From: an uncultured Burkholderiales bacterium
GTDB taxonomy: Bacteria > Pseudomonadota > Gammaproteobacteria > Burkholderiales > Burkholderiaceae_C
DNA length: 40,531 bases
Direction: 5' to 3'
NCBI GenBank assembly: GCA_903880855.1
Contig: CAIRQX010000037.1
Coordinates: forward strand, 1 to 40,531
Part shown: one piece after another, positions 1-40,531 of the stretch
Position numbering within the stretch: position 1 is the first letter of the stretch
How the letters are laid out: each line of letters opens with the position of its first letter
Program-made: the position numbers and the translations under genes
Notes under the pieces: model-generated
Told to the model about the DNA's origin: nothing
The model's database searches: none
What the model saw: the letters and a program-made list of their open reading frames with translations, nothing else

Positions 1-799
1 CTGCTTCTTTGTGCCATGTACCGCCGCCACTCAATGCGCCACCGAGCAATTCACAAGCAACTGCTAAGCCAAAACCTTTGTGTTCGCCAAAGGTACGCAA
101 TGCGCCCATCTTGCCGTTGCTTTGCGGCACAACCACCACGCCGGGTTTATTGGTGGGATTGCCATGCTCATCGATCAAGGTGCCAGGTTCGACTTCGCGT
201 CCTTCGTTGTGCGCCACACGCATTTTGCCTTGGGCTACGCGGCTGGTAGCAAAGTCGAGCACAAAAGGCTCGCGTGCATTGGCGCCATATCCGATAGGAA
301 TACCGATACAACAAGGGTTGGTGCCAAAGCGACCATCGCCACCTCCAAAGGGAGCCACCACAGGGCGTGATGCAACACTTACAAAATGTAGGGACACCCA
401 TCCTTTAGCAACGGCCATCTCAGCGTAATGGCCGATACGGCCAAGATGGTGGGAGCTAGCGAGCGACATGATGCAAGCGCCATGCTGTGCCACGCGCTCA
501 AACGCCAACTCCATCGCTTGCACGCCAACGATTTGGCCAAAACCTTGCTGGCCATCCAATCCCAGCAACATGCCTGTATCGACTTTGATCGCAACGCTGC
601 TATTGGGTTTCAAGTTGCCTTCCAAAATCGCATCGACATAACGTGGTGTCATGCCCACGCCGTGCGAGTCGTGCCCACTTAAATTGGCCATCACCAAATT
701 GCTAGCAACTTGTTTGGCTTCTGCAGGAAGGCTGCCTGCTTTAACAAATATTGCGGTGATTTTGGATTCGAGATCAGAGGCTGATATTTTTAATGACAT
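1..799 (-). CDS. Ldh_2-family (malate/L-lactate dehydrogenase-like) oxidoreductase, partial
   Basis: The reading frame starts with ATG at 797-799 and runs off the left edge, giving 266 residues of a family that is usually about 340-360 long, so the C-terminus is missing. Family marks I see: SGHDSHG near residue 41 (the GHxSHG region with the catalytic His), SSHHLGRIGHY near 116, FGTNP near 158, LDFATS near 181 and EHKGFGLA near 239, the last two from the NAD(P)-binding part. Known members reduce 2-oxo acids or oxidise 2-hydroxy acids (malate, lactate, ureidoglycolate, sulfolactate, diketogulonate). It is the last visible gene of the minus-strand operon with the UxaA-type dehydratase and TRAP transporter, 83 nt behind the dehydratase, so it probably acts on the same substrate or on a hydroxy-acid product. 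The exact substrate cannot be read from sequence. The upstream ribosome binding site is weak. Confidence 0.88.
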   Translation of the reverse strand, partial: MSLKISASDLESKITAIFVKAGSLPAEAKQVASNLVMANLSGHDSHGVGMTPRYVDAILEGNLKPNSSVAIKVDTGMLLGLDGQQGFGQIVGVQAMELAFERVAQHGACIMSLASSHHLGRIGHYAEMAVAKGWVSLHFVSVASRPVVAPFGGGDGRFGTNPCCIGIPIGYGANAREPFVLDFATSRVAQGKMRVAHNEGREVEPGTLIDEHGNPTNKPGVVVVPQSNGKMGALRTFGEHKGFGLAVACELLGGALSGGGTWHKEA

Positions 800-882
800 A
801 GAAATGAACGTTTAGAAAAGATGAAAAGCGCAGAAGCAATAAGCAAGCTATCGTTTGATCTGCAGCTGAATAAACCGACAAG

Positions 883-2409
883 CTACATCACAGCACCAAC
901 CTGCCAAGGCACAAATTCGTTTTGACCATAGCCGTGTTGCTCACTCTTACTGGGCTTGCCAGATGCGCAGTCCAAGATGTCTTGGAAAATCTTTTCGCCC
1001 ATGGCTTGGACTGTTGAAGTGCCGTCGACAATTTCGCCGCAGTTGATGTCCATATCGTCTTCTTGTTTCTTCCACAAGGCGGTGTTGGTGGAAAGTTTGA
1101 GTGAAGGCGACGGTGCACAACCATACGCTGAGCCGCGTCCAGTAGTGAAGCAAATGATGTTCGCGCCGCCTGCTACTTGTCCTGTTGCACTCACGGGATC
1201 GTAGCCTGGGGTGTCCATATACACAAAGCCGTGGGTATCTACGCGCTCAGCATATTCATACACCGCTTGCAAATTAGTTGTGCCACCTTTGGCCACAGCA
1301 CCCAAAGACTTTTCCAAAATCGTGGTGAGTCCACCGGCTTTGTTGCCAGGAGAAGGGTTGTTGTTCATCTCGCCTTGGTTGATCTCGGTGTAGTGCTCCC
1401 ACCAGCGAATACGCTCGACCAATTTCTCACCCACTTCGCGACGCACAGCACGGCGAGTGAGCAAATGTTCCGCACCATAAATCTCTGGCGTCTCGCTCAA
1501 GATAGCTGTGCCACCATGCGCTACCAATATGTCCACGGCGGCACCCAATGCAGGGTTGGCGCTGATGCCTGAATAACCGTCTGAGCCACCGCACTGCAAG
1601 CCGACCACAATGTGTTCTGCGCTACAAGGCACACGTTGCACTGCATTGGCAGCAGGCAACATTTGTTTCACAAATTCAATACCTTTGGCCACTGTTTTAG
1701 CCGTACCACCGGTGTCTTGAATATTGAAGGTGTGCAAGGTGCTGCCTTCTTTTAATCCACTGTGGGCTAACCAAGCATTGAGTTGGTTAGCTTCGCAACC
1801 CAAACCCACTACAACAGCACCAGCAAAGTTGGCATGCGTCGCATAGCCTGCCAAGGTGCGCTCCAATATTTGCATGCCAGTGCCTTCGGTATCCATACCG
1901 CAGCCCGTGCCGTGTGTCAAAGCGACTACGCCATCCACGTTAGGGAAATCAGCTAAGGCAGAGGGGTTGGTCTGGCGCGAAAAATAGTCAGCAATCGCGC
2001 GCGCTGCAGTCGCGGAACAATTCACGCTCGACAAAATTCCGATGTAATTGCGTGTTGCTACACGCCCATCGGCACGCACGATGCCTTGAAAGTTGGCGTG
2101 CCGCTTTTCGGGTTCTGGTTTGACATCTTCACAAAACGCATAGTCGCGGGTGAAGTTACCTTTTTCTGGGCCCATGTCTAGGTTGTGCACATGCACATGG
2201 TCGCCCGCAGAAATAGCGCGACTAGCAAAGCCAATGATTTGGTTGTAGCGACGAACAGGCTCACCTGCACGGATGTCACGAATAGCGATTTTGTGACCAG
2301 GTGGAATGAGACCGCGCACGTTCACGTGTTCCACTGAAGCGCCACTCATCAATTGGCTACGCGCAATGACTACGTCGTCAGCGGTATGGAGTCGAATAAA
2401 AGATTGCAT
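883..2409 (-). CDS. UxaA-family sugar-acid dehydratase (altronate/galactarate dehydratase type)
   Basis: A 508-residue full-length UxaA/GarD-family protein. Residues 1 to about 85 look like the SAF domain; the rest holds the dehydratase parts with GRVATRNYIGIL, THGTGCGMDTEG, VVGLGCEANQ, LQCGGSDGYSG, NNPSPGNKAGG and TTGRGSAYGCAPSPS, including several conserved Cys and His that may hold iron. The family removes water from aldonic or aldaric acids to give 2-keto-3-deoxy acids. I chose ATG at 2407-2409 because the family begins close to this point (MQSFIRLH); a GTG at 2451 would overlap the end of the DctM gene. It sits 14 nt behind the TRAP large permease gene, so it is co-transcribed with the importer. 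The substrate may be altronate, galactarate, a pentonate or a 6-deoxyaldonate such as fuconate; the neighbouring SDR and FAH genes favour one of the latter two (inference). Confidence 0.9.
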   Translation of the reverse strand: MQSFIRLHTADDVVIARSQLMSGASVEHVNVRGLIPPGHKIAIRDIRAGEPVRRYNQIIGFASRAISAGDHVHVHNLDMGPEKGNFTRDYAFCEDVKPEPEKRHANFQGIVRADGRVATRNYIGILSSVNCSATAARAIADYFSRQTNPSALADFPNVDGVVALTHGTGCGMDTEGTGMQILERTLAGYATHANFAGAVVVGLGCEANQLNAWLAHSGLKEGSTLHTFNIQDTGGTAKTVAKGIEFVKQMLPAANAVQRVPCSAEHIVVGLQCGGSDGYSGISANPALGAAVDILVAHGGTAILSETPEIYGAEHLLTRRAVRREVGEKLVERIRWWEHYTEINQGEMNNNPSPGNKAGGLTTILEKSLGAVAKGGTTNLQAVYEYAERVDTHGFVYMDTPGYDPVSATGQVAGGANIICFTTGRGSAYGCAPSPSLKLSTNTALWKKQEDDMDINCGEIVDGTSTVQAMGEKIFQDILDCASGKPSKSEQHGYGQNEFVPWQVGAVM

Positions 2410-2423
2410 AAAAAATTTGCGAT

Positions 2424-3821
2424 TTATTGATAAACCATTTTGGGTAACCACAGTACCAAGCTAGGCACATAAGTGATGACAACCAAACTACCCAGCAAAG
2501 GCACCAACCAAGGCAAGATTGCCATGGTGGTGCGTTCCACACTGAGTTTGGCAACGCGTGCCAAGACAAACAGCACCATACCCATGGGGGGATGGAGCAA
2601 ACCAATCATCAAGTTCAACACCATGACCAAACCGAAGTGCACCAGGTTGATGCCTAGTTGCTGGCAGATGGGAACCAAGATAGGCACCAAGATGGTGATG
2701 GCTGCAGTTGGTTCTAAAAAGCATCCGACAAATAACATCAGCAAATTTGCTAACAACAAAAATTTCCAAGGCTCATCGGTCACGCCGAGCACCCATTGAC
2801 CGATCGCAGCAGTCACGCCAGTGGCGGTCAACATCCAGCCAAAAATACTCGCTGCGGCAACAATGAACAAAACGGTAGCAGTGGTCTCTACGGTATCTAG
2901 ACAGACTTTGACAAACATCGTGATGTTCATCGTGCGATACCACAGCAAGCCCAAAATCATCGCCCATACGCAAGCTGCTATGGCGCCTTCGGTGGGCGTG
3001 AAAACACCGGTAGACATTCCGCCAATCAGCAACACCGGCGTCATGATAGGGAGCACGGCTTGAAAGTTAAATAACTTGTCTGCCGCAAATAAAACAATCA
3101 AAGCAAAAAAGACAGTCCACTGCGCATGAAAGCCCAAGGTTGTGACCAAGTACCAAATCGACAAGGGCCACGCAATGACCACCGCGGTTTCTGCCAAAGC
3201 TTTGATGACGCGCAGCCATTCAAATTTGACATCAGAGCCCCAATTGTTTTTGTGTGCAAAGTAAGCCACGGTCAGCATCATCAGCAACGCCATCAATACG
3301 CCAGGCAAGATGCCCGCTAAAAACAATGCGCCTACTGACACGTTGGCCATCATGCCGTAGATCACAAAAGGCAAGCTCGGCGGAATGATGGGGCCGAGTG
3401 TGGCGGAAGCAGCTGTCACGCCCACAGAAAACTCTTTGCTGTAGCCGTGGTCTGTCATGGCTTTGATTTCAATTGTGCCTAAGCCTGCTGCATCTGCAAT
3501 GGCCGTACCGCTCATGCCTGCAAAGATGACAGACCCTAAAACATTCACATGACCTAAGCCGCCTTTGAGCCACCCCACTAAGGCCAGCGCATAGTTGTAA
3601 ATGCGGTTGGTGATGCCGGCGTTGTTCATCAAGTTGCCGGCAAGAATAAAGAAAGGAACGGCTAGCAAAGGAAAGCTATCAATACCTGACACCATGCGGT
3701 GAATCACCACAAAGGGTGGCGTAGTGTCTTGAATGATCAAATAAATGAGGGATGCACCTGCCATCGCAATCGCGACTGGAATACCACCACTCATTAGAAA
3801 CAGAAAAATAATTTTTAGCAT
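2424..3821 (-). CDS. dctM: TRAP transporter large permease (DctM family)
   Basis: A 465-residue, very hydrophobic protein with about a dozen membrane segments from the first residues on. Typical DctM stretches include AVPFFILAGNLMN near residue 53, FAGMSGTAIADAAGLG near 99, ASATLGPIIPPSLPFVIYG near 138 and FTPTEGAIAACVW near 269. The DctM subunit forms the Na+-coupled channel of tripartite ATP-independent periplasmic transporters. It lies between dctQ (23 nt upstream) and the dehydratase gene (14 nt downstream) in the same direction. No good Shine-Dalgarno is visible before the ATG, so translation coupling to dctQ is likely. Length and order are normal for the family. Confidence 0.95.
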   Translation of the reverse strand: MLKIIFLFLMSGGIPVAIAMAGASLIYLIIQDTTPPFVVIHRMVSGIDSFPLLAVPFFILAGNLMNNAGITNRIYNYALALVGWLKGGLGHVNVLGSVIFAGMSGTAIADAAGLGTIEIKAMTDHGYSKEFSVGVTAASATLGPIIPPSLPFVIYGMMANVSVGALFLAGILPGVLMALLMMLTVAYFAHKNNWGSDVKFEWLRVIKALAETAVVIAWPLSIWYLVTTLGFHAQWTVFFALIVLFAADKLFNFQAVLPIMTPVLLIGGMSTGVFTPTEGAIAACVWAMILGLLWYRTMNITMFVKVCLDTVETTATVLFIVAAASIFGWMLTATGVTAAIGQWVLGVTDEPWKFLLLANLLMLFVGCFLEPTAAITILVPILVPICQQLGINLVHFGLVMVLNLMIGLLHPPMGMVLFVLARVAKLSVERTTMAILPWLVPLLGSLVVITYVPSLVLWLPKMVYQ

Positions 3822-3844
3822 GACTTAGAACTTGTAAATGTGTA

Positions 3845-4423
3845 TCAAGCGATGTCTTGCATCGTCGATTCAGGGCGCTCTAAAACGCTGTAGCCACGTT
3901 GCCAATGCACTTTGGCAACCCACATCGAACGTAAAAACATGGCAGCAAAACCGAACATACAAATGCCATAGACGATATTCATGGGCAAATCGATGATGGT
4001 CATTTTGTAACTACCCAAACGCTCCATCATTTGCCACGTTAGAAAAGTCGCAGCACCTAAAAAAGCGCATCGCAAAATGTCTGTCACGACAGACAAAGTG
4101 CGACACACCCAATGCGGCAAATGGCGATAGAAAAAATCGACTTGGATATGGTTGTTTTTTGCGACGCCAATCGCTGCCCCCGTAAATACGGTGGCAATGA
4201 GAAGGTAGCGCGCAATTTCTTCTGTCCATGCCGCAGAATCGTTCATCACATAGCGTGTGAAGAACTGGTAAAAAACGGTGAGTCCAAGCGCCCAGAAAAA
4301 TATCAGTGCCACCCAAGCCTCTGCAGGCGTATCTGAAAAATTCACTGCATCGTCTTGGGCATGGAACTGGCCGTCATCCCCCATGACTTTGGGGCCTGAA
4401 TAAATATCTGGGCTCGTACTCAT
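3845..4423 (-). CDS. dctQ: TRAP transporter small permease (DctQ family)
   Basis: A 192-residue protein with four predicted membrane segments: WVALIFFWALGLTVFYQFFTRY, a second around YLLIATVFTGAAIGVAK, a third near the Ala/Leu-rich LRCAFLGAATFLTW and a last near IVYGICMFGFAAMFL. The stretch RYVMNDSAAWTEEIARYLLI is the usual DctQ signature (Trp-Thr-Glu-Glu followed by the second helix), and NNHIQVDFF follows it. The small subunit pairs with DctM to form the membrane part of a TRAP transporter. It starts 25 nt after the dctP stop. The N-terminal 30 residues are polar and longer than in short DctQ proteins, otherwise ordinary. Confidence 0.93.
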   Translation of the reverse strand: MSTSPDIYSGPKVMGDDGQFHAQDDAVNFSDTPAEAWVALIFFWALGLTVFYQFFTRYVMNDSAAWTEEIARYLLIATVFTGAAIGVAKNNHIQVDFFYRHLPHWVCRTLSVVTDILRCAFLGAATFLTWQMMERLGSYKMTIIDLPMNIVYGICMFGFAAMFLRSMWVAKVHWQRGYSVLERPESTMQDIA

Positions 4424-4448
4424 AGTGTTTTACCAATCCGCCGCTTGG

Positions 4449-5435
4449 TTATTTGACCGCTTGGATCTTGTCAAAGTCAGCCTTGGTAAAGCCCAATGAT
4501 TCCAAGGGCTTGTTCTTCAGCACAGAGTCTTGGAAGCTCTTGCGGTCTACGCTGACCACAGCCAAACCTTTTTTCTTGAACTCTTCGACCAACTCAGCTT
4601 CGCGTTTTTTGATCTTGGCAGATCCGCGTGCTGCTGCTTCAAGCGTCACTTCAGTGAACATTTTTTTCTCGGCATCTGTCAGTTTGCTCCAGACGTGCGG
4701 TGCAATTTGCGTGGTCACACCATCGACGATATGGCCTGTGAGCATGATGGCTTTTTGGACTTCAAAAAACTTCTTGGCTTCGATCGTCGTCAAAGGATTT
4801 TCTTGCGCATCGACTGTGCCGTTTTGCAAGGCCAAATACACCTCAGCAAATGCAATCGGTGTGGGGTTGGCGCCGCATGCTTGCCATGTGGCGGTGTAGG
4901 CAGGAACGTCAGGCACGCGAATCTTCAGGCCTTTGACGCCATCACAGTTGGTGAATGGTTTTTGTGCAGACGTATGGCGAGCGCCATAGTAGGTGTAGGC
5001 CGTCACCTGAATGCCTGTTTTGGTACGGAACTCATTGACCATCTCTTGGAAGATGGCGCTCTTGGAATATGCCAATAAGTGGTCACCGTCACGGAAGATA
5101 AATGGGTAGTAGGCAATGCCAAAACGTGGGTAGGTGCGCGCGGCAAACGATGGGCCACTGATGATGATGTCCACCGTACCCAAGGTAAGGCCTTGGTTGA
5201 TGTCGGTTTCTTTACCTAGGGACGAAGCAGGAAAGACTTGGATATCAAATTTGCCATTGCTGCGTTTTTTAATTTCTTCTGCTGCCCATACCGACTCGGT
5301 GTGATAAGGCTCAGATGTTTCATACACGTGGGCCCATTTCAGCTTTTGCTGTGCAAAAGCGACTGGCGCTGCAATCAAGCCAAAGGCTAAAGCTGCTGCG
5401 CTAGCGAGTATTTTCAGATGGTTTCTTTTTGTCAT
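4449..5435 (-). CDS. dctP: TRAP transporter substrate-binding protein (DctP family)
   Basis: A 328-residue periplasmic binding protein. Residues 1-28 form a Sec signal peptide (KR near the start, Ala/Leu-rich core, cleavage near AFAQQ). The body has the DctP pattern: SLGKETDINQGLTLGTVDI near residue 72, KGLKIRVPDVPAY near 169 with the Arg that binds the substrate carboxylate in characterised TRAP proteins, and NGTVDAQENPLTTI near 205. It is the first gene of the operon and has a strong ribosome binding site, AAGGAG, 7 nt before the ATG. It captures an acid substrate and hands it to DctQM. Sugar acids are the likely ligand class from the downstream enzymes, but the binding pocket does not name the ligand. 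Confidence 0.95.
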   Translation of the reverse strand: MTKRNHLKILASAAALAFGLIAAPVAFAQQKLKWAHVYETSEPYHTESVWAAEEIKKRSNGKFDIQVFPASSLGKETDINQGLTLGTVDIIISGPSFAARTYPRFGIAYYPFIFRDGDHLLAYSKSAIFQEMVNEFRTKTGIQVTAYTYYGARHTSAQKPFTNCDGVKGLKIRVPDVPAYTATWQACGANPTPIAFAEVYLALQNGTVDAQENPLTTIEAKKFFEVQKAIMLTGHIVDGVTTQIAPHVWSKLTDAEKKMFTEVTLEAAARGSAKIKKREAELVEEFKKKGLAVVSVDRKSFQDSVLKNKPLESLGFTKADFDKIQAVK

Positions 5436-5652
5436 CGTTGTCTCCTTATGTGGAAGGGTTGAGGGGAAAGTGAGAAATAGTAAGCGGGTCCATCAAGCGC
5501 ATATGGATAAAGATGATTAAGCGCTTGCCTAGATTCAAGGATGCGGGAATACCACCATTGGACAATCGTCATACCAAATGCACAATCGTGAAAACCCGCA
5601 TGAAATAGATGCTTTCAAAGGGGCGCGTACGCGCCCGTAAGGAGACCACCCC
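5436..5652. promoter_or_regulatory. Divergent control region between dctP and the SDR gene
   Basis: This 217-bp gap separates the two divergent transcription units and must hold both promoters. I see three candidate sites. The palindrome AAGCGCTT at 5519-5526 fits the AANCGNTT core of LacI/GalR-type operators, and a related half (TCAAGCGCATA) lies about 25 bp to its left. The octamer ACAATCGT occurs at 5562-5569 and 5582-5589, start to start 20 bp, about two helical turns. The 16-bp perfect palindrome GGGCGCGTACGCGCCC at 5621-5636 ends two bases before the AAGGAG ribosome binding site of the SDR gene. No regulator gene lies in the window next to this region. A weak -35/-10 pair (TTGGAC at 5558, CACAAT at 5581, 17-bp spacer) could serve the SDR gene. 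Confidence 0.4.
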
Positions 5653-6402
5653 ATGAGACTCAAAGGAAAAAAAGCCCTAATTACCGCTGCAGGTCAGGGA
5701 ATAGGCGAAGCCACGGCCCGTGCCTTCGCTGCAGAAGGCGCGACGGTGTATGCCACCGATGTCAACGCTGCACTGCTAAAAAAATTCGAAGGCGTAGCCA
5801 ATATCCATGCGTCGGTATTGGATGTTTTGAACAAAGAAGCCATACAAGCTCAGGTCGCCAAAATCCCACATATCGATATTGTTTTTAATTGCGCGGGTTA
5901 CGTGCACAACGGACCCATCTTGGGTGCGACCGACGACGAATGGAACTTCGCCTTCAATTTAAATGTACGATCACAGTTTTGGATGATTCAGGCAGTGTTG
6001 CCCAAGATGCTGGCCCACTTCGAGAAAACTGGCCAAAGCAGCAGCATTATCAATATGGCAAGTGTGTGCTCTAGTGTGAAAGGCATTCCAAACCGTTTTG
6101 TGTATGGCAGTAGTAAAGCCGCGGTCATTGGTTTGACCAAGAGCGTTGCGGCAGACTATGTGCGCCAAGGCATTCGTTGCAATTGCATTTGCCCCGGTAC
6201 GGTAGATACCCCTTCATTGCATGACCGTATCAACAGCTACGACGATCCCGTCAAAGCACGGCAAGACTTTATCAACCGCCAACCGATGGGACGCTTGGCG
6301 CAAGCCCATGAAATAGCACCCATCCTCACCTTCTTGGCGTCTGATGAGTCTGTCTTTGCCACAGGTAATGCCTATATGGTCGATGGCGGCATGACCATTT
6401 AA
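5653..6402 (+). CDS. Short-chain dehydrogenase, probable 2-keto-3-deoxy-sugar-acid 4-dehydrogenase
   Basis: A 249-residue classical SDR. The cofactor motif AAGQGIG is at about residues 12-18, an Asp at 36 after the second strand points to NAD+ rather than NADP+, NCAG is at 79-82, Asn103, Ser137 and the catalytic Tyr151-x3-Lys155 are in place, and CPGTVDTPS follows. The ribosome binding site AAGGAG precedes the ATG by 9 nt. Its close pairing with an FAH-family hydrolase (51 nt downstream) is the arrangement known from non-phosphorylating L-fucose, L-rhamnose and pentose pathways, where the SDR oxidises a 2-keto-3-deoxy acid at C4 and the hydrolase splits the 2,4-diketo acid. That role is inferred from context; sequence alone shows only an NAD-dependent SDR. 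Confidence 0.9.
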   Translation: MRLKGKKALITAAGQGIGEATARAFAAEGATVYATDVNAALLKKFEGVANIHASVLDVLNKEAIQAQVAKIPHIDIVFNCAGYVHNGPILGATDDEWNFAFNLNVRSQFWMIQAVLPKMLAHFEKTGQSSSIINMASVCSSVKGIPNRFVYGSSKAAVIGLTKSVAADYVRQGIRCNCICPGTVDTPSLHDRINSYDDPVKARQDFINRQPMGRLAQAHEIAPILTFLASDESVFATGNAYMVDGGMTI

Positions 6403-6452
6403 ATCGCGTAAATCACGCTACCATCCATTGTTTTTTTAAAAGGACTCACCCC

Positions 6453-7316
6453 ATGAAACTCGTTCGTTACGGCCAACCTGGTAAAGAAAAACCAGGTCTG
6501 ATTGATGCACACGGCAAATTGCGCGACTTGAGCAAAGTCATCCACGATGTGACACCAGATCAACTAGGCGATAAAGCCTTGGCAAAGTTGGCCAAACTCA
6601 ATACGGACAAGTTGCCCTTGGTCAAAGGCAAGCCCCGCATGGGTTGCCCAATAAGCTTTATCAGTAAATTTGTTGCCATCGGTTTGAATTACGCAGACCA
6701 TGCCGCTGAATCAGGTATGCCCATTCCCAAAGAACCTATCGTGTTCTTGAAAGCCAACAGTTGTATTCAAGGCCCCGATGACGATGTCATGTTGCCAAAA
6801 GGATCCGTCAAAACTGATTGGGAAGTAGAACTCGGCATCGTGATCGGAACTAAAGCACGTTACGTCTCGCAAAAGAATGCACTTGATTACGTGGCCGGCT
6901 ATTGCGTAGTCAATGATGTGAGCGAGCGCGAATACCAGTTGGAGCGCGGCGGTTCATGGGACAAGGGCAAGGGCTGCGATACCTTCGGCCCGATTGGCCC
7001 TTGGATGGTCACCAAAGACGAAGTGCCAAACCCACAAAAACTCCATATGTGGTTGGAGCTTAATGGCAAGCGTATGCAAGACGGCAGCACCAAAACCATG
7101 ATTTTTGGTGTGACCAAGTTGGTGAGCTATGTCAGCCAATTCATGACTTTGAATCCTGGCGACGTCATCACCACCGGCACGCCTCCTGGCGTGGGCGCAG
7201 GTATCAAAGTCAATGGCAAGTCTGCACCCGTTTTCTTGAAGCGTGGTGACAAGGTGTCTCTTGGTATCGAAGGCTTAGGAGAGCAGAGTCAGAAGATTGT
7301 GGCGTTCAAAGCCTAA
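6453..7316 (+). CDS. FAH-family hydrolase (2,4-diketo-3-deoxy-acid hydrolase type)
   Basis: A 287-residue fumarylacetoacetate-hydrolase-family protein. An N-terminal domain of about 65 residues precedes the FAH core: AIGLNYADHAAESG near residue 75, VFLKANSCIQGP, DWEVELGIVIG near 127 (acidic metal ligands), YCVVNDVSEREYQLE, GCDTFGPIGPW, and TGTPPGVGAG near 245. Members of this subgroup split 2,4-diketo-3-deoxy sugar acids into pyruvate and lactate or glycolate using a divalent metal; others act as ureidoglycolate lyases or oxaloacetate decarboxylases. Being behind the SDR and opposite a dehydratase plus TRAP importer favours the diketo-acid role (inference). The start ATG is preceded by AAAAGGA. 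The gene ends the plus-strand unit. Confidence 0.9.
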   Translation: MKLVRYGQPGKEKPGLIDAHGKLRDLSKVIHDVTPDQLGDKALAKLAKLNTDKLPLVKGKPRMGCPISFISKFVAIGLNYADHAAESGMPIPKEPIVFLKANSCIQGPDDDVMLPKGSVKTDWEVELGIVIGTKARYVSQKNALDYVAGYCVVNDVSEREYQLERGGSWDKGKGCDTFGPIGPWMVTKDEVPNPQKLHMWLELNGKRMQDGSTKTMIFGVTKLVSYVSQFMTLNPGDVITTGTPPGVGAGIKVNGKSAPVFLKRGDKVSLGIEGLGEQSQKIVAFKA

Positions 7317-7386
7317 TCACTCTAAGTCGCTTATAACCAACGCCATGTGTGTTGCAAGCCTTAGGGCGTGAACACCATGGTGTTTT

Positions 7387-8295
7387 TTATAGCGAGACGA
7401 CTTGCAAGCCTGGTAGCGCTTGCGCAGGAAATTCTTCTCGGTCAAACGCGGTATCACCATCTTCAAACGCTTCGCCTGTCGCCACCAGATTTTTGAAATC
7501 AAATTTAGAGTGGTCCAGCAAATGCGATGGCACGACATTTTGCAAAGCTGCAAACATATTCTCAATACGGCCAGGGAACTTCTTTTCCCATTCGCGCAAC
7601 ATTTCACCGACGACTTGTCTTTGCAAACCATCTTGGCTGCCACACAGTGTGCAAGGGATGATGGGAAATTGTCGGTAAGCAGCCCAACGTACTAAGTCTT
7701 TTTCAGCGACATACGCCAAAGGACGAATGACCATATGGTCTCCGCCGTCGCTCACCAATTTGGGCGGCATGCTTTTGAGCTTGCCGCCAAAGAACATATT
7801 CAAAAAGAAAGTTTGCAAAATATCGTCGCGGTGGTGCCCCAGCGCAATTTTGTTGCAGCCTAACTCACCAGCCACGCGGTACAAAATGCCGCGGCGCAAA
7901 CGCGAACACAAGCTACACATGGTTTTGCCTTCGGGCACTTTTTCTTTGACGATGGAATAAGTATCTTGCGTCTCAATACGAAACTTCACGCCAAGTTGCG
8001 TGAGGTACTTAGGCAAAACATCTGCCGGAAAACCCGGTTGTTTTTGGTCTAGGTTAACGGCAATCAATTCAAATGAAATAGGCGCACGCGCTTGCATTTT
8101 GAGCAAGATGTCGAGCATGGCGTAGCTGTCTTTGCCGCCTGACATGCACACCATGACCTTATCGCCTTCTTCGATCATGTTGTAGTCGACGATGGCTTCG
8201 CCAACTTGGCGGCACAAACGTTTTTCGAGTTTGTGGTTCTCGTGTTCGATTTTGATTTGGGCGGGTTTTTCAGCGGTTGTCATTGCGTTCACCAT
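7387..8295 (-). CDS. ttcA: tRNA 2-thiocytidine(32) synthetase
   Basis: A 302-residue TtcA protein that makes 2-thiocytidine at position 32 of some tRNAs with ATP and an iron-sulfur cluster. It has the PP-loop SGGKDS at residues 52-57 and the two Cys pairs CSLC (127-130) and CTLC (215-218) that hold the cluster, plus LGHHRDD near 152. The first possible ATG (8293-8295) overlaps the end of folB by 7 nt; a second ATG four codons later (8281-8283) is nearly as good because the ribosome binding sequence AGGA is close to the first and rather far from the second. The overlap suggests translational coupling with the upstream pterin genes. Confidence 0.95.
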
Positions 8296-8657
8296 TGTCC
8301 TGTTTCCATGCGAATCGCGACTTCGCAGTCTTCAAAAATTTCTAACTTAGCGATTTTGACGCGAACGCCCAATACGCCAGGTAATTGCATCAAACGATGC
8401 GCTAATTTGCCAATCAAGCTTTCCAGCAAGTTCACATGCTCTGCCGTGCACTCACTAATGATGATGTTACGTACCTTGCGGTAGTCCAGCACATGGTGGA
8501 TATCGTCATCACTGGGCATCAGGGGCTGACTACCGAGGTTGAGTTCGGCGTCTACCTGAATTGGTTGCGGGTTATCGATTTCATGTTCCAAGATGCCAAG
8601 GTTGGCATCAAAACGCAAGCCTTGCAGTGAGAGGATTTGGGTGCCTTTGTTCAACAT
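8289..8657 (-). CDS. folB: Dihydroneopterin aldolase/epimerase family protein, copy 1
   Basis: A 122-residue FolB-family protein, normal in length for the tunnelling fold. The tail positions match family catalytic residues: Glu near 24 (LEHEIDN), Tyr in VLDYRKV near 63, Glu in NLLESLIG near 79, and Lys in KIAKLEIF near 103. FolB converts dihydroneopterin to 6-hydroxymethyl-dihydropterin in folate synthesis; the related FolX epimerises dihydroneopterin triphosphate. It is separated by a single base from a second, quite different family copy and is followed by ttcA with a short overlap. Which copy is FolB and which might be FolX cannot be settled by eye. Confidence 0.85.
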
Positions 8658-8658
8658 C

Positions 8659-9048
8659 TCACAGCACTCCGGGTTTGGCGCGAAATGCTTCTACACCCAC
8701 GGCTTCGCAATCAGGATAGACATCGGGCTTGCGGGTAGAGACGCGCGCAGCCATCACGCCGGTGTGCTCAAGTAAGCGATTCAAGATGTCGTCACACAAA
8801 GTTTCTTGCAGATTGATATGGCCTTGTGCAATGCGCGCATGCACAACAGCGCGGATAAAGTCGTAGTCGACCACTTCGTCGATGCGATCGTCCTTGGGAC
8901 TGGTGCCTTGCATCGACACGTAAAGATCGACATCGAGCACGATACGCTGCGCCGCATGCAATTCAAAGTCGTGAATACCAATATGTACTTGCACAGCAAA
9001 GCCACGCAAAAAAAGACGGCGGCAGGTTAAAAGAAGTTTGTCGTTCAT
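8659..9048 (-). CDS. folB: Dihydroneopterin aldolase/epimerase family protein, copy 2
   Basis: A 129-residue FolB-family protein: HIGIHDFELHAAQRI near residue 22, Tyr in EVVDYDFIRA near 63, Glu in NLQETLCDDIL near 83 and Lys in STRKPDVYPDCEAV near 107. It differs strongly from the neighbouring copy at 8289-8657, so the duplication is old rather than recent. Its start overlaps the stop of the upstream SDR by 4 nt (ATGA type), so the pterin genes form one coupled unit with ttcA. The long N-terminus (LTCRRLFLRGFAVQ) is a little extended relative to short FolB proteins. Confidence 0.85.
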   Translation of the reverse strand: MNDKLLLTCRRLFLRGFAVQVHIGIHDFELHAAQRIVLDVDLYVSMQGTSPKDDRIDEVVDYDFIRAVVHARIAQGHINLQETLCDDILNRLLEHTGVMAARVSTRKPDVYPDCEAVGVEAFRAKPGVL

Positions 9049-9845
9049 GGTTTTAAAAGGTCTTCCACTACAAACATGACGTCACGCGCGAGTGGTACCA
9101 AGTGTTGTCCATTGTCGACGCGAAGCGTTGTGCCCGTGGTGCTGGCGCTTTCAGCAAGAAATACCACGCTTCGCGCAACATCTGCAGGGTTGATGGCTTG
9201 TTGCAGTAAATTGATTTGTGCAGCACGGTCGAAATTTGTTTGTGACTGTGGGCCGCTTAAATACATCAAACCAGGTGCCACTGCGTTCACGCGCAATGTC
9301 GGTGCAAGAGATTGGGCTTGCAGACTGACGGCACGCTCCAATGCCAGTTTGGAGAGGGTGTAAGTGAAGTAGTCAGGATTGAGGTTAAACACTTTTTGAT
9401 CAAGCACGTGGACCAAAGAAGGTTTAGCGCTGTGTATTGGCTGTGCTTCAGTGGCGGGCTGTCGATGTAGTTCAGTCAGCCATTTGCCAAAGTGCATAGG
9501 CGCGATCAAATTAACTTTGAGTTGCGCCAGTGCTTGGGTCTCATCAAATTTGTCACCCGTATCAGGGACAAACAAGGAAGCGTTGTTCACAATGCAGTGC
9601 AGGTGGTGCCCTGTAGTCTTTAAGGTGACATTGAAAATGTTGTGACAACTCGTTTCATCATCCAACGCGCCTTGCACTGCGATGGCGTCAACGCCCAAAG
9701 CACGAACTTCGTCACATACGTTAAGAGCAGCAGATTCAGAGAGGTTGTAATGGCATGCCACATTCCATCCGGCTTTGGCAAATGCCAAGCAGATCTCGCG
9801 TCCAAGACGCACACCACCACCGGTAACCAAAGCCCAAGAGCGCAT
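9045..9845 (-). CDS. FolM/pteridine-reductase-like short-chain dehydrogenase
   Basis: A 266-residue SDR with the cofactor motif TGGGVRLG at residues 8-15; the Arg in TGxxxRLG is typical of pteridine reductases and FolM, which use NADPH. NNAS, a Tyr-x3-Lys in YTLSK and the Asp-rich HVLDQK before it follow the pteridine reductase pattern. It heads the unit SDR-folB-folB-ttcA. Together this suggests dihydrofolate or dihydromonapterin reduction (inference). I chose the ATG at 9843-9845, just before the Rossmann strand; a longer reading from 9914 would overlap the divergent midA start and adds residues unlike the family. No clear ribosome binding site precedes the chosen start. Confidence 0.82.
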   Translation of the reverse strand: MRSWALVTGGGVRLGREICLAFAKAGWNVACHYNLSESAALNVCDEVRALGVDAIAVQGALDDETSCHNIFNVTLKTTGHHLHCIVNNASLFVPDTGDKFDETQALAQLKVNLIAPMHFGKWLTELHRQPATEAQPIHSAKPSLVHVLDQKVFNLNPDYFTYTLSKLALERAVSLQAQSLAPTLRVNAVAPGLMYLSGPQSQTNFDRAAQINLLQQAINPADVARSVVFLAESASTTGTTLRVDNGQHLVPLARDVMFVVEDLLKP

Positions 9846-9899
9846 AAAAGTGTTGTGAAGTAAAAATGAAGTGGTGCAGCGCGTTACGATCTGCACACC

Positions 9900-11093
9900 A
9901 TGAATTCTCGCCAATTATCGGATGACCCAGGGCAACAGGCCCTTTACACCCTGATCCAACGCAGCATTGACAGAGCGGGGGGCTGGTTGGGCTTTGATCG
10001 GTTCATGGCACTGGCCCTGTATGCGCCTGGTTTGGGTTATTACGCCAACCAATTGCGTAAGTTTGGAACTACGCCTCAAAGCGGCAGTGATTTTGTGACT
10101 GCACCTGAGTTATCTAAGTGGTTTGGACGTACTTTGGCAAATCAGGTGGCAGAAGCTTTGGAAGCAACAGATACCGATACGCTTTGGGAGTTTGGTGCAG
10201 GTTCTGGTGCCTTGGCGCTCCAGTTATTAGACACTTTGGGCGAGAAGGTCAAGCGCTACACCATCGTCGATGTGTCGGGTAGTTTGCGTGCGCGTCAGCA
10301 AACGACTTTGGCAGCGTACATCGACAAAGTGCAATGGGTGGATGCGTTGCCCGAACAGATCAGCGGTGTGGTGGTGGGCAATGAAGTGCTCGATGCGATG
10401 CCGGTGCAATTGCTACAACGAAAAAATGGTGCATGGTATGAGCGAGGCTTAGTGTGGGAAACGCAAGGTCAGGAATTAGAAGTTAGTGCAGAGCGAGTGT
10501 CTTCTGCGAATAGAGCTTCGCAAAAAACCTTACAAGCGCTTAAATGGAATGATCGCGTCACAGACGCAAGGCCACCGATAGAGATTGAAGGTGATCATGA
10601 CTACCTGACTGAAATACATCTACAAGCGCATGCATTTATTCAAACACTGGCAGATCGTTTGATAGCTAGTCAAAGAAGCACTGGTAAAGGTGGCGCGGTG
10701 TTTTTATTGGATTACGGTTTTCCAGAGCACGAATACTTTCACCCGCAACGACATATGGGCACATTGATGTGCCACCAACTCCATCGCGCGGATCCAGACC
10801 CTCTCAGCGATGTGGGCGCCAAAGATATCACCGCGCATGTGGATTTCACAGGCATTGCTTTGGCTGCGCAAGATGCAGGCCTGCATGTACTAGGCTACAC
10901 CTCACAAGCCCATTTCTTAATCAACTGCGGCTTGTTGACGCCGTTAGTTGATGCACCGTTAGAAGAAAAAGCCATGGCCCAAAAACTCATCACTGAGCAC
11001 GAAATGGGTGAGTTGTTCAAAGTGATTGCGCTGGGTACGCACGCATGGGAGCCATTGGGTTTCAAGCAAGGCGATCGCTCGCACACCTTGTAG
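9900..11093 (+). CDS. MidA-family SAM-dependent methyltransferase (NDUFAF7-like)
   Basis: A 397-residue protein of the COG1565/MidA family. The N-terminal region has FDRFMALALYAPGLGYYA and GSDFVTAPELSKWFGR near residue 60, a family signature, followed by the SAM-binding part WEFGAGSGALALQLLD near 99 and VVGNEVLDAMPVQLL near 158. The C-terminal part includes GGAVFLLDYGFPEHEYFHPQR and the NCGLL region. The mitochondrial relative methylates an Arg of a complex I subunit; the bacterial role is poorly known. It is divergent from the FolM-like gene with 54 bp between starts and ends 11 nt before the convergent cca gene. Confidence 0.9.
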   Translation: MNSRQLSDDPGQQALYTLIQRSIDRAGGWLGFDRFMALALYAPGLGYYANQLRKFGTTPQSGSDFVTAPELSKWFGRTLANQVAEALEATDTDTLWEFGAGSGALALQLLDTLGEKVKRYTIVDVSGSLRARQQTTLAAYIDKVQWVDALPEQISGVVVGNEVLDAMPVQLLQRKNGAWYERGLVWETQGQELEVSAERVSSANRASQKTLQALKWNDRVTDARPPIEIEGDHDYLTEIHLQAHAFIQTLADRLIASQRSTGKGGAVFLLDYGFPEHEYFHPQRHMGTLMCHQLHRADPDPLSDVGAKDITAHVDFTGIALAAQDAGLHVLGYTSQAHFLINCGLLTPLVDAPLEEKAMAQKLITEHEMGELFKVIALGTHAWEPLGFKQGDRSHTL

Positions 11094-11104
11094 CGTGCAA
11101 TCAC

Positions 11105-12340
11105 TTATGGCGCGTTAACTAGCGCTAAAGCAATAGCCGTCTCGCGATCGGCATCTATTCGTTTGCCAATAGCCTTGCCTGTAACGCCTTCTTGCAAAGC
11201 TTGCGCGCTAATGGCAGCGCTATCTACCGACTGGGCTGCAGCTAACAGTTTTAGTAGACGTGGTCTTTGTAGGTAAGGTTTTTCTGCAAAGCCGAATCGT
11301 CCGCGTGCATCGCACTCACACGCAATCAAAGCTTGGGCAAAACGCTCTGGACGACGCAAAGCATCACAACGTATAAGCAAGCGCAAAACAGCTTCAGCAC
11401 CAAATTCCAAGCTTTGGTGAATATTGCCGTGTTCACCTGCCACAACCTCTGCGAGCTCTTTGCATTCAACAGGAACACGCCAGCGATCGCAGATGGATTG
11501 CAGCAATTTGACGCTGCGTTGTTCATGGCCAATATGGCGGGGCAAGATATCTTCTGGCGTAGTGCCTTTGCCGAGGTCATGGCATAGACAGGCGAAACGC
11601 ACTTCCAATGTGGCGTCGTCCCGAGCGCTTTGATCCAGCACCATTTCTAAGTGAATGCCCGTATCAATTTCGGGGTGGTACTCGGCGCGTTGTGGTACGC
11701 CGTAGAGGCGATTGACTTCTGGCAGCAAACGTTGGAGCGCACCGCATGCGCGCAAGACTTGCAGCACGCGTGAAGGTTGTTTCCCCATCAAGCCGCGTGC
11801 AATTTCTTGCCAGACACGCTCGCTGACTAACGCATCGACCTCGCCTTCATCCACCATCGCCTTCATCAGTGTAAGCGTTTCTGTTGCCACCTCGAAATCG
11901 GGGAAACGTGATGCAAATCGGGCGATTCGTAAAATGCGAACAGGGTCTTCGCGAAATGCATCGGTGACATGGCGTAAAACTTTGTGTTCTAAATCTTTTC
12001 GTCCGTGATAAGGGTCGAATATCTCCCCGGTCTCGGGATCTTGCGCAATGGCGTTAATCGTAAGGTCGCGACGCGCCAAGTCTTCTTCTAAAGTGACGTC
12101 GGGTGCGGCATGCACGGCGAAGCCCTTGTAGCCGCGTGCAGTTTTGCGTTCAGTGCGTGCCAGTGCATATTCTTCACGCGTTTCAGGATGCAAGAAAACA
12201 GGAAAGTCTTTGCCAACGGGTTGATAACCGAGAGAGACCATGTCTTCTGGCGTGCTGCCAACAACTAGCCAATCGCGGTCGGAACCGCTCAAGCCCAACA
12301 GGGCATCGCGAACTGCACCACCAACTAAATAAACTTTCAT
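11105..12340 (-). CDS. cca: Multifunctional CCA tRNA nucleotidyltransferase
   Basis: A 411-residue class II nucleotidyltransferase, same length as the E. coli enzyme. VGGAVRDALLG at residues 6-16 and GSDRDWLVVG at 19-28 give the catalytic GSxxxDxD-like head; RDLTINAIA near 91 and FREDPVRILRIARFASRF near 134 are the neck and nucleotide-selecting parts. A C-terminal HD domain with CLCHDLGKG near 251 supplies phosphodiesterase and phosphatase activity in this family. The enzyme adds or repairs the 3' CCA of tRNAs. It faces midA tail to tail and is itself followed upstream by a separate gene on the same strand. Confidence 0.96.
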   Translation of the reverse strand: MKVYLVGGAVRDALLGLSGSDRDWLVVGSTPEDMVSLGYQPVGKDFPVFLHPETREEYALARTERKTARGYKGFAVHAAPDVTLEEDLARRDLTINAIAQDPETGEIFDPYHGRKDLEHKVLRHVTDAFREDPVRILRIARFASRFPDFEVATETLTLMKAMVDEGEVDALVSERVWQEIARGLMGKQPSRVLQVLRACGALQRLLPEVNRLYGVPQRAEYHPEIDTGIHLEMVLDQSARDDATLEVRFACLCHDLGKGTTPEDILPRHIGHEQRSVKLLQSICDRWRVPVECKELAEVVAGEHGNIHQSLEFGAEAVLRLLIRCDALRRPERFAQALIACECDARGRFGFAEKPYLQRPRLLKLLAAAQSVDSAAISAQALQEGVTGKAIGKRIDADRETAIALALVNAP

Positions 12341-12378
12341 GCGTTGAGTGTAAAACTGCCTTTTAAATTTGCGCGCTA

Positions 12379-13293
12379 TTATTTGCGACTAGGAAACACA
12401 GCGTGCAAACTCTGAGGGTGTTGTATTCCAAGCGCAAATAGTCCTTGCGCATTTTTGCTAGCTACGTTGTCCGTTTGCATAGATGCCAAATTGTCACGAC
12501 TCATCAAAGTGGGGCCTGGTAAAAACTCCATCATCAAGGCTTGAAGATAGGCAATAGAGGCTGGTAAAGGCAACACAAATCGTGGATGGCCAGACCATCT
12601 GCCGGCAATTTCAACCAGTTGTTGCAAAGTGAATATTTCTGGACCACACAGTTCAAACGTTTCACCCACAGTTTTTCGGTGTGAAAGACAATGCACCACG
12701 GCGTGCGCAACATCCTGTACCCACACCGGCTGAAAACGCGTGCCAGCACCAGCGAGTGGCATAAAGGGAAACACAGCCTGCAACTTAGCAAACACATTGA
12801 TAAATTTATCGTCCACCCCAAAAATCACGCTCGGTCGTAAAACAGTTAACTCTAAATTGGCAGTCTGCACTGCGGCGTGCAAAACCTTTTCTCCCCGCGC
12901 TTTACTGCGTTGGTACATCGAGGCCGCACGCTCATCTGCACCCAAAGCACTGATGTGTACCAAGCGATGCACACCTTCCTTGTTGCATGCTGCTACAAGA
13001 TGGCGCATCAGCTGCACATGTACATGGTCAAAGGCGGCTTCACTGCCATGCAAGATAGCCACTAAATTGATAACTGCATCATGCCCCCGCAAAAGAGACA
13101 CAAGTTGTGCGGGGTCGTGCACATCAGCGTAAACAACCTCTACGCCTGGAAACATTTGCACGCTTCTTGCCGGCAAGCGTCGGGTTGGTACCGTGATGCG
13201 GTGTCCTTGTCGGCTCAATGCTTCGCACACATGGCGGCCAACAAAACCGCTGCCGCCTAGAACTAAGATTTTTTGTGGAGAAATATTGGACAT
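12379..13293 (-). CDS. NAD(P)-binding epimerase/NDUFA9-like protein
   Basis: A 304-residue atypical extended SDR. KILVLGGSGFVGRHV at about residues 8-22 is the Rossmann motif GxxGxxG; YADVHDPAQL and AVINLVAILHG follow, and the usual catalytic Tyr-x3-Lys is replaced by YQRSKARGE near 129, which keeps Tyr and Lys. The type resembles the complex I NDUFA9-like family common in Betaproteobacteria. The role is not clear; a link to ubiquinone-dependent complexes is only family inference. I chose the ATG at 13291-13293, nine codons inside the longest frame, because family members start right before the first strand. Confidence 0.82.
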   Translation of the reverse strand: MSNISPQKILVLGGSGFVGRHVCEALSRQGHRITVPTRRLPARSVQMFPGVEVVYADVHDPAQLVSLLRGHDAVINLVAILHGSEAAFDHVHVQLMRHLVAACNKEGVHRLVHISALGADERAASMYQRSKARGEKVLHAAVQTANLELTVLRPSVIFGVDDKFINVFAKLQAVFPFMPLAGAGTRFQPVWVQDVAHAVVHCLSHRKTVGETFELCGPEIFTLQQLVEIAGRWSGHPRFVLPLPASIAYLQALMMEFLPGPTLMSRDNLASMQTDNVASKNAQGLFALGIQHPQSLHAVFPSRK

Positions 13294-13420
13294 TGATTTA
13301 AATGAAGTGTGTTGACACAAGAAGATGCGCAGTTCAGCTTGAGTGTTGCATCAATTTGTTGCATGCTTTGCGTCAATTGGAATAATTCATCATTTTATTT
13401 TCAAGCGAGATAATGTGGAT

Positions 13421-14380
13421 ATGAACCAACTTGAAGCCCTCAAACAATACACCACCGTCGTTGCAGACACTGGCGACTTCAAACAACTCGCACAGTACCA
13501 ACCGCAAGACGCTACGACAAATCCTTCGTTAATTTTGAAAGCGGTGCAAATGCCCGACTATCTGCCGCTGCTCAAACAAACAGTGGCGAGTTTTGGCAAA
13601 ACGCCGATGGATGAGCAAGTCGATAGATTGCTCGTTCGTTTTGGTTGCGAGATTTTGTCCACTATCCCTGGGCGCGTATCGACCGAAGTGGACGCGCGTT
13701 TGAGTTTCGATACCACCGCAACACTGGCGCGCGCTAAGCGCATCATGGCTTTGTATGAGACGCAAGGTATTTCGCGTGAACGTGTACTCATCAAAATCGC
13801 CTCGACGTGGGAGGGCATTCAAGCCGCAGCCCAATTAGAAAAAGAAGGCTTTAGCTGCAACCTCACTTTGTTGTTTAGCTTTGCCCAAGCGGTGGCTTGT
13901 GGCGACGCCAAAGTTCAACTCATTTCACCTTTTGTAGGTCGTATTTATGACTGGTATAAAAAGTCCATCAGCACAGGTCCATCTGGCGCCGCTGGTTGGG
14001 TAGAAGCTGATCACGCAGGTGCCAACGACCCTGGCGTGAAATCTGTACGCCAGATCTACAACCACTACAAACGCCACGGCATCGCCACAGAAGTGATGGG
14101 CGCAAGTTTTCGCAACATTGGGCAAATCAGAGCTTTGGCAGGTTGCGACTTATTGACCATTGCCCCAGATCTATTGGCGCAGTTGGGCGCATCTAATGAG
14201 CCCTTGACGCAAGCACTCAGCGCACAAGCTGCACAAAAACTAGATTTACCGGTACTGCACCATACCGAAGCCAGTTTCCGCTTCGCTCTCAACGAAGACG
14301 CGATGGCTACCGAAAAATTAGCAGAAGGCATTCGCGCATTCTGTGTAGACGCCATCAAGCTAGAAGCTTTGATGCAATAA
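13421..14380 (+). CDS. tal: Transaldolase
   Basis: A 319-residue transaldolase of the E. coli TalB type (317 residues). ADTGDF near residue 15 carries the catalytic Asp, TTNPSLIL is at 32-39, and [12 protein letters not shown] holds the Schiff-base Lys at 125. [24 protein letters not shown] and MGASFRN complete the family pattern. It moves dihydroxyacetone units between sugar phosphates in the non-oxidative pentose phosphate route. The start at 13421 fits the family; the frame is open 26 codons further upstream but that part is unlike transaldolase. A strong terminator follows 16 nt after the stop. Confidence 0.96.
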
Positions 14381-14395
14381 AAAAGTAAGGCCCAT

Positions 14396-14436
14396 GAAAA
14401 AGCCCCGCAAGGCGTAAACCTTGCGGGGCTTTTTTG
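14396..14436. terminator. Bidirectional intrinsic terminator between tal and groEL
   Basis: A perfect stem AGCCCCGCAAGG (14401-14412) pairs with CCTTGCGGGGCT (14419-14430) around a 6-nt loop, with A residues before and six T after. It would stop transcripts of tal on the plus strand and of groEL on the minus strand, which converge here. Confidence 0.93.
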
Positions 14437-14480
14437 TCTGAGCAAGAGGACCTAAGTCCTCAGGCCAAGGAGTTGGGCAT

Positions 14481-16148
<1,668 letters not shown>

Positions 16149-16171
16149 TCAATAAATGTGCGTTGCAGTCG

Positions 16172-16459
16172 TTAAGCGACTACGGCGAAGAGGTCTTCTT
16201 CTTTCATGACGAGCAACTCTTCACCGTCGACTTTGACGGTTTGGCCGCTGTATTTGCCGAACAACACGCGTTCGCCAACTTTGACATTCATGGCGATGAG
16301 TTCGCCTTTGTCATTTTTCTTGCCTGGACCAACAGCCAAGATTTCACCTTGGTCTGGCTTTTCGGCGGCTGAGTCGGGAATCACGATGCCCGAGGCAGTT
16401 TTGGTTTCGCTATCAATACGCTTGACGATCACGCGATCGGCGAGGGGACGAAGTTTCAT
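16172..16459 (-). CDS. groES: Co-chaperonin GroES (10 kDa)
   Basis: A 95-residue Gro[16 protein letters not shown] at the start, the mobile loop around [14 protein letters not shown] (residues 18-31) with the hydrophobic Ile-Val-Ile that docks on GroEL, and [20 protein letters not shown] at the C-terminus. First gene of the groES-groEL operon. A ribosome binding sequence GGAGATG lies just before the ATG (in the minus-strand reading). Confidence 0.99.
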
Positions 16460-16557
16460 TGCATCTCCAAATTGGAACTAAAGGATTTAAAAAACACGAT
16501 GGTTACCGTTTTGGCAGCCACCAGTTAGCTCATGGTGGGGGCGAAGCAAACAAGTTG

Positions 16558-16584
16558 TTAGCACTCCCGTCCATTGAGTGCTAA
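16558..16584 (-). promoter_or_regulatory. CIRCE operator for HrcA
   Basis: TTAGCACTC at 16558-16566 and GAGTGCTAA at 16576-16584 form a perfect 9-9-9 inverted repeat, identical to the CIRCE consensus bound by the heat-shock repressor HrcA. It lies about 100 bp before groES. The hrcA gene is not in the window. Confidence 0.96.
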
Positions 16585-16612
16585 GTTTAGGTCATCTAGG
16601 GTAGATTTCAAG
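16584..16612 (-). promoter_or_regulatory. groES-groEL promoter
   Basis: On the minus strand, TTGAAA (16606-16611) and TAAACT (16584-16589) are spaced by 16 bp. The -35 element reads CTTGAAA with the preceding base, which also fits a sigma-32 -35; the -10 is closer to sigma-70. The predicted transcription start falls inside the CIRCE operator, so HrcA binding would block initiation. Promoter class is uncertain. Confidence 0.6.
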
Positions 16613-16644
16613 TCCCTAAGGTTCAATGATGGGCAATTTAGGCA

Positions 16645-16672
16645 TAAAAAAACCCCGCAGGCGGGGTTTTTG
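16645..16672 (-). terminator. Intrinsic terminator after the small gene at 16719-16955
   Basis: CCCCG pairs with CGGGG around a 4-nt turn, extended by A-T pairs on both sides; on the minus strand it ends in seven T. It lies about 50 bp after the stop of the small gene and insulates the groESL promoter from read-through. It is nearly symmetric and may work both ways. Confidence 0.8.
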
Positions 16673-16718
16673 CGCCTTGCCGAGTAGATCGGCTCGGGTC
16701 AGGCTGTGTAGATTGGGA

Positions 16719-16955
16719 TTATTGTTGGCGGTCGCGGGCGCTCAACAGTTCAGCCATGACGCGGTAGTCGGTCATTGCGTTTCCCCACATGCGGTCTTCG
16801 CGATCAGCTTTGATCCAGTTCGAGAACGCGGTAGGAATGTTCAAAATGCTTTGGGTAGCACTGAAAACTAAGTCTTGGGCCACTGATAGGCCAAGTTTTG
16901 CGCGTTCTACGCCGAAATGGATGGTGGGAAATTGGGCATGTACGAAGGTTGTCAT
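16719..16955 (-). CDS. Small conserved-looking protein of unknown function
   Basis: A 78-residue protein I do not recognise. The ATG at 16953-16955 is preceded by CAGGAG with 5-nt spacing, a much better start than one 13 codons upstream. The protein has no signal peptide or membrane helix; it contains an amphipathic middle (RAKLGLSVAQDLVFSATQSI) and an acidic, Trp-containing part (NWIKADREDRMWGN). It sits alone between slt and groES, on the same strand as both, and has its own terminator. A good ribosome binding site, terminator and balanced composition support a real gene. The amphipathic helix faintly recalls phasin-like proteins, but that is not evidence of function. Confidence 0.7.
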   Translation of the reverse strand: MTTFVHAQFPTIHFGVERAKLGLSVAQDLVFSATQSILNIPTAFSNWIKADREDRMWGNAMTDYRVMAELLSARDRQQ

Positions 16956-17067
16956 AGCGGCTCCTGGATTGCTTGTGGCAAAGTGAATGAACACTAATTG
17001 TACGGGTTAACCCTAAACCCATGTAAATTTGTAGGGGTAATCCCTTATTTTGACTTTGGGCAGAGGG

Positions 17068-19110
17068 CTAAGGCAACTCTAAATTTTCTTCGGGTGCGGA
17101 CTTATCGCGCGGGCCCACCATGCCCAGTCTGGCTTTGAGAGACTGGGGTTGACCAGTAATCAACGCTGCGTAATTGGTGGTGTTAGACAAAACCTTTTTT
17201 ACGTAGTCGCGGGTTTCATTAAAAGGCACGTTCTCTGCCCAAATGGCTCCTTCTACAACAGGGCCTGTCCCGTCATTAGGGGCTCGCCAACGTCGCGAGC
17301 GGCTCGGCCCAGCGTTGTATGCGGCAGCCGCCAATGGCATGGAGCCCTCAAAGCTATCGAGGACCAGTTTCAAATAGCCAGTGCCGATAGCGATATTGGT
17401 ATCGCGGTCTGTGATTTGGTCTGGGGTGAACCCGTTTAGACCAATCTTGCGGGCAGTCCATCGCGCAGTGGCGGGCATAACTTGCATCAAACCAGAGGCA
17501 CCAACATGCGATTTAGCGTCCATCACAAATCGGCTTTCTTGTCGTATCAATCCGTAAACATAGGCGGGGTCTAAATTGATATTGCGCGTGCGTTGAAGCA
17601 CTGCATCTTTAAAGGGCATCGGGAACCGTTGGTCGGCATCAATCACTGCACGTGTGCGCTCACTGGTGTTGATGCATCGGTCCCAGACTTGGTGCTCGCA
17701 AGCCAGTTGCGCGGCGGCTAATAACTCGCGGTCAGTCATCAAGCCGCTTTGCCCTTGGGCATTGACTAAATTGGTGCCGTAGTTCCATTCGCGAACACCT
17801 TCTGCTCGCAAACCTATGGCAATAGCGTACAAAGCTCTTTGCAAAGAAGGGTTACGTTTGGCGACTTCTAATTCTTCGGGTGTTGGGACAGGCGGTTTTG
17901 AGGGCGTACTGACTTTGCGCCCTAACTCTTCCAAAGCCAATTGTTCGTAAAACCCTTTCACGCCTGCGATGCTCTCCAGCAATGCGTTCGCTTCTTGTTG
18001 GATTGCAGGTGTGATCTTTTTGTGGCTCAGCAAAGCGCGGGCGTACCAATAAATCCAGGTAGGTTCTTTACGAGCATCAGGGCTCATTGCTTGGATGGCG
18101 CTCTCCACCACAGACCATTTTGGGGAGTTTCCCGCACGCAGAGCCGCGCGGACTTTCCAAGCCAGCATGTCGTCGTTGAGGTCTTTGTCGTGGGCGACGC
18201 GGGCGTAGTGGTCTAGCGTGTCATCGTCCAAACGCATAGCGGATTGACGGCCTATGACGCCCCATACCCAATGGCGCTCTTCCGTTGTCAGGTAGGGCTG
18301 CCATTTGGTACGCATGAGTTTGGCGGCGACATCTGGGTCTTGCGAGGCCACGCGTACTAACGCCATCACCACCAACTCTTGGCGTACCTTTTGTGGTGCG
18401 GCAATGTTTTTGGCTAAAAACTGGGTGGCGTTGTTATAGATATCTTTGACCATCGGCGCAACTTGTGGTGCGACGATTTGCACGGCATTGCGCGCAGTCA
18501 CAGGGCGTGTGTGCTCGACCATTAGCCTAGCTTTGCGCCAAATATCCAGAGCCGAAAAGAACTTGGCGTCGTACAAACGATCTGCAGCCAAGGTGCATCC
18601 GTCATCGGCCTCGCGCATACCCATCCAATTGCGTCGCACTTCGTCAGCCACCATCGTGCCAACTTGCGGGCCTTTTTGGATGAACTCGACGGTGAGGAAA
18701 TAGCAACGTAGCTCTCGGTCGTCGCGCATGCGGTAGTGCGGGTACTCAGACTCTAAAGTGGTCCAGTCGCGGCGGCTACCTAAAAGGAGTAACCAGTCGT
18801 TACGTAAGCGGTCTTCTTGGTAGCTGCCTTCAAACTTGTTAAGAAAAGAACGAATTTCTTGCTGGGAGGCCTCGTCTAATCTGGCCTTTAACTCCCAATA
18901 CGCTGCCCATGCCTCTAAGGGATGGCCTTTGGCTTGTGGCAGAAGACCCGTCAAGCGTTTCTTGTCATTGCGTTTGAACGCATTGGCCATGTCTTGAATC
19001 ACCACATCGGCCTTGGCATCCGTGACCACAGATGCCGCAAAGGCAGGATATGCGTTAGCAAAACTTACAACTAGAGCAACTAAAAATGACACAATGACAC
19101 GGTATTCCAT
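17068..19110 (-). CDS. slt: Soluble lytic murein transglycosylase
   Basis: A 680-residue Slt70-type enzyme. An N-terminal signal peptide (VIVSFLVALVVSFANAYPAFAA) directs it to the periplasm, a long alpha-superhelical region follows, and the C-terminal catalytic SLT domain starts near residue 500 with YGLIRQESRF, where the Glu is the catalytic acid, then GASGLMQVMPATA and AAAAYNAGPSR. It cleaves glycan strands of peptidoglycan to form anhydromuropeptides. I chose the ATG at 19108-19110, which begins the signal peptide; longer readings enter the divergent cyclo-ligase gene. Only 13 bp separate the two divergent starts, so each promoter must lie inside the other's coding region or the 5' parts are leaderless. 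Confidence 0.92.
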   Translation of the reverse strand: MEYRVIVSFLVALVVSFANAYPAFAASVVTDAKADVVIQDMANAFKRNDKKRLTGLLPQAKGHPLEAWAAYWELKARLDEASQQEIRSFLNKFEGSYQEDRLRNDWLLLLGSRRDWTTLESEYPHYRMRDDRELRCYFLTVEFIQKGPQVGTMVADEVRRNWMGMREADDGCTLAADRLYDAKFFSALDIWRKARLMVEHTRPVTARNAVQIVAPQVAPMVKDIYNNATQFLAKNIAAPQKVRQELVVMALVRVASQDPDVAAKLMRTKWQPYLTTEERHWVWGVIGRQSAMRLDDDTLDHYARVAHDKDLNDDMLAWKVRAALRAGNSPKWSVVESAIQAMSPDARKEPTWIYWYARALLSHKKITPAIQQEANALLESIAGVKGFYEQLALEELGRKVSTPSKPPVPTPEELEVAKRNPSLQRALYAIAIGLRAEGVREWNYGTNLVNAQGQSGLMTDRELLAAAQLACEHQVWDRCINTSERTRAVIDADQRFPMPFKDAVLQRTRNINLDPAYVYGLIRQESRFVMDAKSHVGASGLMQVMPATARWTARKIGLNGFTPDQITDRDTNIAIGTGYLKLVLDSFEGSMPLAAAAYNAGPSRSRRWRAPNDGTGPVVEGAIWAENVPFNETRDYVKKVLSNTTNYAALITGQPQSLKARLGMVGPRDKSAPEENLELP

Positions 19111-19123
19111 TGCATGATTATCC

Positions 19124-19699
19124 GTGGATAAAAAAACCTTACGAACACAGTTGATTGAAGAGCGCTTAAATTTGCCAGACCGCTTGGTGCGATCTGACAT
19201 GTTGCAACGCGTGATGCGCATTTGGTTGTTTGACAGACCCGACACCGTCATCGGTGCCTATTGGCCCATCAAAGGCGAGTTCGATCCACTTCCTGCCTTG
19301 CACCGCTGGAAAGAAGATGGTGAGTTGTCTGACCAACCGCATTTGCGGCGCATTGGTTTGCCGGTGGTCGACAAAGCCCATAAAACGCTCACCTTCCATG
19401 TTTGGTACCCCGGCTGCCCCATGGAAGAAGACGCTTACGGCATACCCAAACCCAAAGACACCGAAATCATTTTCCCCACTCTCTTGTTTGTGCCATGTTT
19501 GGGTTACGGCGCAGGTGGTTATCGTCTTGGATATGGCGGTGGTTTTTATGACCGTACCTTGGCGAGCTTGCAACCCAAGCCTTTCACAGTAGGCCTTGGC
19601 TACACCCATGGTTTTTTGCCAGAGCTGATGCCCGAGGCCCACGACGTTCCGTTAGACGCAGTCCTCAACGACAACGGCGTGGTGTGGCCGATTAGCTAA
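19124..19699 (+). CDS. 5-formyltetrahydrofolate cyclo-ligase
   Basis: A 191-residue member of the 5-FCL/MTHFS family that converts 5-formyl-THF to 5,10-methenyl-THF with ATP. Signs: basic N-terminus KKTLRTQLIEER, IGAYWPIKGEFDP near residue 43, and GYGAGGYRLGYGGGFYDRTL near 126, the family's nucleotide-binding stretch. The start is GTG at 19124; a nearby ATG at 19114 is out of frame and hits a stop after five codons, and an in-frame stop lies at 19115-19117, so the GTG is the only common start. Six nt after its stop the TetR gene begins, so the two may be co-transcribed. Confidence 0.9.
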   Translation: MDKKTLRTQLIEERLNLPDRLVRSDMLQRVMRIWLFDRPDTVIGAYWPIKGEFDPLPALHRWKEDGELSDQPHLRRIGLPVVDKAHKTLTFHVWYPGCPMEEDAYGIPKPKDTEIIFPTLLFVPCLGYGAGGYRLGYGGGFYDRTLASLQPKPFTVGLGYTHGFLPELMPEAHDVPLDAVLNDNGVVWPIS

Positions 19700-19705
19700 C
19701 CAGCG

Positions 19706-20314
19706 ATGGCCCGCCCCAAATCTGCCAGCCACGAACTAAAACGCGACGAAATCCTAGACATCGCCGCCCAATGCTTTGCCGACGCGAGTTATCCCGCGAC
19801 CAGTATGAACACCATTGCCGCTGCGGGAGGTACGTCGAAAGCGCGGCTCTACCACTACTACGACAGCAAAGAAGCCATTCTGTTTGACTTGCTAGACCGC
19901 TACACCCAGCGCCTGCTTGCGCTCATAGGTGAATCGCAAGCGGTAGCCGAGCGTGGCAACTTAGATGACCGCGCCAGTCTGCACGCCTTGATCAAACGCT
20001 TTTTGCAAGAGTACGAAACATCCGCGACTAGGCATGTAGCTTTGCTGAGCGACACCAAGTTTTTGGGCGAAGAGCAACGCACGCTCATAGTCTCCCGCCA
20101 ACGTGACATCGTCGCAGCCTTCACCCGATTCCTAAAACGCGCCTACCCCGATCGCCTGACCGCCGCCAACCAAACCGCCATCACCATGATGCTCTTTGGC
20201 ATGATTAACTGGACCTTCACCTGGCTACGCCCAGCAGGGGCTCTGAGTTACGAAGCCTTTGCTGACGAAGTTGTTCGCTTACTCGAGAGCGGATTAATTG
20301 GGGTCAGAACCTAA
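19706..20314 (+). CDS. TetR/AcrR-family transcriptional regulator
   Basis: A 202-residue TetR-type regulator. The N-terminal DNA-binding domain spans residues 10-60: RDEILDIAAQCFADASYPATS, then the helix-turn-helix TIAAAGGTSKARLYHYYDSKEAILFDLL. The C-terminal ligand part is helical and fits the TetR_C pattern of regulators near acyl-CoA or aromatic metabolism genes. The last codons (GLIGVRT and stop) fall inside a repeated ATTAATTGG sequence, so the natural C-terminus may have been replaced. The next gene, an MBL-fold protein in the same direction 181 bp on, is a candidate target. Confidence 0.92.
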   Translation: MARPKSASHELKRDEILDIAAQCFADASYPATSMNTIAAAGGTSKARLYHYYDSKEAILFDLLDRYTQRLLALIGESQAVAERGNLDDRASLHALIKRFLQEYETSATRHVALLSDTKFLGEEQRTLIVSRQRDIVAAFTRFLKRAYPDRLTAANQTAITMMLFGMINWTFTWLRPAGALSYEAFADEVVRLLESGLIGVRT

Positions 20315-20340
20315 TTAATTGGCTTGGTTTATTGCGCTCC

Positions 20341-20422
20341 GTTCAACGGGTTGGGGGTAGGCAAGTTGGCTCCTCGCTTCGCTCTTGATGTCGCCAACTT
20401 GCCTACCCCCAACCCGTTGAAC
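20341..20422 (+). repeat. Long hairpin element A (30-bp perfect stem, 22-nt loop)
   Basis: Positions 20341-20370 and 20393-20422 are exact reverse complements over 30 bases, with a 22-nt loop at 20371-20392 containing CTCGCTTCGCTC and ending ATGTC. It lies 26 bp after the TetR stop, in the 181-bp gap before the MBL gene. There is no T run after it. A second element with the same dimensions and a related loop lies at 26165-26246. It could act as an mRNA 3' end, a transcription terminator or a mobile hairpin repeat; I cannot tell which. Confidence 0.95.
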
Positions 20423-20495
20423 TGCGAGTATTTAGGAGCAAAACAAAACCACCGACAATCCAAATTTTCGCAAACGCCAAAGTCAGGAGACCCCA

Positions 20496-21479
20496 ATGAC
20501 CACCAAAGCCTTCGCCAGCCAAGCCGATTTGACCGATAAGCAGATCAAGTTTGAGCAACTCAGTGCGCATTGCTGGGCTTACACAGCCGAAGGTGATCCA
20601 AACTCTGGTGTGATCATTGGCGACAAATACATCTTGGTCAGCGATGCAACGGCTACGCCCGATATGGCGCGCGATTTGATAAAGAAGATCCGCACTGTTA
20701 GCGACAAGCCCATCAAATATGTGTTGCTGACCCACTACCACGCAGTACGCGTTTTAGGCGCAAGTGCTTATGCGGCCGAAGGCGCGACAGAAATCATCGC
20801 CAGCCACGGTACGCACAGCCTGATCGTGGAGCGCGGGGCGCAAGATATGCAAAGTGAGATTGAACGCTTTCCCCGTTTATTCCGTGGCGTGGAAGGTATT
20901 CCTGGTTTGACATGGCCCACGATGGTGGTGGGGGACGGCAAGCCTGGTCGTCAAGGCACTCTGCGTATTGATTTGGGTGGTGTGGTGGTGGACATTTGGC
21001 ATCCTGGTCAAGGACACACACGCGGCGACACGATTGCGTGGGTCGAGTCTGAAAAAGTATTGTTCAGCGGCGATTTGGTCGAGTACGAGGCGGGCGTTTA
21101 CACCGGTGACGCCCAACTCGAAGAATGGCCCACAACGCTCGAAGCCCTGCGTGCGTTGAACGCCGTAGCCATCGTTCCCGGACGTGGTGAAGCGATGAAG
21201 GGACATGACAACGTCAACAAGGCTTTGGACTACACCAAGCGGTGGGTCGAAACTTTATTCACATGCGGCAAAGAAGCAGCTTCGAAGGGCTTGGATTTGA
21301 AAGCCTCTATGGAACTCACCCGCAAAAGCATGGACCCGGTTTTTGGCCATGTGTTTATCTATGAACATTGCTTGCCATTTGATGTGAGCCGCGCTTATGA
21401 CGAGGCTAAGGGGATAAAGAACCCCCGTATTTGGACGGCAGACCGCGATAAAGAAATGTGGGCGGCGTTACAGGCGTAA
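20496..21479 (+). CDS. Metallo-beta-lactamase-fold protein with altered metal motif
   Basis: A 327-residue MBL-fold hydrolase-like protein. The first metal motif, HxHxDH in active enzymes, reads THYHAVRVLGAS near residue 79: two His remain but the Asp-His pair is replaced by Val-Arg. Later parts are kept: PGQGHTRGDTIAWV near 170, FSGDLVEYEAGVY near 190 and VPGRGEAM near 228. This may be a family-wide substitution and may alter or remove one metal site. The ribosome binding site is AGGAG 7 nt before the ATG (reading ...aggagacccc). It follows the TetR gene and hairpin A. Substrate unknown; hydrolysis of a thioester, lactone or ether is possible for the fold. Confidence 0.88.
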   Translation: MTTKAFASQADLTDKQIKFEQLSAHCWAYTAEGDPNSGVIIGDKYILVSDATATPDMARDLIKKIRTVSDKPIKYVLLTHYHAVRVLGASAYAAEGATEIIASHGTHSLIVERGAQDMQSEIERFPRLFRGVEGIPGLTWPTMVVGDGKPGRQGTLRIDLGGVVVDIWHPGQGHTRGDTIAWVESEKVLFSGDLVEYEAGVYTGDAQLEEWPTTLEALRALNAVAIVPGRGEAMKGHDNVNKALDYTKRWVETLFTCGKEAASKGLDLKASMELTRKSMDPVFGHVFIYEHCLPFDVSRAYDEAKGIKNPRIWTADRDKEMWAALQA

Positions 21480-21486
21480 TTGAAAA

Positions 21487-22380
21487 CTACTTCTTCATTA
21501 CCAGGCTTTGAACTATATTTTCATAGGTAAATAAGTTCTCAGCCAAACGTTCGCGCTGCGCACGTGTTGTGCTGTTGTGCAACTTGGCAAATCCCTCGCA
21601 ATTTTCTTGTCGCAAAGATTGGCTGTAAGCATGAACGGCCTCGTCAGGCGGAGTGAAACCGCGATCTACCCATGCGCGAAGTTGTGATTGCGTCGAACTT
21701 ACCGACTGCGACCCACTATTGGCGATGCGCGTAAATGTTTGAAGTGCGTCAGCCTGTCTTCGTTGGCGTTCTTTGAAGCTGGTGGTCGGATTAAATGTTG
21801 ATGACTTCAACCATAGCAGCACCGCCTCGCGCTGAGGGGTGTCTAGGCTTCCATAAAAATCTTCAAGACGGTTGAGCAATTGTTTGCTGCGATAGCGCAA
21901 ACGCTTTTCCTCGCTAACGTCCAAATAGTCTTCGCGCCATTCTCGGTTAAGTTTGTCGTATTTTTTTCGAATCCGTTGTAACTGCGACTCACTCAATTGG
22001 CTAATAAGTTTGGTGGCTTCTGGTTCTACTTGGTGTAGAAGTGAGACAAAGCTGTTTTGCATGTCCTGCGTAACAGCGCACACCTGTTCAGGTTGGATGT
22101 CGTGGGGAGCCCATGCGCGCATTTTTTGTAAAAGAGAGACATATTCTGGTAGCTGAGTCTGTCTGTGCCATTGATGTAACTGCCGCAAAGTGTCTTTAAC
22201 CAAGGGCTTTTGCTTGTCTGTGAAGTCCACATAACTGTCTAGCCACCAATAAGCGGCCTCGTCCGCTTGGTTGTAGACCAATTTAAGCGTGCTACACCCA
22301 CTCATAAGCACCAATGCTGATATGCCCAACAAGCGCAGAGCTTGGCGGATAATTCTCAAAATCAAAGAGGACTTGAACAT
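21487..22380 (-). CDS. DUF6279-like lipoprotein
   Basis: A 297-residue predicted lipoprotein. The N-terminal signal has basic residues, a hydrophobic core and the lipobox LMSGC with the lipidated Cys at 29. The following STLKLVYNQADEAAYWWLDSYVDF matches the start of DUF6279-type proteins (Tyr-Asn-x-Ala-Asp ... Trp-Leu-Asp-x-Tyr-Val-Asp); the rest is helical and charged. Function is unknown. The ATG at 22378-22380 overlaps the divergent glmU ATG at 22379-22381, sharing two bases. No good ribosome binding site precedes it; alternative upstream starts would lie inside glmU on the other strand. Confidence 0.85.
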   Translation of the reverse strand: MFKSSLILRIIRQALRLLGISALVLMSGCSTLKLVYNQADEAAYWWLDSYVDFTDKQKPLVKDTLRQLHQWHRQTQLPEYVSLLQKMRAWAPHDIQPEQVCAVTQDMQNSFVSLLHQVEPEATKLISQLSESQLQRIRKKYDKLNREWREDYLDVSEEKRLRYRSKQLLNRLEDFYGSLDTPQREAVLLWLKSSTFNPTTSFKERQRRQADALQTFTRIANSGSQSVSSTQSQLRAWVDRGFTPPDEAVHAYSQSLRQENCEGFAKLHNSTTRAQRERLAENLFTYENIVQSLVMKK

Positions 22381-23773
22381 GACTGCGTTAGATGTGGTGA
22401 TCATGGCAGCGGGTAAGGGCACACGCATGAAGAGCAGTATGCCCAAAGTTTTGCATCCATTGGCCGGAAAGCCCTTGGTTCAGCATGTGATTGACACCGC
22501 ACACGCCCTGCACACGCGCAACACAATTTTGATTACTGGTCACGGCGCAGAAGTAGTGGAGCCTCTTTTGCAAAAGGCCTATCCGAACAAAGCATTGCAA
22601 TTTGCCAAGCAAATGCCGCAACTTGGAACAGGCCACGCGGTACAACAGGCCTTGCCTTTGTTGGATGACGATGGTGTAGTGGTGGTTTTGTCTGGCGATG
22701 TGCCCCTCACGCAAGCTGACACTTTACGAGCCTTGATCCAAGCCTGCGATGGAAAAAACTTGGCTTTGCTCACCATCGACTTTGAAGATCCCACTGGTTA
22801 TGGGCGTATCGTGCGCGGGTTTGACCATCAAGTCCACAACATCATTGAGCATAAAGATGCTGATGAGTTGCAGCGTGAAATCAAAGAGGCTTACAGCGGT
22901 ATCATGGCCGTGCCTGCCAAGTGGCTCAAGAAGTGGTTGCCACAACTCAAAAACGACAACGCCCAAAAAGAGTTCTATTTGACAGATGTTGTCAAAATGG
23001 CTGTCGCAGACCATGTGAAAGTGGTTGCACACAAAATCACGGACCCTGCGCAAGTCGCGGGGATCAATTCACCTTTGCAATTGGCTGAGTTAGAGCGCAT
23101 CTATCAAACACGCCAAGCCCGTGTGTTGTTAGCGCAAGGCGTTCGCATCATCGATCCGGCGCGTATTGATCTGCGTGGCAGTCTGATTTGCAAAGAAGAT
23201 GTATCGATAGATATCAACTGTATTTTTGAAGGTCATGTGCAACTGGGTACCGGTGTGAGCATTGGTGCCCACTGTGTGATTGCTAACTGCGTCATTGATG
23301 ATGGTGCGACGATATTGCCTTTCACCCACATTGATGGTGAAACGCAAGGTGTCACCGTAGGCAAAGGTGCACGCATAGGTCCTTATGCACGCCTGCGCCC
23401 AGGTGCGCAACTCGGTGCTGATGTGCATGTAGGCAACTTTGTAGAAATCAAAAACTCCACTTTGGCCGATGGTGCTAAAGCGAATCACCTGGCCTACCTT
23501 GGCGACGCCACCGTAGGTGAACGCGTGAACTATGGCGCTGGCAGCATCACAGCCAATTACGACGGTGCTAACAAGCACCGCACCATTATCGAAGCCGATG
23601 TGCATATTGGCAGCAACTGTGTCTTGGTAGCGCCAGTCACCATTGGCGCGGGGGGCACGGTAGGCGGCGGTTCCACGATTACCAAATCTACCGAACCAGG
23701 CGCTTTGAGCGTTTCACGCGGTAAGCAGGTGAGTGTGGCGAATTGGAAGCGGCCACAGAAGTCAAGCAAATAA
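22379..23773 (+). CDS. glmU: Bifunctional N-acetylglucosamine-1-phosphate uridyltransferase/glucosamine-1-phosphate acetyltransferase
   Basis: A 464-residue GlmU. The N-terminal uridyltransferase has IMAAGKGTRMKSSMPKVL (residues 8-25), GTGHAVQQALP, and the metal-binding GDVPLT. The C-terminal left-handed beta-helix carries hexapeptide repeats from about residue 255; PYARLRPGAQLG, NFVEIKNSTL, KANHLAYLGDATVG and NYGAGSITANYDG hold the acetyl-CoA and active-site positions. It makes UDP-GlcNAc for peptidoglycan and LPS. AGAGGA precedes the ATG by 6 nt, which decides this start over a longer open frame from 22289. glmS follows 18 nt later. Confidence 0.98.
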   Translation: MTALDVVIMAAGKGTRMKSSMPKVLHPLAGKPLVQHVIDTAHALHTRNTILITGHGAEVVEPLLQKAYPNKALQFAKQMPQLGTGHAVQQALPLLDDDGVVVVLSGDVPLTQADTLRALIQACDGKNLALLTIDFEDPTGYGRIVRGFDHQVHNIIEHKDADELQREIKEAYSGIMAVPAKWLKKWLPQLKNDNAQKEFYLTDVVKMAVADHVKVVAHKITDPAQVAGINSPLQLAELERIYQTRQARVLLAQGVRIIDPARIDLRGSLICKEDVSIDINCIFEGHVQLGTGVSIGAHCVIANCVIDDGATILPFTHIDGETQGVTVGKGARIGPYARLRPGAQLGADVHVGNFVEIKNSTLADGAKANHLAYLGDATVGERVNYGAGSITANYDGANKHRTIIEADVHIGSNCVLVAPVTIGAGGTVGGGSTITKSTEPGALSVSRGKQVSVANWKRPQKSSK

Positions 23774-23791
23774 TTTCAAGAAAGAACCTCC

Positions 23792-25663
23792 ATGTGCGGC
23801 ATTGTCGGCGCGGTCTCCAAGCGCAATATTGTTTCCATACTTGTCCAAGGCTTGCAGCGATTGGAATACCGTGGCTATGACTCCTGCGGTGTTGCGGTGC
23901 ATGCTGCAAGTTTGGGTTCTGCAACAGGCGGATTACAACGCGCTAGAAGCACAGCCCGCGTGTCTGAATTGATTGAACAAGTAGCCGCCGACAAAGTAGA
24001 AGGTGGCACCGGTATCGCACATACACGTTGGGCTACGCACGGCGCACCAGCCGTGCACAACGCGCATCCCCATTTCAGCCATGGCCCTGCTAAAACGCAA
24101 AAAGAGTCAGAAGGCCGGGTGGCCTTGGTCCATAACGGCATCATTGAAAACCACGACGAATTGCGTGCTGCATTGCAAGCCAAAGGCTATGTGTTTGTCA
24201 GTCAAACCGATACCGAAGTGATCGCCCATTTGGTCGATAGTTTGTACGCCGGCGATTTATTACAGGCCATGCAAGCTGCACTGCCACAACTGCACGGCGC
24301 CTATGCCTTGGCGGTGTTCCACAAAGATGAACCGCATCGCGTGGTCGGTGCCCGTGCAGGTTCACCTTTGATCTTGGGCGTTGGCCAATCGCACGAAGAA
24401 AATTTTCTGGCTAGCGATGCAATGGCTTTGGCTGGGGTCACTAACCAAATTGTCTATTTAGAAGAAGGCGATGTGGTCGATTTGCAGTTAGGCAAATATG
24501 CTGTTTATGACCGCAGCACGAAAGCAGTGACACGTGAAGTCAAAACCGTCAACGCGCACAGTGGTGCAGCAGAGTTGGGGCCTTATCGCCACTACATGCA
24601 AAAAGAAATATTTGAGCAACCTCGTGCCATTGCTGATACCTTGGAAGGCGTGGAAGGCATCACATCTGAGTTGTTTGGAAAAAACGCATCGGGGACTTTC
24701 AAAGAAATAGACCGTGTACTCATCCTCGCGTGTGGCACCAGTTACTACAGCGGTTGTGTTGCGCAATATTGGATAGAAGCCATCGCCAAAATCCCTTGTC
24801 ACGTAGAAATCGCCAGCGAATACCGCTACCGCGAATCTGTCGCAGATCCGCGCACCTTGGTCGTCACCATTACCCAAAGCGGAGAAACGGCCGACACATT
24901 GGCCGCATTGCGACATGCACAAAGCCTAGGCTTAAAACACACGCTCACCATTTGTAACGTCGCGACCAGCGCCATGGTGCGTGAGTGTGCGTTGGCTTAT
25001 GTCACCCGGGCTGGTACTGAGATTGGCGTGGCATCTACCAAAGCGTTCACCACACAATTGGCCGCTTTGTTTTTGCTGACACTTGCTTTGGCAAAAGTAA
25101 AAGGGCACTTAACAAGCGATCAAGAATCAAGCCACATCAAAGCGATGCGCCATTTGCCTGCCGCATTGCAGGCAGTGTTGGCCTTGGAACCGCAACTCAT
25201 CGCGTGGTCTCAAGAATTTGCCACCAAAGAAAACGCCTTGTTTTTAGGACGCGGCACGCATTACCCCATCGCACTAGAAGGTGCGTTGAAACTCAAAGAG
25301 ATCACCTACATCCATGCAGAAGCCTATGCCGCAGGTGAACTTAAACACGGACCACTCGCACTAGTGACCAGTGCAATGCCAGTAGTCACCGTCGCTCCCA
25401 ACGATGCCTTGTTAGAAAAACTCAAAAGCAATATGCAAGAAGTCCGCGCGCGCGGCGGCGAGCTGTTTGTGTTGGCAGGCGCTGACACCCGTATCGAAAA
25501 CAGCGAAGGCGTTCACGTGATTCGTATGCCCGAGCACTATGGTGTTTTGTCGCCCATCTTGCATGTGGTGCCACTGCAATTGCTGGCGTATCACACAGCG
25601 TGTGCGAGAGGGACTGATGTGGATAAGCCTCGGAATTTGGCTAAATCGGTTACGGTCGAATAA
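23792..25663 (+). CDS. glmS: Glutamine-fructose-6-phosphate aminotransferase (isomerizing)
   Basis: A 623-residue GlmS, slightly longer than the 609-residue E. coli enzyme. Cys2 of MCGIVGAV is the glutaminase nucleophile; [19 protein letters not shown] and [11 protein letters not shown] complete that domain. Two SIS domains follow, with ACGTSYYSG near residue 316, [14 protein letters not shown] near 362, and the C-terminal [22 protein letters not shown]. It makes glucosamine-6-phosphate, the first step toward UDP-GlcNAc, matching its place behind glmU. The extra length is in a small insertion in the glutaminase half (after the HAAS residues). Confidence 0.98.
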
Positions 25664-25746
25664 CCCCTGTAGGGATTTTTCAGTTTTTTTGAAAGACTGT
25701 GATTGTTGTCAAAACATACAAGTATTCTTTCTTTTGGGAGTGCTAA

Positions 25747-26019
25747 ATGACGATCCAAAACTTCTCAAGCCGAGACTTTGCGCGTGATGTATCGGCCGCT
25801 AAGCGTGCGGCTATGGATGGCCCTATTTTTATTACAGACCGTGGGCGTCCTGTCTTTGCATTGCTAAAAATAGAAGACTATTACCGCATTACTGATCAAA
25901 GCAAACTGTCGCTACTCGACGTTATGGATGGCATTCCAAGTGGCAGTAAGGCTATCGATTTGGATCCGCCCCGACTTGATCTCAAGATCAGTAGCGCTTT
26001 GCTTGCAGACTCAAGGTAG
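25747..26019 (+). CDS. Orphan Phd/YefM-type antitoxin-like protein
   Basis: A 90-residue protein with the Phd/YefM N-terminal pattern: FSSRDFARDVSAAKRAAMDGPIFITDRGRPVFALLKIEDYYRI, the DNA-binding and dimerisation half. The C-terminal half (LLDVMDGIPSGSKAIDLDPPRLDL) is like antitoxins paired with VapC/PIN toxins. The ribosome binding site GGGAG lies 6 nt before the ATG. No PIN-domain gene follows: the next 248 bp on either strand hold only hairpins and then metK. So the gene is either an orphan antitoxin or the remnant of a pair, or the toxin is elsewhere. Confidence 0.85.
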   Translation: MTIQNFSSRDFARDVSAAKRAAMDGPIFITDRGRPVFALLKIEDYYRITDQSKLSLLDVMDGIPSGSKAIDLDPPRLDLKISSALLADSR

Positions 26020-26100
26020 CTCCCCAAGAGTTAAACTGTATGGAGTCCGTTTAGCGTTGGTTGACTCTTTCTTATCATTTGCCTGCAGTAAATACATCTG

Positions 26101-26146
26101 AAATGCGGTGATTTTTTGCCCTTATCACCGCATTTTCTGCGGTGAT
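26101..26146. repeat. Three-arm hairpin (two mutually exclusive stems)
   Basis: Arm 1 AAATGCGGTGAT (26101-26112), arm 2 ATCACCGCATTT (26124-26135) and arm 3 TGCGGTGAT (26138-26146). Arm 2 can pair fully with arm 1 (12 bp, 11-nt loop) or with arm 3 (9 bp, 5-nt loop), not with both. It lies in the convergent gap between the Phd-like gene and metK, 18 bp from hairpin element B. It may serve as a terminator; T runs after the stems are short. Confidence 0.85.
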
Positions 26147-26164
26147 AAAAACCCCATAAGCAAA

Positions 26165-26246
26165 GAGCCAAGGGCTAGGGGATACAAATACCGCGACATA
26201 AAGCGCAAAGCGCGGAGCGGTATTTGTATCCCCTAGCCCTTGGCTC
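26165..26246 (-). repeat. Long hairpin element B (30-bp perfect stem, 22-nt loop)
   Basis: Positions 26165-26194 and 26217-26246 are exact reverse complements over 30 bases; the 22-nt loop at 26195-26216 holds the palindrome GCGCAAAGCGC. Read on the minus strand, its loop matches that of element A (20371-20392) at 18 of 22 positions, and its stem shares GGG, T and GGGG at the same offsets while about half the stem bases differ. It lies 21 bp after the metK stop, in sense with metK. Confidence 0.95.
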
Positions 26247-26267
26247 AAAGCAGGGGAGTTCTAAAAA

Positions 26268-27446
26268 CTACTTAGCAGCAGCCTTCAAATCAGCCGCCTT
26301 ATCCGTGCGTTCCCAAGTGAACTCAGGCTCTTCACGACCAAAGTGTCCATAAGCCGCAGTCTTGCTATAGATAGGACGCAACAAATCCAGCATTTGAATA
26401 ATGCCCTTAGGCCGCAAATCAAAATGCTCGGAAACCAAAGCCGCAATCTTCTCGTCGCTGATCACGCCTGTGCCTTCAGTATTCACTGTGATGTTCATAG
26501 GACGCGCCACACCAATCGCATACGCCACTTGAATTTGGCACTTCGTCGCTAAACCAGCCGCCACAATATTCTTGGCCACATAACGCGCAGCATAAGCAGC
26601 AGAGCGATCTACCTTAGATGGGTCTTTGCCAGAGAAAGCGCCACCACCGTGTGGGCAAGCGCCGCCGTAGGTGTCCACAATGATTTTGCGGCCCGTTAAA
26701 CCGCAATCGCCTTGTGGTCCGCCGATCACAAAACGGCCGGTGGGGTTGATCAAATACTTGGTGTCTTTCAACCATTCTTTGGGCAATACAGGCTTAATCA
26801 GTTCTTCAATGATCGCGTCATTGAAACTTTGCTTCATCTTGGTCGCTGTTTCGCTCTGATCTGGGCTGTGCTGGGTAGACAACACCACGGTGTCAATGCT
26901 GTGGGGTTTGCCGTCCACATAACGCATGGTCACTTGGCTCTTGGCATCAGGACGCAAGAAAGGCAAGCGGCCATCTTTACGCAACTGCGCTTGGCGCTCG
27001 ACCAAACGGTGTGCGTAATAAATAGGTGCAGGCATTAACTCAGGTGTTTCGCTGCATGCGTAGCCAAACATCAAGCCTTGGTCGCCAGCGCCAGTGTTCA
27101 AGTGGTCGTCAGAGGCATGGTTCACGCCTTGGGCGATGTCGTTAGATTGCTTGTCATAGCAAACCATGACAGCACAACCTTTGTAGTCGATGCCGTACTC
27201 AGTGTTGTCATAGCCAATGCGTTTGATGGTGTCACGAGCCACTTGGATGTAGTCGACATGCGCGTTGGTAGTGATTTCGCCTGCAAGTACGACCAAGCCC
27301 GTGTTAGTCAGTGTTTCAGCGGCAACGCGGCTACGTGGGTCTTGCGCGAAGATTGCGTCCAAAATCGCATCGGAAATTTGATCCGCTACTTTGTCGGGGT
27401 GGCCTTCTGAGACCGATTCAGAAGTAAAGAGATAGTCTGCTGACAT
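26268..27446 (-). CDS. metK: S-adenosylmethionine synthetase
   Basis: A 392-residue Met[23 protein letters not shown] (residues 6-27) holds the ATP-binding His, [12 protein letters not shown] near 124 the first family signature, and [23 protein letters not shown] near 274 the second. It makes SAM from methionine and ATP. The ATG at 27444-27446 follows GGAG with 7-nt spacing; the frame stays open 26 codons upstream, but that part coincides with a strong hairpin leader and is unlike MetK. Hairpin element B lies just behind its stop. Confidence 0.98.
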
Positions 27447-27590
27447 AAAAAAGCTCCATTCAGTTGATGTTGGCGTTGCCAACTCTGAAGGGAGCCCGGC
27501 GAACGCTTTAGCAGATGTGTGCAAATTGTTGTTGCACGCACACCAGAGGGTGTTTGTCGCTCTGCAAGTAGTTCTTTAACTCAGCGACAA
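27447..27590 (-). promoter_or_regulatory. Structured metK leader, possible RNA regulator or attenuator
   Basis: Read as metK RNA, the last 49 nt before the AUG form a two-tier hairpin. The outer stem is GCTCCCTTCAG (27485-27495) with CTGAATGGAGC (27453-27463), 11 bp with one mismatch; the inner stem is GTTGGC with GCCAAC (27469-27474 and 27478-27483) around a 3-nt loop. The outer 3' arm contains the GGAG ribosome binding site and is followed by six U and the AUG. Upstream lie an imperfect hairpin (about 27516-27543) and an inverted repeat TTGTCGCT/AGCGACAA (27554-27561, 27583-27590). I do not recognise a known SAM riboswitch class in it. Confidence 0.65.
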
Positions 27591-27594
27591 TCTT

Positions 27595-27609
27595 TATTAT
27601 ATATATATG
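27595..27609 (+). promoter_or_regulatory. Candidate -10 element for a leaderless lpxL transcript
   Basis: TATTAT at 27595-27600 fits a -10 box, and the ATG of the first lpxL gene begins at 27607, seven bases further on, where transcription would start. There is no ribosome binding site before this ATG, only an AT run. The -35 region is poor, so this is a tentative call. Confidence 0.35.
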
Positions 27610-28479
27610 CCAACCATAGCCCGACTTTTTCAATTACTAGCGCTTGTGCCACTGTCGTGGATGCAGCGCTTGGGTGTCATATTGGGTTGGCTGGTGTGGA
27701 GTGTTTCGCCGCGTTATCGGCGTACCTTTGTAGCCAATGTGAATGCATCAGGCATTCCTTCACATTTAGCAAAACCAGCCATTGCTGCTGCTGGCATGGT
27801 GGTGTCAGAACTCCCATGGGTGTGGATGCGTCCTCACACGCAAACCTTAAAAGGCTTGGTGCAGTTCGATGGTGCAGAACACTTCGAATCCGCGATGCGT
27901 GCTGGCAAAGGCGTGATCATCATGTCGCCCCATATCGGCAGTTGGGAAATCGGTGCCCAAGCTATTGCAGAAAAATTTGGTCCAGAGTTTGGCGATATGG
28001 TGGTGTTGTTTCGACCCGCTCGTAAAGCGTGGTTAGAGCCTTTGGTCGCTAACGCGAGGACGCGACCATTTTTAAATTCAACCCCCACCACCTTGAGTGG
28101 AGTGCGCACCTTGATTCGCACTTTGCGTGCCGGAGGCTATACCGCCATCTTGCCCGATCAAGTGCCGCCAATGGGTCAAGGCGTGTGGGCGCCGTTCTTT
28201 GGGCGTGATGTTTACACCATGACCTTACTGGCCAAACTCGCGCAACAAACCGGTGCGCAAGTCATACAGACATGGTGTGAACGCCTACCGATTGGCCAAG
28301 GTTTTTGTTTGCATATGCGACCCATGGAGGCTGCTGAATTTAAAGATGCGTCGGTTTCTGCTGAGCAAGCGGCAGTTGTTGTGAATCGAGGTGTTGAAGA
28401 AATGGTGCGCAACGCGCCAGGCCAATACCTCTGGGCCTATGACCGCGATAAGCAGCCGCGCACTGAGAGTCAAGCATGA
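27607..28479 (+). CDS. LpxL/HtrB-family lipid A late acyltransferase, copy 1
   Basis: A 290-residue lysophospholipid acyltransferase of the lipid A type. An N-terminal membrane segment (LFQLLALVPLSWMQRLGVILGWLVW) anchors it to the inner membrane; the catalytic HxxxxE motif is HIGSWE near residue 110; LPDQVPPMGQGVWAPFFGRD near 179 is the second conserved block. The family adds a secondary acyl chain to Kdo2-lipid IVA. The next gene, a second family member, overlaps it by four bases (ATGA). Whether it is LpxL, LpxM or an ornithine-lipid-type acyltransferase cannot be decided by eye. Confidence 0.9.
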   Translation: MPTIARLFQLLALVPLSWMQRLGVILGWLVWSVSPRYRRTFVANVNASGIPSHLAKPAIAAAGMVVSELPWVWMRPHTQTLKGLVQFDGAEHFESAMRAGKGVIIMSPHIGSWEIGAQAIAEKFGPEFGDMVVLFRPARKAWLEPLVANARTRPFLNSTPTTLSGVRTLIRTLRAGGYTAILPDQVPPMGQGVWAPFFGRDVYTMTLLAKLAQQTGAQVIQTWCERLPIGQGFCLHMRPMEAAEFKDASVSAEQAAVVVNRGVEEMVRNAPGQYLWAYDRDKQPRTESQA

Positions 28480-29342
28480 TCAGCCAGCTAGGTTTAAGGC
28501 TGTTTCAGTTACTTGGCTTTTTGCCTTTGCCAGTATTGCGGGCAATGGGTGTATGGCTTGGCGTAGTTTTGTATGTGGGTGCAAAGTGGCGTCGTCATGT
28601 GGTGTTGCAAAACTTGCGCGTGTGTTTTCCTGAAAAGTCTGAGGCGCAACGCGTAGAGATTGCAAAACAAGCATTTGTATATTTCGCCCAAGCTTGGTTA
28701 GATCGCAGTTGGCTTTGGCATCGCAGTGCAAGTTGTATCCAAGCGCGTGTTCGTTTTACTGGGGCAGTGAATGCGCTCAACGCAGATATACCCACTGTTA
28801 TCTTCGCACCGCACTTCGTCGGATTAGACGTAGGTTGGACGCTCCTGACTTTGAGTGTTCCCAAACACTTCACCACCATATTCACCCCGCAATCGAACGC
28901 GGTGGCAGGCGCTTGGATGAAACGAGGCCGCAGTCGTTTTGGACAAGTACAACTGCTTCAACGAGAAGACGGTGTCAAAACTATCGTGAGTTCTTTGCGC
29001 AACAACGCTTGGTTGTATTTGTTGCCGGACATGAACTTCGGTCCCGAAGAATCCATCTTTGTCCCCTTCTTTGGCGAGCCTGCTGCTACCGTACCTTCTT
29101 TGTCACGCTTTGCCAAGCTCGGCCGTGCACGTGTGTTGCCTGTCGTGACGCGTATGACTTTCAGTGGGTATGAAGTAGAAGTGCTCAAAGCATGGAACGA
29201 TTTCCCAACAGACGATGCAAAAGCCGACACCGCCTTGATGAACCAGCGTCTAGAGACCTATATCCAAGATATGCCCGCCCAATATTTCTGGGTACATAAG
29301 CGTTTTAAAACGCGACCTGAAGGCGCTGATCCTATTTACTAA
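28476..29342 (+). CDS. LpxL/HtrB-family lipid A late acyltransferase, copy 2
   Basis: A 288-residue paralogue of the preceding gene. It has an N-terminal membrane segment, the catalytic HxxxxD motif HFVGLD near residue 109, and LLPDMNFGPEESIFVPFFGEPAATVPSLSRFAKLGRARVLPVV near 184. Asp in place of Glu in the HX4D/E motif is normal. The four-base overlap with the first copy implies translation coupling and equal expression, suggesting the two add different acyl chains in sequence. A tandem octamer repeat begins 14 bp after the stop. Confidence 0.9.
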   Translation: MISQLGLRLFQLLGFLPLPVLRAMGVWLGVVLYVGAKWRRHVVLQNLRVCFPEKSEAQRVEIAKQAFVYFAQAWLDRSWLWHRSASCIQARVRFTGAVNALNADIPTVIFAPHFVGLDVGWTLLTLSVPKHFTTIFTPQSNAVAGAWMKRGRSRFGQVQLLQREDGVKTIVSSLRNNAWLYLLPDMNFGPEESIFVPFFGEPAATVPSLSRFAKLGRARVLPVVTRMTFSGYEVEVLKAWNDFPTDDAKADTALMNQRLETYIQDMPAQYFWVHKRFKTRPEGADPIY

Positions 29343-29356
29343 GTTCAGCAAAAATG

Positions 29357-29412
29357 CGCGAAACCGCGAAACCGCGAAACCGCGAAACCGCGAAACCGCG
29401 AAACCGCGAAAG
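29357..29412. repeat. Tandem repeat of an 8-bp unit
   Basis: CGCGAAAC is repeated six times without change and a seventh time as CGCGAAAG, exactly 56 bp. It fills most of the 94-bp gap between the second lpxL-type gene and the convergent hydrolase gene. The unit contains CGCG and is not a multiple of three; copy number may vary between strains by slippage. It has no spacers, so it is not CRISPR. Confidence 0.97.
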
Positions 29413-29436
29413 CGCAAAAGGCCCATGTTGTTTTTT

Positions 29437-30420
29437 TCAGTAGCGCTGTGTGCGCGGACCCCGAACAGCCCTTACAACTTTGGTGCGTTCATTCACAGGG
29501 CGTGCCGCTTTGTCATCACGCAAAAAATCTTCTATTAACCCTGCTAAGCGCAGTGGTTGTTCGTGTACCAGCCAGTGCGATCCATTTTTGATGCGGTGCA
29601 AAGTGAGTTTGGATACAAATTCACCCAAGCCGTCGATCAAGCCGGGAGGCAGCGCAATATCTTTCATACCCCAAATCACGCACGTAGGCACTTGCACCGT
29701 GAGCATGCTGTGCGGCAAATGCAAACCAGCTGCGGCCGCATCGCCTGGGCGTGCTGGACGCATGGGGGAAGCTCGGTAATAGTTCAAAGGCCCAGTAAGA
29801 CCTTGTTGCCAAACCGCACGGTACTGCGCTTTAATTGCGTCGGTCAGCCAAGGATGAGGACCATCGACAGCGCCCATATTTGTGAAAAATTCCCACAAGC
29901 GGCGGAAGTCGTCTTCAGCCAGAAGCTCTTCGGCATCCGGACGAATTAAGAAATTCATATACGCACTGGCCGCTTGCTGCTCTGGGTTGTTTTGCAACTC
30001 GCGTAAAAAAGTACCTGGATGGGGTGAGTTAATCACCATCAGGCGTCGCATAGCCTCAGGGTGCTGGTTAGCGGCATTCCATGCAACAGCACCACCCCAA
30101 TCGTGTGCAATCAATCCAGCCAAGGGCGCTGTGGGACTGACTATTTGGGCCAATGCCAATATGTCTTGTACCAAGAACTTGGGTCGATACGCTTCGACGT
30201 CTTTGGGCGCACTCGAGTTTTCATAGCCACGCAAGTTGGGCGCAATGCAGAAATAGCCGCCATGCTCTGGTTGGGCAAAGTATTCCAACATCGCGTCCCA
30301 CGCAAAGGCTGCTTCCGGAAACCCGTGCAAAAACATCAGCACGGGTCTGCCAGCCTCGCCACTGACGCGACAACTCAATGTGATGCCATGCGGCAAAGCG
30401 TGTGAAACCTGATCAATCAT
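29437..30420 (-). CDS. Alpha/beta hydrolase, epoxide-hydrolase-like
   Basis: A 327-residue alpha/beta hydrolase. HGFPE near residue 32 gives the oxyanion HGxP motif, AHDWGGAVAW near 109 the nucleophile elbow with Asp as nucleophile, and GSHWLVHEQP near 283 the catalytic His. Asp in HDWGG together with HGFPE is typical of epoxide hydrolases and related dehalogenases. The substrate is unknown. Its ATG overlaps the stop of engB by three bases, so the two are coupled. The C-terminal 20 residues are basic and look like an unstructured tail. Confidence 0.88.
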   Translation of the reverse strand: MIDQVSHALPHGITLSCRVSGEAGRPVLMFLHGFPEAAFAWDAMLEYFAQPEHGGYFCIAPNLRGYENSSAPKDVEAYRPKFLVQDILALAQIVSPTAPLAGLIAHDWGGAVAWNAANQHPEAMRRLMVINSPHPGTFLRELQNNPEQQAASAYMNFLIRPDAEELLAEDDFRRLWEFFTNMGAVDGPHPWLTDAIKAQYRAVWQQGLTGPLNYYRASPMRPARPGDAAAAGLHLPHSMLTVQVPTCVIWGMKDIALPPGLIDGLGEFVSKLTLHRIKNGSHWLVHEQPLRLAGLIEDFLRDDKAARPVNERTKVVRAVRGPRTQRY

Positions 30421-31049
30421 GGGTGCATCCAGTCGTAGAGGGTCGTGGCGACTTCATCGACGCCTTGTTTTTTGAGAGCAGAGAACAAACGCACTTCACC
30501 GCCACCCGCTTGGAGTTTGGCGATAGACAAAGCCTTGGCACCTTCACTGCGGTTGAGTTTGTCGGCTTTGGTTAACAGCACCAAAAATTTGAGGCCTGCT
30601 TCGACGCGTGGGCGCAATACGTCTAGCAAGATGTCGTCAAGTTCTGTGAGCCCCAAACGCGGGTCACACAGCAACACGACAGCGCGTAAGTTTTCTCGCG
30701 AAGTCAAATAGTTGGCCATGACTTGCTGCCAGCGGATCTTGTCTTGTTTGGGAACTGCCGCATAGCCGTAACCTGGTAAATCGGCCAATACCGCATCGGC
30801 TTGGCCTTGGCGGCCGAGTGCGAATAGATTGATGTTTTGGGTGCGGCCTGGTGTTTTGGAGGCGTAAGCCAGCCGTTTTTGCTGGGTTAAGACATTGATA
30901 CAGGTCGATTTCCCCGCGTTGGATCGACCTACAAAGGCAATTTCAGGGAGTTCGTAGGCTGGTAAATGGTGCAGTTGCGGTGCGGTGGTTAAAAACCTAG
31001 CTGTGTGCAACCAACCCAGTGCGTGCTTCGCTTGGTCGGAGGGATTCAT
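30417..31049 (-). CDS. engB: Ribosome biogenesis GTP-binding protein YsxC/EngB
   Basis: A 210-residue GTPase. G1 is GRSNAGKST near residue 41, G2 lies around SKTPGRTQNINL, G3 is DLPGYGYA near 94, and G4 is TKADK near 166. EngB helps assemble the large ribosomal subunit. It is divergent from cytochrome c4 with 63 bp between starts and couples to the downstream hydrolase gene. Normal length. Confidence 0.96.
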   Translation of the reverse strand: MNPSDQAKHALGWLHTARFLTTAPQLHHLPAYELPEIAFVGRSNAGKSTCINVLTQQKRLAYASKTPGRTQNINLFALGRQGQADAVLADLPGYGYAAVPKQDKIRWQQVMANYLTSRENLRAVVLLCDPRLGLTELDDILLDVLRPRVEAGLKFLVLLTKADKLNRSEGAKALSIAKLQAGGGEVRLFSALKKQGVDEVATTLYDWMHP

Positions 31050-31112
31050 ACGCCATTGTAGAATCTATGGCGTTTTTGACTAATTTTGCTACTTCTACTT
31101 TCTGGCCTATTT

Positions 31113-31742
31113 ATGAAACTGTTTGCCTCATTGTTGACCGCTACGCTTCTTGTAGCCTCTGTTTTTTCTGTGCAAGCCAATGAAGCAGTTACTCCTTCTG
31201 CAAAGCCTGACTTGGCCAAAGGTGAAGCCACTTACGGTGCAGTGTGTGCGGCTTGCCATGGGGCAGACGGCAACTCTGCAATATCTGCCAACCCTAAATT
31301 GGCGCAGCAGCATCCTGACTACATCGTCAAACAATTGCAAGAATTCAAATCTGGCAAACGTGCAAACGCCATCATGATGGGTATGTCTGCCGCGCTTTCT
31401 GAGCAAGACATGAAAAATATCGCCGCTTGGTTAGTAACCAAGACTGCCAAAAAAGGTTTTGCCAAAGACAAAGAATTAGTCACCTTGGGCGAGCGCATTT
31501 ACCGCGGTGGTATTGCCGATCGCCAAATCGCAGCGTGTGCAGGTTGCCATTCACCTACAGGTGCAGGCATTCCTTCTCAGTACCCACGTTTGGCTGGGCA
31601 GCATGCAGACTATGCAGTGGCCCAACTCACTGCTTTCCGTGACGGTGTTCGCAAAAACAACACGCAAATGACGCAAGTGGCCGCTAAATTGAATGATCGT
31701 GAAATCAAAGCGGTGTCAGACTACGTAGCAGGGCTCCGCTAA
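31113..31742 (+). CDS. Cytochrome c4 (dihaem)
   Basis: A 209-residue periplasmic dihaem protein. The signal peptide (MKLFASLLTATLLVASVFSVQA) starts at the ATG 31113, which I prefer over one 9 codons upstream. The two haem sites are CAACH near residue 47 and CAGCH near 148, each in a class I cytochrome c domain with a later Met ligand (MMGM near 88, MTQV near 189). Cytochrome c4 carries electrons from the bc1 complex to terminal oxidases. A strong terminator follows at 31765. Confidence 0.94.
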   Translation: MKLFASLLTATLLVASVFSVQANEAVTPSAKPDLAKGEATYGAVCAACHGADGNSAISANPKLAQQHPDYIVKQLQEFKSGKRANAIMMGMSAALSEQDMKNIAAWLVTKTAKKGFAKDKELVTLGERIYRGGIADRQIAACAGCHSPTGAGIPSQYPRLAGQHADYAVAQLTAFRDGVRKNNTQMTQVAAKLNDREIKAVSDYVAGLR

Positions 31743-31764
31743 AAGCCCCTACTGCATTCAAGAC

Positions 31765-31792
31765 AAGCTGGCATGCGTGCCAGCTTTTTTTT
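31765..31792 (+). terminator. Intrinsic terminator of the cytochrome c4 gene
   Basis: AAGCTGGCA (31765-31773) and TGCCAGCTT (31778-31786) pair around TGCG, followed by six more T. It lies 23 bp after the cytochrome stop and separates it from msrP. Confidence 0.95.
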
Positions 31793-31838
31793 ATCCGAAC
31801 GCGCGACAATGCGCCACATATTTGAAAGGGCTTGGGCT

Positions 31839-32837
31839 ATGCAACGCAATCAGTTCTCTATTGGCAACGCTTCCGGGTTTATTCATCCCATCAGCAGCGA
31901 CATCACCCCGCAAGCGGTGTACCAACAACGCCGCGATTTGTTAAAACGCATTGCAGCAGGTATCGCAGGTACTTCCATGGCGACATGGGCGAGCCGCGAA
32001 GCTCTGGCGCAGGCTAAAAAGCCCAGCCCATTAACGGGTCAGTCAAGCAAAGTCAGTGGCGCCTCCACCATGGAAAAAGTAACGTCTTTTAAAGACGCCA
32101 CGACTTACAACAACTACTACGAATTTGGTACGGAGAAGTCTTATCCAGCCTTGCAAGCCCACACCTTGGTCACTAAGCCTTGGTCGGTAGAAATTGACGG
32201 CTTAGTCAAAAAGCCAGGTCGTCTCGACATCGAAGATTTGCTGAAGTACAGCCCTATGGAAGAGCGTATCTACCGAATGCGGTGTGTTGAGGGGTGGTCG
32301 ATGGTCATTCCTTGGGTTGGCTACTCGCTGTCAGAAATCGTCAAGCGCGTGGAGCCGTTAGGCAATGCCAAGTATGTGGAATTCACCACGCTGGCAGATC
32401 TCAAAACCATGCCGGGTGTTCGCTCGTCTGTGCTGGATTGGCCTTATGTGGAAGGCCTGCGCATGGATGAAGCCATGCACCCTCTGACTTTGATGGCGTT
32501 TGGCATGTATGGCGAAGTCTTGCCCAATCAAAACGGTGCGCCATTGCGTCTGGTTGTGCCTTGGAAGTACGGTTTTAAAAGCGCTAAGAGCATTGTCAAA
32601 ATGCGCTTTTTAGAAAAAGAGCCTGTGAATTCTTGGGGACGTTCTGCGCCTCAGGAGTATGGTTTTTATTCCAACGTCAATCCTTTGGTTGACCATCCAC
32701 GTTGGAGCCAAGCCACCGAGCGCCGTATTGGTGAAGATGGGCTGCTGACCAAAAAACGCAAGACCTTGATGTTTAATGGCTACGAGGCACAGGTCGCATC
32801 TATGTATGCAGGCATGGATTTGAAGAAATTCTACTGA
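31839..32837 (+). CDS. msrP: Protein-methionine-sulfoxide reductase catalytic subunit MsrP
   Basis: A 332-residue molybdoenzyme of the YedY type. A Tat signal is visible: QQRRDLLKR at residues 29-37 followed by a hydrophobic stretch and Ala-rich cleavage region. [14 protein letters not shown] carries the Cys (149) that binds molybdopterin. MsrP reduces oxidised methionines in periplasmic proteins. GAAAGGG lies about 8 nt before the ATG at 31839; further upstream starts would run into the terminator hairpin. The haem-containing partner msrQ follows 26 nt later. Confidence 0.95.
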
Positions 32838-32863
32838 TCAGCTCTCTTTAGGTGAGGGTAATT

Positions 32864-33478
32864 TTGCAATCTATGCTCAGGTCGTTGTTGGGCCAGTCCC
32901 AAGCTAAGCCATTCATTTTTGTGCTGTGTACGCTGCCATTTTTTTATCTGGTGTGGGGCGCTTCAAATGATGCCTTAGGCGCTAATCCTGCAGAGTATTT
33001 GATTCGTGCTACTGGCGACTGGACCTTGCGGTTTCTTTGCATCACTTTGGCCGTGACACCTTTGCGCGTTGCGGGTGCCATACCTGAGCTCCTGCGAATG
33101 CGCCGCATGTTGGGCTTATTTGTTTATTTCTATGCGTCAATCCATTTGCTTTTCTATGGCTGGTTAGATATGGGTTTCGAGTGGATAGACATTGCAGCCG
33201 ATATCGCTAAGCGTCCTTTTATTTTGGTGGGGTTTACAGCGTTTGTATTGCTCACGCCACTCGCAGCAACATCATTTAACCGAGGGATTCGGTGGCTAGG
33301 TGCAAAGCGTTGGCAGCTATTGCACCGCGCTGTTTATGGGGTTGCAGTTTTAGCTATCCTGCATTTTTATTGGATGCGAGCCGGCAAAAGCAATTTTGCG
33401 GAAGTGATCGTGTACGGCGCTATTTTGGCCGCGCTGCTGTTATGGCGTGTTTGGAATAAGCGATTCGCACGCCATTAA
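32864..33478 (+). CDS. msrQ: Protein-methionine-sulfoxide reductase haem-binding subunit MsrQ
   Basis: A membrane protein of about 204 residues with six hydrophobic segments. His in YASIHLLFY and in WQLLHRAVYGVAVLAILHFYW are the likely haem ligands of this ferric-reductase-like fold. It passes quinone-derived electrons to MsrP. The start is uncertain: TTG at 32864 has GAGGG 5 nt before it; GTG at 32852 and ATG at 32873 are in frame but lack a well-placed ribosome binding site. The last 39 bp overlap the convergent lysA gene. Confidence 0.9.
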   Translation: MQSMLRSLLGQSQAKPFIFVLCTLPFFYLVWGASNDALGANPAEYLIRATGDWTLRFLCITLAVTPLRVAGAIPELLRMRRMLGLFVYFYASIHLLFYGWLDMGFEWIDIAADIAKRPFILVGFTAFVLLTPLAATSFNRGIRWLGAKRWQLLHRAVYGVAVLAILHFYWMRAGKSNFAEVIVYGAILAALLLWRVWNKRFARH

Positions 33479-34738
33479 ATCTTGCGCAGTTTCTCGGCGG
33501 CGGATTAGATACCATTTGCTGCCATCGACCAATACCTCTGCTGCGCGACCGCGTGTGTTGTAGTTACTCGCCATAGCCATGCAATAAGCGCCTGTTGACA
33601 AAATAGCCAGCACATCGCCTGCTTTAACAGCAAGCGATCGATCGCGCCCTAGCCAGTCACCGCTTTCGCAGACGGGGCCCACCACGTCATACACCAATGA
33701 CTCTGTATCGCGCAGGGCCAAAGGCGTGATTTGGTGAAATGCTTCATACATCGCTGGGCGAGGCACATCGTTCATCGCGGCATCAACGATGCAGAAATTC
33801 TTTAACTCGCCAGGCTTGAGGTATTCAACAGTCGTCAAACACACACCAGCGTTGCCCACCAAAGAACGACCAGGCTCGATCATCAATTGGCATTGGCCAT
33901 ATCCGCGCGCATCTAGTTTGGCTAACAGAGCGCGCCATAAATCATCCGCACTGGGAGGCAGTTCATTATCGACAGGCATGTTGTAGTCAATACCTAAGCC
34001 GCCACCAAAGTCAATATGTTTTAAGGTAATGCCAGAGCGTTCTATGGCATCTACCAAATCAAGCACTCGATCCATCGCATCCAAATAGGGACTGACCTCA
34101 GTAATTTGCGAGCCAATATGGCAGTCAATACCCACTACTTCCAAGCCTTGCAACTGCGCAGCGCGTTGGTAAGTTTGCAAAGCATGTTCATGCGCTACGC
34201 CAAATTTATTATCTTTAAGACCCGTGGAAATATAGGGATGTGTTTTGGCATCGACATTCGGGTTGACACGAATGCTCACGGGTGCGCGCAACCCAATAGC
34301 TTGAGCGACTTCGCTCAACACCTCGAGTTCTGCTTCGCTTTCTACGTTGAAGCAAGCGATGCCAGCACGCAATGCTTGTTGCATTTCAGGGCGAGTTTTG
34401 CCTACGCCGGAAAAAATAACCTTGGCTGGATCTCCGCCTGCTGCCATCACGCGCGCTAATTCGCCGCCTGAAACAATATCAAAGCCACAACCTGCTTGTG
34501 CAAACACTTGCAATACAGCCAGTGAGGAATTGGCCTTCATGGCATAACAAATACGTGCATTACGTCCTGCAAAGCCGCGTTGGTAGGCGGCAAGTGCAGA
34601 CAACATGGCAGCTTTTGAGTAGACAAATAAAGGGGTACCAAACGTTTTGGCTAAGGTGGAGAGTTCCACTTGTTCGATCAACAAGTCTTTGCTTGGCCTT
34701 ACTATAAAAGGTGAGCCGGCTATGTGAGGGTTTGTCAT
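33440..34738 (-). CDS. lysA: Diaminopimelate decarboxylase
   Basis: A 432-residue PLP enzyme of fold [16 protein letters not shown] near residue 64 holds the PLP Lys, [11 protein letters not shown] near 205, [10 protein letters not shown] near 243, [11 protein letters not shown] near 297 and [11 protein letters not shown] near 358 (active-site Cys) complete the pattern. It makes L-lysine from meso-diaminopimelate. Its ATG directly abuts the lptM stop (TAAATG), so the two are coupled. Its last 39 bp overlap the end of msrQ on the other strand. Confidence 0.97.
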
Positions 34739-35071
34739 TTATTTCTTGGGCGCTGACACTGGGCTTGCCACCGGTGTAGTGATGGCAGGAAAAAGCGCCG
34801 AATTAGATTCAATACCAGCGTCTGGTTGTGTGATGGGTAAGGGCGTCATCAAACCAGGCACAGGAGGTGGTGTGATCTTTCTATCAGACGGAACGCCCGG
34901 CAGTTTGCGCACAATGATCTCAGGCAATGTGGCGCGGTCTCTGAAGTCGGGATCGTTCAACATGAACAGAGGCCCCTTTTGTCCGCAACCAGAAATCAGC
35001 ATGGAAGCACACAACAGTGAGGCCACACATACGCTAAGGGCTTGGGCCCTGACTAGAATCATTTGCTTCAT
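34739..35071 (-). CDS. lptM: LptM-type lipoprotein (YifL family)
   Basis: A 110-residue lipoprotein. The signal ends in [12 protein letters not shown], where the Cys is lipidated and GQKGPLF is the hallmark of LptM, which helps LptD mature in the outer membrane. The rest is Pro-rich and low in structure and is longer than in enterics. Starts at 35077, 35071 and 35062 are all possible; I chose 35071 because it adds a Lys to the signal. The gene is divergent from cyaY and in an operon with lysA, a common order in Proteobacteria. Confidence 0.87.
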
Positions 35072-35090
35072 ACCCATGGTGCAAATTGTA

Positions 35091-35426
35091 ATGACCGATC
35101 TTGAATTCTTAGACCACGCCGAACAATTGCTCAAAGCTGTCGAATTAGCCTGCGACGACATGAACGACAACAGCGACGCAGATATCGATAACCAGCGCGT
35201 TGGGGGCATGATCACTTTGGTCTTTGGCAACCGCAGCCAAATCATCATCAACTTACAAAAACCATTGCACGAAGTCTGGTTGGCCGCCAAGTCAGGCGGC
35301 TACCACTTCCGTTTTGACGGAAGCCAATGGATGGATACCAAGGGTCAAGGAGAATTCTTCGAAAGATTGACGCAAGATGCTTGTGCGCAAACCAGTTTGG
35401 CTTTGCGCTTCACTGCAAAGACTTAG
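35091..35426 (+). CDS. cyaY: Frataxin-like iron donor CyaY
   Basis: A 111-residue frataxin homologue. An acidic first helix ([21 protein letters not shown]) is followed by [45 protein letters not shown] and [11 protein letters not shown], all family landmarks. It binds iron and tunes iron-sulfur cluster assembly. The ATG at 35091 fits the family; the frame continues upstream through the antisense of lptM, which is not coding here. Its stop overlaps the convergent mrcA stop by four bases. Confidence 0.95.
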
Positions 35427-37792
35427 TTTTTAAACAAATCTAAGATTTTCTTTTTCTCGTCGTTCGCTGGCAATTCACTATTTCCGGATTTGCTGTCTAG
35501 TCCCAAGCTAGTCACGCCTGCGCCTTTGCTGTATTCAATAAATACCCAATCGCCATTTTCATGGCTAAGACCGGCTGGAGTTGTGGGTTCTGACACAGGA
35601 ACGTTTTGCAACGCATGTTGCATAAAGTTAATCCATACAGGCAAGCTCAATCCTCCGCCTGTTTCTCTGTCGCCTAGTTTGCGCGGCGTGTCGTATCCGA
35701 TCCAGGTCACAGCGGTGACGCTGGGGTGGTATCCGGCAAACCATGCATCCATTGAATCGTTGGTAGTACCCGTTTTGCCATAAATATCGCTGCGTTTAAG
35801 CGCAACTGGCGCACGTGCAGCAGTACCAGAGCGTGTTACTTCTTGTAGCAAACTGGTCATGACATACGCGTTACGGGCATCAATGGCGCGCACCGATTCG
35901 TCGAGTTCTGGCGGTTTGAATTCAGACAACACCTTGCCCAGTTGGTCGGTGACTTTAGTGATGAGATAGGGATTGACGCGGTAGCCACCATTGGCAAAGA
36001 CGGAATACCCTGTCACCATTTGCAAGGGTGTGACAGATCCTGCTCCCAGCGACATCGTGAGATAGGGCGGATGCTTGTCGGCATCAAAACCAAATCGGGT
36101 GATCCAGTCTTGTGCGTTTTGGGCGCCAACGGATTGCAGAATACGGATGGAAATCATGTTTTTAGATTTCGCAAGACCCTTACGCATTGACATGGGACCC
36201 TCAAAAGTGCCGTCATAGTTTTTAGGCTCCCAAGGTTGGCCGCCAGTCACGCTCGCATCAAAAAACAAAGGCGCATCATTGATCACGGTCAAAGGTGTGA
36301 ATCCTTTTTCAAGCGCTGCTGAGTAAATGAAGGGCTTGAAACTGGATCCAGGTTGACGCCAAGCTTGGGTGACATGGTTGAATTTATTTTTTTCAAAATC
36401 AAATCCACCGACCAAGGCACGTATGCCTCCATCGCGGGGGTTAATCGCTACAAACGCACCTTCGACTTCTGGAAGTTGTGTGATCTCCCAAGTATTTTTT
36501 TGCGTTTTGGTCACGCGAATCAAAGCACCCGGCCTTAATTTGATGTTGGGTTGCGCTTTGTCAGATAGGCCGGATTGCACTGGCTGCAAACCTTCACCCG
36601 TAATGTCGAGCGTCTCACCATTGCGTCGCACTGCGCGTACTTTTTTGGGTGTAGCTTCTATGACAACGGCGGCCAGTAAATCTCCCTTGTCGCCTTGTTC
36701 AATCAAGGCGTCATCGATCGCGTCTTCCAACTCAGAGGTGTTGGTGGGCAAAGTAATGAATTTTTCTGGACCACGGTAGTGCTGGCGACGTTCATAGTCC
36801 ATGATGCCTTGGCGAAGTGCAAAGTAAGCGGCTTGTTGGTCGCTGGCACGGATGGTGGTGTAGACATTTAAGCCACGTGTGTAAATCTCCGTTCCGTACT
36901 GCGCAAACATGAGCTGTCGCGCCATTTCCGCCACATAGTCAGCGTGCGTGTTGAGCCCACTCATGGCGGTACGAATTTTGAGGTCTTCTAGTTTGGCCGC
37001 AGCAGCTTGGTCTTTGGTAATAAAACCATGCTCTTCCATGCGCTCAATGATGTAGAGCTGACGTGAGCGCGCGCGTTTCGGATTGCTGATCGGGTTGTAG
37101 GCGGACGGCGCTTTAGGAAGGCCCGCCAACATGGCCGCTTCTGCGATGGAAATGTTTTTTAATGGCTTACCAAAATAGGCCTCGGATGCGGCAGCAAAGC
37201 CGTAGGCACGGTTACCTAAATAAATCTGGTTCAGATAAATTTCAAAGATTTGGTCTTTGCTGAGGTTGTGTTCCAACTTGGTGGTGAGCAAAATTTCATA
37301 AATTTTGCGGGTGAAAGTTTTTTCAGAAGACAGGTAGACATTGCGAGCGACTTGCATGGTGATGGTCGATGCGCCTTGGCTTTTAGCGCGCCCAAGGTTG
37401 GCCAAACTGGCGCGTAATAAGCCGATGTAGTCGACACCGCCATGTTGGTAGAAACGTGCGTCTTCAATGGACAGCACCGCGTCTTTCATGACTTTTGGGA
37501 TATCTTTGAAAGGTATGAGGTTGCGACGCTCTTCGCCAAATTCACCGATTTGCGTGCCTTCTACCGAATACACGCGCATCGACAACTTAGGGCGGTAGTC
37601 AGACAGTTCGCTCACATCGGGCAGTTGTGGATAGGCCATGGCCAATGCCACGCCAACCAGTAAAGCGACGATGACGCCGCACGCGGCCATAAATCCAAAA
37701 GCCCATAAAAGCAAGGTGCTGACCATAGAGCGAGGCTCTGAATGCGCGTCGCTTTGGTTCTCAGAAGTGGGGGGTGTTTTGGAATTTGCCAT
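35423..37792 (-). CDS. mrcA: Penicillin-binding protein 1A
   Basis: A 789-residue bifunctional PBP. One N-terminal membrane segment ([26 protein letters not shown]), then the glycosyltransferase domain: [39 protein letters not shown] and [13 protein letters not shown]. The transpeptidase domain has QPGSSFKPF (Ser of SxxK), the SxN motif in AKSKNM and YGKTGTTN. It polymerises and cross-links peptidoglycan. It is divergent from the pil locus, the same order as mrcA-hofMNOPQ-aroK in enterics. Confidence 0.97.
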
Positions 37793-37904
37793 GGGCCATT
37801 ATAAAAACTGCGTGAAAGTCGAAAACTCTCCTAGTAGAGCATGTCCATATGACAAGGTATCTCTTTAAAAATTTGCCTCTTACGCATATGAAATAAGGCA
37901 AGAA

Positions 37905-38285
37905 ATGGCTGAAGAAACAAAGATACAAATCGACCGCGATGAAGCGCTAGGGTTAACTGTATGGATAGACACACCAAGCCAATCGGTGTCCATTGGATTG
38001 GAAGAGTCTTGGTACGTTCGCACCGTAGTGTCATTGCCTGTGGAATTGTCAGAGCGAGAGCTTAGCGAGCAAGTGTCTGAAGAATTGCAAATGCAGTTCC
38101 CTTCTGAGACCAGTGAATAGATATTTGACTTCATGACCTTGCACCAGGCGCCACCAGTTGACGGTTTGCGAGCTTGGGACGTCTATGCGTTAGCCAGTAA
38201 GCACATGGTGTCCATACGCAACATTTGCAATGAGAAACATTGGCGTTTGGTCTGTGTGGCACCTGTTTCTATGCTCGCGCATGCG
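37905..38285 (+). pseudogene. pilM: pilM remnant with internal TAG
   Basis: Two stretches in one frame resemble the middle of PilM, the actin-like cytoplasmic protein of type IV pilus assembly. Residues WYVRTVVSLPVELSERELSE match the PilM part where xxLPAxLxExEL leads into a helix, and after a TAG at 38118-38120 the frame goes on with DVYALASKHMVSIRN and a VAPVSMLAHAQ stretch, like the PilM segment that ends in a conserved Val-Asp-Val-Glu region. The usual first 70 or so residues and the C-terminal half are missing (normal length about 350). The reading AAGGCAAGAA before ATG 37905 is a weak ribosome site. A free-standing 71-residue protein to the TAG is possible but improbable. Confidence 0.6.
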
Positions 38286-38441
38286 CAGCTTGGAACCGTC
38301 GTGTGCTTTTACCCATCGCGACAGCAGTGCGTGCGACAGCTATGGCGCAAGCGTTGTATCAAGGGTGGTGTGGGGCTGGGTGTGGGTCTTCTTTTATCTC
38401 TCGGATTAGGCCCAGGTTATTCATTAGCTAGTGCGTATTGA
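38286..38441 (+). pseudogene. pilN-like remnant (cytoplasmic motif plus membrane helix)
   Basis: The same frame that carries the pilM remnant continues into FYPSRQQCVRQLWRKRCIK and then a membrane helix GGVGLGVGLLLSLGLG, ending at TGA 38439-38441. The pattern resembles the PilN/HofN start: a short hydrophobic-Pro-x-Arg motif that docks on PilM, basic residues, one helix. The periplasmic coiled coil and ferredoxin-like domain of PilN are absent and no pilO is found. The assignment is weak because only about 40 residues can be compared. Confidence 0.35.
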
Positions 38442-38813
38442 AGTGGCGCCCCTCAACCGCCCCGCGAAATAGCACAAGCAGCGCCATTGGTTGCAAATAC
38501 TCCAACGATAGAACCTTGGATGGAAAAAGAGTTGAATCGGGTGAAAGAACCGCTTGAATTGTTTAGCTTAGAAGATTTGCGTGTGGTCGGTCTTATTCAA
38601 CAGGATCGGAGCGCTAAGGCTTTGATTCTTGTAAAAGGACAGCAAAGTCTAGGTATTCATAGTGTGCGCTTAGGCGACCATCTTGGAAAAAACTTTGGGC
38701 GTATGTTGCAGATTACGAGCAACGCAGTGCTGCTCCAAGAACTGCATCAAGATGGTTCGGGCGCATGGATAGAGCGGAAAACCAGCTTGCAAGTGGAAAC
38801 AGATGCCACATAA
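38442..38813 (+). pseudogene. pilP: pilP, C-terminal domain intact, N-terminus lost
   Basis: After the TGA at 38439-38441 the same frame reads a Pro-rich linker and then a clear PilP domain: RVKEPLELFSLEDLRVVG, GIHSVRLGDHLGKNFGRMLQI and LQELHQDGSGAWIERKTSLQ, stop at 38811-38813. PilP is an inner-membrane lipoprotein linking PilN/PilO to PilQ. The lipoprotein signal and lipobox are absent. Only a TTG at 38487 could start it alone, with no ribosome binding site, and the product of 108 residues would lack an export signal. If the TGA were read through, the membrane helix before it could anchor the domain. Confidence 0.7.
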
Positions 38814-38861
38814 AAGGATGCTGATCATTGCAGTCCTGAATCTCAAAAACTACACGACCGT

Positions 38862-40393
38862 ATGAAGCAATTCTGGTGGTCTTGGGTTTGCTGCGCCTTG
38901 AGCGGATGTTTGGTGCTTTTCAGTTGTGCGATTTGGGCTCAAGAAGCAACACCGACATACACAGGTAAGCCATTAACCCTCAATTTTCAAACGATTGAGG
39001 CGCGCACAACTTTTTAAATCATCGCGGATTTCACGGGCTTGAATGTGGTGGCTTCAGACAGCGTGACGGGTAGCCTGTCATTGCGACTGCACCAAGTACC
39101 CTGGGACCAAGTGTTGGACATCATTGCGCAGACCAAAGGCTTGAGCCAAAGACGACAGGGCAATGTAATTTGGATTGCACCGCGCGCTGAGGTGGCGGCG
39201 CGTGATAAACAAGAGTTTGAAATGCAACAAGCATTGCAAAACTTGGAACCCCTGATCACGCATAACTTTGTTTTGAATTACGCCAAGGCTGCAGATGTGG
39301 CCCAGTACATACAAGGCTTTGGAGGCTTGGCCGGGGTAACACAAGCAGCGCATGGATTGGGGGGCATGCAATCTGAGATGGATAACAACGCCATGCTCTA
39401 TCTTTCTAATAAATATCCGTTTGGACAATACCGCTCGTCACCACGTCCAAATAACTCGCAATCCATGGGGTCGCCGCATTCCAACACGACACAACTGGCG
39501 CATGGACTATGCACGGGGTACAGCAATGTGCGCGCCGCCCAAGCTCGGTTGCTCAGTGCGCGTGGCAGTGTGATGGCAGAGCCTCGCACCAACCAATTGT
39601 TTGTGACGGATATAGCGTCACGCGTGGATGAAATTAAAAACATCATCGACAAGATCGATATTCCTTTACGTCAAGTGATGATCGAGGCGCGAATTGTGCA
39701 AGCGAGCGATACATTTGGTCAAACTTTGGGGGTGCGTTTAGGCGGAGTCAGTGATGGTGCGAGCAGCAAACTGACCGACAAAATCCTGAACCCGACAGGG
39801 CAATTTGTGAATTTGCCGGCAGGCAATATCAGTGGCTTTGAGCCAGCAAGTTTTGCGGTTTCTTTGTTCAACGCTGAGAAAAAATATTGAACTTAGAGTT
39901 ATCCGCCTTGGAAGCAGACGTAAAAGGCAAAGTGGTATCGAGCCCGCGCGTGGTGACCGCCGATCAAGCAAAAGCCATCATTGAACAAGGCACGGAGTTG
40001 CCCTACCAAATGGCCGCTGCCAACGGCGCAACTGCTATCGCATTTCGCAAAGCCAATTTAAAACTAGAAGTCACGCCACAAATCACACCAGAGGGCAATA
40101 TCGTGCTCGAACTAGATATCCACAAAGACAGTGTGGGCCAAAACACAGCAGCAGGTTTTGCGATTGATACCAAACATGTCAACACACAGGTGTTGGTGGA
40201 CAACGAAGGCACTGTGATGATCGGTGGCATTTATGAATCCATCGCGCTAGATGAGCACCAAAAAGTCCCTGTGCTGGCAGATATTCCTTTGATGGGCTAT
40301 TTATTTAAGAGTCGTCGCAGCAACCAATCTAAACAAGAGCTCTTGGTCTTCATAACGCCTAAAATGGTCCATCAAAGTGCTTCAGCACACTAA
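38862..40393 (+). pseudogene. pilQ: pilQ secretin gene, broken by a nonsense codon and a frameshift
   Basis: The frame starts at ATG 38862 with a signal peptide (LVLFSCAIWAQ), goes straight to the secretin short domain (YTGKPLTLNFQTIEARTTF) and hits TAA at 39015-39017, where family members have a Gln-like residue; the frame then continues with IIADFTGLNVVASDSV, the N1-type domain and the start of the secretin core. At A6 (39879-39884) the frame is lost and TGA 39888-39890 follows; one extra A would restore it, giving NLELSALEADVKGKV and VPVLADIPLMGYLFK to the stop at 40393. AMIN domains usual for PilQ are missing, as in HofQ. The outer-membrane pore cannot be made as read. Confidence 0.88.
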
Positions 40394-40404
40394 GAAAGCC
40401 CCAG

Positions 40405-40531
40405 GTGTTAGTTTTGGTTGGTCTGCCAGGCTCTGGCAAAACTACCGTCGGCCGCCAGTTGGCCAGACGGCTCGCCATCCCTTTTGTTGATTCGGATCAC
40501 GCCATTGAAAGCCGTTTAGGTTGTTCGGTGC
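40405..40531 (+). CDS. aroK: Shikimate kinase, partial
   Basis: The first 42 residues of a shikimate kinase, cut by the window edge. [15 protein letters not shown] is the P-loop and [10 protein letters not shown] the shikimate-binding start (Asp-Ser-Asp). The start is GTG at 40405, 11 bp after the pilQ stop; no ATG is near. aroK behind pilQ/hofQ is the classic gene order. It phosphorylates shikimate in aromatic amino acid synthesis. Unlike the pil genes before it, the visible part is intact. Confidence 0.9.

Follow-up and report, generated by a model that had tools for sequence, protein, structure and literature searches.

The two long hairpins of the window, that is, of the whole 40,531-nucleotide stretch of DNA analysed here from an uncultured Burkholderiales bacterium, belong to a dispersed family of elements of about 82-100 bp whose outer stem is almost free in sequence and whose conserved part is an apical internal loop, GCGACAT/GGAGC. 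Mispairs within the stems indicate that constraint acts on the fold of one strand (hereafter the model strand, minus for element A and plus for element B; Table 1), opposite to the strand on which the loop was originally noticed. The family is best read as a REP-like or RPE-like dispersed palindromic repeat, a novel variant marked by a long stem that is hypervariable yet compensated. The explanation that we tentatively prefer, while granting that it may well be wrong, is a REP-like dispersed palindrome whose folded single strand is read by a trans-acting factor, only the fold and the apical motif being inherited.

Table 1. Positions of the two hairpins and of the neighbouring genes in the window.
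Feature	Position	Strand	Details
Element A	20341..20422	- (constrained strand)	arms 20341-20370 and 20393-20422
Element A, apical segment	20371-20392	-	reads GACATCAAGAGCGAAGCGAGGA
Element A with unpaired feet	20333..20430	-	5' foot TACTCGCA, 3' foot GGAGCGCA
Element B	26165..26246	+ (constrained strand)	arms 26165-26194 and 26217-26246
Element B, apical segment	26195-26216	+	GACATAAAGCGCAAAGCGCGGA
TetR-like regulator gene	19706..20314	+	ends 26 bp before element A; named by inspection
MBL-fold hydrolase-like gene	20496..21479	+	follows element A; named by inspection
metK-like gene	26268..27524	-	ends 21 bp from element B; named by inspection

A sequence-only reading of the window had described two hairpins with 30-nt arms that are 100% complementary and 22 nt apart, loops agreeing at 18/22 positions and stems at 15/30. 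All of this was reproduced, the agreement being counted by eye, and the distances of 26 and 21 bp to a stop codon were confirmed from the ORF ends, as was the absence of a T run after either element. The same reading placed the hairpins in sense with the ending gene: stop codons do adjoin them, but at both A and B the strand whose fold is constrained is antisense to that gene. The window holds seven inverted repeats of at least 16 nt within 200 bp, none of which, besides elements A and B, exceeds 18 nt. The covariance model matched element A with 86.3 bits on the minus strand and element B with 88.8 bits on the plus strand, and the feet of A are close to a consensus, CCGNA-stem-GGAGCGA, derived from 30/141 copies selected by the start of their stem. 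Two separate palindromes lie nearby: ATTAATTGGGGTCAGAACCTAATTAAT at 20293-20319, which provides the TetR-like gene with its final codons and stop codon, and an 11-bp palindrome at 26122-26148 (TTATCACCGCA/TGCGGTGATAA), 16 bp before element B and, by eye, with no T run after it.

Chance is excluded as the source of the loop similarity, since in the source genome (2.81 Mb, 168 contigs) the loop pattern with at most 3 mismatches occurs at 17 places, 14 of them long hairpins and 3 not, and a reversed control pattern at 1. In the named collection the pattern was found in 25 contig stretches, which belong to Limnohabitans sp. JirII-31 or to MAGs carrying the label Comamonadaceae, Burkholderiales or Betaproteobacteria, and 47 elements were tabulated as a loop-defined set. 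An alignment made with MAFFT from 33 of its 45 usable elements (A1; near duplicates left out, L069 and L027, which has an N in its stem, excluded), with a structure string set by hand from their pairing, has 93.0% of cells paired and both sides changed at 31/34 pairs. Its covariation score is 0.831, against 0.217 (sd 0.013) in shuffles, 0/500 of which reach it, and at most 0.140 with slid partners. The covariance model built on A1 (R1), towards whose structure the elements found with it lean, matched at least 32/84 genomes of the genus, 11/12 chosen genomes and 10/399 genomes in a sample of the family, including 4 from the genus itself; in the source genome 20 matches represent 17 distinct places, as three of them repeat a place on its second strand.

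A second alignment (A3), made of 45 from 60 listed representatives, two of them from outside the list or its first choices, is 90.0% paired, with 31/33 pairs changed on both sides and a score of 0.855 against 0.203. The model built from it (R2) matched at least 42/84 genomes of the genus and at least 20/40 high-quality ones. Among the matches listed, 17 fall in the source genome and 29 in G003; 14 genomes have a single match, and 28 have more than one, with 4-29 each, where an element may match on both strands. Only 5/399 genomes sampled from the order were matched, strongly only the source genome and G169, and few matches lie outside the genus. Grouped by their flanks, the 141 copies of the covariance-model set occupy 48 loci, of which 31 have more than one copy. 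The original proposal of a family of hairpins was thus upheld by loop-pattern and covariance-model copies across the genome and the genus, the covariance-model search that it had suggested giving 17 places here and further copies in relatives.

No Rfam family matched the window at gathering score (0 matches); scanning by E-value, over 361 bases around element A and over 8 loci, produced 8 matches, none of which reaches gathering score and most of which are to eukaryotic miRNA families. The 361-bp region had no match in plasmids, nor the loop pattern in viral contigs (0 matches), and we found no publication on this hairpin family in a search outside which most of the subscription literature lies. 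Long hairpins with larger apical domains occur in other genera of the family (L161, L162 and L163), apparently a sister class: L162 and L163 have GCAGCGA-ATAAAGGAGGAG and GGGGGACA-TCGCGG in common, and L161 and L162 a CGTAGC foot.

Read on the model strand, an element consists of a CCGNA foot (sometimes), the first arm, GCGACAT, a tip hairpin, GGAGC, the second arm and a GGAGCGA foot (sometimes). In the 130/141 copies that were parsed the outer stem has a median of 30 pairs (range 19-38) and the apical segment a median of 25 nt (range 18-31 nt), and 28/130 have no gap and no mispair besides G:T. Among the copies listed, GCGACAT varies to GCGCCAT, GCGATTT, GCGACTT and GCGACGTT, and GGAGC to TAAGC and TGAGC. 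The tip hairpin is small and varies in a matched fashion (GCGC/GCGC, GAGC/GCTC, GCAC/GTGC), two of its four pairs being unpaired in 13/33 A1 copies. Near the 5' foot we found GTAG in 12/141 copies, CGTC in 11/141 and GNAG in 32/141; at the other end GTAG occurs in 5 and CGTC in 0.

The loop-defined set provides the cleaner test of which strand is constrained (the covariance model used for the larger set may favour G:T). In 46/47 of its elements, L027 being left out, the strand read originally has 74 A:C mispairs against 4 G:T, and by locus cluster 17/20 lean this way, 0 the opposite way, with 3 ties; A:C on that strand is G:T on the model strand. In the covariance-model set (130/141 copies parsed, 11 left out; the orientation of two elements of L193, on G000:C68, is uncertain), the model strand has 275 G:T, 90 G:A, 37 A:A and 33 A:C mispairs, and more rarely G:G (13), T:T (8), T:C (3) and C:C (3), with 41 locus clusters for the model strand, 0 against and 7 ties. 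Mispairs are thus mostly G:T and G:A and rarely A:C or T:C, as a constrained fold of the model strand implies. On these data it is scarcely credible that the elements are intrinsic terminators or unrelated local palindromes. A stop codon does lie on the side that makes the strand originally read sense in 82/100 intergenic copies, and on that strand at least 4 T follow within 12 nt in 12/141, but neither window copy has a T run, the mispairs of that strand are of the wrong type for folding, and the common apical motif together with the covariation excludes both possibilities. The earlier judgement that these are no simple terminators therefore stands, the model strand having a T run, so defined, in 0/141 copies.

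The strand bias does not depend on the direction of the neighbouring genes. In the intergenic copies (92/102 parsed) G:T outnumbers A:C by 192 to 6, and the four gene contexts give 134:6, 22:0, 29:0 and 5:0. The second of these is the opp/opp context, in which both neighbours run against the model strand, as at the TetR/MBL site of the window (20341-20422); its 14 parsed copies form locus clusters of which 7 are for the model strand, 0 against and 3 ties, and the last (opp/same) comprises 7 copies. The mRNA of the gene ending beside the element is accordingly not the carrier of the constraint.

Copies lie mostly between convergent or tandem genes. A crude ORF caller placed 39/141 in ORFs, and these were left out of the context counts; 102 were counted as intergenic, only 7 of them between divergent genes. 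The gene on the 3' side of the model strand is convergent in 82/100 intergenic copies that have a gene there (62/82 within 75 bp), or 27 to 13 by locus cluster (p 0.04), and the gene before the element is in sense with the model strand in 79/102 (26 clusters to 14, 1 tie). The strand originally read thus tends to lie in sense after stop codons by the raw count, but only by 27 to 13 once orthologous sites are collapsed. Close pairs of elements are inverted, 5' feet inward, in 34/38 cases and in 14/17 distinct locus pairs.

Eighteen copies lie clearly within genes (uvrA 9, valS 6, recG 3), and the reading frames of all three run open through the hairpin. Six of the copies were named by NCBIfam (uvrA one, valS two, recG three); assignment of the rest relied on flanks in common, on the insert region of L221 and on the coding sequence surrounding L224. 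In 17/18 the model strand is the sense strand of the gene (uvrA 8/9, valS 6/6, recG 3/3), the sole antisense copy being L271 in the uvrA of G074, whose apex is reversed. By eye, the peptides inserted in the three proteins are unlike each other. In coding copies the G:T bias is weaker (G:T to A:C 17:8 in eight uvrA copies, 4:2 in the ninth and 16:9 in six valS copies); the three recG copies give 4:0.

One role first considered for these hairpins, that of a 3'-end element in the mRNA of the ending gene, is not supported in that form: the opposite strand is kept foldable, 7/102 copies lie between divergent genes, and 18 are inside genes. A broader RNA reading is a serious rival, although we regard it as rather doubtful. 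The model-strand hairpin would then act in transcripts as a barrier, as an RNase III/ProQ-type site or as a stabiliser, within or after the preceding gene or in an antisense RNA entering the next one. G:T occupies about 7% of outer-stem cells (275/3879), of the order of the G-U share in RNA helices. The orientation of the model strand with the preceding gene also speaks for RNA, and its orientation within genes, that in uvrA included, strengthens this rival; the same figures, with the model strand in sense at all in-gene sites (17/18) and in 79/102 intergenic copies, weaken the single-stranded DNA reading. Against an RNA element, however, the bias is equally strict where neighbours are antisense (opp/opp and opp/same), no T run follows the model-strand hairpin, and there is no Rfam family. 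DNA is favoured over an RNA driven by the neighbouring genes because the bias held with both neighbours antisense to the model strand.

How the arms stay matched was approached through orthologous copies. At the TetR/MBL site, compared through the locus of the MBL-fold hydrolase-like gene, the window copy is separated from that of G007 by two matched pair changes and 0 unmatched (flank identity 94.4%); L005 and L039 differ by six matched changes and 0 unmatched (85.7%), and L009 and L019 by 18 matched changes and one other (78%). Single changes, for the most part G:T, are seen at other loci, and in L069 much of the pairing is gone. In 22 independent intergenic pairs with flank identity of at least 85% (mean 89.9%), those with fewer than 30% identical stem pairs or with differing gaps having been set aside, 58 of 591 stem pairs have changed (9.8%, close to the flank divergence): G:T takes part in 26 single changes and not in 10 others, 20 changes are double and matched, and 2 are of other kinds. 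The 20 doubles are Watson-Crick in both copies, 8 of transition type and 12 of transversion type, for which there is no route via G-U. The original claim that stem changes are matched on both arms is supported by these pairs and by the covariation of A1 and A3; its corollary, that pairing is either selected or copied, fares less clearly, the matched changes agreeing with it and the ortholog data fitting second-site compensation and arm copying alike.

A purely mutational origin, in which quasi-palindrome template switching matches the arms with neither function nor selection, would account for such doubles, for a rate of pair change near that of the flanks and for loci that change in pairs only (6/6 at L005/L039). 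We nevertheless consider it improbable. A strand-blind process gives as many G:T as A:C mispairs, where 275 to 33 were found (intergenic 192 to 6), and the conserved apical motif and the decay in related genomes are left unexplained. The strand asymmetry thus largely refutes mutational maintenance as the sole cause, and template switching may be a supplier of matched changes.

Decay of copies is seen at several sites. In recG the hairpin is intact in G005 and survives as in-frame decayed remnants in G048 and G063; G050 has a short loop without a hairpin, in a gene 98% identical over the C-terminal part. Among the rows listed for uvrA, G063 is intact, G048 has the same apex and a different, poorly matched stem, G050 retains traces of the arms without an apex, G045 one arm and part of the other, and G052 none; for valS, also among the rows listed, G045 (L318) holds a decayed copy with a reversed apex. 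Genomes G045, G050 and G052 have a single R2 match each among the matches listed. Decay of several sites in the same genomes suggests that a trans-acting factor may have been lost from them, with the caveat that the assemblies of G050 and G052 are incomplete (92 and 85%). L318 and L271 have an apex that reads in the opposite direction to that of their orthologues in the same position of the gene; it looks as though it had turned over between the inverted arms.

The family has dispersed within genomes, but at a slow pace. Non-orthologous copies of one genome reach an arm identity of at least 0.7 in 12/914 pairs, the best pair (0.93) being two copies on different contigs of G005. Among the rows listed for one site, G005 has two copies, G048 one, G063 half an arm and G050 none, a pattern in which gain and loss are indistinguishable. 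The similar copies at different loci would suit a classical MITE or fold-back transposon moved by a known transposase, an explanation that we judge very improbable: terminal repeats are not conserved across copies, their stems being variable, no cognate transposase was found in the two protein families searched (PF01797 and PF00078), and the target duplications looked for as a sign of mobility were not there, flank repeats being no longer than with shuffled partners. Neither did recG, uvrA, valS, metK or other sites yield a clean insertion boundary, the flanks being too diverged or the loci too variable. Many sites are common to several species and a valS-like copy to different genera, so that the elements are more static than expected of a mobile element. 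Two other genera of the family hold hairpins that resemble the valS copy (L351 in G125 and L160 in G270), and the flanking codons that L160 also has in common with the valS copies suggest that this insertion may be very old. The 3' site of metK, where element B lies, is occupied in the same orientation in G003, G005, G027 and G029 (L210, L223, L246 and L264) by copies with an unrelated stem and another apex class than element B, which would reflect either very fast change or re-insertion at one place.

Two kinds of partner enzyme were considered and rejected. The Y1_Tnp domain of RAYT proteins is present in 65/84 genomes, including the element-poor G045, G050 and G052, and lies beside other palindromes. 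A AATTGGGG palindrome site was found near the RAYT gene in 10/10 RAYT loci read, and for this reason looks like the true RAYT-linked REP; in two carriers (G029 and G074) an element of the present family occurs about 1 kb away, with another gene between. The AATTGGGG motif is also contained in the window palindrome at 20293-20319. Retron- or DGR-like copying was rejected on the distribution of RVT_1, found in only 7/84 genomes; among the 28 genomes listed with more than one R1 match only G048 has it, as a fragment, and G078, with one weak R1 match, carries another.

Among known systems, integron attC sites are recognised as a folded strand with little sequence conservation, and in both respects they resemble the present elements. 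Their stem base, however, carries R'' RYYYAAC / R' GTTRRRY boxes, and an attC-like R-box pair at the stem base occurs in only 1/141 copies, which rejects identity with attC. The likeness to REPs is broader. REPs, as the available part of one account describes them (PMC3733652), lie between convergent or tandem genes near 3' ends, form dimers of several orientations and are found in-frame within uvrA, further repair genes and tRNA-synthetase genes. In common with them the present family has dispersed palindromes near 3' ends, inverted pairs, in-frame copies in repair and tRNA-synthetase genes and, as proposed here, a single-strand hairpin as the recognised form. Compensatory changes are also described for REPIN spacers, in what was available of that source (PMC3116915). 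By contrast, REP stems are given as 5-13 bp with loops of 2-20 nt in the portion available (PMC3733652), against about 30 pairs here; the present stem is almost free in sequence, with conservation at the apex and not in stem and tag. REPs of the GTAG and CGTC superfamilies bear the unpaired tag at one end; in the present family GTAG lies near the foot in 12/141 copies. GTAG families are associated with a RAYT gene, and the present family has no link to the RAYT of its genus. A REP-like or foldback role, already suggested by the sequence-only reading, is thus the best fit, yet stem length and RAYT linkage depart from REPs and target duplications are lacking. Rickettsia palindromic elements (RPE) are, as far as the available text of one source goes, in-frame inserts with a conserved peptide in unrelated conserved proteins (PMC10969869). 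The copies in uvrA, valS and recG are likewise palindromic inserts translated in-frame in unrelated protein genes, but RPEs measure about 150 bp and keep their peptide, whereas the present elements measure about 85 bp and their peptides differ between genes. Placement is thus REP-like, and with stem length, RAYT and peptide all at variance the family is neither REP nor RPE. The selfish palindromes described in mitochondria of algae and fungi are also hairpin repeats, scattered through spacers, and can be likened to it by description alone, from the available part of the source (PMC2670323).

Under the REP-like explanation that we prefer, one strand would fold into an outer stem of about 30 bp, an apical internal loop (5' GCGACAT / 3' GGAGC, or close variants) and a variable tip hairpin, and a structure-reading factor of the lineage, acting in trans, would recognise this single-strand fold. 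The acting form would somewhat more probably be single-stranded DNA than RNA, by analogy with REP elements and HUH nucleases. Fold and apical motif alone would be inherited, with second-site change, or copying from arm to arm at replication, keeping the arms matched; copies would survive where they do little harm, at gene 3' ends and in protein loops, and would decay once the factor is lost. A stronger form, in which the factor reads the fold and GCGACAT/GGAGC while arm-to-arm copying rewrites the stem and its sequence drifts near-neutrally, is in our view unlikely; if true, such a hairpin would persist for as long as the genus has existed, or longer.

Sequence is what most bacterial repeats are recognised by; in the present family shape, and not sequence, appears to be inherited. 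A nearly free 30-bp stem with a one-strand fold opens two questions to testing: in which form, DNA or RNA, palindromic repeats are maintained, and whether selection or template switching keeps the arms matched. With its copies in uvrA, recG and valS the family brings to a further lineage the puzzle, known from REPs and RPEs, of palindromes in repair and tRNA-synthetase genes, and close relatives with intact, decayed and absent copies constitute a natural experiment towards the partner factor.
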